Shown here: piece by piece, positions 1-64,000 of the stretch
Layout of the letters: every line of letters starts with the position of its first letter
How positions within the stretch are numbered: the stretch's first letter is position 1
Assembly: GCA_029258325.1 (NCBI GenBank)
Contig: JARHZF010000097.1
Location: 1 to 64,000, forward strand
DNA from: Anaerobiospirillum sp.
GTDB taxonomy: Bacteria > Pseudomonadota > Gammaproteobacteria > Enterobacterales > Succinivibrionaceae
Reading direction: 5' to 3'
Length of the DNA: 64,000 nucleotides
Program-made: the position numbers and the translations under genes
Notes under the pieces: model-generated
Told to the model about the DNA's origin: nothing
What the model saw: only the letters and a program-made list of their open reading frames with translations
The model's database searches: none

Positions 1-82
1 CATACCGAACACAGAAGTGAAATGCAGTAACGTCGATGGTAGTGCAACGTACGATTGTGCGAGAGTAGATCATCGCCAGGCT
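1..82 (+). rRNA. rrf: 5S ribosomal RNA, 3' part
   Basis: The window opens inside a 5S rRNA gene. Bases 1-82 align without gaps to 251-332 of the complete 5S copy downstream and differ at only four places (33, 69, 70 and 77). The change at 77 makes the 3' strand read CGCCAGG rather than CGCTAGG, so its unseen 5' strand probably carries the compensating base. It lies just before a tRNA-Asp-like gene, the usual end of a gammaproteobacterial rRNA operon. Confidence 0.93.
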
Positions 83-97
83 AAAGAAAAATACCGT

Positions 98-175
98 GGA
101 GAGTTAGTTCTGTTTGTTTAGAATACCTGCCTGTCACGCAGGGGGTCGCGGGTTCGAGCCCCGTCCGTTCCGCCA
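98..175 (+). tRNA. tRNA-Asp(GUC)-like gene with degenerate 5' half
   Basis: The anticodon arm (GTC at 133-135), variable region, T arm and encoded CCA match gammaproteobacterial tRNA-Asp almost exactly. The 5' half does not. The acceptor strand reads GGAGAGT instead of GGAGCGG, giving mismatches at pairs 5-68 and 7-66. The universally conserved A14 is T, the D-loop GG pair is broken, and the D-loop is one base longer. It sits between two 5S genes. It may be a decayed copy, with a functional tRNA-Asp elsewhere, or a weakly functional variant; the sequence alone cannot decide. Confidence 0.75.
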
Positions 176-215
176 CTTAATAGATAATATCCGATTTTAT
201 AGTTTACCCTCTTTT

Positions 216-332
216 CCTAGCGACCATAGTGCTGTGGTACCACCTGTTCCCATACCGAACACAGAAGTGAAATGCAGTAACGCCGATGGTAGTGCAACGT
301 ACGATTGTGCGAGAGTAGGGCATCGCTAGGCT
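216..332 (+). rRNA. rrf: 5S ribosomal RNA
   Basis: This is a complete 5S rRNA of about 117 nt. The closing helix pairs CCTAGCGA at 216-223 with TCGCTAGG at 323-330. The conserved internal blocks around CCGAACACAGAAGTGAAA and GCGAGAGTAGGG are present. It is the second 5S copy of a 5S-tRNA-5S arrangement. The exact ends may differ by 1-3 nt, and no strong hairpin terminator is visible just downstream. Confidence 0.95.
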
Positions 333-438
333 AATCACAAAAACACATCTTAAATTCAAATTATCCTTTTAATCCCTTAATAAATTTTGCATCAAAATAG
401 TGTATTTATTTTTTATTTACTACAGTAAACATTTTTAT

Positions 439-467
439 TTGATAAAATAGTTAAGTAATTTTATATA
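439..467 (+). promoter_or_regulatory. Putative sigma70 promoter of purL
   Basis: TTGATA at 439-444 is followed after 17 bp by TATATA at 462-467, placing transcription start near 474 and purL at 498. No clear PurR operator was seen. In such AT-rich DNA the match is only suggestive. Confidence 0.35.
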
Positions 468-497
468 GTTTTCTTTATTTTTATGAGACATTTTTTT

Positions 498-3400
498 ATG
501 GAAATTATAAAAGGTACTTCAGCCTTATCTGACTATAAACTAGATAAGTTAAAGGAATTGCTTTTAAATAAAGGTATAAAAGTAAATTCTATTTGTACAA
601 ATTTCATTCATTTAGTTGATTTAAAAGAGCCTTTAGACTCTGTTGAAAACGAAGTTTTAAATAAAATACTTTTTTATGGTCCAAAAGATAGTGAGCATGA
701 AAATAAAGGAAAGCTTTTCTTTGTTATACCAAGAGTAGGTACAATTTCTCCATGGTCATCAAAAGCTACTGATATTGCAAAAAACTGTGGTCTTAGCAAG
801 ATCTTAAGAATTGAAAGAGGTATAGCATACTATATTGATTGTGATAATGTAGATGCTAATAAAGATATCATTATGTCATTAATTCATGACAGAATGATGG
901 AAGTAGTTCTTGAAAGCTTTGATGATGCTAAAGCATTATTTGAAAATCAATCTCCAAAACCATTTACATCTATAGATCTATTAGGACAAGGTTTAAAAGC
1001 ATTAGAAGAGGCAAATGTTTCTTTAGGACTTGCTTTATCTAAAGATGAAATGGATTATTTATATAAGTCATTTACAGATTTAAATAGAAATCCAACAGAT
1101 ATTGAACTTTATATGTTTGCTCAGATGAACTCAGAGCACTGTCGTCATAAAGTATTTGGTGCTAAGTGGATCATTGATGGTAAAGAGCAAGATAAGTCAT
1201 TATTTGAGATGATCAAAAATACTTATGTAGAATCAAATGATTATGTTTTATCTGCATATAAAGATAATGCTGCTGTAATGGAAGGTTCTAAAGCAGGCAG
1301 ATTCTTCCCTGATAGAGATAGTTTAAGATATTCATATCATGAAGAAGATATGCCTATCTTAATGAAAGTTGAAACACATAATCACCCAACAGCTATATCT
1401 CCATTCCCAGGTGCTGCAACAGGTTCTGGTGGTGAAATTAGAGATGAAGGTGCAACAGGTATTGGTTCAAAACCTAAAGCAGGTCTTTGTGGCTTTAGCG
1501 TATCAAACTTAAAAATTCCAAATGCAAAAATGCCTTGGGAAGAAGATTTTGGTAAACCAAATAGAATAGCAAGTGCCTTAGATATTATGATAGAAGGTCC
1601 TTTAGGTGCTGCATCATTTAATAATGAATTTGGTCGTCCAAATTTATGTGGTTACTTTAGAACATATGAAGAAAAAGTAAATAGTTTTAATGGTGAGGAA
1701 ATAAGAGGCTACCATAAGCCTATTATGTTGGCAGGTGGCTTTGGTAATATTCGCCGTGAGCATATTATTAAAGATAAGATTATACCTGGTGCAAAATTAA
1801 TTGTATTAGGTGGTCCTGCTATGGATATTGGTTTAGGTGGTGGTGCAGCCTCATCTATGAACTCAGGACAATCAACAGAAGATTTAGATTTTGCCTCAGT
1901 ACAAAGAGGTAATCCTGAGATGCAAAGAAGATGTCAAGAAGTGATTGATGCTTGTTGGCAACTTGGTGACAATAATCCTATTATGTTTATCCATGATGTA
2001 GGTGCAGGTGGTTTATCAAATGCTATGCCTGAACTTGTAGCAGATGGTGGTGTAGGTGGTATTTTTGATTTACGTAAAATACCAAATGATGAATTATCAA
2101 TGAGTCCTCTTCAAATTTGGTGTAATGAGTCTCAAGAAAGATATGTATTAGCAGTAGCTGAAGATAAATTTGAGATCTTTGAAAACTTCTGTAAGAGAGA
2201 AAGAGCTCAATATGCTGTTATTGGTGTTGCAACTAAAGAGAAGAGAATTGTAGTAGAAGATCCTTATTTTAATAATAAACCAATTGATCTACCTTTAGAT
2301 ATTCTTTTAGGTAAAGCACCTAGAATGATTAAAGATGTAGAATCAAGAACACATAATTCTCCTAAATTTAATGAAGATGGTATTAATCCAACTGATGCTG
2401 CAAAGAGAATTTTAAGATTACCAACTATTGCTGAAAAGACATTCTTAATAACTATTGGTGATAGATCTGTTACAGGTTTAGTTGCACGTGATCAAATGGT
2501 AGGTCCATGGCAAGTACCTGTATCTGATGTAGCTGTAACAGCTGCATCTTATGATACTTATTATGGTGAAGCTGCAGCTATTGGTGAGAGAACACCTGTT
2601 GCACTTTTAAACTATGGTGCATCAGCACGTCTTGCTGTAGCTGAAGCTATTACTAATATAGCAGCAGCTAGAATTGAGTCTTTAAATAGAGTAAAACTAT
2701 CTGCAAACTGGATGGCAGCAAATGGTCATGGTGGTGAAGATGCAGGTTTATATGAAGCTGTTAAGACTTTAGGTATGGATATGTGTCCAGACTTAAATAT
2801 AACAGTACCTGTAGGTAAAGACTCTATGTCTATGAAGACTACATGGCAACAAGATGGTGAGACTAAAGAAGTTATTGCACCTATGTCTTTAATAGTTTCA
2901 TCTTTTGCAAAGTGTGAGGATGTAAGAAAGACATTAACACCTCAATTAAGAACAGATAAAGGCGATAGTGCTTTAATCTATGTAGATTTAGGTGAAAGTA
3001 AAAATAGATTAGGTGGTTCTTGTTTAGCTCAAGTGTATAGACAATTAGGTGATGAAACTCCTGATGTTAATAATTTTGCTCGTGTAAAGAGTTTATTTGA
3101 TGCTATTCAAAATCTAAATAATGAATCTTTACTTTTAGCCTATCATGATGTATCTGATGGTGGTTTATTTGTAACTGTAGCTGAAATGGCTTTTGCAGGT
3201 CATACTGGTGTTGAAGTTCGTTTAGATCAATTAGGATCTAACAATTTAGGAGCTTTATTCTCAGAAGAAGTTGGTGTTGTAGTTCAAGTTAAACTTGAAG
3301 ATAAAGAAAAAGTTTTAAATACTTTATCAGGTCATGGTTTATCTAATTGTACTTTTGTTATAGGTACACTTAGAAATGATGATCGTATTGTCTTTACTCG

Positions 3401-4385
3401 TGATGGTGTTGATGTAATTAATGAGACAAGACAATGCTTTAGAGAAGTTTGGGCTGAAACTACTTATAACATGCAAGCTCTTCGTGATAATCCAGAATGT
3501 GCAAAATCTGAATTTAAACTAAAGAGTGATGATAAAGATACAGGTTTATTTGCACAATTAAGCTATGATATAAATGAAGATATTGCTGCACCTTATATTT
3601 TAAAGGGCATAAATCCAAAGATAGCTATTTTACGTGAGCAAGGTGTAAATTCACAAAATGAAATGGCTGTAGCTTTTGATCGTGCAGGCTTTGAATGTAT
3701 TGATGTTCATATGTCAGATATCTTAAGTGGTAAAGTATCATTAAATGACTTTAAGGGTTTTGCAGCTTGTGGTGGCTTCTCTTATGGTGACGTTTTAGGA
3801 GCAGGTGAAGGTTGGGCAAAATCAATTCTCTTTAATGAAAGAGCAAGAGTTGAATTTGAATCATTCTTCAATAGACAAGATACATTTGCTCTTGGTGTAT
3901 GTAATGGCTGTCAAATGATGTCTACACTTGCAGAATTAATTCCAGGTGCTGAAAATTGGCCACGTTTTGTAACTAATAGATCAGAAAGATTTGAGGCAAG
4001 ATTTGTTCAAGTTAAGGTAGCTAAATCTAACTCAATTTTCTTTAATGGTATGGAAGGCTCTTCAATGCCAATAGTTGTATCTCATGGTGAGGGTCGTGCT
4101 GAATTTAGAGATGACAAGCAATTAGATGCACTTGAAATGAGTAATGGTGTAGCTTTACGCTATGTAGACTATAAAGGTGATGTTACTATGGATTATCCAA
4201 GAAATCCAAATGGCTCTCCAAATGGTATTACAGCTGTTACTAATAAAGATGGTAGATTTACCATTATGATGCCACATCCAGAGCGTGTTATTAGAACAGT
4301 AGCAAACTCATGGCATGAAGATTCATGGCAAGAAGATAGCCCATGGATTAGATTATTTAGAAATGCTAGAGTTTATGTTAACTAA
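498..4385 (+). CDS. purL: Phosphoribosylformylglycinamidine synthase (PurL)
   Basis: PurL catalyses the fourth step of purine synthesis, converting FGAR, glutamine and ATP to FGAM. At about 1295 residues it is the single-chain form of Gammaproteobacteria. The N-terminal domain contains [14 protein letters not shown], and the FGAM synthase core contains the metal/ATP motifs [10 protein letters not shown] and [11 protein letters not shown]. The C-terminal class I glutamine amidotransferase has the Cys nucleophile in [10 protein letters not shown] and the His-Glu pair in MPHPERV. The ATG at 498 is preferred over the in-frame ATG at 483 because the protein then begins MEIIKG, matching MEILRG in E. 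coli. It is probably monocistronic, with a terminator just downstream. Confidence 0.97.
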
Positions 4386-4405
4386 TATTTAATAAAAAAA
4401 GACTA

Positions 4406-4442
4406 AAAAGGCTCAAAAATTGATAGTTTTGAGCCTTTTATT
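4406..4442 (+). terminator. Rho-independent terminator of purL
   Basis: A 13-bp perfect stem pairs AAAAGGCTCAAAA at 4406-4418 with TTTTGAGCCTTTT at 4427-4439, with an 8-nt loop and a T-rich tail. It lies 20 bp after the purL stop codon. Confidence 0.85.
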
Positions 4443-4495
4443 TTATATAATTAAATAAGTTATTAATTTTTGTATTAAAAAGATGGTTTTAAACT

Positions 4496-6733
4496 ATGAA
4501 TAAACATTTATCAAGTGATGATTTATTAAAAATTTTTGGTGATAACTTAGAATTAAGTGAAAGTGAACTTGAACTTGTAAAAAATGCAATGCTCATTGAG
4601 CAAAAACAAAATATTAATATTTTTTTACAAGAACGCTTTCAGGAAAATATAGAATTTTTTAAAACATATCAAAAAAATATCTATGATAAATTTATAAATT
4701 ATAAATTTCAAAGAGAAATTAGTTTTGTTGAAACTAATGATGGTCTTTTTGATTTATATATAAAAGAAGATGATGTTTATTTATATAATTTAGAACCACA
4801 AAAAGTAAATGAAGAACTTTGTAATGTTCATATAAATACATTAGATCATATTTTAAGACAAGCTTATGCTTATGATAAAGATTGGTTTGGACAAATTCAT
4901 TATAGATATTTAAATGAATGTGTTGAACTTTATGAAAAAGATGGCTCTTTTGATGTAAAACTTATAAGTGATATAAATGCTATACCTTGTATGTTATTTT
5001 TAGGTACAGGTTTAGGTTATGTTATTGAAGAGTTTTATAAAAAAGTTGATATAAAACATGCTATTGTAGTTGAACCTAATGATGATTTATTCTTTGCATC
5101 ATTACATGTTTTTGATTACAAGAGCTTACTTTCTTTTTTACAATCAAATAATCAAAGTATTACCTTTTATACAGGAAATAAAAGAGATAATTTCATTTCA
5201 TTTTTAAATAATTATTTTTATGAAAAAGGTAGATATTTAAATAAATGTATGAGCATTTATGTTCATTATAAATCATCTGAAATAAGTGATTTTATAACAG
5301 AGTTAAATAATCACTTCTCAAGTGTTAATAGAGGTTTTGGTTTTTATGATGATGGTCTTTTTGGTCTATCTCATGGTATACATAATTGCTTAAATAGTAA
5401 ATCATTTATAAAAGATGATATCTTTATCTCAAATAAATATAAAAATATGCCTGTATTTATAATAGGTAATGGCCCATCTTTAGATAACGATATTGATTTT
5501 ATTAGAAAAAATCAAGATAAAGCTTTAATTGTAGCTTGTGGTACAACTTTAGATACTTTATATAATCAAGGTATAAAAGCAGATATATTTATAGCTACAG
5601 AAAGAGTTTTAGATATGGTCAATATCTTTTCTCATTTAGATAAAGACTATATTAAAGACGTTATTTTAGTATCAAGTGAAGTAGTTCATCCTGATGTATC
5701 AAAACACTTTAAACATACATGTTTATTTTTAAAGACAGAAGAAACCTTTCATTTATTAAGATTTATAAATGATAGATTAAAGACTTTTATATCTAAGCTT
5801 AGATTTATCTATTTAATGAATCCTCATGTCTCAAATTTAGCTGTATCTTTTGCTTTAAATGTAGGTTTTAAGAATATTTACTTATTTGGTATAGATAATG
5901 GTACTAAAAACGCAAATAAGATGCACTCAAGTTCCTCTTTCTTATATTCAGAATGTAATTATTCAGCAGAGGGTATAAATTTTGAGAAAGATGATCTTGC
6001 TTTAGCTAATTTTGGTGATGGCTCTGTTATAACAAATCAAATATTTAAAGTATCTATAAGTAATTTAAATTCTATAGTAAGAGCATATAGAGATAATGAA
6101 TTACGTATTTTTAATTGTTCAGATGGTGCTTTAATTGATGCTATAGAGGCAAAGAGAAGTCGTGATATTAATATATCTAAAATGTCAAATATTAATAAAG
6201 AAAAGTTCTTAGAATATTTTATGTCTACATTTACAACAAAAGCATCTTTTGAAAAAGATGATTTTAAAAATTGTTTAGATAGTAATATATTCTCAATGTT
6301 AGTAGATAAGACTATAGACTTTTTAACTAAGCCTCTAGAAAATAGAGAAGATGGTTTTAATAGAATTGACTTTATATCTTCTGTCTTTAGACAAAAAGAG
6401 GGTATTGAAGCTTTTTACAAAACTTTAATAGGTGGTTCTATAGAATCATTTTTAGTTATGCTTAATCTATCTTTATATAAATATAAAGATGAAAAGAAAG
6501 CTTTAAAATTATATGAAAATGTAAAAGAAAGATTTATCTATTTCCTTTTAGATGCAAAAGTTTTATTTAATTATCTTCCAGATTATATTATGGACAATCA
6601 TAAGGCTTTACTAAATGGTAAAGTAGGTTTTGATCATGAAAACTCAAAAGCTATTGATATCATGTCATATGAAGCTTTTAAAAATAAAGAGGCTTTAAGT
6701 AAAGTTAAAAGCTTTGTAAAACGTTATGAGTAA
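4496..6733 (+). CDS. Motility-associated factor (Maf) glycosyltransferase, DUF115/MptE-like
   Basis: The 745-residue protein has the layout of Maf flagellin glycosyltransferases. An N-terminal region of about 280 residues contains a Rossmann-like stretch (LFLGTGLGYVIEEFY). The DUF115 core follows from about residue 318, with PVFIIGNGPSLDNDI, VACGTTLDTLYNQGIKAD and YLFGIDNG, and then a helical C-terminus. In Campylobacter, Aeromonas and Magnetospirillum, Maf proteins attach pseudaminic or legionaminic acid to flagellin before export. The next two genes encode FliS and PseI, which supports that role here. The family is clear; the sugar donor is inferred from the neighbour. Confidence 0.85.
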   Translation: MNKHLSSDDLLKIFGDNLELSESELELVKNAMLIEQKQNINIFLQERFQENIEFFKTYQKNIYDKFINYKFQREISFVETNDGLFDLYIKEDDVYLYNLEPQKVNEELCNVHINTLDHILRQAYAYDKDWFGQIHYRYLNECVELYEKDGSFDVKLISDINAIPCMLFLGTGLGYVIEEFYKKVDIKHAIVVEPNDDLFFASLHVFDYKSLLSFLQSNNQSITFYTGNKRDNFISFLNNYFYEKGRYLNKCMSIYVHYKSSEISDFITELNNHFSSVNRGFGFYDDGLFGLSHGIHNCLNSKSFIKDDIFISNKYKNMPVFIIGNGPSLDNDIDFIRKNQDKALIVACGTTLDTLYNQGIKADIFIATERVLDMVNIFSHLDKDYIKDVILVSSEVVHPDVSKHFKHTCLFLKTEETFHLLRFINDRLKTFISKLRFIYLMNPHVSNLAVSFALNVGFKNIYLFGIDNGTKNANKMHSSSSFLYSECNYSAEGINFEKDDLALANFGDGSVITNQIFKVSISNLNSIVRAYRDNELRIFNCSDGALIDAIEAKRSRDINISKMSNINKEKFLEYFMSTFTTKASFEKDDFKNCLDSNIFSMLVDKTIDFLTKPLENREDGFNRIDFISSVFRQKEGIEAFYKTLIGGSIESFLVMLNLSLYKYKDEKKALKLYENVKERFIYFLLDAKVLFNYLPDYIMDNHKALLNGKVGFDHENSKAIDIMSYEAFKNKEALSKVKSFVKRYE

Positions 6734-6750
6734 TTTTTTAATACTTATAT

Positions 6751-6816
6751 TAAAGAGTTTTTATAAGTCATAATACAGCACAATTGTAAAAAACTATAAA
6801 AACTCTTTATTTTTTA
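6751..6816 (+). terminator. Long hairpin after the maf gene, probable terminator
   Basis: A perfect 15-bp inverted repeat pairs TAAAGAGTTTTTATA at 6751-6765 with 6795-6809 across a 29-nt loop, followed by a T-run at 6810-6816. The loop is long for an intrinsic terminator, but position and T-run fit the end of the maf transcript. Confidence 0.6.
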
Positions 6817-7171
6817 ATTAATTATTTAAATAATGTTTTATTACTTACAAATAAAGTAAAGTATTTTTATAAAAAATTAGATTTTTTTTATAAATTTAAT
6901 TAAACTAGGTGCTAAAGCATTTTATATTTTTAGCAAACTTATAAGTTTATAACTTATAAATTTTGTTTTTTTATTATAAATGAGTAAAGAAGTCACAATA
7001 GCATTTGGCTTTAGATAGTATGTTTTTTCTATTTTTATAGAAAAATAAATATTAAATTACTAATTTAAACACATAAAAAAGTGATTTATATCTTAAAATT
7101 AACAAAAGATATTTACTTTCATTTATAATATAAGAATAAGCTATTATTATAAAAGTATCTATGGTGAGTTT
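6817..7171 (+). other. Non-coding gap upstream of fliS with small hairpins
   Basis: No gene is supported here; the longest ATG frame in the middle has 12 codons. Three short inverted repeats are visible: GCTAAA (6911-6916) with TTTAGC (6929-6934), TTATAAG (6939-6945) with CTTATAA (6953-6959), and TTTTTCTAT (7024-7032) with ATAGAAAAA (7037-7045). No sigma54 or sigma28 promoter match was found before fliS. Confidence 0.5.
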
Positions 7172-7654
7172 ATGTTCAAAAGTGAAATTGAGAAAAGTTT
7201 AAATACCTATAAAAGTACTAAGGTGAATGCTAATATTAATGTAGCTGATCCTTATATTATTACAAAAATGCTTTTTCAGGGCGTTTTTGAAAGATTAGCA
7301 GAGGCTAAAGGTGCAATTGAAAGAAATGATTTAGAGACTAAGGCTAAAAAGTTATCATCTGCAGCTGATATTATAAAACATCTTCAAAGCACTTTAGATT
7401 TCTCTCAATCAAAAGAAATTGCTCAAAATCTTTTTGATATTTATGATTATATGCTTTCTTGTATAGCAGATGCTGCAGTACAAGTTAATAATGAGCCTAT
7501 TGATAATGCTCTAAATGCTTTTTTACCTATAAAGCAAGCTTGGGATAATATTCCTATTGAGTCTCAAAAAGAAGCTAATTTAAAGAGAGAAAAAGGCTAC
7601 TTTGAAAAAGAATTTACAAATGATACATCATTAGCTCATGGAACTATTAGATAA
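7172..7654 (+). CDS. fliS: Flagellar export chaperone FliS
   Basis: FliS binds the C-terminus of newly made flagellin in the cytoplasm, prevents premature polymerisation and hands it to FlhA for export. This 160-residue protein has the family pattern: an N-terminal Tyr-containing stretch (SLNTYKSTKVNANIN), MLFQGVFERLAEAKGAIER, the central QSTLDFSQSKEIAQNLFDIYDYM and the late IKQAWDNI. It is somewhat longer than usual because of a charged tail after about residue 133. The ATG at 7172 follows GGTGAG. It stands alone, without fliD or flagellin, but beside the Maf and PseI genes. Confidence 0.85.
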   Translation: MFKSEIEKSLNTYKSTKVNANINVADPYIITKMLFQGVFERLAEAKGAIERNDLETKAKKLSSAADIIKHLQSTLDFSQSKEIAQNLFDIYDYMLSCIADAAVQVNNEPIDNALNAFLPIKQAWDNIPIESQKEANLKREKGYFEKEFTNDTSLAHGTIR

Positions 7655-7715
7655 TATCTTTGTTTTATTAGCTTATGTAATATAAACTTTTTTAGTTTTA
7701 CTACAAAATTTAGAG

Positions 7716-7752
7716 AAAAAGGGGAGATGTAAAAATATCTCCTTTTTTATTG
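7716..7752 (+). terminator. Terminator after fliS
   Basis: AAAAAGGGGAGAT (7716-7728) pairs with ATCTCCTTTTTT (7737-7748), using two G-T pairs, across a short loop. The 3' arm itself supplies the T-run. Confidence 0.7.
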
Positions 7753-7810
7753 TTTAAATGTTTTGTATATTTAATATTGTTGTATAAGTAATAGTAGAAA
7801 AGAGGTTTTT

Positions 7811-8827
7811 ATGTATAACAAATTAGGTCCTGTTATTGTTGCAGAAATATCTGGAAATCATAAAGGTTCTTTAGAGAGGGCTATGGAGTTAATCTTATTA
7901 GCTCATAAAAATGGAGCAGATGCTATTAAGATTCAGACATATACTGAAGATTCTCTTACTATTGATTGCGATCTTGATGAATTTCAAATAAAAAGTGGTT
8001 TATGGAAAGGGTATAACCTTTATAATCTTTATAAAGAGGCAAAGACACCAACAGAGTGGATGAAGCCTCTTTATGATTTTGCTAAAAAAGAGGGTATTTT
8101 ATTATTCTCAACACCTTTTTCTAAAAAGGATGTTGATGCACTTGAGGCTGTTGATAATCCTATTTATAAAATAGCATCTTTTGAGGTTAATGATGTTAAA
8201 TTAATAGAAGAGTGTGCTAAGACTAAAAAACCTATAGTAATGTCTACAGGTCTTGCAACTTTAGAGGAAATTGATAGAGCTGTTAATATTATTAAAAAGT
8301 ATGGTAATGGCGATCTAACCTTATTACATTGTGAAAGTAAGTATCCTGCTGATCCAAAAGAATTTAATTTAAATACAATTCCATTTTTCAAGCAAAGATA
8401 TGGTTGTCGTGTTGGTTTATCAAATCATGCTTTAGGTGATGTTATTGATATTGCAGCAACAGCTATGGGTGCTGATATGATTGAAAAACACTTTGTTGAT
8501 GATAGAGCAACAAATAGTGTAGATAGTGCTTTTTCAATGAATATAGAAGAGTTACGTCAATTAGTTGCAGATACAAGTACTGTTGCCATGTCATTAGGAA
8601 GTCTTGGTGTAAGACTTACAAAAGATGATGAAAAAAATAGAGATGGTAGACGCTCTTATTATTTAGTAAAAGATATTAAAAAAGGTGAAGCTTTAACTTT
8701 CTCACATATTAAATGTATAAGACCTGCTTTAGGTCTTGAGCCATATAAAGTTGATGCTGTAGTAGGTAAAAAAGCAAAAGAAGATATTAAAGCACCATTT
8801 GCTATAAAAGATACAATGTTTGAATAA
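7811..8827 (+). CDS. pseI: Pseudaminic acid synthase (NeuB/PseI family)
   Basis: PseI condenses phosphoenolpyruvate with a 6-deoxy-AltdiNAc sugar to form pseudaminic acid. The 338-residue protein has the NeuB barrel (GPVIVAEISGNHKGS, GADAIKIQTYTEDSLT, LFSTPFSKKDVDAL, VGLSNHALGD, IEKHFVDDR) and a C-terminal SAF antifreeze-like domain from about residue 280. Features such as LWKGYNLYNLYKEAKTP favour PseI over sialic or legionaminic acid synthases. It lies after the Maf and FliS genes and has its own terminator. The other pse genes are not in the window. Substrate choice is inferred from family likeness. Confidence 0.85.
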   Translation: MYNKLGPVIVAEISGNHKGSLERAMELILLAHKNGADAIKIQTYTEDSLTIDCDLDEFQIKSGLWKGYNLYNLYKEAKTPTEWMKPLYDFAKKEGILLFSTPFSKKDVDALEAVDNPIYKIASFEVNDVKLIEECAKTKKPIVMSTGLATLEEIDRAVNIIKKYGNGDLTLLHCESKYPADPKEFNLNTIPFFKQRYGCRVGLSNHALGDVIDIAATAMGADMIEKHFVDDRATNSVDSAFSMNIEELRQLVADTSTVAMSLGSLGVRLTKDDEKNRDGRRSYYLVKDIKKGEALTFSHIKCIRPALGLEPYKVDAVVGKKAKEDIKAPFAIKDTMFE

Positions 8828-8832
8828 AACAA

Positions 8833-8874
8833 AAAATGGGTTATAAGAAAATAGACTTATAGCCTATTTTTTTA
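8833..8874 (+). terminator. Terminator of pseI
   Basis: AAAATGGGTTATAAG pairs with CTTATAGCCTATTTT, with two wobble pairs, and is followed by a T-run. It begins about 6 bp after the pseI stop. The minus-strand tRNA-Val lies just beyond. Confidence 0.7.
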
Positions 8875-8913
8875 ATATTAAATAATTTTGGGATTTTTTA
8901 ATCTTTGATTAGA

Positions 8914-8991
8914 TGGTGCGCCCTAGTGGACTCGAACCACCGACCCCCACCATGTCAAGGTGATGCTCTAACCAAGCTGAGCTAAGGGCGC
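8914..8991 (-). tRNA. tRNA-Val(GAC)
   Basis: On the minus strand the gene begins GCGCCCTTAGCTCAG and ends with an encoded CCA. The acceptor stem is a perfect 7 bp (GCGCCCT with AGGGCGC). The anticodon loop TTGACAT gives anticodon GAC, and the T arm carries GGTTCGAGTCC. It lies convergent to pseI and divergent from the thrS operon. Confidence 0.96.
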
Positions 8992-9010
8992 TCTTTGAAA
9001 TGTACAAAAA

Positions 9011-9038
9011 ATTATATATAAAAAAAATAAAAATTCAA
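9011..9038 (-). promoter_or_regulatory. Putative sigma70 promoter of tRNA-Val
   Basis: On the minus strand TTGAAT (9038-9033) and a consensus TATAAT (9016-9011) are separated by 16 bp. Transcription would start about 10-15 bp before the tRNA. The surrounding AT richness lowers certainty. Confidence 0.5.
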
Positions 9039-9264
9039 GAGTTAATTTTATTAATTATAGATTTAAACTTGTATTTTTTCTAAAAATATAGAGTTTTAAC
9101 CTTTATTTTTATACTTTTTGTATGTTTAATACAGCCTTTATGTATCCTTTTATTAAAGATGTATATATATTAACTTAAATCAAATCTATATGATTATATA
9201 AAATAAAGTTTTTAAGATTTTCTTATTTAGATTTAAAAAAAAATATAAAAAGTAATGTAAATTT

Positions 9265-9294
9265 TTAACTTTTATAAGGAATTAAGAGTATACT
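9265..9294 (+). promoter_or_regulatory. Putative promoter of the thrS-infC-rpmI-rplT operon
   Basis: TTAACT at 9265-9270 and TATACT at 9289-9294 are 18 bp apart. The predicted start near 9301 coincides with the first base of a structured leader, which supports the assignment. Confidence 0.45.
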
Positions 9295-9302
9295 ATATGC
9301 TC

Positions 9303-9357
9303 AATTATTCGTGCCCAAAGTGGCAGACGAGTTAGTCTGTAGTAGTTGCGAATAATT
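9303..9357 (+). promoter_or_regulatory. Structured 5' domain of the thrS leader
   Basis: A 9-bp outer stem pairs AATTATTCG (9303-9311) with CGAATAATT (9349-9357). Inside it are two partly competing hairpins: TGCC with GGCA (9312-9325) and CAGAC with GTCTG (9324-9339). Position and G+C content, higher than the flanks, suggest a conserved RNA element. Comparison with the upstream domain of the E. coli thrS operator is inference. Confidence 0.45.
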
Positions 9358-9400
9358 TTGGTTTTACACCATTTTTTTAAATTCAAATCTATTTTAAAGG

Positions 9401-9435
9401 AGACCTTTGGGTGTTTCGTAGGCATCAGAAGGTTT
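9401..9435 (+). promoter_or_regulatory. Likely ThrRS translational operator (tRNA-Thr anticodon-arm mimic)
   Basis: An almost continuous helix pairs AGACCTT (9401-9407) with AAGGTTT (9429-9435) and GGTGT (9410-9414) with GCATC (9422-9426), with one U-G pair and one mismatch between. It is capped by the 7-nt loop TTCGTAG (9415-9421). That loop has U at position 33, CGU at 34-36 and A at 37, as in the anticodon loop of tRNA-Thr(CGU). The AAGG Shine-Dalgarno core (9429-9432) lies in the 3' arm. In E. coli, ThrRS represses its own translation through such a mimic. Confidence 0.6.
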
Positions 9436-9443
9436 AGATCTAT

Positions 9444-11375
9444 ATGATAAAAATTACATTACCTAATGGCGCTATCCTTGAGTTTGATAGTGCAGTTTCA
9501 GTTTATGATATCGCAAGTAAAATTGGTGCAGGTCTAGCAAAAGCATGTATTGCAGGTCGTGTTAATGGTCAATTAAAAGATGCTTGTGATTTAGTAGATA
9601 GTGATGCAGAAGTTCAAATCATAACAGCAAAAGATAAAGAAGGTGTTGAAATTATAAGACACTCTTGTGCTCACTTATTAGGTCACGCAATTAAGCAATT
9701 ATGGCCAAATACCAAAATGGCAATTGGTCCTGTGATTGATAATGGCTTCTACTATGATGTTGATTTAGACCATAAATTAACACAAGAAGATTTAGAAGCT
9801 TTAGATGCAAGAATGCATGAGCTTGCTAAAACTGATTATAAGGTAATTAAAGAAGTTGTTGATTGGAATGGTGCTTATGAGGCATTCTCAAAAATTGATG
9901 AGCCTTATAAGAAAGCCATCTTAGATGAAAATATTGACAAGAGCGATAAGCCTGCACTATATCATCATGAAGAATATTTAGATATGTGTAGAGGTCCTCA
10001 CGTACCTCGTATGGGCTTTTGTGCTAATTTCAAATTAACACACTTTGCAGGTGCTTATTGGCGTGGTGACTCAAATAATAAGATGTTACAACGTATTTAT
10101 GGTACTGCATTTGCAACTAAAGAAGAGCTTGCAGCTTATATTCAAAGAAGAGAGGAAGCTGCAAAGCGTGACCATAGAGTTTTAGGTAAGAAACTTGATT
10201 TATTCCATTTCCAACAAGAAGCACCAGGTCTAGTATTCTGGCATAATGATGGTTGGACTATCTATCGTGTAATGGAACAATTTATGCGTGAAATGCTACA
10301 TAAATACCGTTACATTGAGGTTAAGACTCCTCAAATTATGGATAGAGTTTTATGGGAAAGATCAGGTCACTGGGATAAATATAAAGAAAATATGTTTACT
10401 ACACAGTCTGAAAATAGAGACTATGCTATTAAACCTATGAACTGTCCTGGTGCTATCCAAATTTTTAATTCACGTACAAGATCTTATCGTGATCTACCAA
10501 TTCGTATGGCAGAATTTGGTCAATGTCATAGAAATGAACCATCAGGCTCATTACATGGTTTATTACGTGTACGTGGTTTTGAACAAGATGATGCTCATAT
10601 CTTCTGTACAGAAAGTCAAATTATGGAAGAAGTATCAGATTGTATCAAGATGGTATATGATGTTTACAACACCTTTGGTTTTGATAAGGTAGACATTAAG
10701 TTATCAACAAGACCTGAAAAGAGAATTGGTTCTGATGAAATTTGGGATAAGGCTGAGGAAGATTTAAAACAAGCTTTAATCCAAAATGGTCTTGAATTTG
10801 AATTACAACCAGGTGAAGGTGCATTCTACGGTCCTAAGATTGAATTTACTTTACATGACTCATTAGATAGAGCATGGCAATGTGGTACTATTCAATTAGA
10901 CTTCTCTTTACCAGAGAGATTAGATGCCCACTATATTGGTGAGGATAATAAGGAGCATACTCCTGTTATGATTCACCGTGCTATGTTAGGTTCAATTGAA
11001 AGATTCTTAGGTGTATTAACTGAAGAATTTGCAGGTTCATTCCCAACATGGTTATCACCTTATCAAGCTGTAGTAATGAGTATTACAGATGGTCAACAAG
11101 ACTATGTAAGAGAAGTTGCTAATAAGATTGATGCAGCAGGTATTAGAGTAAAAACTGATACTAGAAATGATAAGGTTGGTTCAAAGATTCGCGAACATAC
11201 CTTAATGCATGTTCCTTATCTTCTAGTTTGTGGTGCAAAAGAAGCAGAATCAAATTCTGTTGCAGTAAGAACTAGAAAAGGACAAGATTTAGGTGTAATG
11301 TCTATAGATGACTTGATTAATTTAATCAAATCAGATATTATATCGCGCAATATTTTTCCATTTGATGGAAAATAA
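9444..11375 (+). CDS. thrS: Threonyl-tRNA synthetase
   Basis: ThrRS charges tRNA-Thr and edits mischarged serine. The 643 residues match the usual 642. Domains in order are TGS (1-60), editing domain with [10 protein letters not shown], the class II core with motif 2 around [17 protein letters not shown] and motif 3 around [13 protein letters not shown], and an anticodon-binding domain from about residue 535. The zinc/threonine-site cysteine is in KPMNCPG. It is the first gene of thrS-infC-rpmI-rplT, and its start codon lies just after the proposed operator hairpin. Confidence 0.97.
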
Positions 11376-11434
11376 ATAGAATTGAGCTTTTTTTTAATAA
11401 GCTTTTGTCTTTAAATTTGTATGAGGATTTTGCT

Positions 11435-11977
11435 ATAAATAACGTTAAGAAAGCCGGTAGGCCTGCGCCTAAGGTCCGAATCAACGGTGATATTAGATCT
11501 CCTAAAGTTCGTGTTCTTGAAGAGGAAAATGAAGCTGGTGGAGTTATGTCTACAAGCGAGGCTTTGAAAAAAGCAGAGGAATTAGGAGTTGATTTAGTAG
11601 AAATCAGTCCAAATGCAGATCCTCCTGTTTGTAGATTGATTGAATATGGCAAGTATCTCTACGAAAAAAGTAAAGATCAAAAGAAAAAGAAGCAAAAGAT
11701 TGTACAGGTTAAAGAAATTAAACTTAGACCTGCTACAGATGAGGGCGATTATCAGGTTAAACTACGCAACCTAATTCGCTTCCTTGAAGAAGGCAACAAG
11801 GCTAAGGTGACATTGCGTTTCCGTGGTCGTGAAATGGCACACCAACATCTTGGTCTTGATGTATTAAAACGTGTAGAGAACGATCTTTGCACAGTAATGG
11901 GTATAGCTACAGTTGAATCAGCTTCACGTGTTGAAGGCAGACAAGCAACTATGGTTTTAGCCCCTAAGAAGAAGTAG
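11435..11977 (+). CDS. infC: Translation initiation factor IF-3, non-canonical AUA start
   Basis: IF-3 binds the 30S subunit and rejects non-canonical start codons and incorrect initiator tRNAs. Both domains are present ([16 protein letters not shown] in the N domain; FRGREMAHQ in the C domain). I place the start at ATA 11435: it is preceded by GAGGA at 11423-11427 with 7 nt spacing, and it gives 180 residues, exactly the E. coli length, with RINGDI aligned. No ATG or GTG is available in that window; upstream TTG codons at 11405 and 11417 lack a suitable ribosome site. Rare start codons in infC are an established autoregulatory feature. Confidence 0.93.
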
Positions 11978-11979
11978 TT

Positions 11980-12014
11980 ACAGGATTACAAGTCTTTTTT
12001 ATAAAAGCTCCTGT
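11980..12014 (+). promoter_or_regulatory. Possible leader hairpin before rpmI-rplT
   Basis: ACAGGA (11980-11985) can pair with TCCTGT (12009-12014) across a T-rich loop in the infC-rpmI gap. In E. coli, ribosomal protein L20 represses rpmI-rplT by binding the leader. Whether this hairpin is that site is a guess based on position. Confidence 0.3.
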
Positions 12015-12047
12015 CGCTCGTTTAACAATAACAATGCGGAGTTATAA

Positions 12048-12260
12048 ATGGCTGCAAAAGTCAAGGTCAAAATGAAGACCGATAAGGGCGTTGCAAAGCG
12101 CTTTAAGAAAACAGGTAGTGGTCACTTCAAGTGCCGTCACCAAAACTTACGTCACATCCTAACTAAGAAGACTCGTAAGCGTAAGCGTTCACTACGTAAA
12201 ATGACATGTGTTCATCAATCAAATATTCGCGCAATTATGCGTCAATTACCATACGCTTAG
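12048..12260 (+). CDS. rpmI: Ribosomal protein bL35
   Basis: The 70-residue basic protein begins [20 protein letters not shown], with the family motif [17 protein letters not shown] and a C-terminal MRQLPYA. It is a component of the large ribosomal subunit. GCGGAG upstream is a good ribosome site. It sits in the invariant infC-rpmI-rplT order. Codon use is noticeably richer in C-ending codons such as CGT/CGC and CAC than in the neighbouring genes, as expected for high expression. Confidence 0.97.
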
Positions 12261-12277
12261 TGAGAGGGTAGGATCAA

Positions 12278-12634
12278 ATGGCTAGAGTTAAGCGCGGTGT
12301 TACCGCTCGTGCACGTCACAAGAAAGTTTTAAAAGCAGCAAAAGGTTACTATGGTGCACGTTCACGCACCTACCGTGTAGCAGTTCAAGCTGTAACCAAG
12401 GCAGGTCAATACGCATACCGTGATCGTCGTCAAAAGAAACGTCAATTCCGTGAGTTATGGATTGTTCGTATCAATGCAGCAGCACGTCAACACGATTTAA
12501 GCTACTCACAATTTATGAATGGCTTAAAGAAAGCAAATATTGAAATTGATCGTAAGGTTCTATCAGATATTGCTATCAATGATAAAGAAACCTTTAAGTC
12601 AATTGTTGAGAAAGTGCGTCAAGCATTAGCTTAA
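12278..12634 (+). CDS. rplT: Ribosomal protein bL20
   Basis: The 118-residue basic protein has the L20 signature ([54 protein letters not shown]). L20 is essential early in 50S assembly and is the operon repressor in E. coli. It lies 17 bp after rpmI and ends 24 bp before a strong terminator, so it closes the operon. Confidence 0.98.
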
Positions 12635-12658
12635 TAAAACTTAATAAATTATATAAAG

Positions 12659-12684
12659 CAGCCTCAGATTGAGGCTGTTTTTTT
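12659..12684 (+). terminator. Terminator of the thrS-infC-rpmI-rplT operon
   Basis: A perfect 8-bp stem pairs CAGCCTCA (12659-12666) with TGAGGCTG (12670-12677), with a 3-nt loop followed by seven T. Confidence 0.92.
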
Positions 12685-12699
12685 ATATAGGTATGTATA

Positions 12700-13191
12700 A
12701 TGTCTAAAAAAAATGATTATATATATTTAGCAAAACTAGATTTAAAAAATCCTTGGCATTTTATAGCAGTAGGTTTTGGTTCTGGTCTATCTAAAAAAGC
12801 TCCAGGTACAGTAGGTTCTCTTGCAGCTATTCCTTTATGTGCTCTTTTAATGCAATTTCCTATATTTTTAGAGATAGTATTTATCTTATTTAGTTTTTAT
12901 ATAGGAACTAAAGCTTGTCAAAAAGCAGAAGATGCTATGGGTATGCACGATCATGGTGGTATTGTTATAGATGAATTTGTAGGTATGTTTATAAGTATCT
13001 TATTTTTACCTAAAACAATAATGTCTTTGATTTTAGCTTTTATATTATTTAGAATTTTTGATATTTTAAAACCATTTCCAATTGGTTATGTAGATAAAAG
13101 AGTATCAGGTGGTTTTGGTATTATGATAGATGATGTTATTGCAGGTATATTTGCTTTAATATCAGCACACATAATATATGCTTTAGTTTAA
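12700..13191 (+). CDS. pgpA: Phosphatidylglycerophosphatase A
   Basis: PgpA dephosphorylates phosphatidylglycerophosphate to phosphatidylglycerol at the inner membrane. The 163-residue protein has the PgpA motifs WHFIAVGFGSGLSKKAPGTVGS near residue 20, HDHGGIVIDEFVGM near residue 83, and RIFDILKPFPIGYVDKR. About three hydrophobic membrane segments are visible. It starts only 16 bp after the rplT terminator, so its promoter must overlap that region or it depends on read-through. In many relatives pgpA follows thiL, which is not here. Confidence 0.93.
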   Translation: MSKKNDYIYLAKLDLKNPWHFIAVGFGSGLSKKAPGTVGSLAAIPLCALLMQFPIFLEIVFILFSFYIGTKACQKAEDAMGMHDHGGIVIDEFVGMFISILFLPKTIMSLILAFILFRIFDILKPFPIGYVDKRVSGGFGIMIDDVIAGIFALISAHIIYALV

Positions 13192-13212
13192 TTAAAAAGA
13201 AAACTTCTTTAT

Positions 13213-13250
13213 AAAAAAAACTGTAGCAATAAAAAACTACAGTTTTTTTT
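13213..13250. terminator. Bidirectional terminator between pgpA and the minus-strand operon
   Basis: AAAAAAAACTGTAG (13213-13226) and CTACAGTTTTTTTT (13237-13250) form a perfect 14-bp inverted repeat with T-runs in both directions. It sits between converging genes and overlaps the stop of the 13249 gene. Confidence 0.88.
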
Positions 13251-13878
13251 ATTTAGAAAAATTTTGCATAACTTCTACTATTTTAAATAAATGATCTTTA
13301 TTGTCAGTAATCAAGTTAGAGCAAAGATTATTATATTTATTATAAGTTGCAATAGTGAGCTTTTCGACTATTTGAGGTCCTTGAGCTTTGCATTCTATTT
13401 TAGAAATATAAGCATTATTTAATCTAACAAATTGATGAATTTTTGCATAGAAATCCTTAACATTGTCAGATGGCTTTTTTAAAAAAGAAGTAAGCTCAAT
13501 TTCAGATAGATTTTTATCATCTTTTTTATAGATAATATCGTACTCTCCATACAATAAATTTTCTTTATCAGAGTATGGATAAACTACATAGTTATACAAA
13601 CTATCAAAATTATTTAAAATCTTTTGTTCTTCTTTAGTTAAAGACTTAAAGCTAAAAGTTATAAGATAGTTTTGCTCTTTATTACTATAGCTTATAAAGA
13701 TATTATTTTGATTAGTAATAAAAGATTCATTAAAGTTTTTAGGAACTTTAAGCGTAATTTTAGAGCCACCTAAAGAGAAATCTTTTATTTCTGTCGCTTG
13801 TGTTGATATATTTTGTGCTTTAGCAGTAAAGACACAAAATATACCTAATATACAAAAGAATAACTTTCTCTTTATCAT
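13249..13878 (-). CDS. Secreted protein of unknown function
   Basis: I do not recognise this 209-residue protein. It begins with a clear signal peptide (MIKRKLFFCILGIFCVFTAKA, probable cleavage after AKA), so it is likely periplasmic. The mature part starts with a beta-rich stretch (FSLGGSKITLKVPKNF, IFISYSNKEQNYLITF) that loosely recalls DcrB/PsbP-like folds, followed by a charged helical region. Cysteines near residues 165 and 183 could form a disulfide. It begins one base after the PilZ gene ends and is the last gene of rsd-PilZ-13249, so a link to the cell surface or c-di-GMP response is possible but unproven. Confidence 0.75.
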   Translation of the reverse strand: MIKRKLFFCILGIFCVFTAKAQNISTQATEIKDFSLGGSKITLKVPKNFNESFITNQNNIFISYSNKEQNYLITFSFKSLTKEEQKILNNFDSLYNYVVYPYSDKENLLYGEYDIIYKKDDKNLSEIELTSFLKKPSDNVKDFYAKIHQFVRLNNAYISKIECKAQGPQIVEKLTIATYNKYNNLCSNLITDNKDHLFKIVEVMQNFSK

Positions 13879-13879
13879 A

Positions 13880-14266
13880 TTATTCTATATTTGATAATTC
13901 TCTAAGTTCTCTATTTAGTAAGTTAGCCTCACCTAGATTTAATTCAATTAAACGGCGCAGTGTAGAAATTGAAGCAAGATCAATATGAATACATTCAAAA
14001 CCTACTTTTCTATCTCTAATATGACGACATACACCGTCTAATTTAATTTGTGTATTAGAGTCGAGGCTGTATTCAATTTTATAAGTACTACCTATAAAAA
14101 ATTCATTAAGATCATGATTTCTCTCAACCTCAACTAAAACACCTTTTAAAGAGACGTCAATAATTCTTACAAGAAGAGCAGGTCTAAGACCATCTTTAGA
14201 TTGAATTTTTCCAAATTGAAAAAGTTCTATTCTGCTATAACGTCTTCTATTTTGTGGACTTATCAT
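13880..14266 (-). CDS. PilZ-domain protein (probable c-di-GMP receptor)
   Basis: This 128-residue protein is essentially one PilZ domain. It has the N-terminal arginine motif (RRRYSR, residues 7-12) and the second ligand motif DVSLKG, fitting (D/N)xSxxG, near residue 37, so c-di-GMP binding is expected. A GFECIHID strand follows. There is no catalytic or membrane domain. It is the middle gene of an apparent operon, 17 bp after rsd and 1 bp before the secreted-protein gene. With polar flagellar genes in the window, control of motility or surface attachment is plausible, but the partner is unknown. Confidence 0.85.
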   Translation of the reverse strand: MISPQNRRRYSRIELFQFGKIQSKDGLRPALLVRIIDVSLKGVLVEVERNHDLNEFFIGSTYKIEYSLDSNTQIKLDGVCRHIRDRKVGFECIHIDLASISTLRRLIELNLGEANLLNRELRELSNIE

Positions 14267-14283
14267 GATTTCTCCAAATAAAT

Positions 14284-14790
14284 TTAATTATCTTTATTTT
14301 TCAACGAAACTATTGAGTTTATTAATCTCAATCCAATAATTAATCTATCTTCAAATCTAAAACGAGTATTTAAACTTTTACAAATAACATTTAGATCTTG
14401 TTTTAAAATTTGAATATTTAAAAGTTTATCACTATTTTCATATTTATCTGTAATATCCATAATTTTTTGCGTTGTTTCTTCTATTTTAGGAAGAACCTTA
14501 TTAGCAATAGAAATTGAGTGCTGTTCAGCTTTCTCCATTAGTTCTATAATTTTTGGATAAAGATTAAAATGACCATGAGATAGGTAATCAATGAGATGCT
14601 CACGAAACTTTGTATACATATTTGAATATGTATTTAATTCATCTTCATTTATATTTTCATCAGATGAAACATTAGAAAGTTCCATAAATAATACTACTAA
14701 TTTTTGTCTTGCAACAATCATGTCATTAATCCAAGAGTATTTGTCATCAACATCTTGGGTTGTAGTATTAAAACCATTTAGAGTACACAT
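14284..14790 (-). CDS. rsd: Regulator of sigma D (Rsd/AlgQ family anti-sigma factor)
   Basis: Rsd binds region 4 of sigma70 in stationary phase and frees core RNA polymerase for alternative sigma factors. The 168-residue helical protein carries the family block FREHLIDYLSHGHFNLYPKI near residues 62-82 (compare SLVDYLSAGHFSIYERI in E. coli) and RFRFEDRLIIGLRL near the end. It is slightly longer than the E. coli protein (158). It heads a minus-strand operon with a PilZ gene and a secreted-protein gene, an arrangement I do not know from model species. Confidence 0.82.
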   Translation of the reverse strand: MCTLNGFNTTTQDVDDKYSWINDMIVARQKLVVLFMELSNVSSDENINEDELNTYSNMYTKFREHLIDYLSHGHFNLYPKIIELMEKAEQHSISIANKVLPKIEETTQKIMDITDKYENSDKLLNIQILKQDLNVICKSLNTRFRFEDRLIIGLRLINSIVSLKNKDN

Positions 14791-14911
14791 AAGACCTCCT
14801 AATGAACATGATCTTTATGTTGCTATTATATAATACAATGTAGTGATATAAGCTTTTTTTCTTATTTAATGTATAAAAACATAGCTTATATCACATAGAT
14901 ATTATATTACT

Positions 14912-16522
14912 CTAATTTAGTTTTGAAATTAATTTATCATTATGTAAATCTTTCTTAAACGCATTTACATTATTGATAAACTTTTGTCTTTGTTTTTGAG
15001 CTACGGTTACATCTTCTTTTGTTGGAAGTTTTACACGCATTGCATTAACAGGTCTACCATTAAGTCTAAGCTCATAGTGTAGGTGAGGACCTGTAGATAA
15101 ACCTGTATTACCAGATCTTGCAATAACCTCACCTAATTTTACCTTTTGACCTGCTTTTACAGCAAGTTTGGATAAATGCATATAAACTGTTGAATATGAA
15201 CCTTTGTGACGAATTACAATATAGTAACCTGCTGAATGTGAATAAGTTGCTTTATCAACAATACCATCGGCAGGGGCTATAATAGGTGTACCAATACGTA
15301 CAGCAAAGTCAGTACCATTATGTGGTCTAACTTGACCTGTTACAGGATGTCTTCTATTTGGATTAAAGTGAGATGATATTCTTACATTACCATTAACAGG
15401 GAATCTTAAGAATGCAGTAACAGAAGATTGAGATCCTTTTTCATCATAGTATTTATCATCATCGAGGTGACGATAGGTTGAGATAACGCCTAATCTTGCA
15501 AGTTTAAATTCAATAGCATCGATCTTGCCTTCACCTTTAGCTTCAGAGAAAAGAACACGCATTTGATCGCCAGGTTGAATGTGTTTACTAAATTGCACAC
15601 GACCTTTAAATAAACGACTTATTTGATCTATTTCTGTATAGGTAAGACCACTTGCTAAAGCTGCAGTAGAGAATGCTTGACCTTTACCAATATTAACAAC
15701 AACTAAGCGACCTCTTTGCTTATATAAAGGTATCTCTTCTTTTTGATCATTTGCATTAACTGTGCTATTTTCATTTGCTTTATTAATATGAGCAATTTGA
15801 GATTCTTTAGATTTTTGATCTGTTAAATGAGAACCTAATTTTTCAACTACAACAGAAAATTCATTTTTATTTAAATCTTCTCTTACAAAACGAATTTGTT
15901 CTGTTTTATTAATTTGAGTAACAAAGGCTATAAGTAAGTTATTATCATCAAGTAAAAAACTTAATTGTTGGCCTGGTTTTAAATTAGCAATATCTTCTTT
16001 AACATCTTTATGATCAGCAATAGCTATCATAGTAGAGTAAGGTATGTTTAAATCAGAAAATATTGATGAAATTGTATCGCCTTTTTGTACATCTTCTGCA
16101 AACCATTTAGATTGAGTAGATAGTGACTTATCAACTTCTTGAGCTAAATTACGAATCTTCTTATCAATTTCATTATCAGAGTCAACTAATAAAGACTCTG
16201 TTAATTGATCATCATAATTATCTAAGTTTTCAAGCTCAGTATTTTTAGTCTGATTTTTACTGTTATTTGCATCTCCCATTAGAATGTCAGTAAGAGACAC
16301 TTTAGGATCGATGATTTCCTCTATAGGATTATTTGAAGATATATGTGAGCTATCTTCAAATGCTACATCATCATTAGTATTTTTAACATTAGGGCTAAAA
16401 ATAGCAGCAAGTGATGCTATAACAATAACGGACAGAATGCCGTATAAGTGCTTTTGTGAGATTGGACTCACATAGCTGTCAAAATTCTGGTTTTTACCAG
16501 AAATATAATCTTCTTGTTTCAT
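14912..16522 (-). CDS. mepM: Murein DD-endopeptidase, M23 family (MepM-like)
   Basis: MepM cleaves D-Ala-mDAP cross-links to allow insertion of new peptidoglycan. The 536-residue protein has an N-terminal membrane anchor (about residues 24-44), a LysM/OapA-like segment near residues 140-190 (DTISSIFSDLNIPYSTM), a central Csd3-like region, and a C-terminal M23 domain with zinc residues in RPHNGTDF and the HxH of GPHLHYEL. E. coli MepM has 440 residues; the extra length is an acidic linker after the anchor (about residues 50-130). It is transcribed divergently from yjaG. Confidence 0.92.
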   Translation of the reverse strand: MKQEDYISGKNQNFDSYVSPISQKHLYGILSVIVIASLAAIFSPNVKNTNDDVAFEDSSHISSNNPIEEIIDPKVSLTDILMGDANNSKNQTKNTELENLDNYDDQLTESLLVDSDNEIDKKIRNLAQEVDKSLSTQSKWFAEDVQKGDTISSIFSDLNIPYSTMIAIADHKDVKEDIANLKPGQQLSFLLDDNNLLIAFVTQINKTEQIRFVREDLNKNEFSVVVEKLGSHLTDQKSKESQIAHINKANENSTVNANDQKEEIPLYKQRGRLVVVNIGKGQAFSTAALASGLTYTEIDQISRLFKGRVQFSKHIQPGDQMRVLFSEAKGEGKIDAIEFKLARLGVISTYRHLDDDKYYDEKGSQSSVTAFLRFPVNGNVRISSHFNPNRRHPVTGQVRPHNGTDFAVRIGTPIIAPADGIVDKATYSHSAGYYIVIRHKGSYSTVYMHLSKLAVKAGQKVKLGEVIARSGNTGLSTGPHLHYELRLNGRPVNAMRVKLPTKEDVTVAQKQRQKFINNVNAFKKDLHNDKLISKLN

Positions 16523-16686
16523 GGTCTAGCTAGATAGGATAATTGCTTTCTAAAAAGTAAGAAGTTTTGCAAATTTTTGTGCAAAAACTCTCAAAATTAA
16601 TGGTCTTTTATTATAAAGCTTTTATCTTTTTATTTATCTACTTTTTTAGTAAAATTATGAAAAAAGTTTTAAAAGAGGGCAATATT

Positions 16687-17319
16687 TTGATTTTTGGAGA
16701 AAAATTTTATCCAAGTTTACAAAAAATGACACCTTGGAGACAAAGTCTTTTTGCTTTAACTTTAGCTCAAAGACAATTTCCAAATTATATGTTTAATGCA
16801 TCATTTCATAATGATAGGGGTGTTAGTGAATTTAATTATTGTTTAAAAAAGCTTTGGGAATTTCATCAAGAAAAGTTTAATCATATAGATTTAGAAGAAA
16901 CTTTAAATGTCTATCTTCCATTTGCTCCTGCTTTAGAACAAGAGGAATTTAATCAAGGTGAGCTTTATGCTTTAGATGCCTCTTTATCTTTAATTGCAGC
17001 TTATGACGCTATTGTTATGCATGAGGGTAATGAAGCTGAAATTGCATCTCGTGCTTCTATTGCAAGTGTTATAAGAGTAGTTGAAAGTTATGCAGAAGAT
17101 GAAGGTCGTGAACTTACTGAAGATGAAATGCGAGAAGTTGAAATTGTAGATAATGAAGTAAATTTCCAAGTAAGTTTATTTGAGCTTTTAAAAAGTGCCA
17201 AAAGAGAAAAAGAGCTTGTCCATAGTCTAATAAAGATTGCTCTAAAAGAAGATATATCAAATATAGGTATTGATATAGTAAATAAGGGCGATATAAATTA
17301 TAAAAACTATGCAAAATAA
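16687..17319 (+). CDS. yjaG: YjaG family protein (DUF416), probable TTG start
   Basis: This is a DUF416 protein: WRQSLFALTLAQRQFPNY, FNYCLKKLWEFH, ALDASLSLIAAYDAI, and a C-terminus ending SNIGIDIVNKGDI, which parallels ESNIGI in E. coli YjaG. The function is unknown. The start is chosen at TTG 16687, because AGAGGG at 16674-16679 lies 7 nt upstream and the product then has 16 residues before the conserved Trp, as in YjaG. The longer frame upstream would add an unlikely hydrophobic leader; ATG 16657 is the alternative. It is divergent from mepM. Confidence 0.85.
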   Translation: MIFGEKFYPSLQKMTPWRQSLFALTLAQRQFPNYMFNASFHNDRGVSEFNYCLKKLWEFHQEKFNHIDLEETLNVYLPFAPALEQEEFNQGELYALDASLSLIAAYDAIVMHEGNEAEIASRASIASVIRVVESYAEDEGRELTEDEMREVEIVDNEVNFQVSLFELLKSAKREKELVHSLIKIALKEDISNIGIDIVNKGDINYKNYAK

Positions 17320-17331
17320 TACATAGTTTTT
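17302..17331 (+). terminator. Terminator overlapping the 3' end of yjaG
   Basis: AAAAACTATG (17302-17311) pairs perfectly with CATAGTTTTT (17322-17331) across a 10-nt loop. The 5' arm is inside the last codons of yjaG and the stop codon is in the loop. Confidence 0.65.
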
Positions 17332-17340
17332 AATAAAAAA

Positions 17341-17643
17341 TTAATCTTTAAGCAAATGCAAAGCTAAATCTCTACTTGTATTTGCTTGTAAGTCCATAGA
17401 GAGGGCTGCATTTAGAATAATAGATTGTTGAACAAATTCAGATGCATCCTCTATAAACTCTTCACTTCCAATATTATCTAAAGATTCAAGTAAATTTTCA
17501 GCTATCTTTGAATTTAAATCGACAGTAGATCCTATAGCATTAGAAGATGAACTGTTTAAAGATACAGAACTTGTAGCTCCTGATGCAGAGGTAAAGCTAT
17601 GCATAGTTGCAATAGATAAACCTGATCCTATAGACATACTCAT
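17341..17643 (-). CDS. Small Ser-rich protein of unknown function
   Basis: The 100-residue protein was not recognised. The N-terminal half is rich in Ser, Gly, Ala and Thr (HSFTSASGATSSVSL); the C-terminal half is a predicted amphipathic helix (EFVQQSIILNAALSMDLQ) ending DLALHLLKD. There is no signal peptide or cysteine. ATG at 17643 is chosen because AGGAG lies 9 nt upstream; a TTG at 17649 is too close to it. Length and texture faintly recall small motility-associated proteins of the YjfB type, but I would not assign that. The ribosome site and a hairpin upstream support a real gene. Confidence 0.65.
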   Translation of the reverse strand: MSMSIGSGLSIATMHSFTSASGATSSVSLNSSSSNAIGSTVDLNSKIAENLLESLDNIGSEEFIEDASEFVQQSIILNAALSMDLQANTSRDLALHLLKD

Positions 17644-17707
17644 ATGCAAGGGCTCCTATAAAAAGTTCAAATAAATAAGTATAAACTATTAATACTTTTA
17701 TAAAAGT

Positions 17708-17756
17708 ATATCCTACTTTTTACTAAAAAAATATGTAATAAGTAGGATATTTTTAT
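17708..17756. terminator. Hairpin after ychF, probable terminator
   Basis: An 11-bp perfect inverted repeat pairs ATATCCTACTT (17708-17718) with AAGTAGGATAT (17740-17750). The T-run is better on the plus side, but the position, 8 bp after the ychF stop, fits the minus-strand operon. Confidence 0.5.
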
Positions 17757-17757
17757 C

Positions 17758-18858
17758 TTATTTACTTACATTAAATAAGAACTCAAACATATCGCCATCT
17801 TGTACAATATATTCTTTACCTTCAGCTCTTAGCTTACCTGCTTCTTTTGCACCAGCTTCACCATTGTATTTAATGAAGTCATCATAAGCTATAGTTTGAG
17901 CACGAATAAAACCACGCTCAAAATCTGAGTGAATCTTGCCAGCTGCTTGTGGAGCTGTAGCACCAACTTCAACAGTCCATGCTCTTACTTCTTTAACACC
18001 TGCTGTAAAGAAAGTTTGTAGATTTAATAATTTATAACCTGCACGAATAACTCTATTTAAACCAGGTTCTTCAATACCTAAACTTTCCATGAACTCTGCA
18101 CGATCACTTTCATCCATAGAAGCAAGTTCAGATTCAATAGCAGCAGATACAGGTACTACAATAGAACCTTCATTTTTAGCATATTCATTTAACTTATCTA
18201 AAAATTCATTATTAGTAAAACCATCTTCAGATACGTTTGCAATATACATAACTTTCTTTAAAGTTAAGAAGTTATAGCTACGAAGTGCAAAAAGCTCTTC
18301 TTTTGTAAACTCAACTTGTCTTAACATCTTGCCCTCTTCAAGAGCAGGTTTACATTTTTCAAGAGCTAGAACTTGGACTAAAGCTTCTTTATCACCACCA
18401 GTTCTTGCTCTTTTTGATAGGCGTTGTAATGATTTTTCACAAACATCAAGATCGGCTAAAGCAAGTTCTGTGTTAATAACCTCAACATCAGAGATAGGGT
18501 CAACTTTACCATTAACATGAATTACATTTTCATCCTCAAAACATCTTACAACATGAGCTATAGCATCAGTTTCACGAATGTTCATAAGGAATTGATTACC
18601 AAGACCTTCACCTTTAGATGCACCTTTAACTAAACCTGCAATATCTACAAATTCCATAGTTGTTGGAACTATTTTTTGAGGTTTTACAATTTTAGCTATT
18701 TCATCTAATCTAGGATCTGGAACAGCTACAATACCTGTATTTGGTTCAATAGTACAAAAAGGAAAGTTTTCAGCTGCAATACCAGCTTTAGTTAGAGCAT
18801 TAAAAAGTGTTGATTTACCAACATTTGGTAAACCTACAATACCACAATTAAAACCCAT
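17758..18858 (-). CDS. ychF: Redox-regulated ATPase YchF (OLA1 family)
   Basis: YchF is a ribosome-associated Obg-type P-loop protein that prefers ATP to GTP and negatively affects the oxidative stress response. The 366 residues carry G1 GLPNVGKST (9-17), the G3 region [19 protein letters not shown], and in place of the GTPase NKxD the YchF-specific NVSE (about residue 209). A TGS domain is C-terminal ([27 protein letters not shown]). It lies 16 bp after pth, the same pth-ychF order as in E. coli. Confidence 0.97.
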
Positions 18859-18874
18859 TTATATCTCCAATATA

Positions 18875-19465
18875 TTAATCTAATTTAAAGCCATTAATAA
18901 AAGTAGTAGCTTTACTAATACCCTGTTTAAAGATATGTTCAACTCCAGATAGACCACCTAATATGAGTGTATCTTCAAGAGCATTAAACTCTTCTTTTGG
19001 TGGTTTATTTAAAACAAAGCCAATTACATCTTTATTTGCAGGTTTACCAATACCAATTCTAAGTCTATAAAAGTTTTGATTACCACCCATGCATGATGTT
19101 ATGCTTCTAAGACCATTATGTCCTGCAAGACCACCACCAAATTTTAATTTTAATTGACCAACATTTAAATCAAGTTCGTCATGTAAAACTAAAATTTCAT
19201 CAACATTTATTTTATAGAAATTACAAAGTGCAGCTACAGCCTTACCTGATTCATTCATAAATGTTGTTGGAAATAATAACCTTACATCATGACCTTCAAT
19301 ATTGCCTCTACCTGTAAGTCCAAAAAATTTTGTTTCAGGACTTAAATTTATTTTGTATTTAGATGCTATTTTTTCTAATAGGTCATAGCCTATGTTATGT
19401 CTTGTATGTGCGTATTTGTCACCAACATTACCAAGACCTACAATTAATTTAATATTTTCTGCCAT
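18875..19465 (-). CDS. pth: Peptidyl-tRNA hydrolase
   Basis: Pth releases peptides from prematurely dropped peptidyl-tRNA, recycling the tRNA. The 196-residue protein has the signatures VGLGNVGDKYAHTRHNIG (N-terminal, with catalytic His in THRHN-type context), TFMNESGKAV, VLHDELDL (catalytic Asp) and GGGLAGHNGLRSI. It is the upstream partner of ychF. The gap to folK (65 bp) may contain its promoter. Confidence 0.97.
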   Translation of the reverse strand: MAENIKLIVGLGNVGDKYAHTRHNIGYDLLEKIASKYKINLSPETKFFGLTGRGNIEGHDVRLLFPTTFMNESGKAVAALCNFYKINVDEILVLHDELDLNVGQLKLKFGGGLAGHNGLRSITSCMGGNQNFYRLRIGIGKPANKDVIGFVLNKPPKEEFNALEDTLILGGLSGVEHIFKQGISKATTFINGFKLD

Positions 19466-19530
19466 TTTTCATATTACAAGATAAAAATATAGCTATAGAT
19501 TGTACCATATAAAAAGAAAATGTATTTTAC

Positions 19531-20016
19531 TTATTCTTTGCACTTAATATCATTAAGAGAAGATTTAGGTAATTTAGCTAAGAGCTCATGAACAAAGCCT
19601 AAATTTTCTACATAAAAGTCTTTTTCAATTTCATTTAAAGGAACAAGTACAAAAGCTCTTTCATGCATTCTTGCATGAGGTACTATAAGATCTTCTTCAT
19701 TTAAAGTCATATTTTCTATAGCAATAATATCTATATCTAAAGTACGAGGTCCATTTTTAAAAAGACGAACTCTTTTATATTTTTGTTCAATATCCTGGCA
19801 AAAAAGAAGCAAAGACTTTGCATCTAAATTTGTTTCAATTGAAATACAAGAATTTAAAAAATCATCTTGATCTAAAAAACCTACAGGTTTTGTTATATAA
19901 AAAGATGATTTTTTAAGTAATGTAATTTGTTCATGATTACAAATATCAGTGATAGCATTTTCTAATATGGATAAGCTATCACCTATATTTGAACCTAAAG
20001 ATAATAATACTTTCAT
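19531..20016 (-). CDS. folK: HPPK, folate synthesis pyrophosphokinase FolK
   Basis: FolK transfers pyrophosphate from ATP to 6-hydroxymethyl-7,8-dihydropterin, the step before FolP. The 161-residue protein has SLGSNIGD at the N-terminus, the pterin-site region YITKPVGFLDQDDFLN, the HPPK signature KNGPRTLDIDII (metal-binding DxD) and PHARMHERAFVLVPL. It starts 15 bp after pcnB, the same pcnB-folK pair as in E. coli. An additional KCKE tail ends the protein. Confidence 0.95.
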   Translation of the reverse strand: MKVLLSLGSNIGDSLSILENAITDICNHEQITLLKKSSFYITKPVGFLDQDDFLNSCISIETNLDAKSLLLFCQDIEQKYKRVRLFKNGPRTLDIDIIAIENMTLNEEDLIVPHARMHERAFVLVPLNEIEKDFYVENLGFVHELLAKLPKSSLNDIKCKE

Positions 20017-20031
20017 TTTTAAATAAAATAT

Positions 20032-21459
20032 CTAAAATTTTAAAGCTTTTCTATGCTCTTTTTTAAGCTTTTTCCTTAGTTTCTTTTCTTTTTTAAAGTG
20101 AGCTTTATTAGATTTACTAAAGTCTCTATCTTTTATTTTACTTTGTTGTAGCTCTTGTGCTTTTTTATAGTAAGGACTTAAAAAAGAAACAATTTTAACA
20201 AGGTATGGGTCTATGCTTGATCTTATATTTATAAGATCAAAGGTTGCACGAAATGTATTTTTTAAAATCATTTCATGAAGTTTTTCTTCATCTTTTAGAC
20301 AGATTACTTGAACATAGTTAATCCAACTATTAACAATACGCATAACTATAGCTTGAGGAACATTAACTAAAGCTATAGATGCAAGAATTTGTTGGGATAT
20401 TTCTTTAAATAAAACTAATTCAGAGTAATCTATATTATAAAGATTATGAACTTTATTTGTATTTTTAGTATAAAGCTCAAAAAGTTTTGCTTTAAATACA
20501 GGGAAAAGCAAAATAGAGTATAAGAAATAAGGTGAGTTTGGCTTTCCTTCACGTGTTCTTTTATCTGATTCTAAAAGACCTCTTTGTATAAAGATTTTTT
20601 CACGAGGAGAGTTCATGATATCAAAATATTCATTACCAAAGATATAAGGGAGTAAATTAAATTTATCAAGGAGTTTATAGGTATCAAGACCTGCTCCTAA
20701 TAAAAGTAATTTTACTATTTCCTCATACATTCTATCAGGTGATACATAACAAAGATTTTTACCCATAGAATTTATGTGTTTTTTGGTATTTGCTTCAATT
20801 TTGAAGTTTAATTTAGCTGCAAATCTTACAGCTCTTATCATTCTTACAGGATCTTCTTCATAACGGATCTTAGGATCACCTATGATTTCAACATTTTTAT
20901 TAATAATGTCATAGACACCACCATAAAAATCATAGATTTTCATGCAAGATACATCAAGATAAAGAGCATTTATAGTGAAATCTCTACGTGATACATCCTT
21001 ACTCATAGAGCGACAATAATTATTGTCTCGAACTAAGATGCCTGTTGAATTTTTAGTAACAGTATCATTATTACGTGAGTTTGTACCTGGAGATGATCTA
21101 AAGGTAGTAATTTCGTATATGTCTTTTCCACGAACGGCATGAACAATTTTAAAACGTCTGCCAATAATACGAGAATTACTAACTACACGCACTATTTGTT
21201 CTGGAGTTGCATCTGTAACAATATCAAAATCTTTTGGTATTTTATTTAAAATTAAATCACGGACAGCACCACCTACAATATAGGCTCTAAAGCCTGCACT
21301 GTTTAATTTATTTATAATTTCAATGGCTTTAGGTGCTATCTTGTCTTTAGTAATACCATGTTCGCTTTGTTTTATAATTAAGCGATTTTGTCCATGTTCT
21401 TGGACATTTAATTTATTGGTTTTAAGTATTTCTAAATACTCTTTAGTTAAAGTAAAAAT
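20032..21459 (-). CDS. pcnB: Poly(A) polymerase I, probable AUU start
   Basis: PcnB adds 3' poly(A) tails that mark RNAs for decay. The nucleotidyltransferase core has YIVGGAVRDLIL, the catalytic DFD in KDFDIVTDATPEQ, the SRRDFTINALY motif and the RNA-binding EEDPVRMIRAVRFAAKL. The C-terminus is strongly basic. The start is placed at ATT 21459: AGAGGG lies exactly 7 nt upstream and the product begins MFTLTKEYL, as E. coli PcnB (established AUU start) begins MFTRV. The upstream TTG at 21495 has no ribosome site. The protein has 475 residues, against 465 in E. coli. Confidence 0.92.
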   Translation of the reverse strand: MFTLTKEYLEILKTNKLNVQEHGQNRLIIKQSEHGITKDKIAPKAIEIINKLNSAGFRAYIVGGAVRDLILNKIPKDFDIVTDATPEQIVRVVSNSRIIGRRFKIVHAVRGKDIYEITTFRSSPGTNSRNNDTVTKNSTGILVRDNNYCRSMSKDVSRRDFTINALYLDVSCMKIYDFYGGVYDIINKNVEIIGDPKIRYEEDPVRMIRAVRFAAKLNFKIEANTKKHINSMGKNLCYVSPDRMYEEIVKLLLLGAGLDTYKLLDKFNLLPYIFGNEYFDIMNSPREKIFIQRGLLESDKRTREGKPNSPYFLYSILLFPVFKAKLFELYTKNTNKVHNLYNIDYSELVLFKEISQQILASIALVNVPQAIVMRIVNSWINYVQVICLKDEEKLHEMILKNTFRATFDLINIRSSIDPYLVKIVSFLSPYYKKAQELQQSKIKDRDFSKSNKAHFKKEKKLRKKLKKEHRKALKF

Positions 21460-21519
21460 TTTAAAACCCTCTCTATATATAATTCTATTTTTCAATATAG
21501 CTTAATTTAAGCAAAAAAT

Positions 21520-22401
21520 CTAAAATAAATTTTTATCTACAACAATATTTTTGTTGGAAATTTTTGTTGTATCAAATATATTTATGGATTTTTTAAGTAT
21601 CTCTTTTGCAGAATTTAAGTGTTCTAAGTCACTAATATTTTGATCTAATAATTTTAGACAAAAGAGAATACTTTGTTTTGCATCAAAAATATCTAAAATA
21701 GGTCGTGAGTGATTTTGTTTAGATAGTTTATCTCCATTTGAGTTCACAACAAGAGGCATGTGTGTATATTTAGGTATTTCCTTATTAAAAGCCTTATAAA
21801 GAGCATTTTGAAAATAGGTTACATCTAAAAGGTCAGCTCCTCTTACTATATGATTTATATTTTGTCTAATATCATCAACTACACAAGCTAGATTATAAGA
21901 TATTACATCATCTGATCTAATTAACGTAAAAAAGTTATTTTCATTTATAGTAGCTTTATATTCTTTAAAGATACTATCAAAAAAAGTATTATCAAAGCCA
22001 TCTTTTGGATAAAAACGCAAAGATGTATTTGTACTTTTTTTATATTTATGTTTATAACAAGTACAAGGTGTAGTTTTTAAGGATGAGCGTGTGCATTTAC
22101 AATAAAAAGCATAACCTTTATCTAAAAGGTATTCACATGCATCTATATAGACTTTTGTATCTTTACTTTGAATTAAAATATCACCATCAAAGTCAAAACC
22201 TAATTTATCTAGATCTTCTATAATTTTTAGACAATTTTCATCACTACATCTTTGTTTATCTAAATCTTCAATACGTAAAAGACATTTACCTTTTTCTTGT
22301 TTTAAGATGCAATAAGTTGCAAGAGCAGTAAGTATAGATCCTGTATGAAGAGAGCCAGATGGAGTAGGGGCAAATCTTCCTATATAAGATGTATTCATCA
22401 T
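21520..22401 (-). CDS. gluQ: Glutamyl-Q tRNA(Asp) synthetase
   Basis: GluQ activates glutamate and attaches it to queuosine at position 34 of tRNA-Asp. The 293-residue protein is a truncated GluRS lacking the anticodon domain: RFAPTPSGSLHTGSILTAL holds the HIGH-like motif, CKCTRSSL and CTCYKHK supply the zinc ligands, and KLSKQNHS the KMSKS-like motif. It lies downstream of dksA across a hairpin, as in other Gammaproteobacteria. It is of note that its substrate, tRNA-Asp(GUC), has a degenerate copy at 98-175. Confidence 0.95.
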   Translation of the reverse strand: MMNTSYIGRFAPTPSGSLHTGSILTALATYCILKQEKGKCLLRIEDLDKQRCSDENCLKIIEDLDKLGFDFDGDILIQSKDTKVYIDACEYLLDKGYAFYCKCTRSSLKTTPCTCYKHKYKKSTNTSLRFYPKDGFDNTFFDSIFKEYKATINENNFFTLIRSDDVISYNLACVVDDIRQNINHIVRGADLLDVTYFQNALYKAFNKEIPKYTHMPLVVNSNGDKLSKQNHSRPILDIFDAKQSILFCLKLLDQNISDLEHLNSAKEILKKSINIFDTTKISNKNIVVDKNLF

Positions 22402-22410
22402 AAAAACATA

Positions 22411-22430
22411 AAGCCTGCAATAGCAGGCTT
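22411..22430 (-). terminator. Hairpin terminator/attenuator between dksA and gluQ
   Basis: A perfect 8-bp stem (AAGCCTGC with GCAGGCTT, 4-nt loop) lies between dksA and the gluQ start, followed on the minus strand by a T-rich but interrupted tail. In Shigella flexneri, gluQ expression is known to depend on read-through of a terminator after dksA; this hairpin occupies the same place. Confidence 0.75.
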
Positions 22431-22449
22431 GTCTATATAAATTAAAAAA

Positions 22450-22902
22450 TTAACCTTCTAATTGTTTTTCTTTAATTTCAGCTAAAGATTTACAATCAAC
22501 ACAAAGATCAGCAGTAGGTCTTGCTTCAAGACGCTTAATACCGATCTCAATACCACATTGATCGCAATAACCAAACTCATCATTTTCAAGTTTAGCTAGT
22601 GTTTTTTCAATTTTCTTTATTAATTTTCTTTCACGATCACGAGCACGTAATTCTAAAGCAAATTCTTCTTCTTGAGATGCTCTATCTACAGGATCTGGGA
22701 AGTTTGCAGCCTCATTTTTCATGTGACCTACTGTTCTATCTACTTCTGATCTTAATTGGTCACGCCAAGCTGTTAGGATTAATCTAAAGTGACTCTTTTG
22801 ATTCTCATTCATGTACTCCTCACCTGGTTTTTCTTGGTAAGGTTTCACATTGGCAATAGCTAAAGGACCCATAGATATAAGATTTTCAGATTGATTTGAC
22901 AT
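22450..22902 (-). CDS. dksA: RNA polymerase-binding transcription factor DksA
   Basis: DksA binds the RNA polymerase secondary channel and, with ppGpp, represses rRNA and activates amino-acid promoters. The 150-residue protein has the coiled-coil hairpin with the tip acidic pair in [15 protein letters not shown], and a four-cysteine zinc finger CDQC...CVDC with [13 protein letters not shown] 22902 is chosen over an upstream start at 22941 because GAGGA lies 7 nt before it and the length then matches E. coli (151). It is divergent from flrB across a 700-bp gap. Confidence 0.97.
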
Positions 22903-23563
22903 AACAATTTCCTCATTTATGAATATCTTACTATATAACAAATGAATGCTTTTTTTTTGGCTCTACATTATCTATTAAAGATAGTAAGCATACAAGCTAA
23001 AAGCTTAAAAATTAACTAAATAAATGTAGAGCAAAAGCAATATTATTAATATTGATCACAAATATAAGATTAAACTTATAACAATTATCTTTTGTAACTT
23101 TTTATAAAAGTCTTTTAGAGAAATTAGTATAATCTTTATTTTTTATCTACATTTGTTTGATAAATGTAGATGTGATATCTTTTAATTTATATATTTTTTT
23201 ACAAAAAGACTAAAATATATTATTATCTTTAAGTAAAAAATAATCATAAATTAATAAATTATTTTTTAAAAAAATAATTTTATCTAATTTTTAATTTTTT
23301 GTCTAACTATAATAAAAAAAATAGATATAATTATCTACTTTAAAAGTATATGTTTATATTAATCTATGCAAAAAATTTTATTGTATTCAAAAAGATAAAT
23401 TTTTAATTTTAAAGCAAAATGCTATTTTTTTATTTACAAATCCATACTAAATATATTTTTAATGTAAGTTAAAATTTAGTAAAAATCTACTAATTTTATA
23501 AAATTCTTTGCTTAAACACATAAAATAACATTTATAATATATAATTTACTTCTAAAAAGAAAT
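22903..23563. other. Long AT-rich gap between dksA and flrB with CTACATT dyads
   Basis: No gene is supported in about 660 bp. Two inverted repeats share one core. GCTCTACATT (22960-22969) pairs with AATGTAGAGC (23023-23032), enclosing smaller hairpins (CTAT/ATAG and AAGCT/AGCTT). ATCTACATTT (23145-23154) pairs with AAATGTAGAT (23162-23171) across 7 nt. The region must hold the dksA promoter. The repeats could be operators or RNA stems. Confidence 0.5.
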
Positions 23564-23579
23564 TGGCATATTTTTTGAA
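23564..23579 (+). promoter_or_regulatory. Sigma54-type promoter of flrBC
   Basis: TGGCAT-N5-TTGAA at 23564-23579 matches the -24/-12 consensus TGGCAC-N5-TTGCW in 9 of 11 defined positions, including the invariant GG. It lies 41 bp before flrB. In Vibrio, flrBC is a sigma54-dependent operon activated by FlrA, so position and type agree. Confidence 0.65.
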
Positions 23580-23619
23580 AATAAATTTCGTATACAAAAT
23601 TTAACTAGAGGTATGAGAA

Positions 23620-24642
23620 ATGAGCTTTGATAACACAGAGCATGATTTAATGTTAGAGGTATTTGATAAAGTACCATCTGCTATCATTATTCTTGACTCA
23701 CGTGGAATTATAAAAAAAGCAAATACAGGTGCTCTATCTCTCTTAGGTGAAAGTGTACTTGAAGGTAGACGTTGGGTTGAGGTTATAACAGAAATATTTA
23801 GACCTCGTTCTGATGATGGTCATGAAATTTCAACTCGAGATGGTAAACGTGTTTCTGTAACTACAGTTCCTTTAAAAATAGGGCAAATAGTACAAATTAC
23901 AGACTTAACAGAAACTCGTGAGATGCAAGATAAGTTATCTCATATGGAGAGACTTTCATCTTTAGGTAAAATGGCAGCATCACTTGCACATCAAATAAGA
24001 ACACCTTTATCTGCAGCTATGTTATATGGTGCAAATTTAGGTAATGCAAATCTACCTGCAACAGCAAGAGTTACTTTCCAAAAAAAATTAATGTCACGTC
24101 TTGAAGCTTTAGAAGCTCAAGTTTCTGATATTTTAATGTTTGCAAGATCAGGCGAACAAACAGTAGCTAAAATGGATGCTGTTGATTTAATAGAACAGGT
24201 TTTTTCAAATGTTGTATCTATAATTACTAAATACAATGTTAATTTAATAAAAGATATTGAGAAAAGACCTATACCAATACTTGCAAATTCTGTAGCCTTA
24301 TCAGGTGCTATATCTAATTTAATAGCAAATGCATCTGAAGCTATGTGCAAAAATATTTTAGTTAAATTAGTTCAGGATAAATCTTCTGTAAAGTTTATAA
24401 TAGCTAATGATGGTCCTGAAATTCCAAATGATTTAAAACCTAAAATTTTTGAACCATTTGTCACATCAAAAAGTAATGGTACAGGCTTAGGTCTTGCTGT
24501 AGTACATGCAGTAGCAAAAGTTCATCAAGGTGATATTGTATTGTCATCAAATGATGAGTATAAAACTGTATTTACTTTAACTATACCAAAATTATCATCA
24601 TTGACACATGGTATAAGTTCAACTCAAGATTTTGTAGAATAG
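23620..24642 (+). CDS. flrB: Flagellar sensor histidine kinase FlrB/FleS
   Basis: FlrB phosphorylates FlrC to switch on middle flagellar genes. The 340-residue protein is soluble, with an N-terminal PAS domain (VPSAIIILDSRGIIKKAN), a HisKA dimerisation helix with the phospho-His in SLAHQIRTPLSAA (about residue 125), and HATPase_c boxes NLIANASEAM, NDGPEIP and GTGLGLAVVHA. AGAGG 9 nt upstream supports ATG 23620. flrC follows 25 bp later. The sigma54 master regulator FlrA is not adjacent, unlike the flrABC cluster of Vibrio. Confidence 0.92.
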   Translation: MSFDNTEHDLMLEVFDKVPSAIIILDSRGIIKKANTGALSLLGESVLEGRRWVEVITEIFRPRSDDGHEISTRDGKRVSVTTVPLKIGQIVQITDLTETREMQDKLSHMERLSSLGKMAASLAHQIRTPLSAAMLYGANLGNANLPATARVTFQKKLMSRLEALEAQVSDILMFARSGEQTVAKMDAVDLIEQVFSNVVSIITKYNVNLIKDIEKRPIPILANSVALSGAISNLIANASEAMCKNILVKLVQDKSSVKFIIANDGPEIPNDLKPKIFEPFVTSKSNGTGLGLAVVHAVAKVHQGDIVLSSNDEYKTVFTLTIPKLSSLTHGISSTQDFVE

Positions 24643-24667
24643 GATAAAAGATAAGGATAGTAATTAA

Positions 24668-26086
24668 ATGAAGCAATCTCAAATATTAGTAGTAGATGAT
24701 GATAGTACTTTAAGAGAAGCTATTGTTGATACATTAATGTTAACAGGATATGTTTGTCAGGAAGCAGGTTCTGGTGAGGAAGCCTTAGACATATTAGCAA
24801 AACACCATGTTGATATGGTTATATCAGATATTCAAATGGGTGGTATGGATGGTCATACTCTCATGAATTCTATAGCGTCAAAATATCCATCTTTACCAGT
24901 ATTATTAATGACTGCATATGCAAATATAGATGGTGCTGTAAGAGCTATGCGTGATGGTGCTATTGATTATTTATCAAAGCCTTTTGCACCTGAGGTTTTA
25001 TTAAATCAAGTATCACGTTATGTACCTGTTACTAAAATAGTAAAACGTGAACCTATATATGCAGATCCATCTACAAAAGAATTATTACAATTAGCACTAA
25101 AAGTAGCTCCAACTGATGCAAGTGTAATGATTACAGGTCCATCTGGTTCTGGTAAGGAAATTTTATCTCGTTATGTGCATGATAACTCAAATAGAGCAGA
25201 TGGTCCTTTTATTGCTATAAACTGTGCTGCTATTCCTGATACTATGCTTGAATCAACCTTATTTGGTTATGAAAAGGGTGCATTTACAGGTGCAGTACAA
25301 GCATGTCCAGGTAAATTTGAGCAAGCTCAAGGTGGAACTATTTTGCTAGATGAAATCACAGAGATGGATTTATCTTTACAAGCAAAATTACTACGTGTTC
25401 TTCAAGAGCGAGAAGTTGAAAGACTTGGTGGTAGAAAAACAATATCTTTAGATGTAAGAGTTATAGCAACATCTAATAGAGATTTAAAACAAGCTGTAGC
25501 TGAAAATAAATTTAGAGAAGACTTATATTATAGATTAAATGTATTTCCATTAAAGTGGAAACCATTATCACAAAGACCTCTTGATATTGTGCCTTTAGCT
25601 AAATTTTTTATTCAAAAGCATGCAAGTGATTCTCAACGTGCTATACCTAAATTATCAAAAGATGCTGAAGTTAAACTTAAGTCTTACTCATGGCCAGGTA
25701 ATGTGCGTGAGCTTGATAATGTAATGCAAAGAGCTCTAATTTTAGCAGGTGATGTTGTTGATGTTTCTTGCTTAATTTTAGATGAATCTGAAAATGTTCA
25801 GGGTGTTAAAGAAAGTGTTGATGGACTTAATCCTACTTTAGTTCAAGAACAACAAGAAGTTGAAAATTCATCTTTATTATCATCAGATGATATGTTAAGA
25901 AAACAAAAGATCCCTGAAAATTTAGGTGGTGAATTAAAACAACAAGAGTTCCAAATGATCTATGATACTTTAATTTTATGTAAAGGTAATAGACAACAAG
26001 TAGCAGAAAAATTAGGTATATCTCCACGTACTTTACGCTATAAGATAGCTAAGATGCGTGATTTAGGTATGATAATTCCAGGTTAA
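24668..26086 (+). CDS. flrC: Sigma54-dependent flagellar response regulator FlrC/FleR
   Basis: FlrC activates sigma54 promoters of hook, basal-body and flagellin genes. The 472-residue NtrC-type protein has a receiver domain with phospho-Asp in VISDIQMGG (about residue 54), an AAA+ domain with Walker A GPSGSGKE, the sigma54-contacting GAFTGA loop, Walker B GGTILLDEI, and a C-terminal Fis-type helix-turn-helix (NRQQVAEKLGISPRTLRYKI). The family-typical linker is extended and Glu/Gln-rich. It is co-transcribed with flrB and ends before a strong terminator. Confidence 0.94.
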   Translation: MKQSQILVVDDDSTLREAIVDTLMLTGYVCQEAGSGEEALDILAKHHVDMVISDIQMGGMDGHTLMNSIASKYPSLPVLLMTAYANIDGAVRAMRDGAIDYLSKPFAPEVLLNQVSRYVPVTKIVKREPIYADPSTKELLQLALKVAPTDASVMITGPSGSGKEILSRYVHDNSNRADGPFIAINCAAIPDTMLESTLFGYEKGAFTGAVQACPGKFEQAQGGTILLDEITEMDLSLQAKLLRVLQEREVERLGGRKTISLDVRVIATSNRDLKQAVAENKFREDLYYRLNVFPLKWKPLSQRPLDIVPLAKFFIQKHASDSQRAIPKLSKDAEVKLKSYSWPGNVRELDNVMQRALILAGDVVDVSCLILDESENVQGVKESVDGLNPTLVQEQQEVENSSLLSSDDMLRKQKIPENLGGELKQQEFQMIYDTLILCKGNRQQVAEKLGISPRTLRYKIAKMRDLGMIIPG

Positions 26087-26090
26087 AACT

Positions 26091-26134
26091 AAGCCCCAAT
26101 AAGTAAATACTTGCTTTTTTGGGGCTATTTTTTT
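26091..26134. terminator. Bidirectional terminator between flrC and the gal regulator
   Basis: AGCCCCAA (26092-26099) pairs with TTGGGGCT (26119-26126), enclosing an inner AAGTA/TACTT stem, followed by a T-run on the plus strand. It sits between converging genes. Confidence 0.82.
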
Positions 26135-27137
26135 AATTTATTTTTTTTATAGATTTTCTTACAGTTAAACTTACATTAAACTCAGGTAGGGTATAAGGTT
26201 TATTTTTAAATAAATGTATAGATAACTCTGTAGCCTCAATAGCCATTTTAGATACAGGTTGATTTACTGTAGTTAAAGCTGGATTTAAACAACGAGATAA
26301 ATAAAGATCGTCAAAACCTGTAATAGATATATCATCAGGTATTTTATAACCTGCCTCTGTAAATTTAGCAATAATGCCTGCAGCCATATAGTCGTTATAA
26401 CATGCTATAGCAGTAAAATCATTAACTGTATTTTTCATATTGAGTAAATCATAAGCTGCAAGTGCACCACCTTCTAGATAAGGTTCTGTTTTTACTATAA
26501 GATTTTCATTTATCTCAATATTAGCCTCTCGTAAAGCTTGTCTATAACCATCTACACGTTCTCTTGCATCTAAAATAGTATGTGATGATGTGACAAAGGC
26601 AATTTTCTTATGACCATTTAAAATAAGTTCACGTGTTGCTATATAGCCACCTTTAACATTATTTATATTTACGCATCTATTTTCAAAACCTTTTAAAACT
26701 CTATTGATTAAAACCATAGAGTTAAATCTTTTCATATATTTAGTAAGTTTTTCATCAGATACTTTAAGTGCATGAACTATAAGACCTCTACATTGATGAG
26801 AAATTAAGGACTCTATAGCATTTATTTCTCTTTGCTCATCATGGAAGCCCTGAGATACAATAAGAGTACAATTATTAGCTCGTGCTGAATTTTCACATGA
26901 TTTAACCATAAGACCAAAGTAGGGATCGGATAAATCAGATACAACAACACCTATAGTTTCACTATCTTGATGAGCTAATGCTCTTGCATTTGCATTTAAG
27001 TAAAAATTTAATTCTTGTTGTGCTGCAAGGACAGCATCACGAGCTTTATTTGATACTTTAGGAGATCCATTTAAAACACGAGATACAGTTGCAACAGAAA
27101 CATTTGCTTTTTTAGCAACATCTCTAATAGTTGCCAT
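26133..27137 (-). CDS. LacI-family regulator, GalR/GalS-like
   Basis: The 334-residue protein has the LacI helix-turn-helix (ATIRDVAKKANVSVATVSRVLNG) and hinge (LNANARALAH), then a periplasmic-binding-protein-like sensor domain with ETIGVVVSDLSDPYFG and DDISITGFDDLYLSR. It lies just downstream of galETK, and a palindrome of GalR type sits in the galE promoter, so it very probably represses that operon and responds to galactose. A similar but imperfect palindrome lies before this gene and suggests autoregulation. GalR versus GalS identity cannot be decided. Confidence 0.88.
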   Translation of the reverse strand: MATIRDVAKKANVSVATVSRVLNGSPKVSNKARDAVLAAQQELNFYLNANARALAHQDSETIGVVVSDLSDPYFGLMVKSCENSARANNCTLIVSQGFHDEQREINAIESLISHQCRGLIVHALKVSDEKLTKYMKRFNSMVLINRVLKGFENRCVNINNVKGGYIATRELILNGHKKIAFVTSSHTILDARERVDGYRQALREANIEINENLIVKTEPYLEGGALAAYDLLNMKNTVNDFTAIACYNDYMAAGIIAKFTEAGYKIPDDISITGFDDLYLSRCLNPALTTVNQPVSKMAIEATELSIHLFKNKPYTLPEFNVSLTVRKSIKKIN

Positions 27138-27170
27138 AAATATAACCTTTGATTTTACATACTTAGCATA

Positions 27171-27188
27171 AAAGAAAACGTTTACATT
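27171..27188 (-). promoter_or_regulatory. Putative GalR-type operator before the regulator gene
   Basis: The 18 bp matches the perfect operator in front of galE (30553-30570) at 16 positions, with the CGTTTACATT half intact and the other half imperfect. It lies 34 bp upstream of the regulator start, which suggests autoregulation. Confidence 0.55.
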
Positions 27189-27245
27189 TTAACAAAAAAC
27201 ATTTTATTAAATAGTGATATATACTAAATTTCAAGAGTTTAATTA

Positions 27246-27278
27246 TAAAAAAAAGGCCCCTTGCAAAGCAAAAGGCCT
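27246..27278 (-). terminator. Terminator of the galETK operon
   Basis: On the minus strand AGGCCTTTTGC (27278-27268) pairs with GCAAGGGGCCT (27264-27254), 11 bp with two G-T pairs and a 3-nt loop, followed by eight T. It lies 22 bp after the galK stop. Confidence 0.9.
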
Positions 27279-27300
27279 ACTTGCTTACTTGAGTGAAACC

Positions 27301-28455
27301 TTATAATAGATCAAAACTTGCTCCAGATGTAGCATGAGTTTCAAAAATTGTGGCATCACGCATAGCTATTAATGGATATTTAGCATTAATTGCATCTTTT
27401 ACTTTTTGAACATCATTAGGTTCTAATACAGCAACAACACTTCCACCAAAACCACCGCCTGTCATACGAACAGCTGCCTTTTCACCTAAAGTATCACGTA
27501 CTATCTCAACAATAGCATTGATTTCAGGAATAGTGATTTCAAAATCATCACGCATTGAGCAGTGAGATGCATACATTAACTTAGCAAGTTCCACTAAATT
27601 ACCATCTGCAAATGCTTTAACAGCCTCAAGTACTCTATTGTCTTCTGAAATAACGTGACGTGCTCTCTTAAATGATAATTCATCCATCTTATCTTTATTA
27701 GCTTCTAATTGCTCTAAAGTAGCATCACGAAGTGCTTTAACACCTAAGATCTTAGCTGCATTTTCACATTGTTCACGTCTTTCATTGTATTCACCACCAA
27801 CTAAAGCGTGTTTTACATTTGAGTTAATGATTACAACTTCAAGATGAGATGGAACTGCAACTTGTGTTAATTCAAGACTTCTACAATCTATCTTTAAGGC
27901 ACAATTAGCTTGACCACAAGCTGAAATTGTTTGATCCATAATGCCACACTTACATCCAATAAATGCCTCTGCAGCTTGACCTATAAGAGCAATTTCTTGA
28001 AGAGGGATATTTAGATCAAATGCTTTAGATAGAAGATTACCATATGACACTTCAAGTGATGCAGATGAAGAAAGACCTGCACCTAATGGAACATCACCAC
28101 AAATTACTAAATCAAGACCTTCTACTTTATGACCTTTTTCACAAATTAATTTAGTTACACCACGTAGGTAGTTTGACCATAATTTGCTCTCATGCTTTTG
28201 TAGATCTTTTGATATTTCAAATTCATCTGTTTGACCATGAACATCTACAGCTAAAATACGCATTTTATTAGTATTATTCTTAGCTGCGGCAATAGCAGTA
28301 CCAAACTTAATAGCACAAGGCATAACAAAACCATCATTATAGTCTGTATGCTCACCAATTAGGTTTACACGACCTGGTGCATAAGATCTCATTGTAGGAT
28401 CATATTGAAAATGTTTTTTAAATTCTTCAATACATTTTGTACGAACGTCAGTCAT
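27301..28455 (-). CDS. galK: Galactokinase
   Basis: GalK phosphorylates alpha-D-galactose with ATP in the Leloir pathway. The 384-residue GHMP kinase has the galactokinase signature PGRVNLIGEHTDYNDGFVMP, the ATP loop GDVPLGAGLSSSASLE, the catalytic Asp in CGIMDQTISACG, and the third motif RMTGGGFGGSVVAV. It is the last gene of galE-galT-galK, 2 bp after galT, and ends before a strong terminator. No galM follows; galM is found 20 kb away at 48447. Confidence 0.97.
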   Translation of the reverse strand: MTDVRTKCIEEFKKHFQYDPTMRSYAPGRVNLIGEHTDYNDGFVMPCAIKFGTAIAAAKNNTNKMRILAVDVHGQTDEFEISKDLQKHESKLWSNYLRGVTKLICEKGHKVEGLDLVICGDVPLGAGLSSSASLEVSYGNLLSKAFDLNIPLQEIALIGQAAEAFIGCKCGIMDQTISACGQANCALKIDCRSLELTQVAVPSHLEVVIINSNVKHALVGGEYNERREQCENAAKILGVKALRDATLEQLEANKDKMDELSFKRARHVISEDNRVLEAVKAFADGNLVELAKLMYASHCSMRDDFEITIPEINAIVEIVRDTLGEKAAVRMTGGGFGGSVVAVLEPNDVQKVKDAINAKYPLIAMRDATIFETHATSGASFDLL

Positions 28456-28457
28456 GA

Positions 28458-29501
28458 TTAACCTCTTTTTGTGTAGTGAACTGTATCTAAAGCACGTAAT
28501 CTTTCAGCTGCTTGCTCAGGAGTTAAGTCTCTTTGTTTTTCTGATAATAATTCAAATCCTGCAACAAACTTCTTAACTGTAGCTGATCTTAATAGAGGTG
28601 GATAGTAGTGAGCGTGTAATTGCCACTCTTCGTGCTCTTCACCATCAGATGGAGCATTGTGCCAACCCATTGAATAAGGGAAAGAGCATTCAAATAGGTT
28701 ATCATAACGTGTAGTTAGCTCTTTAATTAAAGCAGCTAAATCTTCTCTTTGCTCTTCTGTAAGCTCATTAATTGAAGATACTGCAAAAGTAGGAAGTAAT
28801 AAAGTCTCAAAAGGCCAAAATGCCCAATAAGGAACTACTGCAACAAAGTATTTACTTTGACATACAACACGTTCTTTAAGCTCAATCTCTCTTTTTGCAT
28901 AATCTAAAAGAAGTCTTGATTTATGTTTTGCAAAGTATTCTTTTTGTTGTTTTAATTCTTTGCTAATTTCTTCAGGAATAAAAGAGCAAGCCCAAATTTG
29001 ACCATGAGGGTGAGGGTTTGAACAACCCATAACAGCACCTTTATTTTCAAATAATTGAACCCACTTATAGTCTTTTGATAATTCAGTTAATTGTTCTGCC
29101 CATAGGTCAACTACGCCTTTAATCTCATTTACTTCCATTACAGGAATAGTTTTTGAGTGATCTGCACTAAAGCAAATAACACGAGCTGTACCACGAGCTT
29201 CTTCAATCTTAAATAAATCATCATTTACACTCTCTGATTTTGGAGTGTCTGGCATTAAAGCTGCAAAATCATTTGTAAATACAAAATTATGTGCATAATC
29301 TGGATTTACATCACCTGATACACGTGTATTAGTTGGGCATAGATAGCAACTTGCATCATAAGTTGGTCTTTGCTCTTGTGATATCTTTTCAGTTTGACCT
29401 TGCCATGGTCTTTTTGCTCTATGTGGTGAAACTAATAACCATTCACCTGTTAGAGCATTATATCTACGATGTGGATGATCTTTAATATCAAAAGTACTCA
29501 T
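28458..29501 (-). CDS. galT: Galactose-1-phosphate uridylyltransferase
   Basis: GalT exchanges galactose-1-phosphate with UDP-glucose to give UDP-galactose and glucose-1-phosphate. The 347-residue protein is of the E. coli type (348): [25 protein letters not shown] at the N-terminus in two conserved blocks, the zinc pair in CYLCPTN, the active-site NPHPHGQIW with the His-Pro-His nucleophile, and a C-terminal [20 protein letters not shown]. It lies 5 bp after galE and 2 bp before galK. Confidence 0.97.
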
Positions 29502-29506
29502 TTATA

Positions 29507-30526
29507 TTAGTCCTCATATCCATTTGGATTATTCTTTTGCCAATTGTATGAATCAGCTGTCATATCATCTAAGTTTAATTTAGCTTCCCAGCCTAATTCT
29601 TCTTTAGCTTTTTTAGGATCAGCATAACATTGAACAACATCACCTGGACGTCTTGCTGCAAATTTATGAGGTAGTTCATAACCAATAGCTTTAGAGAAAG
29701 CATTAACCATATCTAAAACACTATAACCTACACCAGTACCTAGATTATAGATATGAACACCTGCTTTATTTAAACAGTGATCTAAAGCTTTAACATGACC
29801 TAATGCTAAATCTACTACGTGAATGTAGTCACGGATACAAGTACCATCTTTAGTAGGATAGTCATTACCAAAGATTGATAATTCTTTTAGTTTACCTACA
29901 GCAACTTGTGTTAGGTATGGCATTAAATTATTTGGAATGCCTTTTGGATCTTCACCAATTAAGCCTGATTTATGAGCACCAACAGGATTAAAGTAACGAA
30001 GTAATACAATTGAAAATTCTGGATCTGCTTTTTGTAATTCTTCACCCATGTACTCAACATCAACTTTTGTTTGACCATAAGGGCAGTTTGCTCTCTTTAC
30101 AGGACTTTGCTCTGTAATAGGCACAACATCAGGTTCGCCATATACAGTAGCAGATGAAGAGAATATGAAGTTCTTACAATTATATTGTTTCATAACAGAT
30201 AACAACATACGTGAACCATTTACATTGTTATCATAGTATTCAAGAGGTTTTTGAACTGATTCACCAACAGCCTTTAAACCTGCAAAGTGTATAACACCAT
30301 CAATTTTAAAGTTATTGAAAACAGCTTCAAGTTGTTCTCTAATTCTTATATCGCCTACGACAAAGGGAATATTTTTTCCACAAATTTTATTAATTCTTGC
30401 TAAAACCGCAGGCTTTGAATTACAAAAATTGTCAAAAATAATAGGATCATAACCCGCTTTTACAAGCTCAATTACAGTGTGACTACCAATATATCCAGCA
30501 CCACCTGTTACTAAAATTGTAGACAT
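29507..30526 (-). CDS. galE: UDP-glucose 4-epimerase
   Basis: GalE interconverts UDP-galactose and UDP-glucose, so it also supplies UDP-galactose for surface polysaccharide. The 339-residue short-chain dehydrogenase has the NAD motif VTGGAGYIGSHT, catalytic Ser in FSSSATVYG, the YGQTK Tyr-Lys pair, and FAARRPGDV near the C-terminus. It is the first gene of the operon; a good ribosome site (GGAGG) precedes it. A perfect GalR-type palindrome overlaps its promoter. Confidence 0.97.
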   Translation of the reverse strand: MSTILVTGGAGYIGSHTVIELVKAGYDPIIFDNFCNSKPAVLARINKICGKNIPFVVGDIRIREQLEAVFNNFKIDGVIHFAGLKAVGESVQKPLEYYDNNVNGSRMLLSVMKQYNCKNFIFSSSATVYGEPDVVPITEQSPVKRANCPYGQTKVDVEYMGEELQKADPEFSIVLLRYFNPVGAHKSGLIGEDPKGIPNNLMPYLTQVAVGKLKELSIFGNDYPTKDGTCIRDYIHVVDLALGHVKALDHCLNKAGVHIYNLGTGVGYSVLDMVNAFSKAIGYELPHKFAARRPGDVVQCYADPKKAKEELGWEAKLNLDDMTADSYNWQKNNPNGYED

Positions 30527-30552
30527 CTTAAAAGACCTCCGATTTTTAACAC

Positions 30553-30597
30553 AATGTAAACGTTTACATTATAGTGAGAAAATAGAAAAAAAGTTAA
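30553..30597 (-). promoter_or_regulatory. galE promoter with GalR-type operator
   Basis: On the minus strand TTAACT (30597-30592) and TATAAT (30573-30568) are 18 bp apart. The perfect 18-bp palindrome AATGTAAACGTTTACATT (30553-30570) overlaps the -10 box and the start site. Its core fits the GalR consensus GTGNAANCGNTTNCAC in the AANCGNTT centre. Binding there would block transcription directly. Confidence 0.8.
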
Positions 30598-30687
30598 ATA
30601 ATTTTCTTAAAATGAGATATAGCTCTTATTAAGTTACAAAAATACTTTTTTTACGTTAAAATTATAGTATGAGATTTGAGGTTTTCT

Positions 30688-31482
30688 ATGACAAGAAAAA
30701 ATAATGATATAAATATTGTTGACTCTTTAATACAAACAATAGAGAAGTTATCTCATGAAAAGATAACTTTACAAAAAGATGAAAACTTTAATATAAAAGA
30801 GCAAAGACGTAAAGAAGCTTTGCTTGCTGCTGAAGAAATAAAAAAAGCTAATTTAGAAAGCAGAGTAAATGAAATAGAAAAAGCTCATGCAAGTGGAAAG
30901 ATTTCAAAAGAATTTACCTTTGATAAAATAAAGGTAGATATGTTTAATCAAAAAGCTATAAAAACAGCACGCTCTTTTGTAAATCATATGATAAAAAGAA
31001 AAGATTTAGGTCCATTCTTTTTTATCTTAAGAGGAAATGAGGGTACAGGAAAAACTGTTTTATCTCATGCTATTGCTAATGAATATTTAAAATATTGTAG
31101 TGGTAGTGTTGAAATTGTAACTTTTGATCAAATAAAAGATACTTGGATATATTCTTTTAATGAAAATAGAGAAGAACGTATTACAAGAAATGAAAATTGG
31201 GATAGATTTTGCACATGTGATTTACTAATAATAGATAGTATATGTGCAATTAGAGTTCCTTTAACTCTGTTTGAGCAAAGAGTATTTTCTAATATTTTAA
31301 GAGAACGCCATGAAAGAGGACTATCTTTAATGGTAACAACTCCTTTATCTTTTCAAATGCAGCTTAGAGATGCTCTTACTAATTATTGTGTTGATTTTTT
31401 TACCCAATTTAGTGCTTTTGCAGCAGAGTTAGAAGGAGGCTCAAGACGTGCTAAAATGGTAGTCAATGGATTTTTATTATAA
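30688..31482 (+). CDS. DnaC-like AAA+ ATPase (helicase-loader family)
   Basis: The 264-residue protein has an N-terminal coiled region (about 1-80) and a DnaC/IstB-type ATPase with Walker A GNEGTGKT (about residues 113-120) and Walker B DLLIIDSI. The usual acidic residue after the Walker B Asp is Ser, which would weaken hydrolysis. E. coli DnaC loads DnaB at the origin. Whether this one does is inferred only from fold likeness. ATG 30688 is chosen because TGAGG lies 6 nt upstream; the frame extends to a TTG at 30676. Its stop overlaps the ruvX start by one base, so the genes are coupled. Confidence 0.78.
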   Translation: MTRKNNDINIVDSLIQTIEKLSHEKITLQKDENFNIKEQRRKEALLAAEEIKKANLESRVNEIEKAHASGKISKEFTFDKIKVDMFNQKAIKTARSFVNHMIKRKDLGPFFFILRGNEGTGKTVLSHAIANEYLKYCSGSVEIVTFDQIKDTWIYSFNENREERITRNENWDRFCTCDLLIIDSICAIRVPLTLFEQRVFSNILRERHERGLSLMVTTPLSFQMQLRDALTNYCVDFFTQFSAFAAELEGGSRRAKMVVNGFLL

Positions 31483-31895
31483 TGGCTAATATTTTATGCT
31501 TTGATTTTGGTATAAATCATATAGGTCTTGCTGTAGGCACTAAAGAGTTACAATTATCTCGTGCTTTAAAAGCTCTTAAAGCAAAAGATGGTAAAGTAGA
31601 TTCTTTAGTTTTAGATAAATTATTTAAAGAATATAGTCCAACTCTTATTGTGGTAGGACTACCTTTAAATATGGATGGAACCTATCAAGATATAACTTTT
31701 AGAGCTAAAAAATTTGGCAATAGACTTGCAAATGATTATAAAGTGCAAGTTGAATTTGTAGATGAGAGATTGTCTACAGCTGATGCTAAAAGCTATTTAT
31801 TTGAAAATTATGGATTTAAAGGTTTAAAAGATAAAGGTCTTGTTGATAGTATGTCAGCAGTAATTATTCTTGATACCTATTTTGGACTAGTATAA
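31482..31895 (+). CDS. ruvX: RuvX/YqgF, Holliday-junction resolvase-like RNase H fold protein
   Basis: YqgF proteins act in maturation of the 16S rRNA 5' end and resemble RuvC. The 137 residues have the N-terminal catalytic CFDFGINHIGLAVG, VVGLPLNMDGT, and FVDERLSTADAKSYL with DSMSAVIILDTYF at the end, so the acidic residues are intact. In E. coli, yqgF follows yqgE; here it overlaps a DnaC-like ATPase at its start (TAATG) and yqcC at its end. Confidence 0.94.
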   Translation: MANILCFDFGINHIGLAVGTKELQLSRALKALKAKDGKVDSLVLDKLFKEYSPTLIVVGLPLNMDGTYQDITFRAKKFGNRLANDYKVQVEFVDERLSTADAKSYLFENYGFKGLKDKGLVDSMSAVIILDTYFGLV

Positions 31896-32215
31896 TGGAT
31901 AATGAAATTATTCTTTCAAGATTACAAGATATAGAGGATGCACTTAAAGAGCATAATTTATGGGGCGGGCTTGAAAATAGACCAAAAGAAGAGGCTTTTT
32001 TAAGCACAGAGCCTTTTTGTTTAGATACCATGGAATTTCATCAATGGCTTGAATACGTGCTTATTGATAAATTTAGATATTTAATTAAAAATAACTTAGA
32101 TTTACCATCTAAACTTCTATTACATACTATAGCAGAAGAGTATTATAGAGGAGAGTGGCATAAATATAGATCTCTTATGTATACTCTAAGAGAGTTTGAT
32201 AAGTGTTTTAATTAA
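31895..32215 (+). CDS. yqcC: YqcC family protein (DUF446)
   Basis: The 106-residue protein matches the DUF446 pattern seen in E. coli YqcC: an N-terminal helix ending HNLWGG, then STEPFCLDTMEFHQWLEYVLIDKF, which parallels STQPFFMDTMEPLEWLQWVLIPR. YqcC lies next to truC in enterobacteria, and its function is unknown. Here it is the third gene of an overlapping DnaC-like-ruvX-yqcC unit. No signal peptide or cofactor motif is visible. Confidence 0.88.
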   Translation: MDNEIILSRLQDIEDALKEHNLWGGLENRPKEEAFLSTEPFCLDTMEFHQWLEYVLIDKFRYLIKNNLDLPSKLLLHTIAEEYYRGEWHKYRSLMYTLREFDKCFN

Positions 32216-32305
32216 AATCACTTTCTTAATTAAAAAACTATAATTTAGTATAATTTTTGTTAAAATTATATGAAGTAGTAAAAGAGAAAAGATTAGGTTT
32301 AGCTT

Positions 32306-34498
32306 GTGTCAATATTAGATAAAGTAAAAAATAAGGTTTCAACACCTTCTTTTGTTAAAACAGTAAAGGCAAACCCACGTATGTCACGTGGTTTAGCTTT
32401 AGGATCTGTAGCTTATCAAAAAGCAAAAGTTTTAAAGATAGGTACACCTATTTTAGTTTTGGCATGTTTATCAATGGTAACATTGCCAATACCTCCTACC
32501 TTACTTGATATGTTATTTTCTTTTAACATATCACTTTCAATGGTAGTTTTATTAGTTGCAATTTATGCTAAAAAACCTCTTGATTTTGGTTCTTTTCCAT
32601 CTGTAATTCTATTAACTACTATATTAAGATTGGCACTAAACGTTGCGTCTACACGTGTTATTTTGCTTCATGGTCAAGATGGTACAGCAGCAGCTGGTAA
32701 AGTTATTGAAGCTTTTGGTAACGTTGTTATGGGTGGTAGTTATACTGTAGGTATTATAGTATTCTCCATCTTAATGATTATTAACTTCGTTGTAGTAACC
32801 AAAGGTGCTGGACGTATTTCTGAAGTTACAGCTCGTTTCACCTTAGATGCTATGCCAGGTAAACAAATGGCTATTGATGCTGACTTAAATGCAGGCTTAA
32901 TCAATCAAGATCAAGCAAAAGCAAGACGTGCTGAAGTTACACGTGAGTCAGATTTCTACGGTTCAATGGACGGTGCGTCAAAGTTCGTTAAAGGTGATGC
33001 TATTGCTGGTCTTTTAATTCTATTTATAAATATTATTGGTGGTATTATTATTGGTACTACTCAATATGATTTAAGTTTTAAAGATTCAGCTCAAATCTAT
33101 ACAATTTTAACAATTGGTGATGGTCTTGTAGCTCAAATTCCATCTTTATTACTATCAGTTGCAGCTGCTATTATTGTTACACGTCAAACTGGTACTGATA
33201 AGGATATGGGACAACAAGTTGTATCCGAACTATTCTCAGAACCAAAGAGTTTATTTATTGTTGCAGGTATTTTATTTACTATGGGTATAGTTCCTGGTAT
33301 GCCTGCATTTGCATTTATCACACTTGCAAGTATTGCAGCTCTACTTGGATTTTTTGTACAAAGAAGAAAGAATGCAAAAGCTGAAATGCCAGATGATGCT
33401 GAACTTATTCCAAATGAACCTCTACCTGAACAAAAAGAATTAACATGGGAAGATGTATCTGAAGTTGATGTTATAGGTCTTGAAGTAGGATATAGATTAA
33501 TTCCTATGGTAGATAAAACTCAAGGTGGTGAACTTCTATCTCGTGTTAAAGGTGTTAGAAAGAAATTATCGCAAGATTTAGGCTTCTTAATTCCACCTGT
33601 ACATATTAGAGATAATTTAGACTTAGGTCCAAATTATTATAGAATTATTTTAATGGGTGTTACCTTTGGTGAAGCTGAAATTCAACCAGATAGAGAACTT
33701 GCAATTAATCCAGGTCAAGTTTTTGGTGAGATTCCAGGTTTAAGAACAAAAGATCCTGCTTTTGGTCTTGATGCAACATGGATTGCAAAACAAGATAATG
33801 ATAAGGCTTTAGGTTTGGGCTATACAGTTGTTGACTGTGCTACAGTTATTGCAACTCATCTATCTCAAATACTTGCAAACAACTGTTCTTCTTTATTAGG
33901 ACAAGAAGAAGTTCAAAATATTTTAGATATTGTTGCAAAATCTCAACCTAAACTTGTAAATGGTCTTGTACCAGGTATGGTAAATTTAGGTTTACTTACT
34001 AAGATTTTACAAAATCTTTTACATGAAGGTGTTCCTGTAAGAGATATGCGTACTATTTTAGAAACTTTAGTTGAGTACGCTCCAAAATCACAAGATGCTG
34101 AGGTTTTAACAGCAGCATGTCGTATTGGTCTTCGCAGATTAATTATTCAAGATATTGTTGGTGGTGATTTAATTATTCCTGTAATTACTCTTGCTCCTGA
34201 TTTAGAAAGAGTATTGCATAAATCACTTGAGACAGGTGGTGCAGAAGGTGTTGGCATTGAACCTGGTCTTGCTGATAGATTACAAAAATCATTATATGAT
34301 GCAACAGCAAATCAAGAACTTGCAGGCGAACCTGCAATTCTATTAACATCTGGTATTTTACGTCAAACATTATCTAGATTTGTTAAAAATACAATTCCAG
34401 GTTTACGTGTATTATCTTATCAAGAGATTCCAGATGACAAGCAAATTAAGATTGTATCTGTAATAGGTAATCAAAATAATCAGGTAAATAATATTTAA
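32306..34498 (+). CDS. flhA: Flagellar export gate protein FlhA
   Basis: FlhA is the export gate of the flagellar type III secretion apparatus and docks chaperone complexes, including FliS-flagellin. The 730-residue protein has about eight membrane helices in residues 48-350 with the signature LRLALNVASTRVIL, the conserved KGAGRISEVTARFTLDAMPGKQMAIDADLNAGLI loop, and a cytoplasmic domain from about 370. It has about 40 extra N-terminal residues compared with E. coli. The start is GTG 32306, after AGG. It heads the flhA-flhF-flhG-fliA-che block; flhB is not upstream. Confidence 0.97.
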   Translation: MSILDKVKNKVSTPSFVKTVKANPRMSRGLALGSVAYQKAKVLKIGTPILVLACLSMVTLPIPPTLLDMLFSFNISLSMVVLLVAIYAKKPLDFGSFPSVILLTTILRLALNVASTRVILLHGQDGTAAAGKVIEAFGNVVMGGSYTVGIIVFSILMIINFVVVTKGAGRISEVTARFTLDAMPGKQMAIDADLNAGLINQDQAKARRAEVTRESDFYGSMDGASKFVKGDAIAGLLILFINIIGGIIIGTTQYDLSFKDSAQIYTILTIGDGLVAQIPSLLLSVAAAIIVTRQTGTDKDMGQQVVSELFSEPKSLFIVAGILFTMGIVPGMPAFAFITLASIAALLGFFVQRRKNAKAEMPDDAELIPNEPLPEQKELTWEDVSEVDVIGLEVGYRLIPMVDKTQGGELLSRVKGVRKKLSQDLGFLIPPVHIRDNLDLGPNYYRIILMGVTFGEAEIQPDRELAINPGQVFGEIPGLRTKDPAFGLDATWIAKQDNDKALGLGYTVVDCATVIATHLSQILANNCSSLLGQEEVQNILDIVAKSQPKLVNGLVPGMVNLGLLTKILQNLLHEGVPVRDMRTILETLVEYAPKSQDAEVLTAACRIGLRRLIIQDIVGGDLIIPVITLAPDLERVLHKSLETGGAEGVGIEPGLADRLQKSLYDATANQELAGEPAILLTSGILRQTLSRFVKNTIPGLRVLSYQEIPDDKQIKIVSVIGNQNNQVNNI

Positions 34499-34551
34499 TT
34501 TATTAAATTATTATTTAAAAGTTTTTTATTTATTTATATGTAAGAGACTGT

Positions 34552-36267
34552 ATGAAACTAAAGAGATTTGTTGCAAAAGACATGCGTGAAGCATTGCTTA
34601 TGATAAGGGATGAGTTAGGTCCTGATGCTATCATCATGTCGAATAAACGCATGGCAGAAGGTGTTGAAATTGTTGCAGGTGTTGATGATACTAAGACAAA
34701 TAAAGCCAAACCTGCTATAAAAGATGAGCAAGCTTTACGTTCTTTAGTTAATGACAAAGAAGGTCTTGAGAAGTTTTTAGCTATGCAAAAGCAAGCTAGA
34801 AATGCTAAAAAACAAAATCCTTTTGAAAATAATGTCAAGACTTTAGAGGATGATAGTGTAAGTATATCTTTAAAAGGTGCTCGTGCTATGGAAAGTGAAA
34901 CATATGCACCACCTCAAGCACGTGGCATAGTAAAAAAGCCAAGTACTACAAATATAGTTGCAAATGTTGAGTCAAATAAAGAGGCTCTATTTGGAACAGG
35001 TTCATCTTATGCTAGTTCTCTAACAGAGATATTAGATAGACAAGCAAGTTTACAACAATCTCAAAATTTAAATAAAGTTTCACAAGTTAATTTGAATGTA
35101 TATGAAGAAGAGGAAGAAGAGCCTCAACTTCAAATGCCAATGCATTTACATAGTCAAATTACAAAAGATAGTGGAAATGCCTCTTTAAATCAACAAAAAA
35201 TTGTTAAAAGTCAAAATAATGACGAACAAGATGAAGCCCCAAGACCATTATCTGAATCTCAAGAATTACAATCTTTATTTTCAAAAAGTAAAGTAAAGAT
35301 AGCAAAAGAAGAACATGAAAAAACTAATGGTATTGAAACTTTTGATGTAAATGATAATGCTAATAATAAAGACATACAATCATTATCAGAGGAAGTTTTA
35401 GCTATTAGAAAACTTTTACAATTTGAGCTATCAGGTCTATTTTCTGAAACTAAAGCAAGAGAAGAACCAGTTCGTGCAATGGTTGAAAAACTTTTAGTAT
35501 CAGCAGGATTTGATCAAGAAATATCATCATCTTTAGTAAAAGAAATAAGTGTAGATGCATCTTTTAACTTTGCATGGAGAGAACTATCTTCTATTTTAGA
35601 ATCACATATTAAAGTAAGTGATGATGAAATTATAAAAAAAGGTGGTATTGTTGCATTAATTGGACCTGCAGGTGTTGGTAAAACAACAACACTTGCAAAG
35701 CTTGCAGCAAGATTTGTTATGAAGTATGGACCTGAAAAGGTAGCTATAGTTTCTGCTGATCACTATAGAATTGGTGCATTTGAGCAAATTAAGACATATG
35801 GTCGTATTATGGGATGTACTGCTCTATCTGTTAAATCAATAACAGAGTTACCAGAGATTATGTATACCTTAAAAGACAAGTCTCTTGTTCTTGTTGACAC
35901 AGCAGGCGTTGGTCTTAAAGATGAACGCTTTGGCACACAACTTGCTCAACTTAAGATGCAGTCAAGTTTAAATATAAAACATTATTTAGTTTTACCAGCA
36001 ACTGCACACCGTAGAGTGCTAACACAAGCTTATAACCATTTTAAGGATATAGGTTTAAATGGCCTTGTTTTAACAAAGATAGATGAAAGTTTTGGATTAG
36101 GTGATGCTTTATCTTTATCAATTAAAGAAAATTTACCTTTATCTTATGTAACAGATGGTCAAAGAGTACCAGAGGATTTGTCAGTACCTGATGCTCATAT
36201 GTTAACTCTAAAAGCTTTATCTTGTGTTGAAGATGATGTTGCAAGAGAAGTTTTAAAAACTCAATAG
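34552..36267 (+). CDS. flhF: Flagellar SRP-type GTPase FlhF
   Basis: FlhF marks the cell pole and recruits the first flagellar components. The 571-residue protein has the B domain (MKLKRFVAKDMREALLMIRDELGPDAI in adjacent blocks), a long low-complexity acidic middle (about 90-270), an N domain, and the G domain with GPAGVGKTTTLAKLAARF, DHYRIGAFEQIKTYG, LVDTAGV and LTKIDE. In polar flagellates it works with FlhG, the next gene. A sequence identical to the sigma54 consensus lies inside the gene at 35931. Confidence 0.95.
   Translation: MKLKRFVAKDMREALLMIRDELGPDAIIMSNKRMAEGVEIVAGVDDTKTNKAKPAIKDEQALRSLVNDKEGLEKFLAMQKQARNAKKQNPFENNVKTLEDDSVSISLKGARAMESETYAPPQARGIVKKPSTTNIVANVESNKEALFGTGSSYASSLTEILDRQASLQQSQNLNKVSQVNLNVYEEEEEEPQLQMPMHLHSQITKDSGNASLNQQKIVKSQNNDEQDEAPRPLSESQELQSLFSKSKVKIAKEEHEKTNGIETFDVNDNANNKDIQSLSEEVLAIRKLLQFELSGLFSETKAREEPVRAMVEKLLVSAGFDQEISSSLVKEISVDASFNFAWRELSSILESHIKVSDDEIIKKGGIVALIGPAGVGKTTTLAKLAARFVMKYGPEKVAIVSADHYRIGAFEQIKTYGRIMGCTALSVKSITELPEIMYTLKDKSLVLVDTAGVGLKDERFGTQLAQLKMQSSLNIKHYLVLPATAHRRVLTQAYNHFKDIGLNGLVLTKIDESFGLGDALSLSIKENLPLSYVTDGQRVPEDLSVPDAHMLTLKALSCVEDDVAREVLKTQ
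35931..35946 (+). promoter_or_regulatory. Intragenic match to the sigma54 consensus within flhF
   Basis: TGGCACACAACTTGCT satisfies TGGCAC-N5-TTGCW at every defined position. It encodes part of FGTQLAQL of FlhF, so it may be fortuitous. It reads toward flhG and fliA, 339 bp upstream of flhG. Confidence 0.3.
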
Positions 36268-36284
36268 AGGTCAAGGAAGTATAA

Positions 36285-37154
36285 ATGGCTCAAAATAAAC
36301 TATACAATAAAGATGTAAAGGTCATAACAGTTACAGGTGGTAAAGGTGGTGTTGGTAAATCATCTGTATCATTAAATCTAGCTGTATCATTATGTCAAAT
36401 GGGTCGCCATGTCATGCTTTTTGATGCTGATTTGGGTCTTGCAAATATTGATGTAATGCTAGGTTTAAGAATTGAAAAGAATTTAGGGCATGTTCTACGC
36501 GGTGAGTGTGAGTTAAAAGATATTATAAAAGATGGTCCTTGTGGTCTTAGAATTGTTCCTGCAGCATCAGGTCTTAGAGAAATGGCTGAACTTTCAGTAG
36601 ATGAGCATGCAGGTTTAATTAGATCATTTTCCTCATTAGAAGAGCCTATTGATTTCTTAATTGTTGATACAGCTGCAGGCGTATCAGACATGGTTTTATC
36701 TTTTGCAAGAGCAGCTCAAGATGTAATTATGGTTGTATGTAATGAATCTACATCTGTAGCAGATGCTTATGCTCAAATGAAAATTTTATCAAAAGATTAT
36801 TCAGTAAGAAAATTTAAGATAGTAGCAAATCAAGTTCAAAGCCTTGAAGAAGGTAAGATGATGTTCCAAAAACTTGTAACTGTTACTGATAGATTTTTAG
36901 ATGTTACATTAGAACTAGTAGGTTGTATTCCAACAGATATAAATATAAAGAATGCTTTAAAACGTAGAGCTTGTGTTGTCGATTTATTCCCTCAATCTCC
37001 AGCTGCTCGTGCTTTTAGTACTTTGGCAATGAGAGCTGCTTCTTGGCCAATACCTGAAGTTGCTGGTGGTCATCTTGAATTTTTTGTTGAAAGTTTAGTT
37101 TCACGCCCTGAAAAAGAAGAGGGAAAAGAAGAAGTTGAGAACAATCAATCATAA
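36285..37154 (+). CDS. flhG: Flagellar number regulator FlhG (FleN, MinD-like ATPase)
   Basis: FlhG limits flagellar number by stimulating FlhF GTPase and, in Pseudomonas and Vibrio, by inhibiting FleQ/FlrA. The 289-residue MinD/ParA-type ATPase has the deviant Walker A GGKGGVGKSS near the N-terminus, DADLGLANIDVMLGL, and IVDTAAGVSDMVL. It lies 17 bp after flhF. A Glu/Lys-rich tail follows the domain. A large nested inverted repeat separates it from fliA. Confidence 0.95.
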   Translation: MAQNKLYNKDVKVITVTGGKGGVGKSSVSLNLAVSLCQMGRHVMLFDADLGLANIDVMLGLRIEKNLGHVLRGECELKDIIKDGPCGLRIVPAASGLREMAELSVDEHAGLIRSFSSLEEPIDFLIVDTAAGVSDMVLSFARAAQDVIMVVCNESTSVADAYAQMKILSKDYSVRKFKIVANQVQSLEEGKMMFQKLVTVTDRFLDVTLELVGCIPTDINIKNALKRRACVVDLFPQSPAARAFSTLAMRAASWPIPEVAGGHLEFFVESLVSRPEKEEGKEEVENNQS

Positions 37155-37219
37155 AAACTTGATTGTATTAAAAGAAGAAATTGAAAAAAATAATAAATAA
37201 TGAACACAAAAAACAATTT

Positions 37220-37282
37220 TTCTTAGATAATATAAATAATTCGCTTAAAATTAGATGTAAGAAGAATTATTTTTTCTAAGAA
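37220..37282 (+). other. Nested inverted repeat between flhG and fliA
   Basis: TTCTTAGA (37220-37227) pairs with TCTAAGAA (37275-37282), and inside it AATAATTC (37235-37242) pairs with GAATTATT (37264-37271). The structure would form in the flhG-fliA mRNA. No T-run follows, so it is not an obvious terminator. Confidence 0.5.
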
Positions 37283-37339
37283 TAATGTATTATATTTAAT
37301 ATAGGTATAAATAACATATAGTTTATGGTTTAATTTTAA

Positions 37340-38089
37340 ATGGCAGCAGTTAGAAGAAAAGGCGCACGTGCCTATGTGAGTGTAACCCAATCAGAGATGA
37401 CTGAAAAGGTTGAGAAGTATGCACCTCTTGTAAAGAGAATTGCTCTCCATTTAAAAGCAAGATTGCCTGCAAATGTAGAAGTAGATGATTTAATTCAAGT
37501 AGGTATGATAGGTCTAATGGATGCAATTAATCATTATGAGCAAGGTCATGGAGCATCCTTTGAAACATATGCATCTATTCGTATAAGAGGCTCAATGATA
37601 GATGAATTAAGAGCACTAGATTGGGTACCTCGTTCTGTTTATCAAAATGGAAAATTAATTTCTAATGCTATACATAAACTAACTGTATCTTTAGGAAGAG
37701 ATCCTAAAGAAACCGAAATAGCTCAAGAGTTAGGTGTAAGTTTAAATAAATATCATCAAATGTTACAAGATTCAGTTGCAACTCAATTGATAGGTTTTGA
37801 AGATTTAGGTGTAACTGATGATGTTATTTCAGAGAACATACATAATCACAATGAAGATAAACCTTTTGCTTATCTCTCATCTTTAGAATTTAAAAAAGCA
37901 CTAGCAAATTCAATCAAAGAATTACCAGAGCGTGAGCAATTAATATTGTCACTTTACTATACTGATGAGTTAAATCTAAAAGAAATAGGAAAGGTTTTAG
38001 GTATCAGTGAATCTCGAGCGTGTCAATTAATGTCACAATCAATGGGAAGATTGCGAAGTATGTTAAAAGATTGGGATAACAAATCGTAA
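37340..38089 (+). CDS. fliA: Flagellar sigma factor FliA (sigma28)
   Basis: FliA directs RNA polymerase to late flagellar and chemotaxis promoters. The 249-residue protein has sigma region 2 (VDDLIQVGMIGLMDAINHYE, FETYASIRIRGSMIDELRALDWVPRS in parts), region 3 (KLISNAIHKLTVSLGRDP), and region 4 with a helix-turn-helix (LNLKEIGKVLGISESRACQL). It lies between flhG and cheY in the usual order. The FlgM anti-sigma gene is not in the window. Confidence 0.97.
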   Translation: MAAVRRKGARAYVSVTQSEMTEKVEKYAPLVKRIALHLKARLPANVEVDDLIQVGMIGLMDAINHYEQGHGASFETYASIRIRGSMIDELRALDWVPRSVYQNGKLISNAIHKLTVSLGRDPKETEIAQELGVSLNKYHQMLQDSVATQLIGFEDLGVTDDVISENIHNHNEDKPFAYLSSLEFKKALANSIKELPEREQLILSLYYTDELNLKEIGKVLGISESRACQLMSQSMGRLRSMLKDWDNKS

Positions 38090-38138
38090 TTTTGTTGTTT
38101 AATCTTTTAGTAGTATTATTATAATAAAGTTTGTTGTT

Positions 38139-38290
38139 ATACTCATTTTATTAGTATGTGTTATACTACAAAAATTTAATGAGTATGCAATTTTATATTA
38201 AATTAGATTTTATATGTTAAAATAAGTTTAACTAAAATCTCAATTTAATAAATTACATACTTAATGCTTATTCATATTTGCAAGTATGTA
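38139..38290 (+). other. Three consecutive hairpins between fliA and cheY
   Basis: Hairpin A: ATACTCATT (38139-38147) with AATGAGTAT (38178-38186), enclosing TAGTAT-ATACTA. Hairpin B: AGATTTTA (38205-38212) with TAAAATCT (38233-38240), enclosing GTTAAA-TTTAAC. Hairpin C: TACATACTT (38254-38262) with AAGTATGTA (38282-38290). The 267-bp gap has no supportable gene. Confidence 0.55.
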
Positions 38291-38356
38291 TAAGTTATGT
38301 AGAGTATTTTTTTACTTAATCTTAAGTTATGAAGCAACAGCTCTAAGGAGATAATC

Positions 38357-38755
38357 TTGGATAAGAATATCAAGATTTTAATTGTTGATGATTTCTCAAC
38401 AATGCGTCGTATCATTAAAAATTTATTAAGAGATCTAGGCTTAAATAATACATTTGAAGCTGATGATGGTGCAACTGCTCTACCTATGTTAGAGTCAGGT
38501 GACTTTCAATTTGTTGTAACAGACTGGAACATGCCTGTAATGCAAGGTATTGAACTAGTTCGTGCAATTAGAAGTTCACCAAATCCTAAGTTAAATGCAT
38601 TACCAATTTTAATGGTTACAGCTGAGTCAAAGCGTGAGCAAATTATTGAAGCAGCTAAAGCAGGTGTTAATGGTTATATTGTTAAGCCATTTACAGCTGC
38701 AACATTAAAAGAAAAATTAGATAAAATCTTTGAAAGAGTTGACGGCGGTCAATAA
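38357..38755 (+). CDS. cheY: Chemotaxis response regulator CheY
   Basis: Phosphorylated CheY binds FliM and changes flagellar rotation. The 132-residue receiver has the acidic pair D11/D12, phospho-acceptor D56 (VVTDWNMP), the conserved Thr in MVTAES, and the Lys in GYIVKPF. The start is TTG 38357, backed by TAAGGAG with 6 nt spacing, which is a strong ribosome site. cheZ, cheA and cheB follow in the same direction. Confidence 0.97.
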
Positions 38756-38811
38756 TTTTAAAATTTTTATGTAGGTGATATTTTAAGATAGAACTTTGGG
38801 GTAAATTCATC

Positions 38812-39654
38812 ATGAGTGATAGACAATGGCAAATAGGTGAACCACTTATTACCCTCGATGAAGCTAGAGAATTAGTTCTTCTATTAGAAGCAAGTATGGA
38901 TGAAGATGCTGATAATATGGTAGAACGTCTGGCTGAACGTGTAAGAATATATAAAGGTGATTCAGCTGATGACAGTAAAAATGAAAAGCAAAAAGATATT
39001 CAATTATCTAATGGCGAAAAGATTTTTTCTGAAGTTGGAATTTTAACACGTGGTTTACATGATTCTATTAGAAATTTTGTTGAAGATTCAAGATTAAGAG
39101 TTATCACAGATGTTGAGTTCCCTGATGCTTCTGAGAGACTTCGTTATATTATCAATATGACAGATGCAGCAGCAACTAAAACAATAGATGCTGTTGATGC
39201 ATGTAGTCCTATGGCAGATAAATTAAGTAATTCTATAGAAGAATTAATGCCAATGTGGGATAGATTAATGCATGGAAATATTGATAGATTTGAATTTGTA
39301 AGATTATGTCATGATATTGATAGTCTTTTAGTTCAAACAAGAGCCGATGTTTCTATTCTTTCAAGTCATCTACAAAAAATATTATTAGCACAAGATTATC
39401 AAGATCTTACAGGTCAAATGATTCAAAAGATCATTGGTCTTGTTGGTGAAGTTGAAGATAAGTTAGTTTCATTCTTAACAAATGTTTCTGAATATCTTCC
39501 TGGTGCAAATACCGCAAAAGTTGATAAAACAGCCCATGCTAAACAGACTGCTGTTGAAGCTCAAGGACCTGCATTGGCAAGACAAAAAGCTAATGCAGAG
39601 GCTGCAGCTACACAAGATGAAGTTGATGATTTATTAGCAAGTTTAGGCTTTTAA
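38812..39654 (+). CDS. cheZ: CheY phosphatase CheZ
   Basis: CheZ dephosphorylates CheY-P. The 280-residue protein has the long four-helix-bundle region with the catalytic block LAQDYQDLTGQMIQK (Asp and Gln as in E. coli D143 and Q147) and ends with the CheY-binding peptide DEVDDLLASLGF, nearly identical to the E. coli tail. An acidic/polar insertion near residues 45-60 makes it longer than the E. coli protein (214). Confidence 0.97.
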   Translation: MSDRQWQIGEPLITLDEARELVLLLEASMDEDADNMVERLAERVRIYKGDSADDSKNEKQKDIQLSNGEKIFSEVGILTRGLHDSIRNFVEDSRLRVITDVEFPDASERLRYIINMTDAAATKTIDAVDACSPMADKLSNSIEELMPMWDRLMHGNIDRFEFVRLCHDIDSLLVQTRADVSILSSHLQKILLAQDYQDLTGQMIQKIIGLVGEVEDKLVSFLTNVSEYLPGANTAKVDKTAHAKQTAVEAQGPALARQKANAEAAATQDEVDDLLASLGF

Positions 39655-39669
39655 TTAAGGATAATTACA

Positions 39670-41646
39670 ATGGATGAGGAAATTCTACAGGATTTCTTGG
39701 TTGAAGCTGGTGAGCTTATCGAAAAATTAGATGAGCAACTTGTTAATATTGAGAAAACACCTGATGATAAAGATTTATTAAATGCTATATTCAGAGGCTT
39801 CCATACTGTAAAAGGTGGTGCAGGCTTCCTTGAATTAACAGATCTTGTAAATATTACACACGCAGCTGAAAACGTATTCGATCAATTAAGAAATGGCTTG
39901 ATTAAAATGAGTCCAGTTTTAATGGATGCAGTTTTACAAGCATATGATCAAATTACAACAATGTTTACAGCTGTTCAAAACAGAGAGCCTTTAGAGCCAG
40001 CTCCAGCTGAGCTTATTGAAAGACTTCATGATTTAGCTGATGGAAAAATTGGTGGTGATGCATCTGCAGCAGCTCCTGTAGCAACTCCTGCTCCAGAACC
40101 AGCTCCAGCACCTGCTCCAGAACCAACACCTGCACCAGCTCCAACTCCAGCACCTGCAGCAGAACAATCAGATGAAGGATCTATTGATGACATTACAGAA
40201 GAAGAGTTTGAAGCTCTATTAGATCAACTTCATGGTAAAGGTGGTGCTCCAGGTCATGATCGTCATGAAAAAGATGATACAGATGCTGAGTTTGATGCTT
40301 TATTACAAAATGCAGCTCAAGCACCTGCAGCAGCTCCAGCTCCTGCACCTACTCCAGCTCCAGCAGTAGCTCCTGCACCAAAAGCAGCAGCCCCTGTAGC
40401 TAAAGCAGCTCCTGCTAAAGAACCAGCAAAAGCACAAGAAAAAACAGCTGCAGAAGCAATTGCTGATACAACAGTTCGTGTTGATACCAAGATTCTTGAT
40501 GATATCATGAATATGGTAGGTGAACTTGTTCTTGTTAGAAACAGATTATTATCAATAGCATCTCATCGTTCAGATCAAGAGATGAATAAGGTTATCTCAA
40601 ATCTAGACGTAGTAACAGGCGACCTTCAAGGTGCTGTTATGAAGACTAGAATGCAACCTATTAAGAAAGTTTTTGGTAGATTCCCTCGTGTTGTACGTGA
40701 CCTTGCAAGAAAACTTAATAAGAAGATTGAGTTAAGAATGGAAGGTGAAGAGACAGAATTAGATAAGAATCTAGTTGATGCTCTTGCAGATCCAATGGTT
40801 CACATGGTTCGTAACTGTTGTGACCATGGTATTGAAAGTCCAGAAGATAGACGTGCAGCAGGCAAATCAGAATTAGGTACAATTATTTTATCAGCAGCAC
40901 AACAAGGCGATCATATTTTATTACGTATTACCGATGATGGTAAGGGTATGGATCCTGATAAATTACGTGCTACAGCTGTAAGAAAAGGCGTTATGGATGA
41001 AGCTTCAGCTGAAAGATTATCAGATGAAGACACCTTAAATTTAATATTTGCTCCTGGCTTCTCAACAAACACTGCAGTTACTGATATTTCAGGTCGTGGT
41101 GTTGGTATGGACGTGGTTAAGACAAATATTACAAAACTAAATGGTTCTGTACGTGTTTTATCAAAGTTAGGTGAAGGTTCAACAATTGAAATTAAGGTTC
41201 CTCTAACTCTTGCAATTTTACCTACACTAATGATTCAAATTTCAGATAGAACATTTGCTTTACCTTTAACATCTGTATCAGAGATCTTCTACTTACCATT
41301 AGATCAAATGAGAAATGTAGATGGTCAAAATACTATTGTTATTCGTGATAAAGCAGTTCCATTATTCTTCTTAAGAGAATGGTTTGAACATAGACCTCTT
41401 GAGAATCTAAAAGAAACTAAAGCACATATAGTTTTAGTACAAGTATCTGCAGCACAATTAGTAGGTTTTGTTGTAGACGATCTTTTAGGTCAAGAAGAAG
41501 TTGTTATTAAGCCATTAGATAATGTATTAAGACATACTCCAGGTATGGCTGGTGCAACTGTAACATCTGATGGTGGTATTGCATTAATTTTAGATATTCC
41601 TGGTCTGATTAGAGCATATGCTCATAAGACTATGAATCGTTTTTAA
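39670..41646 (+). CDS. cheA: Chemotaxis histidine kinase CheA with ParP-docking (LID) region
   Basis: CheA phosphorylates CheY and CheB in response to receptors. The 658 residues comprise the HPt domain with phospho-His H45 (FRGFHTVKGGAGF), two Pro/Ala-rich linkers, a dimerisation domain, the ATPase with VRNCCDHGIE, DDGKGMDP and GRGVGMDVV, and a C-terminal CheW-like domain. Between the linkers lies SIDDITEEEFEALLDQLHG and a second DAEFDALL motif, resembling the LID region of Vibrio CheA that binds ParP. A ParP gene lies downstream, so the pair is consistent. I see no clear P2 (CheY/CheB-docking) domain; the linkers take its place. Confidence 0.97.
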   Translation: MDEEILQDFLVEAGELIEKLDEQLVNIEKTPDDKDLLNAIFRGFHTVKGGAGFLELTDLVNITHAAENVFDQLRNGLIKMSPVLMDAVLQAYDQITTMFTAVQNREPLEPAPAELIERLHDLADGKIGGDASAAAPVATPAPEPAPAPAPEPTPAPAPTPAPAAEQSDEGSIDDITEEEFEALLDQLHGKGGAPGHDRHEKDDTDAEFDALLQNAAQAPAAAPAPAPTPAPAVAPAPKAAAPVAKAAPAKEPAKAQEKTAAEAIADTTVRVDTKILDDIMNMVGELVLVRNRLLSIASHRSDQEMNKVISNLDVVTGDLQGAVMKTRMQPIKKVFGRFPRVVRDLARKLNKKIELRMEGEETELDKNLVDALADPMVHMVRNCCDHGIESPEDRRAAGKSELGTIILSAAQQGDHILLRITDDGKGMDPDKLRATAVRKGVMDEASAERLSDEDTLNLIFAPGFSTNTAVTDISGRGVGMDVVKTNITKLNGSVRVLSKLGEGSTIEIKVPLTLAILPTLMIQISDRTFALPLTSVSEIFYLPLDQMRNVDGQNTIVIRDKAVPLFFLREWFEHRPLENLKETKAHIVLVQVSAAQLVGFVVDDLLGQEEVVIKPLDNVLRHTPGMAGATVTSDGGIALILDIPGLIRAYAHKTMNRF

Positions 41647-41670
41647 TTGGAAAAAAAACAGGGGTTTTTA

Positions 41671-42954
41671 ATGGCGATTCGCGTTTTAATTGTGGATGAT
41701 TCAGCTTTTTTTAGAAAAAGATTAACTGAAATCATTACTGGTGATAATACATTAGAAGTATGTGGCGAGGCTAAAGATGGTCGCGAAGGCGTCGAATTAG
41801 CAGCAAAATTGCGTCCTGATGTAATTACTATGGACGTAGAAATGCCAGTTATGGATGGTATTACTGCTGTAAAAGAAATTATGGCAAAAACACCAACCCC
41901 AATTTTAATGTTTTCATCTCTTACTGTAGAGGGTGCATCATCAACATTTAAGGCATTAGAGGCTGGTGCTATAGACTTTATGCCAAAGAATTTTGATGAT
42001 ATTGCTCATAGACGTGAGGATGCATTAAATCAATTAAGAGCAAGCATTAAAGCTGTTTCTAAATCAAGAGTTGGAAGAAGAACTAGTTTTGCATCAAGTA
42101 GTGCAACAACTACTACTACAAGACCTGCAACATCTAGTTTTGCAAGTAGAACTACTTCAACATTAAATACAACAAGAACAGTAGGTTCTACTTTATCTTC
42201 TACAAGAACAACTTCATTGCAAAGCTCTCCTGCTAATAAAGGTGCATTAGATGCAACTCATATGGCTTATGAGAAGATTCAAACTCAATTAGCTAATGTT
42301 GATCAAGGTAAACCTGCAGCTGCAATGAAATTTACCTTTGGTGACAATGCTGATAAGACAACAATCTTCAAAAAGTCAGGTAAGAGACATGATCTTATTG
42401 CAATTGGATCATCAACAGGTGGTCCTATAGCATTACAAAATGTTATACCAAAGCTTCCTTTATTAAATGTTCCTATTGTTATTGTTCAACATATGCCACC
42501 AGCTTTTACAACAACATTTGCTCAAAGACTAGATGCTTTATCTCAGTACACAGTAGTTGAAGCAAAAGATGGTGATATATTAGAACCAAATCATTGCTAT
42601 ATTGCTCCAGGTGGTATGCAAATGATTTTTGAACGTGCTTTAGGAAAGACAAAAGTTAGAATATTAAAAGGCGACAATCGTGTTGTTTATCACCCTTGTG
42701 TTGACGTTTCTTTTGCATCTCTTGCTCAACAATATGGTGGAAAAGTTCTCTCAATTATCTTAACAGGCATGGGTTCTGATGGATGTGAGGGTTGTCGTTT
42801 ATTTAAGAGACAAGGTGGCGTAGTCTGGGCACAAAATGAAGAAACTTGTGTTGTTTATGGTATGCCTCAAGCTGTTGTAAATGCAGGTATTTCTGATCAA
42901 GTTTTACCACTTGAAAAGATCGCTGGATGTATTGTTGAAGAGATGAAACCTTAA
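41671..42954 (+). CDS. cheB: Protein-glutamate methylesterase CheB
   Basis: CheB demethylates and deamidates chemoreceptors for adaptation. The 427-residue protein has a receiver domain with phospho-Asp in VITMDVEMPVMDG, and a C-terminal methylesterase with the catalytic Ser in IGSSTGGPIAL, His in VQHMPPAFT and Asp in GMGSDGC. The linker (about residues 128-230) is long and Thr/Ser/Arg-rich. ATG 41671 is chosen over TTG 41647 because AGGGG lies 6 nt upstream. The partner methyltransferase CheR is not in the window. Confidence 0.96.
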   Translation: MAIRVLIVDDSAFFRKRLTEIITGDNTLEVCGEAKDGREGVELAAKLRPDVITMDVEMPVMDGITAVKEIMAKTPTPILMFSSLTVEGASSTFKALEAGAIDFMPKNFDDIAHRREDALNQLRASIKAVSKSRVGRRTSFASSSATTTTTRPATSSFASRTTSTLNTTRTVGSTLSSTRTTSLQSSPANKGALDATHMAYEKIQTQLANVDQGKPAAAMKFTFGDNADKTTIFKKSGKRHDLIAIGSSTGGPIALQNVIPKLPLLNVPIVIVQHMPPAFTTTFAQRLDALSQYTVVEAKDGDILEPNHCYIAPGGMQMIFERALGKTKVRILKGDNRVVYHPCVDVSFASLAQQYGGKVLSIILTGMGSDGCEGCRLFKRQGGVVWAQNEETCVVYGMPQAVVNAGISDQVLPLEKIAGCIVEEMKP

Positions 42955-42965
42955 GGTAAAATTTT

Positions 42966-43709
42966 ATGAACTTAATTGGTATTGTAGCTGCTGTTGGTTG
43001 TATTATTGCAACTATGTTAATTGAAGGTACCCACCCAGGTGCACTTGTTAACTTACCTGCTTTCTTGATCGTGGTAGGTACTTCTTTCTCAGCTGGTCTA
43101 GTACAGTTTGCACCAAAAGATATTGGTTCTGCTTTAAAGCACTTTGGTTGGTTAATTGCACCACCTCATGTTAACTTAGAAGCACAAGCTGAATTCTTAG
43201 CAGGTATGTCTGCAACTGCACGTCAACAAGGTATTCTATCTCTTGAAAACTCAGTAGGTTCTGCTCCTGATGATTTTACAAGAAATGGTATTCAAATGAT
43301 TGTAGATGGTGTAGATAAAGAATCTTTAGCAAAACTACTAGATAATGCAATTCAAGTAGAACAAGAAAAATTAGAACCAAATGCTAAGTTCTATGAAGCT
43401 GTTGGTGGTTATGCTCCTACATTCGGTATTATCGGTGCGGTGCTTGGTCTTATTCACGCTATGGGTCTTTTAGATAGACCTGACTTACTAGGTCCATCAA
43501 TTGCTGTGGCATTCGTTGCTACTATTTATGGTCTAGTTTTAGCTAACATTGTTTGTCTTCCAGCAGCAAACCGTATTAAGAACTTAAATAGTGAAATTGC
43601 CATGTACAAGTACATGACATTAGAAGGTCTTGTATCTATAGCAAGTTCAGAAAATACAATGATGTTAAAGCGTCGTGTTTCTGCATTTACTGGTACTTTC
43701 TCAGATTAA
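42966..43709 (+). CDS. motC: Flagellar stator protein, MotA family (MotC/PomA type)
   Basis: The stator A subunit surrounds the ion channel and pushes on the rotor. The 247-residue protein has four membrane helices, a large cytoplasmic loop, and the conserved GGYAPTFGIIGAVLGLIHAM in the third helix. Its position between cheB and a motB-type gene matches motC of Pseudomonas. H+ versus Na+ use cannot be settled from the sequence. It is the only stator pair in the window. Confidence 0.93.
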   Translation: MNLIGIVAAVGCIIATMLIEGTHPGALVNLPAFLIVVGTSFSAGLVQFAPKDIGSALKHFGWLIAPPHVNLEAQAEFLAGMSATARQQGILSLENSVGSAPDDFTRNGIQMIVDGVDKESLAKLLDNAIQVEQEKLEPNAKFYEAVGGYAPTFGIIGAVLGLIHAMGLLDRPDLLGPSIAVAFVATIYGLVLANIVCLPAANRIKNLNSEIAMYKYMTLEGLVSIASSENTMMLKRRVSAFTGTFSD

Positions 43710-43737
43710 TTTTACTAATTAAAAAAAGGGTAGAATT

Positions 43738-44928
43738 ATGAAAAAGAAAGCAGAAGGTCATGAGAACCATGAAAGATGGATGGTGTCTTATGCTGACTTC
43801 TTAACATTACTTTTTGCTGTATTCGTTGTTTTGTATTCATTTGCTATGGCAAAACAATCTGATGCTCAAAGAATGGTAAGAGGTGTTGTAGAATCATTTA
43901 GTGAGGTAGGTTTTGCCTCACCTTCATCTGCACTTGTTACTGTACCAGGTCCTATGTCTGCAACAGCATCTATTGCTGCTTTATCATCAACTTCAGAAAC
44001 TGATGAGGTAACTCAACAGGTTCAAGGTGGCGGCGGCGTTATGGATTTTGGTCAAAAACAAATTCAAGATGTAAGTGCTGAAGGTTCAACTGAAGAAGTT
44101 ACTGATGATGATGTAATAGTAAAAGCAGATGCTAATAAAACACAAGGTAACTTAACTCATACTGAAGTACAAAAACCAACATCAGGTACTATACCTAAGG
44201 ATGTCAATAATGCTGATAATCCAAATATGGCTAAAGGCGATGGTGGTGAATCTATTGGTAACGATCCTACTTTAGTATCAGATGGTGGTACTGGTGTTAC
44301 TGATACAGATACTTTAGGTAAGAGTGTTTATGGTCATCCATTTGATGCTATTAAGAAATCAGTATCTAATATGATTTCTGATAGTGGTCTACAAGATCAA
44401 GTTGTACTTGAGGATGATGGTAGATGGTTAACTATTAACATAAGCTCAGGCATTTTATTTGCTCAAGGCTCAGCATCTATCTTAAATCCAGCTAAAGCAA
44501 TTATTAATGAAATAGCAAAAGCTCTAACTCCTATTAATAATTATATTAAGGTTAGAGGTTATACAGATAATGTGTTTGAAGATACTGGTGTATATTCAAA
44601 TAACTGGGAACTTTCCGCATCTCGTGCTATTGCAGTATTGCTTCAATTAGTAAATCAAGGTGTAGACCCAAATAGATTATCTATTGAAGGTTATGGTCAA
44701 TATGCACCATTTTACTCAAATACAACCTTAGCAGGTAGAGCTCAAAATAGACGTGTAGTAATTGCAGTTTCACGCTTTGCAGTTGTTGGTCGTCATTTAG
44801 ATGTATTACCTGGTGATGATGAAAAATTAGTTGAAACTCCTGCAGCTCTTCGTGCAGGTTCTGGTGATGTTAAAGTTAAAACTAATTCTGATGGTGTAGT
44901 TGAGTTAGACATCAATAATAAGAAGTAG
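43738..44928 (+). CDS. motD: Flagellar stator protein, MotB family (MotD type)
   Basis: The B subunit carries the ion path and anchors the stator to peptidoglycan. The 396-residue protein has one membrane helix near residues 17-38 with the essential Asp (D20 in SYADFLTLLFAVF), a long, polar, Asp/Gly/Thr-rich segment (about 65-195), and an OmpA-like domain (ILFAQGSASI, RGYTDN, SRAIAVLLQL, GRAQNRRVVIAV). The family is usually 250-310 residues; the extra length is the linker. It lies 28 bp after the motA-type gene. Confidence 0.93.
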   Translation: MKKKAEGHENHERWMVSYADFLTLLFAVFVVLYSFAMAKQSDAQRMVRGVVESFSEVGFASPSSALVTVPGPMSATASIAALSSTSETDEVTQQVQGGGGVMDFGQKQIQDVSAEGSTEEVTDDDVIVKADANKTQGNLTHTEVQKPTSGTIPKDVNNADNPNMAKGDGGESIGNDPTLVSDGGTGVTDTDTLGKSVYGHPFDAIKKSVSNMISDSGLQDQVVLEDDGRWLTINISSGILFAQGSASILNPAKAIINEIAKALTPINNYIKVRGYTDNVFEDTGVYSNNWELSASRAIAVLLQLVNQGVDPNRLSIEGYGQYAPFYSNTTLAGRAQNRRVVIAVSRFAVVGRHLDVLPGDDEKLVETPAALRAGSGDVKVKTNSDGVVELDINNKK

Positions 44929-44937
44929 GAGTTTATT

Positions 44938-45855
44938 GTGTTAGTATGGGCAATTGCAAGTCAAAAAGGTGGTGTTGGTAAGACAACAACAGTTGCATCT
45001 CTTGCAGGTTGGTTACAAAAAGAGCACTTAAGAGTGCTCGTTGTAGACACTGATCCTCATGCTTCATTAACCTCATATTTAGGTTATGAAGATGAGAAAG
45101 TAGATCACAGTCTATTTGACATATATGCTGCAGATAAGATTACAAGAAATCTTGTTTTAAAGAGCATAACCCATACTAAATATCAAGGCTTAGACTTAAT
45201 AGCATCTTCAATGACACTAGCTACTATAGATAGACAACTATCAGGAAAAGCTGGTGTCGGTAGAATTTTATCTAAATCCTTAAAATTAATTGAAGATTGT
45301 TATGATATTGTATTAATCGACTGTCCACCTGTATTAGGTGCTTTAATGGTTAATGCTTTAGTAAGTTCAACTCTTATTATTGTTCCAACACAATCTGAAT
45401 TTTTAGCCCTTAAGGGACTTCAAGGTATGGTACGTACCTTTAGTATTATGAATAGTGCAGATACAAATACATCTATTGAATATACTATAGTACCAACAAT
45501 GTTTGATAAACGTACACGTGCTGCTAATAAATCCCTTGAGTATATGCGTGAAAATTATAAAGATAAAGTATGGGGTGGAGTAATTCCTATCGATACTTTA
45601 TTTAGAGAATCCTCTGCTCAAAGAAGACCACTTCCTTTAATGGATGAAGGTTGTAGAGGTTCTCTTGCTTATAAAACATTACTTGTTGATTTAATAACAA
45701 AAGAATTATCATCATCTCATAAAAGTAGAGTAACTCCTGCTACTGCTGCAATTTTAACATCAGATGATGATGAGGACTTTACTTCTACAGATTCTCCTGC
45801 AAAGAAGATAGAGAATAGTGTAGTAGATATGGTTCGTAAAGATTTAATAAAATAG
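44938..45855 (+). CDS. parC: ParA-like ATPase for polar chemotaxis arrays (ParC)
   Basis: ParC recruits chemotaxis arrays to the pole in Vibrio. The 305-residue ParA/Soj-type ATPase begins at GTG and has the deviant Walker A SQKGGVGKTT (residues 8-17), DTDPHASLTSYLG and IDCPPVLGALMVNAL. No ParB or parS site is nearby. The order motCD-parC-parP-cheW is that of Pseudomonas/Vibrio chemotaxis operons, so a chromosome-segregation role is unlikely. It shares the mRNA with parP, which starts 12 bp after its stop. Confidence 0.9.
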   Translation: MLVWAIASQKGGVGKTTTVASLAGWLQKEHLRVLVVDTDPHASLTSYLGYEDEKVDHSLFDIYAADKITRNLVLKSITHTKYQGLDLIASSMTLATIDRQLSGKAGVGRILSKSLKLIEDCYDIVLIDCPPVLGALMVNALVSSTLIIVPTQSEFLALKGLQGMVRTFSIMNSADTNTSIEYTIVPTMFDKRTRAANKSLEYMRENYKDKVWGGVIPIDTLFRESSAQRRPLPLMDEGCRGSLAYKTLLVDLITKELSSSHKSRVTPATAAILTSDDDEDFTSTDSPAKKIENSVVDMVRKDLIK

Positions 45856-45867
45856 GTGGATAGTGGG

Positions 45868-47043
45868 ATGTCTTTAAGTCATCAACTCAAAGAAGAAGAA
45901 ACATTAGTTGCTTATTTTAAGCAAATGCTTACAGAATCAGTTGATGAAGATGATAATGTAAGAGTACCTTCTTTTGATACAGATATAGAAGATAAAAGTG
46001 ATTTAATAGATAATTCTATTCATCTAAAGGCAGATAATGAGACAGTAGAGAAAAAACAAAAAGAGGAAAGTTTTGTTATTCCTACTGAAAAAGAGAGTAA
46101 GCCTGATTTAGAGCAAGCTCCTTTTGAAATGCAACTTCAAGTAAAAGAAGAAGTTAGTGTCAAACCAGTTGCGACAATTGAAAAACCAAAACAATCTTTA
46201 GAGTCTCTTTTAAAAACAGTTCAAACAGTTGCTATGGAAGATACTGTTGAACATGTTGATGTAAAAACTGAAGTAAAAGTAGAAGAGCCTAAAGTTTTAG
46301 TACAAGAAAAAGTAGAGACAAAGGTAGAAGCACCTAAGGTACAAGTAGAACAAATAGCTCCTCCTGTAGAGACAAAAGTAGAGGTTGCCCCTAAAGTTGT
46401 ACCTAAGATAGTAACACCTGAGGTAAAAGTTGTAACTCCAGTTGCTAAAACTGAACCTATAGTTAAGGTAGAAACATCTCAAGTTGTAACTAACACTACA
46501 GATATAGTTCATGAAACACAAGTTGAAGCTAGTGTAGCTCATGAAAATAAAAATGTTTATGAATGGAAAAATATTGAAACTGAAGAAGAATTTCAAACTT
46601 TATTTTTCATTGTTCAAGGCGTTAGATATGCTGTACCTTTAATTGATTTAGGTGCAATTATTGAATGCAAAAAAGTAACTCAAATATTTGGTAAACCTAG
46701 TTGGTATATGGGTATTACTGATGTTAGAGGCAGAAAATTAAATATAGTAGATACATTAAGATGGGTAGTACCTACAGTAAATGAGTCTCCAGATAAGTAT
46801 CCTTATTTAGTTTCTTTATCTAATAGTGATTGGTCTTTAGGCTGTAATGAGCTTGAGGGTAATCGTACAATATCACGTGATCAAGTTAATTGGCGTAAAA
46901 CTGCAGGAACTAGACCTTGGCTTGCTGGTATTGTAAAAAAAGAAATGTGTGCATTATTGCATGTTGATGAACTAATAAGATTATTTAAACAAGGCATGGA
47001 TCAAAAATCCATACTAAAAAAAGATCTTAATAATAAAAAATAA
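45868..47043 (+). CDS. parP: CheW-domain array protein ParP
   Basis: ParP links ParC to CheA and stabilises the array at the pole. The 391-residue protein has an N-terminal half of Val/Lys/Glu/Pro-rich repeats (about residues 95-220, such as KVEAPKVQVEQ) with no fold I recognise, and a C-terminal CheW-like domain (LFFIVQGVRYAVPLIDLGAI, WYMGITDVRGRKLNIVDT). ATG 45868 is chosen since AGGTGG lies 8 nt upstream; a GTG at 45856 is the alternative. Vibrio ParP binds the LID region of CheA, which is visible in the CheA here. Confidence 0.88.
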   Translation: MSLSHQLKEEETLVAYFKQMLTESVDEDDNVRVPSFDTDIEDKSDLIDNSIHLKADNETVEKKQKEESFVIPTEKESKPDLEQAPFEMQLQVKEEVSVKPVATIEKPKQSLESLLKTVQTVAMEDTVEHVDVKTEVKVEEPKVLVQEKVETKVEAPKVQVEQIAPPVETKVEVAPKVVPKIVTPEVKVVTPVAKTEPIVKVETSQVVTNTTDIVHETQVEASVAHENKNVYEWKNIETEEEFQTLFFIVQGVRYAVPLIDLGAIIECKKVTQIFGKPSWYMGITDVRGRKLNIVDTLRWVVPTVNESPDKYPYLVSLSNSDWSLGCNELEGNRTISRDQVNWRKTAGTRPWLAGIVKKEMCALLHVDELIRLFKQGMDQKSILKKDLNNKK

Positions 47044-47103
47044 CAGATTTTTATTGTAAAATTACATACATTTGTTATCTAATGTAATAACGAGGAATAT
47101 AAA

Positions 47104-47601
47104 ATGGCCGAGGAACAACAAGAATCAATAAGTCCTTTAGATGGTGATCAAGGTGAATTACTTCGCTGGGTTACATTTAAGCTAGATAGAGAAATCTATG
47201 GTGTAAATGTAATGCAAGTACGTGAAGTATTACGTTACACTGATATTGCCCCAGTTCCTGGTGCTCCATCTTATGTATTAGGAATTATTAATCTTCGTGG
47301 TAATGTAGTAACTGTTATTGATACCAGAATGCGTTTTGGTCTACCAACAACAGAAGTTACTGATAATACTAGAATTATGATTATCGAATCAGATAAACAA
47401 GTTATTGGTATTTTAGTAGATTCTGTAGCTGAAGTAGTAGATTTAAATACTGCAGATATTGATGATACACCAAACGTAGGTACTGAAGAAAGTGCTAAGT
47501 TTATTCGTGGTGTATGTAACAGAGAAAAAGAACTATTAATTTTAATTGATCTAAATAAACTACTTACTGAAGAAGAGTGGTCAGAGATTTCAAGTCTATA
47601 A
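47104..47601 (+). CDS. cheW: Chemotaxis coupling protein CheW
   Basis: CheW links receptors to CheA. The 165-residue protein is a single CheW domain: WVTFKLDREIYGVNVMQVREVLRY, APVPGAPSYVLGIINLRGNVVTVIDTR in parts, and VDSVAEVVDL. An N-terminal extension of about 18 acidic residues precedes the domain. It starts 60 bp after parP with a GAGG ribosome site and is followed by the DUF2802 gene, as in Vibrio. Confidence 0.97.
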   Translation: MAEEQQESISPLDGDQGELLRWVTFKLDREIYGVNVMQVREVLRYTDIAPVPGAPSYVLGIINLRGNVVTVIDTRMRFGLPTTEVTDNTRIMIIESDKQVIGILVDSVAEVVDLNTADIDDTPNVGTEESAKFIRGVCNREKELLILIDLNKLLTEEEWSEISSL

Positions 47602-47621
47602 TATTAAATGGAATATTTTAG

Positions 47622-48230
47622 ATGGATTCATATGTAGATTTAATAGTTTTATCTATAGCAGTAGGAGCAGCAGTGCTCCTACTTCTTTTATTAACTTCCT
47701 TTATAATTCTGTCTAAACGAGCAAGTAATCTTGAAGATGAAATATCTACTTTAAAAGACATCATAGAAAAGAAAGACGCTGCAAATAACAACTTAAAAGA
47801 ACAAATACAACAACTTACAACTAAGTTTTCAACTATGCAAAAAACCGTATCATATATTGCTGAAAATATGGATGGTTTAATAGATGTGCAAGAGAAGTTA
47901 ACTACTAAAGTTAATTCATTACAAGATAATTGTGTACCTAAAAAGGTAGAAACACCTACAAATAATGATACAACACAAGATGTTTCTATGTTATCTAAAG
48001 CTCAACAAATGATAAAAGATGGTTATGATTTATCTGTAATTGAGCAAGAAACTCATTTAGCACGTTCTGAACTTGATATGCTATATTCTGTAACTGCTAA
48101 AAAAGAAGTAGAAAATAATGCACCTCTTGTAGATGTAAGCGTAGTAGAGAATAATTCTAAAGTAGCTAATTTTAAAGCTCGTTCTGCCTATGGTATAGGT
48201 ACTAAATCTTTAAGTGCAAGACAAAGATAG
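47622..48230 (+). CDS. DUF2802 protein of the chemotaxis operon
   Basis: The 202-residue protein has one N-terminal membrane helix (about residues 5-27, LIVLSIAVGAAVLLLLL), a coiled coil (about 33-100), and a C-terminal segment with AQQMIKDGYDLSVIEQETHLARSELDML, which is the DUF2802 helix-turn-helix-like block. Genes of this family follow cheW in Vibrio and Pseudomonas; the function is not established. It is the last gene of the flhA-to-DUF2802 block. Confidence 0.85.
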   Translation: MDSYVDLIVLSIAVGAAVLLLLLLTSFIILSKRASNLEDEISTLKDIIEKKDAANNNLKEQIQQLTTKFSTMQKTVSYIAENMDGLIDVQEKLTTKVNSLQDNCVPKKVETPTNNDTTQDVSMLSKAQQMIKDGYDLSVIEQETHLARSELDMLYSVTAKKEVENNAPLVDVSVVENNSKVANFKARSAYGIGTKSLSARQR

Positions 48231-48235
48231 CTATT

Positions 48236-48274
48236 ATAAAAAAAAGGCTGTACCTAATTTATTAAGTACAGCCT
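48236..48274 (-). terminator. Terminator downstream of galM
   Basis: AGGCTGTAC (48245-48253) pairs with GTACAGCCT (48266-48274), with an inner TAAT/ATTA. The T-run lies on the minus-strand side, so it would end galM transcripts coming from 48447; it may also slow transcripts of the chemotaxis operon. Confidence 0.7.
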
Positions 48275-48446
48275 AAAGTGTTAGTTATCTAACAACAATC
48301 AACAAATAAGGATAATACAAATGTATTGTGTGTATTATACACAATTTCCTCATAGATTAAAGAATAATTTTTAATCTTTATTGAAATTTTGTATAAAAAA
48401 TTAATCTTTAGTTATTTAAAAATAAATAATGTATTTAAAATATAAA

Positions 48447-49478
48447 CTAGTTTAATGAAAGAAATTTATATTTTATGAACTTGTTTAATGGTAAATCTGG
48501 TTTTACTAAAGGATTTACATCTTCAAATTGAGTTAAATTTGGAGAGTCTGGATAAAACTCAGGTTCTAAACAAAAACCAGATTGATTTTCATAGGCTACA
48601 CCATCATCACGTGCAATAATATCTGCTCCTTCATGTATATAGTTTCCTGTATAGAATTGCACACAAGGATAATCAGTATAAACTTCCATCATAAGTTTAT
48701 TATCTTCTGATTTTGCAATAGCAAATGGTTCACTGCCATTGCCATCTAGTAGATAAGGGTGATCATAACCTCTTGCTTTAATCATTTGCACATCATTTAA
48801 GAAATCAAGACCAATTTTCTTCTCTTTATTAAAATCAAAAGCTGTATTTTCTACAGGAATAATATTACCTGTTGGTACAGAACCATCATCTAGCTCTAAA
48901 TATTCTTTAGATTTTAAATATAGGCTATGATTTAAGATAGAGCTATTAAAACCATTTAAGTTAAAGTAGGCATGATTAGTAATACAAGCAGGGCATGTAG
49001 CATCACAAGTTGCATAGTATTGAACTAATAAGCTATTGTCATTTTCAAGTTTGTAATTTACGACTAAATCAAAGTTACCTGGAAAACCTTGATCTCCATC
49101 TACAGAATGTATAGTTAAAGTTATGCTACTATCGCTTTTATCTATAATAATAAAACGTCTTTTATCAAAGCCGTTAATACCACCATGAAGACAATGTTCT
49201 GCATTAGATGCAAGTACATATTTTTTGTTATTAACTACAAATTGAGAACCTCTAATTCTATTTGCAAATCTTCCTATAGTTGCATTGAAGTAACAGCCTT
49301 GAGTTCCCCAATCATTTTCATCTTTAACACCTAAAAGAACTTCTCTTTTTACCTTTTCGCCAGTAACAGGAACTTTTATAGATGTAATAGTTGCACCCCA
49401 ATCCATAACAGTTACAGTCATGCCATTTGCATTTCTTAATGTATGTAAAATAGGGTCATGTGAGTAGACATTATTCAT
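48447..49478 (-). CDS. galM: Aldose 1-epimerase (galactose mutarotase)
   Basis: GalM converts beta- to alpha-galactose, the substrate of GalK. The 343-residue protein has the family motifs GATITSIKVPV, NATIGRFANRIRGSQF, the catalytic His in ITNHAYFNLNG, GFDKRRFI, and the catalytic Glu in GFCLEPEFYPDSPN. It is monocistronic and 18 kb from galETK rather than next to it. No GalR-type palindrome was seen upstream, so it may be controlled separately. Confidence 0.94.
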   Translation of the reverse strand: MNNVYSHDPILHTLRNANGMTVTVMDWGATITSIKVPVTGEKVKREVLLGVKDENDWGTQGCYFNATIGRFANRIRGSQFVVNNKKYVLASNAEHCLHGGINGFDKRRFIIIDKSDSSITLTIHSVDGDQGFPGNFDLVVNYKLENDNSLLVQYYATCDATCPACITNHAYFNLNGFNSSILNHSLYLKSKEYLELDDGSVPTGNIIPVENTAFDFNKEKKIGLDFLNDVQMIKARGYDHPYLLDGNGSEPFAIAKSEDNKLMMEVYTDYPCVQFYTGNYIHEGADIIARDDGVAYENQSGFCLEPEFYPDSPNLTQFEDVNPLVKPDLPLNKFIKYKFLSLN

Positions 49479-49612
49479 ATCAATTATCCTATAAAAAAGT
49501 AATAAAATTACTTACATAATACAACTTTACTTACTAATATTTAAAGATTTTATTTATAAATTTATAATAGAAAAGATTTTTTTAATTATAAAATCAAAAA
49601 AGATCTTTTTTA

Positions 49613-51070
49613 TTATGTTTTATTTTCAACTATTGTATTAAGAGCATTTATTAAAGCTAATGCAGAACCTTCAATAATATCTGTAGATAATGCTCTACCA
49701 TAGTAATGTTTATCTTTATAACTTATGTATAAAGATATAAGAGCTTGAGCTTTTGTACCTTGACCTTTTGATTTAATCTTACAATCAAGAAGAGAAAATT
49801 TAATCTCAGTTATACGCATAATACAATTAAATACAGCATCAATAGGACCACTACCTATATAACTATCTGTTCTTGTTCTTTTACCACATTTTATTTTTAT
49901 AGAAGCTGTTGTATGTAAATCATTATTAGAAGACATTATATTTAATGTTATAAGTTCAAAAGCTTTTTCTTTCTTTTCATCATTTGAAAAAAAGAGTAGA
50001 GCCTCTAAATCATAATCAAATACCTGACCTTTTCTTTCTGCAAGTTCTAAAAATTTCTTGTATATATAATCAAGATTATATGTTGTAGAGTCATAACCTA
50101 ATTTTTGTAATGTGCTCTTGACCATATGACGACCCGATCTTGCATTCATTTGTAAAGGTCTTGCTTCATTACAATCATTATCAACTTTTAGTGTTGATGT
50201 AGATATTTGTTCTTTATAAACTTTAGCAGATAAATTTATAAGATCAGATATTGAGTGCACAGCTCTTTTTATTTTTTCACAATTTATATTTGTGTATAGA
50301 TTATTAAAGTAATCTTTTTTAGTTCTAATAGCAAAAACAATATCTTCTAAAAGACAATGACTTGCAGTTGTACCAATACCAGTAATAGTACATTCAATTT
50401 GTCTAGCTCCAGATACTAAAGAGCTAATTGTATTTGCACATGCCATACTTAAATCATTATGACAGTGTACAGATATAGTAATATCTTTTAGCTTATCTAC
50501 ATTTTCATAAAGTCTACTAATTAAAGATGAGTATTCACTTGGAAAAACAAGATGATTTCCATCATTTAAATTTATAGTATTAGCACCTGCATCTATAGAT
50601 ATTTCTACTATATGTTTTAAGATAGAAAAATCTACATTAAAAATATCTTTTAATGTGAGTTCAATATCATCTGTGTATTGCTTTGCATGACTTATAGCAT
50701 TTTTTATTTTTCCATAAATAGAATCCATGCTTATGTTTTTACAATCACGAAAATCAAAAATAAGATCAAGTCTAAAGTCTTTTTTTAGATTTTCTATAGA
50801 TTTATAAGCACTATCTATATTATTACAATCCATAGATGTAAGAATACAAGGTTTTGCATGTTTTAAAACTTTAGCAATTTCCTCTACATTTTTAAAATCT
50901 TCAATAGAGTGAGATGGATCGGGTATTTCTATAATATCTACACCTAGCTTATCTAAAATAATAGCAATTTGAATTTTTTCTTTTAATGAAAAAAATGACT
51001 TAATGTTTTTTATGCCATCACATAAAGTAGAATCAAAAACTATTACTTGATTTTGTTTGAGTAAAGACAT
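49613..51070 (-). CDS. LeuA-like protein with degenerate active site
   Basis: The 485-residue protein aligns end to end with 2-isopropylmalate synthase, including the C-terminal leucine-binding domain (GQVFDYDLEALLFF, GSGPIDAVFN, ALSTDIIEGSALALINALN). The active site is altered. TLRDGEQ is TLCDGIK (R to C at 17), ED in FSCEDAGRT is KD, NGIGERAGN is TGIGTTASH, and the segment with the catalytic SSGIHQDG is deleted. The metal ligands D18, H202 and H204 remain. The frame is open throughout. It is probably not a normal isopropylmalate synthase. It could be a sensor-like pseudoenzyme, a changed enzyme, or an early pseudogene. No leuBCD lies nearby. Confidence 0.8.
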   Translation of the reverse strand: MSLLKQNQVIVFDSTLCDGIKNIKSFFSLKEKIQIAIILDKLGVDIIEIPDPSHSIEDFKNVEEIAKVLKHAKPCILTSMDCNNIDSAYKSIENLKKDFRLDLIFDFRDCKNISMDSIYGKIKNAISHAKQYTDDIELTLKDIFNVDFSILKHIVEISIDAGANTINLNDGNHLVFPSEYSSLISRLYENVDKLKDITISVHCHNDLSMACANTISSLVSGARQIECTITGIGTTASHCLLEDIVFAIRTKKDYFNNLYTNINCEKIKRAVHSISDLINLSAKVYKEQISTSTLKVDNDCNEARPLQMNARSGRHMVKSTLQKLGYDSTTYNLDYIYKKFLELAERKGQVFDYDLEALLFFSNDEKKEKAFELITLNIMSSNNDLHTTASIKIKCGKRTRTDSYIGSGPIDAVFNCIMRITEIKFSLLDCKIKSKGQGTKAQALISLYISYKDKHYYGRALSTDIIEGSALALINALNTIVENKT

Positions 51071-51376
51071 TTTAAAATTACCTATAAATTACAAAAAGTA
51101 TATTTTTTGTAAAAAAATTGAGAAAAATCTTTTTTATGTTTTTTATACAAAAGTATTTATTTATATTAGAGATTTTAATAAAGAAGAATATTTGCAAAAT
51201 AATGATATTTTCTTTATTTATGGGATATTTATTCCAAAATAAATATCCTACTATCACTTATATATAAGCTTTAATAAGATATACTATTTATTTTGCAAAA
51301 ATATAGTTTTTCGTAAAAAAAATCAATTAAGCTATTAATCATAATACAAAAAATTATGTTTTTTATTTTCTTTTTA
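51071..51376. other. AT-rich gap between the LeuA-like gene and glpK
   Basis: This part of the divergent gap has no supported gene. A 61-codon frame at 51057-51242 overlaps the start of the LeuA-like gene and lacks a ribosome site. The gap should contain the LeuA-like promoter. I saw no strong hairpin. Confidence 0.5.
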
Positions 51377-51392
51377 TGTGTGCTATATCACG
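51377..51392 (+). promoter_or_regulatory. Possible CRP site upstream of glpK
   Basis: TGTGTGCTATATCACG resembles the CRP consensus TGTGA-N6-TCACA in 8 of 10 positions, 148 bp before glpK. Glycerol genes are CRP-activated in many Gammaproteobacteria, so the position is sensible, but no crp gene is visible to compare with. Confidence 0.4.
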
Positions 51393-51497
51393 AAAATTTT
51401 ATTCTTCTTAACATATATTTAACACCGTATTAACAATTTTTTTTGAAAATATATCCTAAGTTTGAAATTATTTTTCTTAATTTTTGTAAATACCTAA

Positions 51498-53036
<1,539 letters not shown>

Positions 53037-53063
53037 TAACTAGGCAAAATTGGAGAATTAGCT

Positions 53064-53786
53064 ATGTTACCTTATATAAGTGAATTTGTAGGTACTGCAA
53101 TTCTAATTATCTTAGGTTGTGGTGTAGTAGCAAATGTTTGCTTAACTGGTTCTGGTATGAAAGGTGGTGGTCCTATTCAGATAACCATAGCATGGGGTCT
53201 TGCAGTTATGTTACCTGCATATACCTTTGGTTCATCATCAGGTGCCCACTTTAATCCAGCTTTAACTATTGCTCTTGCAGCAGATGGTTCATTCCCATGG
53301 GAAATGGTACCAGGCTACTGTATTGCTCAATTTGCAGGTGCAACTCTTGGTGCTTGTATTGTATATGCTTTATACAAGTGTCAATTTGCAGCAGAACAAG
53401 ATCCACTAACAAAGCGTGGTGTATTTTGTCCAACTCCTGTAATTCAAAACTTTACCCAAAACATGTTATCAGAAATTGTAGGTACATTTATTCTTGTATT
53501 TGCAATTAAAGGTATAGCTAACATAGTTCCACTAGCAGGTGGTGTATCTTGGTTTGTTGTATTTGGTATTATCGTGTCAATTGGTATGTCATTAGGTGGT
53601 TTAACAGGTTATGCTATTAACCCAGCTCGTGATATTGGTCCTAGATTTGCACACTTTATTCTACCAATTCCAGGCAAGACAGACTCAAATTGGAAATATG
53701 CTATTGTGACATTATTTGGCCCAATTATTGGTGCTCTATTAGCAGTAGGTGTATTTAATATTATTCCATGGGCTCCAGCTGCTTAA
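53064..53786 (+). CDS. glpF: Glycerol uptake facilitator (aquaglyceroporin)
   Basis: GlpF lets glycerol diffuse across the inner membrane. The 240-residue MIP channel has six membrane helices and the two NPA loops, GAHFNPALTIA (about residue 60) and GYAINPARDIGPR (about residue 187). The Asp after the second NPA box (NPARD) is the mark of glyceroporins rather than water channels. It is co-transcribed with glpK and ends before a strong terminator. Confidence 0.95.
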   Translation: MLPYISEFVGTAILIILGCGVVANVCLTGSGMKGGGPIQITIAWGLAVMLPAYTFGSSSGAHFNPALTIALAADGSFPWEMVPGYCIAQFAGATLGACIVYALYKCQFAAEQDPLTKRGVFCPTPVIQNFTQNMLSEIVGTFILVFAIKGIANIVPLAGGVSWFVVFGIIVSIGMSLGGLTGYAINPARDIGPRFAHFILPIPGKTDSNWKYAIVTLFGPIIGALLAVGVFNIIPWAPAA

Positions 53787-53812
53787 TATAATTTAGTCAT
53801 TTTAATTTTCAC

Positions 53813-53849
53813 AAAGCCATATAAATTCAAAGTTTATATGGCTTTTTTT
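53813..53849 (+). terminator. Terminator of glpKF
   Basis: A perfect 13-bp stem pairs AAAGCCATATAAA (53813-53825) with TTTATATGGCTTT (53833-53845), with a 7-nt loop and a following T-run. Confidence 0.92.
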
Positions 53850-54176
53850 AGTTTTAGTAAAAATAAAATTTAAAATAGAGATGTTTTATCTCTCTATATG
53901 TATAAGTTTCACCTTATGTACTACTTTTGTTTGTAAACTTTGGACACTTATTAATTAAGATTACTCATTTTTATCTAGTTTACTTTAAATTATTTTCAAT
54001 AATTTTGGTACAAATAGGATATTAAAATTGAATATTTAATATGACTTTTTTATGATCTTATAAAGAACTAGTATGTATACTATAAGCCTTTATACTTTTA
54101 CCTTATATTAAAAAAGTGCAAAAGTTATGAGCTTTTACACTTTACATAAATCTTTAAGATTAAAAATAAAATCAAC
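53850..54176 (+). other. Gap between converging genes with a possible small RNA
   Basis: There is no supported protein gene. TTGAAT (54028-54033) and TATGAT (54051-54056) are 17 bp apart and could start a transcript near 54063. A strong hairpin follows, AAAGTGCAAAAG (54113-54124) with CTTTTACACTTT (54132-54143), with one mismatch. The T-run after it is poor. A weaker stem is AGAGAT-ATCTCT at 53877-53893. Confidence 0.35.
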
Positions 54177-54206
54177 ATAAAAAAGGAGGCTTTACCTCCT
54201 TTTTAA
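54177..54206 (-). terminator. Terminator of the acyltransferase gene
   Basis: AAAAAGGAGG pairs with CCTCCTTTTT across a 5-nt loop, with T-rich DNA following on the minus strand, six bases after the stop codon. Confidence 0.85.
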
Positions 54207-54211
54207 TTATC

Positions 54212-56152
54212 TTATTTTTTATCTCTTTTTTTCACAACCTCAACATCTTCGTTAAAGGTTTGATTTTCATGGCGACTTGTTCTTACAAAATCCATTTCTT
54301 TTAATATATAAGAGACAACTTTTTTAGAACCAGCTATAGAGTAATGAAGACCATCTTGATAGATAGGGACAAAATCATCTGTCATAATTTGACAGTTAGT
54401 ATCATCACAAATAGCATCATTTGGATTTATAACTTTTATATTTTTATAAGCCTTAGCTGTTTCTTTAATATAAGAGTTAAGTTTTATTATTTTTGGTGAA
54501 TGTAGATCTTTTCTAACATTGCATGGAATAGATTTCTTTAAAATATTAGTAAAGATATTGTCCATACGATGTAAATACATACAAGTAGCACCAATATCAA
54601 AAAATGTTTGATAAGGATTTGTAATTAGATAGATCTTAGATTTAGGCATATCTTTAGATAAAGCCTCAATATCAAGAGCTAATTGTTTATAAAAATCTTC
54701 TACTTTTTGTTCATGATTAGATCTCATATAAAGACTTTTTTCATATCTTTGCCAATCTTGAGCAATCATAACTCTTAAATGAGGATTTTTATTTGCAATT
54801 TCAACAAGGTTCTTATAACGTATTTCGCATTTAGGATCAATAATACCCTCAGGTCTTTTACTTACAGCACTACTGTAGGAGTAACAACCATCTTTAAATA
54901 CTGTATAAACTTTAATACCACGAGATAGGAGATCACGCATATAGTGTCTTGAAAAACTATCACCAGATATAATAAATAAAGGTCTTTTATCTTTATTACC
55001 CTCAATTCTAACATCACCTTCATTAGTTATAGTTTTACCACCATATAAAGAACCTTCAGGTACTATATGTTTTACTCTATAAGGGGCACCATCTAATGAA
55101 AAATAATAAGATATTGAGCATAAAGCTGTATAAAAGGCTAAAAATATATAGCCATAATTACGTCTAGTTTCAAAGACATGATAGATGATAATAGCACTTA
55201 TTAAGATTAATAATACTGTCTGTAGAACAAAAGCATCAAAGCCTAAATTAGTCATAACAACTAAGATAGGGTAGTGCATTAAGTATATAGAGTAAGAGTA
55301 AAGACCTATTTTTTGTATAATGACATTTTTTAAAACTGTATCTTCATTATTAGTTGCAATACATATATAAGCACCTAAACATGGAAGTAAAGAAAAAGCT
55401 GTAGGCCAGTGATTATCTTCATTAATAATGATACAAGATATTAAGATAAGGCTAAGACCTAGAAGTTCTAAATTCTTTTTACTTACTCTTTTTGTGTAAA
55501 TAGGATAAAAGAAAGCAAGTGCTCCTATTAATAATTCAAAAGAGCGAGAATAGGTCATAAAATAAGATTCTTTTGGATTATATGTGGTATACCAAATACC
55601 AAAGATAGTAAGAACTATAGTTAGTAAAGTGGTTATATTTTTGAGTTTATCGCGACCAAAAGTTTTTGCAATTAAAAGAAGTATGACAGGGTAGAAAATA
55701 TAAAATTGCCATTCAACTGATAATGACCAAGTATGAAGTAGAGGTTGATTTAAAGAGGATGCAGCAAAGTAATCTGTATTTTGAGCAAAGGATATATTTG
55801 ATATAAATAAAAGAGCACATAAAGAGTCAAAAGCATATTTCTTTAAGTCACCTACACCAAATATAAAATAATATACTACTAAGAAAAGTAAAATAGTAAT
55901 AAATAAAGATGGGCAAATTCTTTTTGCTCTATTTTGATAGAATGTTGTAAGAGAAAAATTATTCTTTTCAATTCCTGTATAGATTATCTTGGTCATTAAA
56001 AAACCAGATATAACAAAAAAAACATCTACGCCAACAAAACCACCTCTTAAAAAATTAGAGTTTGGATATAAGCTTTGGCAAATATGAAAAATAGTAACTG
56101 CTAATACAGCAATAGCTCTTAGACCTGTTATATCATTTCGCAGTTTACGCAT
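54212..56152 (-). CDS. OafA-type surface polysaccharide acyltransferase with SGNH domain
   Basis: The 646-residue protein has an N-terminal acyltransferase-3 domain of about ten membrane helices (TGLRAIAVLAVTIFHI with catalytic His, FFVISGFLMTKIIY, HTWSLSVEWQFYIFYP) to about residue 350. A C-terminal SGNH hydrolase domain follows, with the Ser in ISGDSFSRHY and the Asp-His of QDGLHYSIAGS. Such two-domain proteins O-acetylate LPS O-antigen or peptidoglycan-linked sugars. The substrate cannot be told. It has its own ribosome site (GGGG) and terminator and no glycan genes beside it. Confidence 0.92.
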   Translation of the reverse strand: MRKLRNDITGLRAIAVLAVTIFHICQSLYPNSNFLRGGFVGVDVFFVISGFLMTKIIYTGIEKNNFSLTTFYQNRAKRICPSLFITILLFLVVYYFIFGVGDLKKYAFDSLCALLFISNISFAQNTDYFAASSLNQPLLHTWSLSVEWQFYIFYPVILLLIAKTFGRDKLKNITTLLTIVLTIFGIWYTTYNPKESYFMTYSRSFELLIGALAFFYPIYTKRVSKKNLELLGLSLILISCIIINEDNHWPTAFSLLPCLGAYICIATNNEDTVLKNVIIQKIGLYSYSIYLMHYPILVVMTNLGFDAFVLQTVLLILISAIIIYHVFETRRNYGYIFLAFYTALCSISYYFSLDGAPYRVKHIVPEGSLYGGKTITNEGDVRIEGNKDKRPLFIISGDSFSRHYMRDLLSRGIKVYTVFKDGCYSYSSAVSKRPEGIIDPKCEIRYKNLVEIANKNPHLRVMIAQDWQRYEKSLYMRSNHEQKVEDFYKQLALDIEALSKDMPKSKIYLITNPYQTFFDIGATCMYLHRMDNIFTNILKKSIPCNVRKDLHSPKIIKLNSYIKETAKAYKNIKVINPNDAICDDTNCQIMTDDFVPIYQDGLHYSIAGSKKVVSYILKEMDFVRTSRHENQTFNEDVEVVKKRDKK

Positions 56153-56240
56153 AAAAACCCCTTTTATTTTTTTATATAATAGTTTTATTATAAACTTTAG
56201 AAAAAAAATATAAAAACTAAATGCTTTATAAAATAGTAAA

Positions 56241-56278
56241 CTTCTTTAAAAATTATTTTTAAAGAAGATTTCTTTTTT
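56241..56278. other. Strong hairpin between divergent oafA-like and fabV genes
   Basis: CTTCTTTAAAAA (56241-56252) pairs perfectly with TTTTTAAAGAAG (56256-56267) across 3 nt, followed by a T-rich stretch on the plus strand. It lies between divergently transcribed genes, where no terminator is expected; it could attenuate fabV or mark an operator. Confidence 0.45.
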
Positions 56279-56434
56279 GTAAGTAGTTTAGATAACTATT
56301 TCTTTATTTATTGATTTATTTAATAAAATATCTATGTAGATACTTATAGAATGAGTTTATATAGCTTTAAAAATAAAAATTTTGTTTAAAAGTGTTAGAA
56401 TTAGTTAAATATATTTTAGTTAGGAGAATTTATA

Positions 56435-57634
56435 ATGATTATTGAGCCTAAAGTTCGTGGTTTTATTTGTGTTACAACTCATCCTACTGGTTGTAGAGCA
56501 AATGTTCAAAAGCAAATTGAATATGTAAAATCTAAAGGTGAGGTTAAAAATGGTCCTAAGAAAGTTCTTGTTATAGGCTCATCAACAGGTTATGGTTTAG
56601 CATCTAGAATAAGTGCAGCATTTGGCTCTAAAGCTGCAACTTTAGGTGTTTTCTTTGAGAAAAAAGGCTCAGAAAAAAGAGCAGGTAGCCCAGGTTGGTA
56701 CAATACTGCTGCTTTTACAGAGTTTGCAACTAAAGAAGGCTTATATGCAAAGAATATTAATGCAGATGCTTTCTCTGATGAATGTCGTCAAAAGACTATT
56801 GAAGTAATTAAAGAAGATTTAGGTCAAGTTGATTTAGTTATTTACTCACTTGCAGCACCTGTTCGTAAGATGCCAAAGACTCAAGAAGTTGTACGTTCTT
56901 CTTTAAAACCAATTGGTAAACCTTATGTATCAACAGCTATTGATACTAATAAAGACTGCATTATTGAAGCTACAGTAGAACCTGCAACAGATGAAGAAAT
57001 TGCAAATACTGTAACTGTTATGGGTGGTCAAGATTGGGAATTATGGATGCAAGCTTTACATGAGGCAAATGTTTTAGCTCCAAATTGTAAAACTTTAGCC
57101 TATAGTTATATAGGTACTGAAATTACATGGCCAATTTACTGGCATGGTGCTTTAGGTAAGGCTAAAGAAGATCTTGATAGAGCAGCTCTTGCAAATAGAG
57201 AGTTATTAAAAGATATAAATGGTGACGCTCGTGTTGCTGTATTAAAATCAGTAGTAACTCAAGCATCATCAGCTATTCCTGTAATGCCATTATATATTGC
57301 AATTTGCTTTAAGATTATGAAAGAGCAAGGCGTTCATGAAAATGTAATTCAACATATTTATAGAATGTTTAGTGAGCAATTATATGGTGATAAAGCAATT
57401 TATGATGATGCAAATCGCCTAAGAGTTGATACTTTAGAATTAGATAGTAAAGTACAAGATGCATGTAAAGCTTTATGGCCTCAAATTACTACAGAGAACT
57501 TATTTGAGCTTACAGATTATAAAGAGTATAAACATGAGTTCTTAGAATTATTTGGTTTTGAAGTTGAAGGTGTTGATTATAGTGCTGATGTAAATCCAGA
57601 TGTTCAATTTGATGTAATTGATATGGTTTCATAG
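56435..57634 (+). CDS. fabV: Enoyl-ACP reductase FabV
   Basis: FabV reduces trans-2-enoyl-ACP with NADH in fatty-acid elongation. The 399-residue protein has the start [20 protein letters not shown], the nucleotide site [16 protein letters not shown], and the active-site region [28 protein letters not shown] in two blocks, holding the Y-x8-K pattern. FabV is the triclosan-insensitive alternative to FabI, known in Vibrio, Pseudomonas and Aeromonas relatives. AGGAG lies upstream of ATG 56435. It is followed by a strong terminator. Confidence 0.96.
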
Positions 57635-57655
57635 TACATAAAACATCTTACATAC

Positions 57656-57693
57656 AAAAACACCTCTAAACTTTTACATTTAGAGGTGTTTTT
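57656..57693. terminator. Bidirectional terminator between fabV and folD
   Basis: A perfect 15-bp stem pairs AAAAACACCTCTAAA (57656-57670) with TTTAGAGGTGTTTTT (57679-57693), with an 8-nt loop and T-runs in both directions between converging genes. Confidence 0.93.
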
Positions 57694-57695
57694 TA

Positions 57696-58553
57696 TTAGA
57701 TATTTATATGTGCTTTATAAGCGTCTATAGTATTTTCCATAAGGGATGCTATAGTCATAGGACCTACACCACCTGGAACTGGTGTTATATAAGATGCTCT
57801 TTCTTTTGCAACTTCAAAATCAACATCACCGCAAAGAGAACCATCTTCTAATCTATTAATACCTACATCTATAACAATAGCACCTTCTTTTATTAAAGAA
57901 CCATCTAAGAATTTAGGTTTACCTACAGCTACAACAACAATATCAGCATTTGCTAAAAAAGGTTTTAAATCCTTTGTAAATTTATGGGTAACTGATACTG
58001 TAGCACCTGCTAGTAATAGTTCTAATGCCATAGGTCTACCTACAATATTAGATGCACCTACAACAGTTGCATTTAAACCTTTTAGATCTGATTTTATAGA
58101 TCTAAGCATAGTCATAACACCCTTTGGAGTACAAGCTCTAAGTCTTGGTATTCTTTGAGTTAGACGACCTACATTATAAGGATGGAAACCATCTACATCT
58201 TTTGATGAGTCAATCTTTTCAATAACTAAAGTTTCATCTAGATGTTTTGGAAGAGGGAATTGAACTAATATACCATCAACATTATCATCTTTATTTAATT
58301 TATCAATTAAAGCATTTAATTCATCTTGAGTTGTATTTTCATCTAATTTATATGAAAAAGTTTCAATACCTACATCAATGCAAGCTTTTTCTTTATTTTT
58401 AACATAAACTTGAGATGCAGGATCATTTCCTACTAAAACAACAGCAAGACCAGGTTTTCTATAACCTTGATTACAAAAATCACTAACTTCTTTATTTAGA
58501 TTTTCTCTAATATTTTTAGCTAAAGTTTTGCCATCAATTAATGTTGCGGACAT
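57696..58553 (-). CDS. folD: Methylenetetrahydrofolate dehydrogenase/cyclohydrolase
   Basis: FolD interconverts 5,10-methylene-THF and 10-formyl-THF, supplying one-carbon units for purines and fMet. The 285-residue protein has the signatures [15 protein letters not shown] (catalytic Lys), [12 protein letters not shown], the NADP site [17 protein letters not shown], and [18 protein letters not shown]. It follows the TSUP gene by 12 bp with a GGAG ribosome site, so the two may be co-transcribed. Confidence 0.97.
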
Positions 58554-58565
58554 AAAAGCTCCAAT

Positions 58566-59405
58566 TTAAAAAGAAGACATTAACATTTTGATACTTATTA
58601 TAAACAAAGATATAGCAAAAATTCTTTTTAATGTTATAGGACTTATAGATTTTCCAAATTTAACTCCAAATGGTGCAAAAAGAACTGAAAGAGGGATTAT
58701 GCATAAAGCTGCTAGAAAATTAATATGTCCCATAGTAGCAAAAGGAGCATTTATAGGTGTACTTGAGGTAAAAAGTAAAATTAAAGCACCTGGAATTGCA
58801 ACAAATAAAGATACAGCAGATGAAGTTCCAATAGCTTGTCTTGGATTTACAGAGTGAGCATTTAAAACAGGAATAGTTAAAGTACCACCACCAATACCTA
58901 GCATTACTGAAAATAAAGAGATAAAAAAAGCTATAACATTTTGAGCAAATTTACTTGGTAATTTATCAAATAGAGGTTTAGCATTAGCTCTAAAAAGGGT
59001 ATTTAAGCTATTTATAATCATAATAGAGCCAAATAAGGCTGATATCCATTTACCACCATAACGTGATGCTATAGTAGAACCTAATATAACACCAAGACAA
59101 AGACCAAAAGCCCATGTTTTTACTATATCTGTAGATAAATTACCTTTTTTATATTGAGAAATAGCAGCAGATATTGATGTTGGTATCATACAAAATAAAG
59201 AAGTACCAGTAGCTAAAATCATAGCTGTATCTGCATCTACATGTAAAGCTGTCATAAAAACAAAATAAAGTACAGGTACGAAGATAATACCACCACCAAT
59301 ACCTAAAAGACCTGCACAAAATCCTGCAAGGCAAGCACAAGATGCTAGAATTAATATATTTTGAATTAAGGTTTGTAAATCTATTTCATTTAATAAATTT
59401 TCCAT
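58566..59405 (-). CDS. TSUP-family membrane permease (TauE/SafE)
   Basis: The 279-residue protein has about eight membrane helices in two halves, each with the DUF81 glycine motif: AGLLGIGGGIIFVPVLYF near residue 35 and VMLGIGGGTLTIPVL near residue 167. The family exports or imports sulfite, organosulfonates or other small anions. The substrate cannot be inferred here. It lies immediately before folD, an unusual partner. AAAGG precedes its start. Confidence 0.88.
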   Translation of the reverse strand: MENLLNEIDLQTLIQNILILASCACLAGFCAGLLGIGGGIIFVPVLYFVFMTALHVDADTAMILATGTSLFCMIPTSISAAISQYKKGNLSTDIVKTWAFGLCLGVILGSTIASRYGGKWISALFGSIMIINSLNTLFRANAKPLFDKLPSKFAQNVIAFFISLFSVMLGIGGGTLTIPVLNAHSVNPRQAIGTSSAVSLFVAIPGALILLFTSSTPINAPFATMGHINFLAALCIIPLSVLFAPFGVKFGKSISPITLKRIFAISLFIISIKMLMSSF

Positions 59406-59603
59406 TTTATAAAACCTTTTAAAGATAGAAGTAAGTATTTTTAAGTATAAACAAAATAATAATTAAAAGAAGAATAGAGTTTTAAATTTATGAGCATTTT
59501 TAAATTAGAAATGTATATTAGCTTTGATTTGAACTTGTTTTTAAAATAAATTAATTAAAATCAATTACTTATTTAAAAAAGTTTTTTAAATTAAAAAAAA
59601 GTG

Positions 59604-59632
59604 TTGACTATATGTAAAGTTACAACTATAAT
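59604..59632 (+). promoter_or_regulatory. Sigma70 promoter of the tRNA operon
   Basis: TTGACT (59604-59609) and a perfect TATAAT (59627-59632) are separated by the ideal 17 bp. The first tRNA begins 46 bp after the -10 box. This is the best sigma70 promoter visible in the window. Confidence 0.85.
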
Positions 59633-59678
59633 TCTTTTCCGTTGATTGCTGATAGGTCTTTGTAGTCAATACAAGATT

Positions 59679-59755
59679 GACTCCTTAGCTCAGTTGGATA
59701 GAGCAACAGCCTTCTAAGCTGTGGGTCGCAGGTTCGACTCCTGCAGGGGTCGCCA
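59679..59755 (+). tRNA. tRNA-Arg(UCU)
   Basis: The 77-nt cloverleaf has an acceptor stem GACTCCT with AGGGGTC, D arm TAGCTCAGTTGGATAGAGC, anticodon loop CTTCTAA giving TCT, T arm GGTTCGACTCC, and an encoded CCA. It is the first gene of a four-tRNA transcript. Confidence 0.97.
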
Positions 59756-59777
59756 GCAAACATCAACAAAGCACAAT

Positions 59778-59853
59778 GGTGGCTGTAGCTCAGTTGGTAG
59801 AGTCCCGGATTGTGATTCCGGTTGTCGTGGGTTCGAGCCCCATCAGCCACCCC
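59778..59853 (+). tRNA. tRNA-His(GUG)
   Basis: The 76-nt gene begins with the extra G(-1) typical of tRNA-His (GGTGGCTG) opposite C73. The anticodon loop TTGTGAT gives GTG, and the gene ends CCACCCCA with an encoded CCA. The order Arg-His-Leu recalls the E. coli argX-hisR-leuT cluster. Confidence 0.97.
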
Positions 59854-59884
59854 ATTTGAAAGAATGGGTAAAAATTTAAATTTT

Positions 59885-59968
59885 GCGGGAGTGGCGAAAT
59901 TGGTAGACGCACCAGATTTAGGTTCTGGCGCCTTCGGTGTAAGAGTTCGAGTCTCTTCTCCCGCACCA
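59885..59968 (+). tRNA. tRNA-Leu(UAG), copy 1
   Basis: This 84-nt class II tRNA has a long variable arm (GCGCCTTCGGTGT). The acceptor stem GCGGGAG pairs with CTCCCGC, the loop TTTAGGT gives anticodon TAG, and CCA is encoded. It differs from the next copy only at 59935 (C here, T at 60067). Confidence 0.97.
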
Positions 59969-60016
59969 TTTAAACATGGTGTAAATTTAAATTTGTGTTA
60001 AAAATTAGTACTCCGT

Positions 60017-60100
60017 GCGGGAGTGGCGAAATTGGTAGACGCACCAGATTTAGGTTCTGGCGCCTTTGGTGTAAGAGTTCGAGTCTCTTCTCCCGCACCA
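60017..60100 (+). tRNA. tRNA-Leu(UAG), copy 2
   Basis: This is a near-identical 84-nt tandem duplicate of the previous gene. The one change lies in the variable-arm loop, which should not alter function. It is the last gene before the terminator. Confidence 0.97.
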
Positions 60101-60103
60101 CTT

Positions 60104-60165
60104 AAAAGTCTTTTTAAATTGATCTTATAGTTATAATGTAGATCATTTTGAAAAGGCTTTTTTTG
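60104..60165 (+). terminator. Terminator of the tRNA operon
   Basis: A 21-bp stem with one mismatch and two G-T pairs joins 60104-60124 to 60141-60161, with a 16-nt loop and continuing T-run. It begins four bases after the last tRNA. Confidence 0.88.
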
Positions 60166-60239
60166 CCATATAGAGACATACATTTTTCAAAATTAACTTT
60201 TAAAAAGTTAATACATCTTTTATAAGAAATATCTATAAA

Positions 60240-62021
60240 ATGTACGATAAGCACTTCCAATTAAGTTACATGCCTTTTGAAGGTTCACCTGATAGAAGAT
60301 TTTTTTATATAGGTGCACATCAACATAAAGCATTAGATCTTTTAACTACATCACTTTCAAAAAGTGGCTCTATTTGTGTTTTAAGTGCTGAAGCAGGCTG
60401 TGGTAAGACTACAACAGTTAGAATGTTAATAAAGTCTTTACCAAAAAGAATGCGTATTATAGCTATAGATGATCCAAGACTTGATAGTCAAACCTTACTA
60501 TCTACAATTTTATTATCTCTATCAGTTGCAGCTAGTTCTTTTGAAAGTATATCTGAATTAACCTTAAAATTAAGAAAAGCTTTAGAGTCAGCATCCGATT
60601 CTGGCATTATTACAACTGTTATTATTGATGAAGCTCAAGGTTTATCTGATGAAGTTATAGAACAAATTAGACTTATTTATAATATAGAAGGTATTAATGG
60701 CAAAATGATTAACTTCTTATTAGTAGGTCAAGATGAGCTATTAAATATTATAAATAAGCCTATGCATAAAATGTTCTTATCAAGAATAAGTACTTTTGCA
60801 AGTCTGCAAGCTATGCATAGAGATGAAGTTAATGCCTATATTAACTTTAGAATTATGCAAGCAGGTTCACATGAACCTTTATTTACAGATAGAGCTATAA
60901 CTTTATTACATCAAAAATCAAAAGGTTTACCTCGTACTATTAATGCTATTGCTGATCAGGCTTTAATGCTTGCTTTTAGAAAAAATAAAAATCGTGTTGA
61001 TTCATCTATTTTAAGAAAAGCAGCTAGCATTGCTTTAAATGAGAGATCAAATTTAAAGAAAGTTTTTGATCATATAAAAGATGGTATTTTAAGTTTTACT
61101 ATTTTTGAGAAAGCTATAGTTATGGCTTTTGCTTTTACTATGGCTTTTATTATCTTTTATGCATCCTTATTCTTTACAAAAGAATATGTAGATAGTTATT
61201 TATATGATAAATCTATAGCTACAGCATTAAATTATGATAATGAAGTAAAAGATTCTTATAAGATTTACATGGATAATGTTAGAGCAGGTATTTCAAATGA
61301 ACATAAACTTGTATCTAAATTTAATTTAGATGTAAGAAACTCTATGTTTAGAAGTGATGCTCTAGATAATTTAGTTAAACTATATGGTTTTGCTCGTTCT
61401 GATAATTTAAAAAGTAGCTGTAAAGATATAGAGTCTTTAAGTCTAAAGTGCATAACTCGCCATGAAAAGTTTCCAGAGCTTGAGAGTTTACAAAAAAGAG
61501 CTGTTATATCTTTATTTGATGATAACTTAATTCCATTTTATGCAGTATTGATGAATGTAGATGAAGAGCATGTACATTTATTAATGCAAGATAGAATTTA
61601 TAGAGTAAAGAGAAAGTATATAGAAGATCACTATAATGATGAGTTTACTTTTATCTATAATGTTATGGCATTAGATATCATAAATCATTATAAAAAGACT
61701 AATAAATTAAATTTATCTGTAAATGCTTTAAAATTTTTACAAAATAAGATGGTTTTCTTTATTAAAAATTATGATGATATAAGCTTTGCTCACGATCTAT
61801 CTGCAATTGATACAACTTTAAAAAAACTTTTTTATTATGGTCCTGATGTTGTAGAAAAGAATGTACAGGATTTTAAAGCATCCTTAATCTCTGCTATAGA
61901 AAAGGGAGATATGCAAAATTTAAAGATTGCATTTTTACTTTTCCTTGGAGATAGTGCTTTAGATGAGGATTTAGCTATAAAGCTTGATTTTTTAGATAAT
62001 AAGATGAGTTTTGTAAAATAA
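60240..62021 (+). CDS. ExeA/MshM-like AAA+ ATPase with membrane anchor
   Basis: The 593-residue protein starts like ExeA/GspA (FQLSYMPFEGSPDRRFFYIG) and has Walker A AEAGCGKTTT (50-59), Walker B VIIDEAQ (127-133), sensor-like LLVGQDELL, and an arginine-rich SRIS. A membrane helix lies at about 291-313. The remaining 280 residues are probably periplasmic and match nothing I know; the peptidoglycan-binding domain of ExeA is not visible. ExeA helps secretin assembly across peptidoglycan in type II secretion, but no secretion genes are nearby. Its stop overlaps the next start by one base. Confidence 0.8.
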   Translation: MYDKHFQLSYMPFEGSPDRRFFYIGAHQHKALDLLTTSLSKSGSICVLSAEAGCGKTTTVRMLIKSLPKRMRIIAIDDPRLDSQTLLSTILLSLSVAASSFESISELTLKLRKALESASDSGIITTVIIDEAQGLSDEVIEQIRLIYNIEGINGKMINFLLVGQDELLNIINKPMHKMFLSRISTFASLQAMHRDEVNAYINFRIMQAGSHEPLFTDRAITLLHQKSKGLPRTINAIADQALMLAFRKNKNRVDSSILRKAASIALNERSNLKKVFDHIKDGILSFTIFEKAIVMAFAFTMAFIIFYASLFFTKEYVDSYLYDKSIATALNYDNEVKDSYKIYMDNVRAGISNEHKLVSKFNLDVRNSMFRSDALDNLVKLYGFARSDNLKSSCKDIESLSLKCITRHEKFPELESLQKRAVISLFDDNLIPFYAVLMNVDEEHVHLLMQDRIYRVKRKYIEDHYNDEFTFIYNVMALDIINHYKKTNKLNLSVNALKFLQNKMVFFIKNYDDISFAHDLSAIDTTLKKLFYYGPDVVEKNVQDFKASLISAIEKGDMQNLKIAFLLFLGDSALDEDLAIKLDFLDNKMSFVK

Positions 62022-62404
62022 TGAGAAGTGAAGAAAAAAAGCATGCTTTAAATGAGGTAATGTTTACCTTTAAAAAAGCTCGTATTTATTTTTTAAAAAG
62101 CTTTTTCTTTTTTCTAGCTCTTATTGTCTGTTTTTATATAGTATCTGTTTTTATTTATATAGATAGTTATAGTAAGACAAAAGATAGTGTAATATCTTTT
62201 TTTGCAAATAAAACTAACATCATAAGTATTTATGATAATGAAAATATCATATCTTATGAATCATATAATTTTAAAAATGTAGAAAATTATGGTGATACAT
62301 TATTAGAGTTTAAAGATGAAGTTAGTTTTGATAATGTAAAAACAAAGCGTTTAAAATTAACTGATAATATTTACTTAGTAAAATTTGTAAAAGAGCAAAA
62401 GTAA
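62021..62404 (+). CDS. Small single-pass membrane protein paired with the ExeA-like ATPase
   Basis: The 127-residue protein has one hydrophobic helix at about residues 22-44 (FLKSFFFFLALIVCFYIVSVF) after a basic N-terminus, and a short C-terminal domain of about 80 residues, probably periplasmic. The start ATG overlaps the stop of the ATPase gene (TAATG), so the two are translationally coupled. ExeA works with the bitopic protein ExeB in Aeromonas. This product has the right topology, but I see no sequence motif of ExeB, so that role is inference. Confidence 0.7.
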   Translation: MRSEEKKHALNEVMFTFKKARIYFLKSFFFFLALIVCFYIVSVFIYIDSYSKTKDSVISFFANKTNIISIYDNENIISYESYNFKNVENYGDTLLEFKDEVSFDNVKTKRLKLTDNIYLVKFVKEQK

Positions 62405-62431
62405 AAAAAGAATAAAGATCAAAAAGAACAA

Positions 62432-62464
62432 AGCCCAAAATCAAACAAATTTTGGGCTCTTTTC
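62432..62464. terminator. Terminator between the ExeA-like pair and ygiM
   Basis: A perfect 10-bp stem pairs AGCCCAAAAT (62432-62441) with ATTTTGGGCT (62449-62458), with T-rich flanks on both sides, between converging genes. Confidence 0.88.
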
Positions 62465-62468
62465 TTTA

Positions 62469-63188
62469 TTAATATTTTCTAACTTTTTTCTTACCAGGGC
62501 GAGGTAGGTAGATTAGAACTATACCAATAAGAACACCAATAGAGACTAAAATACCACCTTGAGTCCACCAACGCATTTGCATATCAAGCTCTCTTGTTTG
62601 TAACTTATCAGAATACTCTCTAATTTTTTCATCATATTCTGTAATAGTTGCATCTTTAGCAATAATAGCAGTCTTCATACCTTTATTTTCTTTTTCAAGG
62701 CGAGATAATTTACTTTCAGCAGTTTTTAATCTTTTTGAAAGTTCTGTATCGTAGTTTTCAAGTGTGTATTCTAATTCTTTAATTCTATCTTCAAGAATTT
62801 GATATTTATGATAACCACTTGGATCTACTTGAATTGAGTCATAAGCCATCCAGAATGTGCTACCATCAGTATCTTCAAGAAGCATATATTTTCTATCTGG
62901 AGATATACCTTTATAAATTAGTTTATCACCAATTTTTTTTGCACCTACAATTTTATGATTAGTTGTAGGACCACGTCTTGCCCAAACTATATTTTGATCA
63001 GATACATAAACAGTATCACCATCTTTTAAAGAAAGTCTTTTATCAACTACTTCTTGAGTTTTCTCAACTTCATTATTATCTGAGTTAGAGGATGTATTTT
63101 GATCATCAAGAGCAAATGCACTATAGCTTACAGATAGAGAAAAAGCCAATAATGCGATCTTTAAATTATTAAATAGAGAATTAAACAC
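62469..63188 (-). CDS. ygiM: SH3-domain envelope protein YgiM (TIGR04211 family)
   Basis: The 239-residue protein has a signal peptide ending near SAFA-LDD, an SH3b domain (about residues 52-115, VYVSDQNIVWARRGPTTNH and LLEDTDGSTFWMAYD), a coiled coil (about 130-195), and a C-terminal membrane helix (GGILVSIGVLIGIVLIYL) with a basic end. This is the YgiM layout; its role at the envelope is not well defined. In E. coli, ygiM lies next to ygiF; here ygiF is divergent across a 480-bp gap. Confidence 0.92.
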   Translation of the reverse strand: MFNSLFNNLKIALLAFSLSVSYSAFALDDQNTSSNSDNNEVEKTQEVVDKRLSLKDGDTVYVSDQNIVWARRGPTTNHKIVGAKKIGDKLIYKGISPDRKYMLLEDTDGSTFWMAYDSIQVDPSGYHKYQILEDRIKELEYTLENYDTELSKRLKTAESKLSRLEKENKGMKTAIIAKDATITEYDEKIREYSDKLQTRELDMQMRWWTQGGILVSIGVLIGIVLIYLPRPGKKKVRKY

Positions 63189-63654
63189 TTAACTATACCT
63201 TAAGATAATATAAAAAATTATATATATTTTATTAAATTATGTAATAAAAAGGCAAAATTCTTTAAAAGAAAATTACAAATTTTTTTATTAAAGAGAGGGC
63301 TTAGTTTTTTATACTATGTACATTTTGCATGTATTAAAGCTTTTTTTGCATATTTATAATTTCTGTATAAAGGTACTATTATAATTTTTATTTTAAAAAA
63401 TGTATTTAAAAACATATAGTTAACTATAGAAACTATTAAATATTTATTTGATATTTATATATTATTTTGATATTTTTAGAATATAGAATTTTATTGTATA
63501 TATGAATATAAATTCTCAATTAGAAATTAAGATTTTTTTAAAAATTTGAGAAAGTTCAATATTACAAATAAAATAATTAATTCTTTTAATATAAAAGAAT
63601 TAAAAGAATTAAATGATGTTTATAATAAATAAAGAAAGTTTTTAAATTTTAAAT
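63189..63654. other. AT-rich gap between ygiM and ygiF
   Basis: No gene is supported. Near the ygiF side a perfect 12-bp hairpin pairs TTAATTCTTTTA (63577-63588) with TAAAAGAATTAA (63592-63603), followed by a direct repeat of AAAGAATTAA. Promoters for both divergent genes should lie here, but AT richness prevents a call. Confidence 0.45.
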
Positions 63655-63669
63655 ATGGATGATTATTTT

Positions 63670-64000
63670 ATGGTCAATGATAATACTGAAATAGAACTAA
63701 AATACGCATTAGCATATGATGTAGATTGCTCTGAAGTTAAAAACGCCTTAGATAAGGTAGGTAAAGTTGGTAATATTTCAAGTGATAATCTATCAAATGT
63801 TTATTTTGATACTAAAGATTTTGACTTGGCTAAAAATAAGATTGGTTTAAGAATAAGAAAGGCGAACTCTTATACGGAAATGACTATGAAAATAGCAAAA
63901 AAGAGTTCATCTTCTTTACATCAAAGAAAGGAATATAACATTCCTTTAGACTCAGATAGATATGAGCCTAATTTTTCATTACTTCCTTTTGATGTGCAAA
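63670..64000 (+). CDS. ygiF: CYTH-domain protein, likely inorganic triphosphatase YgiF (3' end cut by window)
   Basis: The first 110 codons are visible. They begin with the CYTH ExExK signature (TEIELKYA) and include SNVYFDTKDF, IGLRIRKANSYTEMTMKIA and SLHQRKEYNIPL, which parallel E. coli YgiF (MGLRIR, YEMTMKVAG, GGLHQRPEYNVAL). YgiF hydrolyses inorganic triphosphate and carries a C-terminal CHAD domain, not visible here. ATG 63670 is chosen because it leaves few residues before EIELK, as in E. coli; an in-frame ATG at 63655 is the alternative. Confidence 0.88.
   Translation, partial: MVNDNTEIELKYALAYDVDCSEVKNALDKVGKVGNISSDNLSNVYFDTKDFDLAKNKIGLRIRKANSYTEMTMKIAKKSSSSLHQRKEYNIPLDSDRYEPNFSLLPFDVQ

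Follow-up and report, generated by a model that had tools for sequence, protein, structure and literature searches.

A relict LeuA homologue with an eroded catalytic centre and a conserved regulatory domain in an Anaerobiospirillum genome

The gene here called leuA*, from a gut-type bacterium, lies in the window, the whole stretch of 64,000 nucleotides that was analysed, and encodes an intact homologue of 2-isopropylmalate synthase (LeuA) whose features suggest a dead enzyme retained for another job. The reading that we favour, although we hold it at only about even confidence, is that of a relict leuA, catalytically dead and constrained as a protein, whose product would probably be a dimeric leucine-binding pseudoenzyme. 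The original prediction described 485 open codons aligning with LeuA from end to end, which the reading frame and matches to Pfam and NCBIfam models bear out; the strand, left unstated there, is minus. The gene and its regions are as follows:

49613..51070, minus strand: leuA*, an intact ORF of 485 aa, encoding a catalytically degenerate 2-isopropylmalate synthase homologue
50213..51070, minus strand: HMGL-like TIM-barrel region (aa 1-286), active-site motifs lost, D18/H202/H204 kept
50162..50212, minus strand: remnant of linker subdomain I (aa 287-303), SSGIHQDG block scrambled, 21 aa shorter
49985..50161, minus strand: linker subdomain II (RSGRH...GQVFDYDLEALLFF; aa 304-362), the best-kept stretch
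49631..50026, minus strand: LeuA_dimer allosteric (leucine-binding) domain (aa 349-480), a Pfam match with its pocket mapped through 1SR9 (PMC2704214)

The frame runs from ATG to stop on the minus strand over 49613-51070, with 485 codons and zero internal stops, and the plus strand over the same interval is full of stops. Homology to LeuA is well past chance (E 1e-53 to 1e-123). Pfam recognizes an HMGL-like domain (PF00682, 3e-52, aa 9-270) and a LeuA_dimer domain (PF08502, 1.3e-27, aa 349-480), and the NCBIfam LeuA models cover the protein end to end at scores well under their cut-offs (411.5 vs 748 bits and 365.6 vs 598.7). Base composition is gene-like, with a GC content of 37, 31 and 10% at the first, second and third codon positions and 18% in the flanking spacers.

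Activity as an isopropylmalate synthase has almost certainly been lost, as judged residue by residue against 30 aligned LeuAs from the family and the order. The active site carries the substitutions R17C, E20I, Q21K and E145K (aa 141); FSCEDAGRT has become LTLKDIFNV, NIPDTVGY reads NLNDGNHL and NGLGERAGN reads TGIGTTASH. The TSDIH block has a 5-aa deletion, and the SSGIHQDG linker block combines a 21-aa deletion with scrambling. The metal ligands D18, H202 and H204 (Asp and HxH) are kept, as are E226 and the stretches SVHCHNDL and GARQIECT of the barrel. In Mtb LeuA, the substrate site comprises D81, H285, H287, N321, E309 and G320, and the acetyl-CoA groove GxGERxG, H379 and Y410 (PMC2704214). 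Set against this list, leuA* still has the metal Asp and the His pair but is without the groove motif and the region of the His and Tyr. The individual residue calls of the original prediction (R17C, E20I, ED to KD, TGIGTTASH, SSGIHQDG gone, and D18, H202 and H204 kept) are right on the 30-LeuA alignment, and the erased active-site residues support its claim that isopropylmalate synthase catalysis is lost. Absent from its list was the Asn of NG(I/L)GE, also gone in leuA* (T230), whose equivalent N321 is a listed substrate-site residue of the Mtb enzyme (PMC2704214).

A whole-genome search identified leuA* as the sole PF00682 (HMGL-like) protein of the source genome. A second canonical leuA, proposed earlier as something to look for, was thereby rejected, none being found genome-wide. 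Neither leuB, leuC nor leuD was found in the source genome, which gave only weak aconitase-like and isocitrate-dehydrogenase-like matches, and the window holds no leuBCD fragments; leuC is present in nearly all other genomes searched, and leuB and leuD in all five comparison genomes. Besides the source genome, the genus was sampled through one genome (G001), and the leuA* form is known from one assembly. At the G001 locus (L043) the gene order is acyltransferase, leuA, leuB, leuC, leuD, galM and CheW genes; in the window, with the same flanks, it is acyltransferase, leuA*, galM and CheW genes. The flanking features are:

48447..49478, minus strand: galM homologue, the downstream syntenic flank
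49479..49612, unstranded: 134-bp spacer, site of the leuB-leuC-leuD deletion (the genes between leuA and galM in G001)
54212..56152, minus strand: acyltransferase (OafA-like), the upstream syntenic flank

Because these flanks are those of leuABCD in G001, leuA* is the operon's own leuA, with leuBCD deleted alongside, and not a second copy. The pseudoenzyme interpretation put forward at the outset lacked this context, and it now concerns a leuABCD relict with no working leuA beside it. The source genome has ilvE-ilvD-ilvA in a row and a BrnQ-family carrier. With leuBCD gone and ilvE-ilvD-ilvA and the BrnQ-type transporter kept, leucine auxotrophy is predicted, a phenotype in which valine/isoleucine synthesis would be at least partly retained and leucine taken up.

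Two further features of the region deserve mention. Between leuA* and the acyltransferase lie glpK-glpF (51540-53786 of the window, plus strand); since the acyltransferase and leuA are adjacent in G001, these genes appear to have moved in or been rearranged. In addition, the window has a GC content of 31%, and its eight measured genes have a GC3 of 9-19%; the leuA of G001, from the same genus, reaches 43%, so that base composition has moved strongly towards AT inside one genus.

Upstream of leuA*, two operator-like elements are recognizable:

51291..51318, unstranded: distal operator-like tandem box TTTTACGAAA-N8-TTTTGCAAAA, at -248, 2 mismatches
51087..51114, unstranded: proximal degenerate operator-like box TTTTACAAAA-N8-TTTTGTAATT, at -44, 4 mismatches

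Of the 16 closest canonical relatives, 14 have the tandem box TTTTGCAAAA-N8-TTTTGCAAAA ahead of leuA at three mismatches or fewer (present at L003-L014, L016 and L043, absent at L015 and L017), and two of these relatives (L005 and L006) also have two sites, at about -42 and -233. When up to two mismatches are allowed genome-wide, it occurs once in G001, upstream of leuA (L043 6865-6892), and three times in the source genome (G000), one of them upstream of leuA*; a control pattern occurred once. Among 4000 same-dinucleotide sequences the distal box never arose (P<1/4000), and the pair had a frequency of 0.00125. This tandem palindromic box, with its 18-bp period, looks like a leu-operon-specific operator in the relatives of leuA*. 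A literature search for its regulator gave no result, a promoter/terminator scan gave no excess over shuffles, and Rfam returned nothing, hence no known leader RNA or riboswitch.

The divergent form has no orthologue in 56 other genomes of the family, probably Succinivibrionaceae, where the best matches are canonical LeuAs (43%), and none was found in 395 genomes of the order, in viral contigs or in a GTDB contig scan. Absence from all related genomes, or stop codons in close relatives, had been named in the original prediction as marks of a pseudogene. The absence holds for the 56 family genomes; it marks an apparently lineage-specific form and does not show a pseudogene. Elsewhere in the family, two genomes of genus g9 (G009 and G019) have leuC, but their matches to type-1 LeuA are very weak at best; leuB and leuD are also present in G009 (L045), with no leuA adjoining leuB. 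In genus g5, genomes G030 and G035 gave no LeuC match, and a LeuA-like match was very weak in G030 and lacking in G035, which is only 74% complete. The family may therefore have lost the leucine pathway on more than one occasion.

Divergence of leuA* is uneven along its length. Identity is 38% in the N-terminal domain and 52% in the C-terminal part, whereas canonical close-clade LeuAs compared with G001 reach 75-82% and 64-75%, respectively (about 80% vs 70%); the catalytic domain is thus the better-conserved half in canonical relatives, and this order is reversed in leuA*. Residues invariant among the 30 LeuAs are kept at 51 of 108 positions in the barrel, 0 of 21 in linker subdomain I and 35 of 40 in subdomain II and the regulatory domain. 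Within the barrel, change has affected 53% of clade-invariant and 74% of variable sites. Identity between the source genome and G001 is 40% for leuA* vs 64-81% for its neighbours and the ilv genes (ilvE 81%, ilvD 76%, ilvA 73%, galM 64%), so the divergence is specific to leuA* and not genome-wide.

A branch codon model (dN/dS) was tried and its omega left unused, since synonymous sites were saturated, composition had shifted and 13-52 substitutions per codon were estimated. In its place we used a neutral simulation in which a G001-like LeuA evolved with the codon usage of the source genome and was halted at the observed 42% identity (180 runs). The simulated sequences acquired a mean of 19.5-21.9 stops and never fewer than 11, against zero in leuA*. 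The indels of leuA* are all in frame, and its replacements are more conservative than neutral ones (mean BLOSUM62 -0.04 vs -0.65, sd 0.10). By the stop rate in the simulation, full neutrality could apply to only about the last 8% of the amino-acid change. We conclude from these comparisons of sequence that during most of its divergence leuA* was constrained as a protein, chiefly in subdomain II and the regulatory domain, and it has very likely stayed under such constraint, at least until recently. The earlier description of a well-conserved regulatory domain agrees with the 35 invariants kept and the PF08502 match, and preferential keeping of that half with the 38% vs 52% identity. The view that this is not simple decay gains support from zero stops at 42% identity, unmatched by the neutral simulation, and from the recognizable upstream operators.

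Leucine binding by leuA* is plausible, not assured. The pocket of Mtb LeuA is formed by G531, G533, L535, A536, V551, Y554, A558, A565 and A567 (PMC2704214), and was mapped through a profile alignment to 1SR9 that is weak (E 0.1) and whose numbering lands on the published residues. In this weak alignment, G531, G533, A565 and A567 are identical in leuA* (G406, G408, A441 and A443), the changes of L535 to Ile (I410), V551 to Leu and A558 to Ser are conservative, and A536 corresponds to D411, Asp being usual in canonical relatives too. The Y554 position, F/Y in relatives, is Cys by the same weak alignment, so the leucine affinity of leuA* may be altered or lost. In LeuA the leucine signal passes through linker subdomain I, and Y410F is insensitive (PMC2704214); this route is destroyed in leuA*. 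A structure model from a two-locus alignment is poor (mean pLDDT 53.6, pTM 0.45). It shows the strands and helices of a barrel over 29-230 and a tail of beta-beta-beta-alpha type, and its best Foldseek matches are, as expected, LeuA/MAM structures; it is uninformative on the pocket.

Other explanations can be weighed against these data. After leuBCD loss constraint may have relaxed with nothing being selected, so that leuA* is dying while its regulatory half decays more slowly or an incidental oligomeric role has lingered. This agrees with the loss of its pathway partners, with the strong divergence of the catalytic half in a lineage-specific form, with a GC content of 26%, the lowest among the neighbourhood genes measured, and with a Shine-Dalgarno-like sequence that is weak by eye (TAGG). 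Decay is nevertheless disfavoured by the missing stops, about 20 being expected, and the in-frame indels and the retained regulatory invariants also speak against it; we regard it as unlikely. A different possibility, raised in the original prediction, is a new enzyme, in which the barrel with its metal ligands D18, H202 and H204 would catalyse another reaction and leucine or another amino acid would act as effector. The retained D/H/H triad, together with E226, SVHCHNDL and GARQIECT, fits such an enzyme, as does an open frame under constraint, but Cys stands in place of the DRE-TIM active-site Arg, so that the losses reach beyond the LeuA substrate residues to an Arg common to the superfamily. 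Lys replaces the Glu of the ED pair, neither the GERAGN nor the SSGIHQDG block survives, NIPDTVGY has changed as described above and no replacement motif stands out. With the superfamily Arg lost and the barrel conserved least of all, a new enzymatic function seems improbable.

An assembly or binning artefact would place the true leuABCD in the unassembled 5% or so of the genome, which is 94.8% complete in 222 contigs, or make the contig foreign or chimeric. The contig is however 102.6 kb long, is syntenic with G001 to either side of the leu site, and lacks leuBCD exactly there; its neighbouring genes are normal orthologues, and no leuA, B, C or D lies elsewhere. As the assembly runs through the leu site, incompleteness does not explain the absence of leuBCD, and an artefact, largely refuted by synteny, is highly improbable.

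The favoured reading, that a bacterium predicted to be auxotrophic for leucine carries a leucine-responsive pseudoenzyme, can be set out as a sequence of steps. Deletion of leuBCD in the lineage left leuA* behind as the original first gene of leuABCD, which would be expressed from the old leu promoter. Its product would fold as a LeuA-like dimer with leucine, or a related amino acid, bound in the C-terminal domain, and a ligand-dependent change of shape may be carried through subdomain II to the barrel, which, its chemistry lost, may touch another protein partner. We put the role of leucine-binding pseudoenzyme at slightly below even. That the allosteric half of LeuA has become, in a leucine auxotroph, an independent leucine sensor under operator control, for instance of uptake or growth state, is a doubtful extension. 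Of the interpretation first proposed, the loss of catalysis, the retention of the regulatory half and a history other than simple decay stand, and leucine binding, a regulatory output and a new substrate remain candidate properties.

Type 1 LeuA (Mtb 1SR9/3FIG, N. meningitidis 3RMJ) resembles leuA* in full length, domain order and D/H/H ligands, and leuA* shares locus and operator with the leuA of its genus; unlike these enzymes, it is without the catalytic Arg and Glu, the acetyl-CoA-groove motif, linker subdomain I and leuBCD. Regulatory pseudoenzymes such as HisZ (PMC10795190) combine a dead catalytic fold with amino-acid recognition and allosteric signalling, the mode proposed for leuA*, but the partner (HisG) and the function of HisZ are known, and it has no homology to leuA*, whose pathway is gone. 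Leptospira LeuA2 (PMC12345160) is, like leuA*, a LeuA homologue with a suggested role beyond leucine synthesis, and is its mirror image in keeping catalysis without the regulatory domain. No description of a LeuA pseudoenzyme was found in the literature (open-licence papers). To our knowledge, methylthioalkylmalate (MAM), homocitrate and citramalate synthases all keep the catalytic Arg/Glu and the metal site, unlike leuA*. In plant MAM it is the regulatory domain that has been lost, the reverse of what is seen in leuA*. These synthases (6E1J for MAM) derive from LeuA or resemble it, and their substrates have changed.

On the evidence of its sequence, leuA* is a real, unusual and lineage-specific pseudo-LeuA, which adds to the known pseudoenzymes from biosynthetic families. 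Automated annotation may call it 'leuA' and so ascribe to the organism a step of leucine synthesis that it lacks. One locus records the deletion of leuBCD, the loss of the catalytic centre and the survival of both regulatory domain and operator; if functional, leuA* would be a clear example from nature of a feedback-sensing domain that has survived the enzyme and the pathway once under its control.
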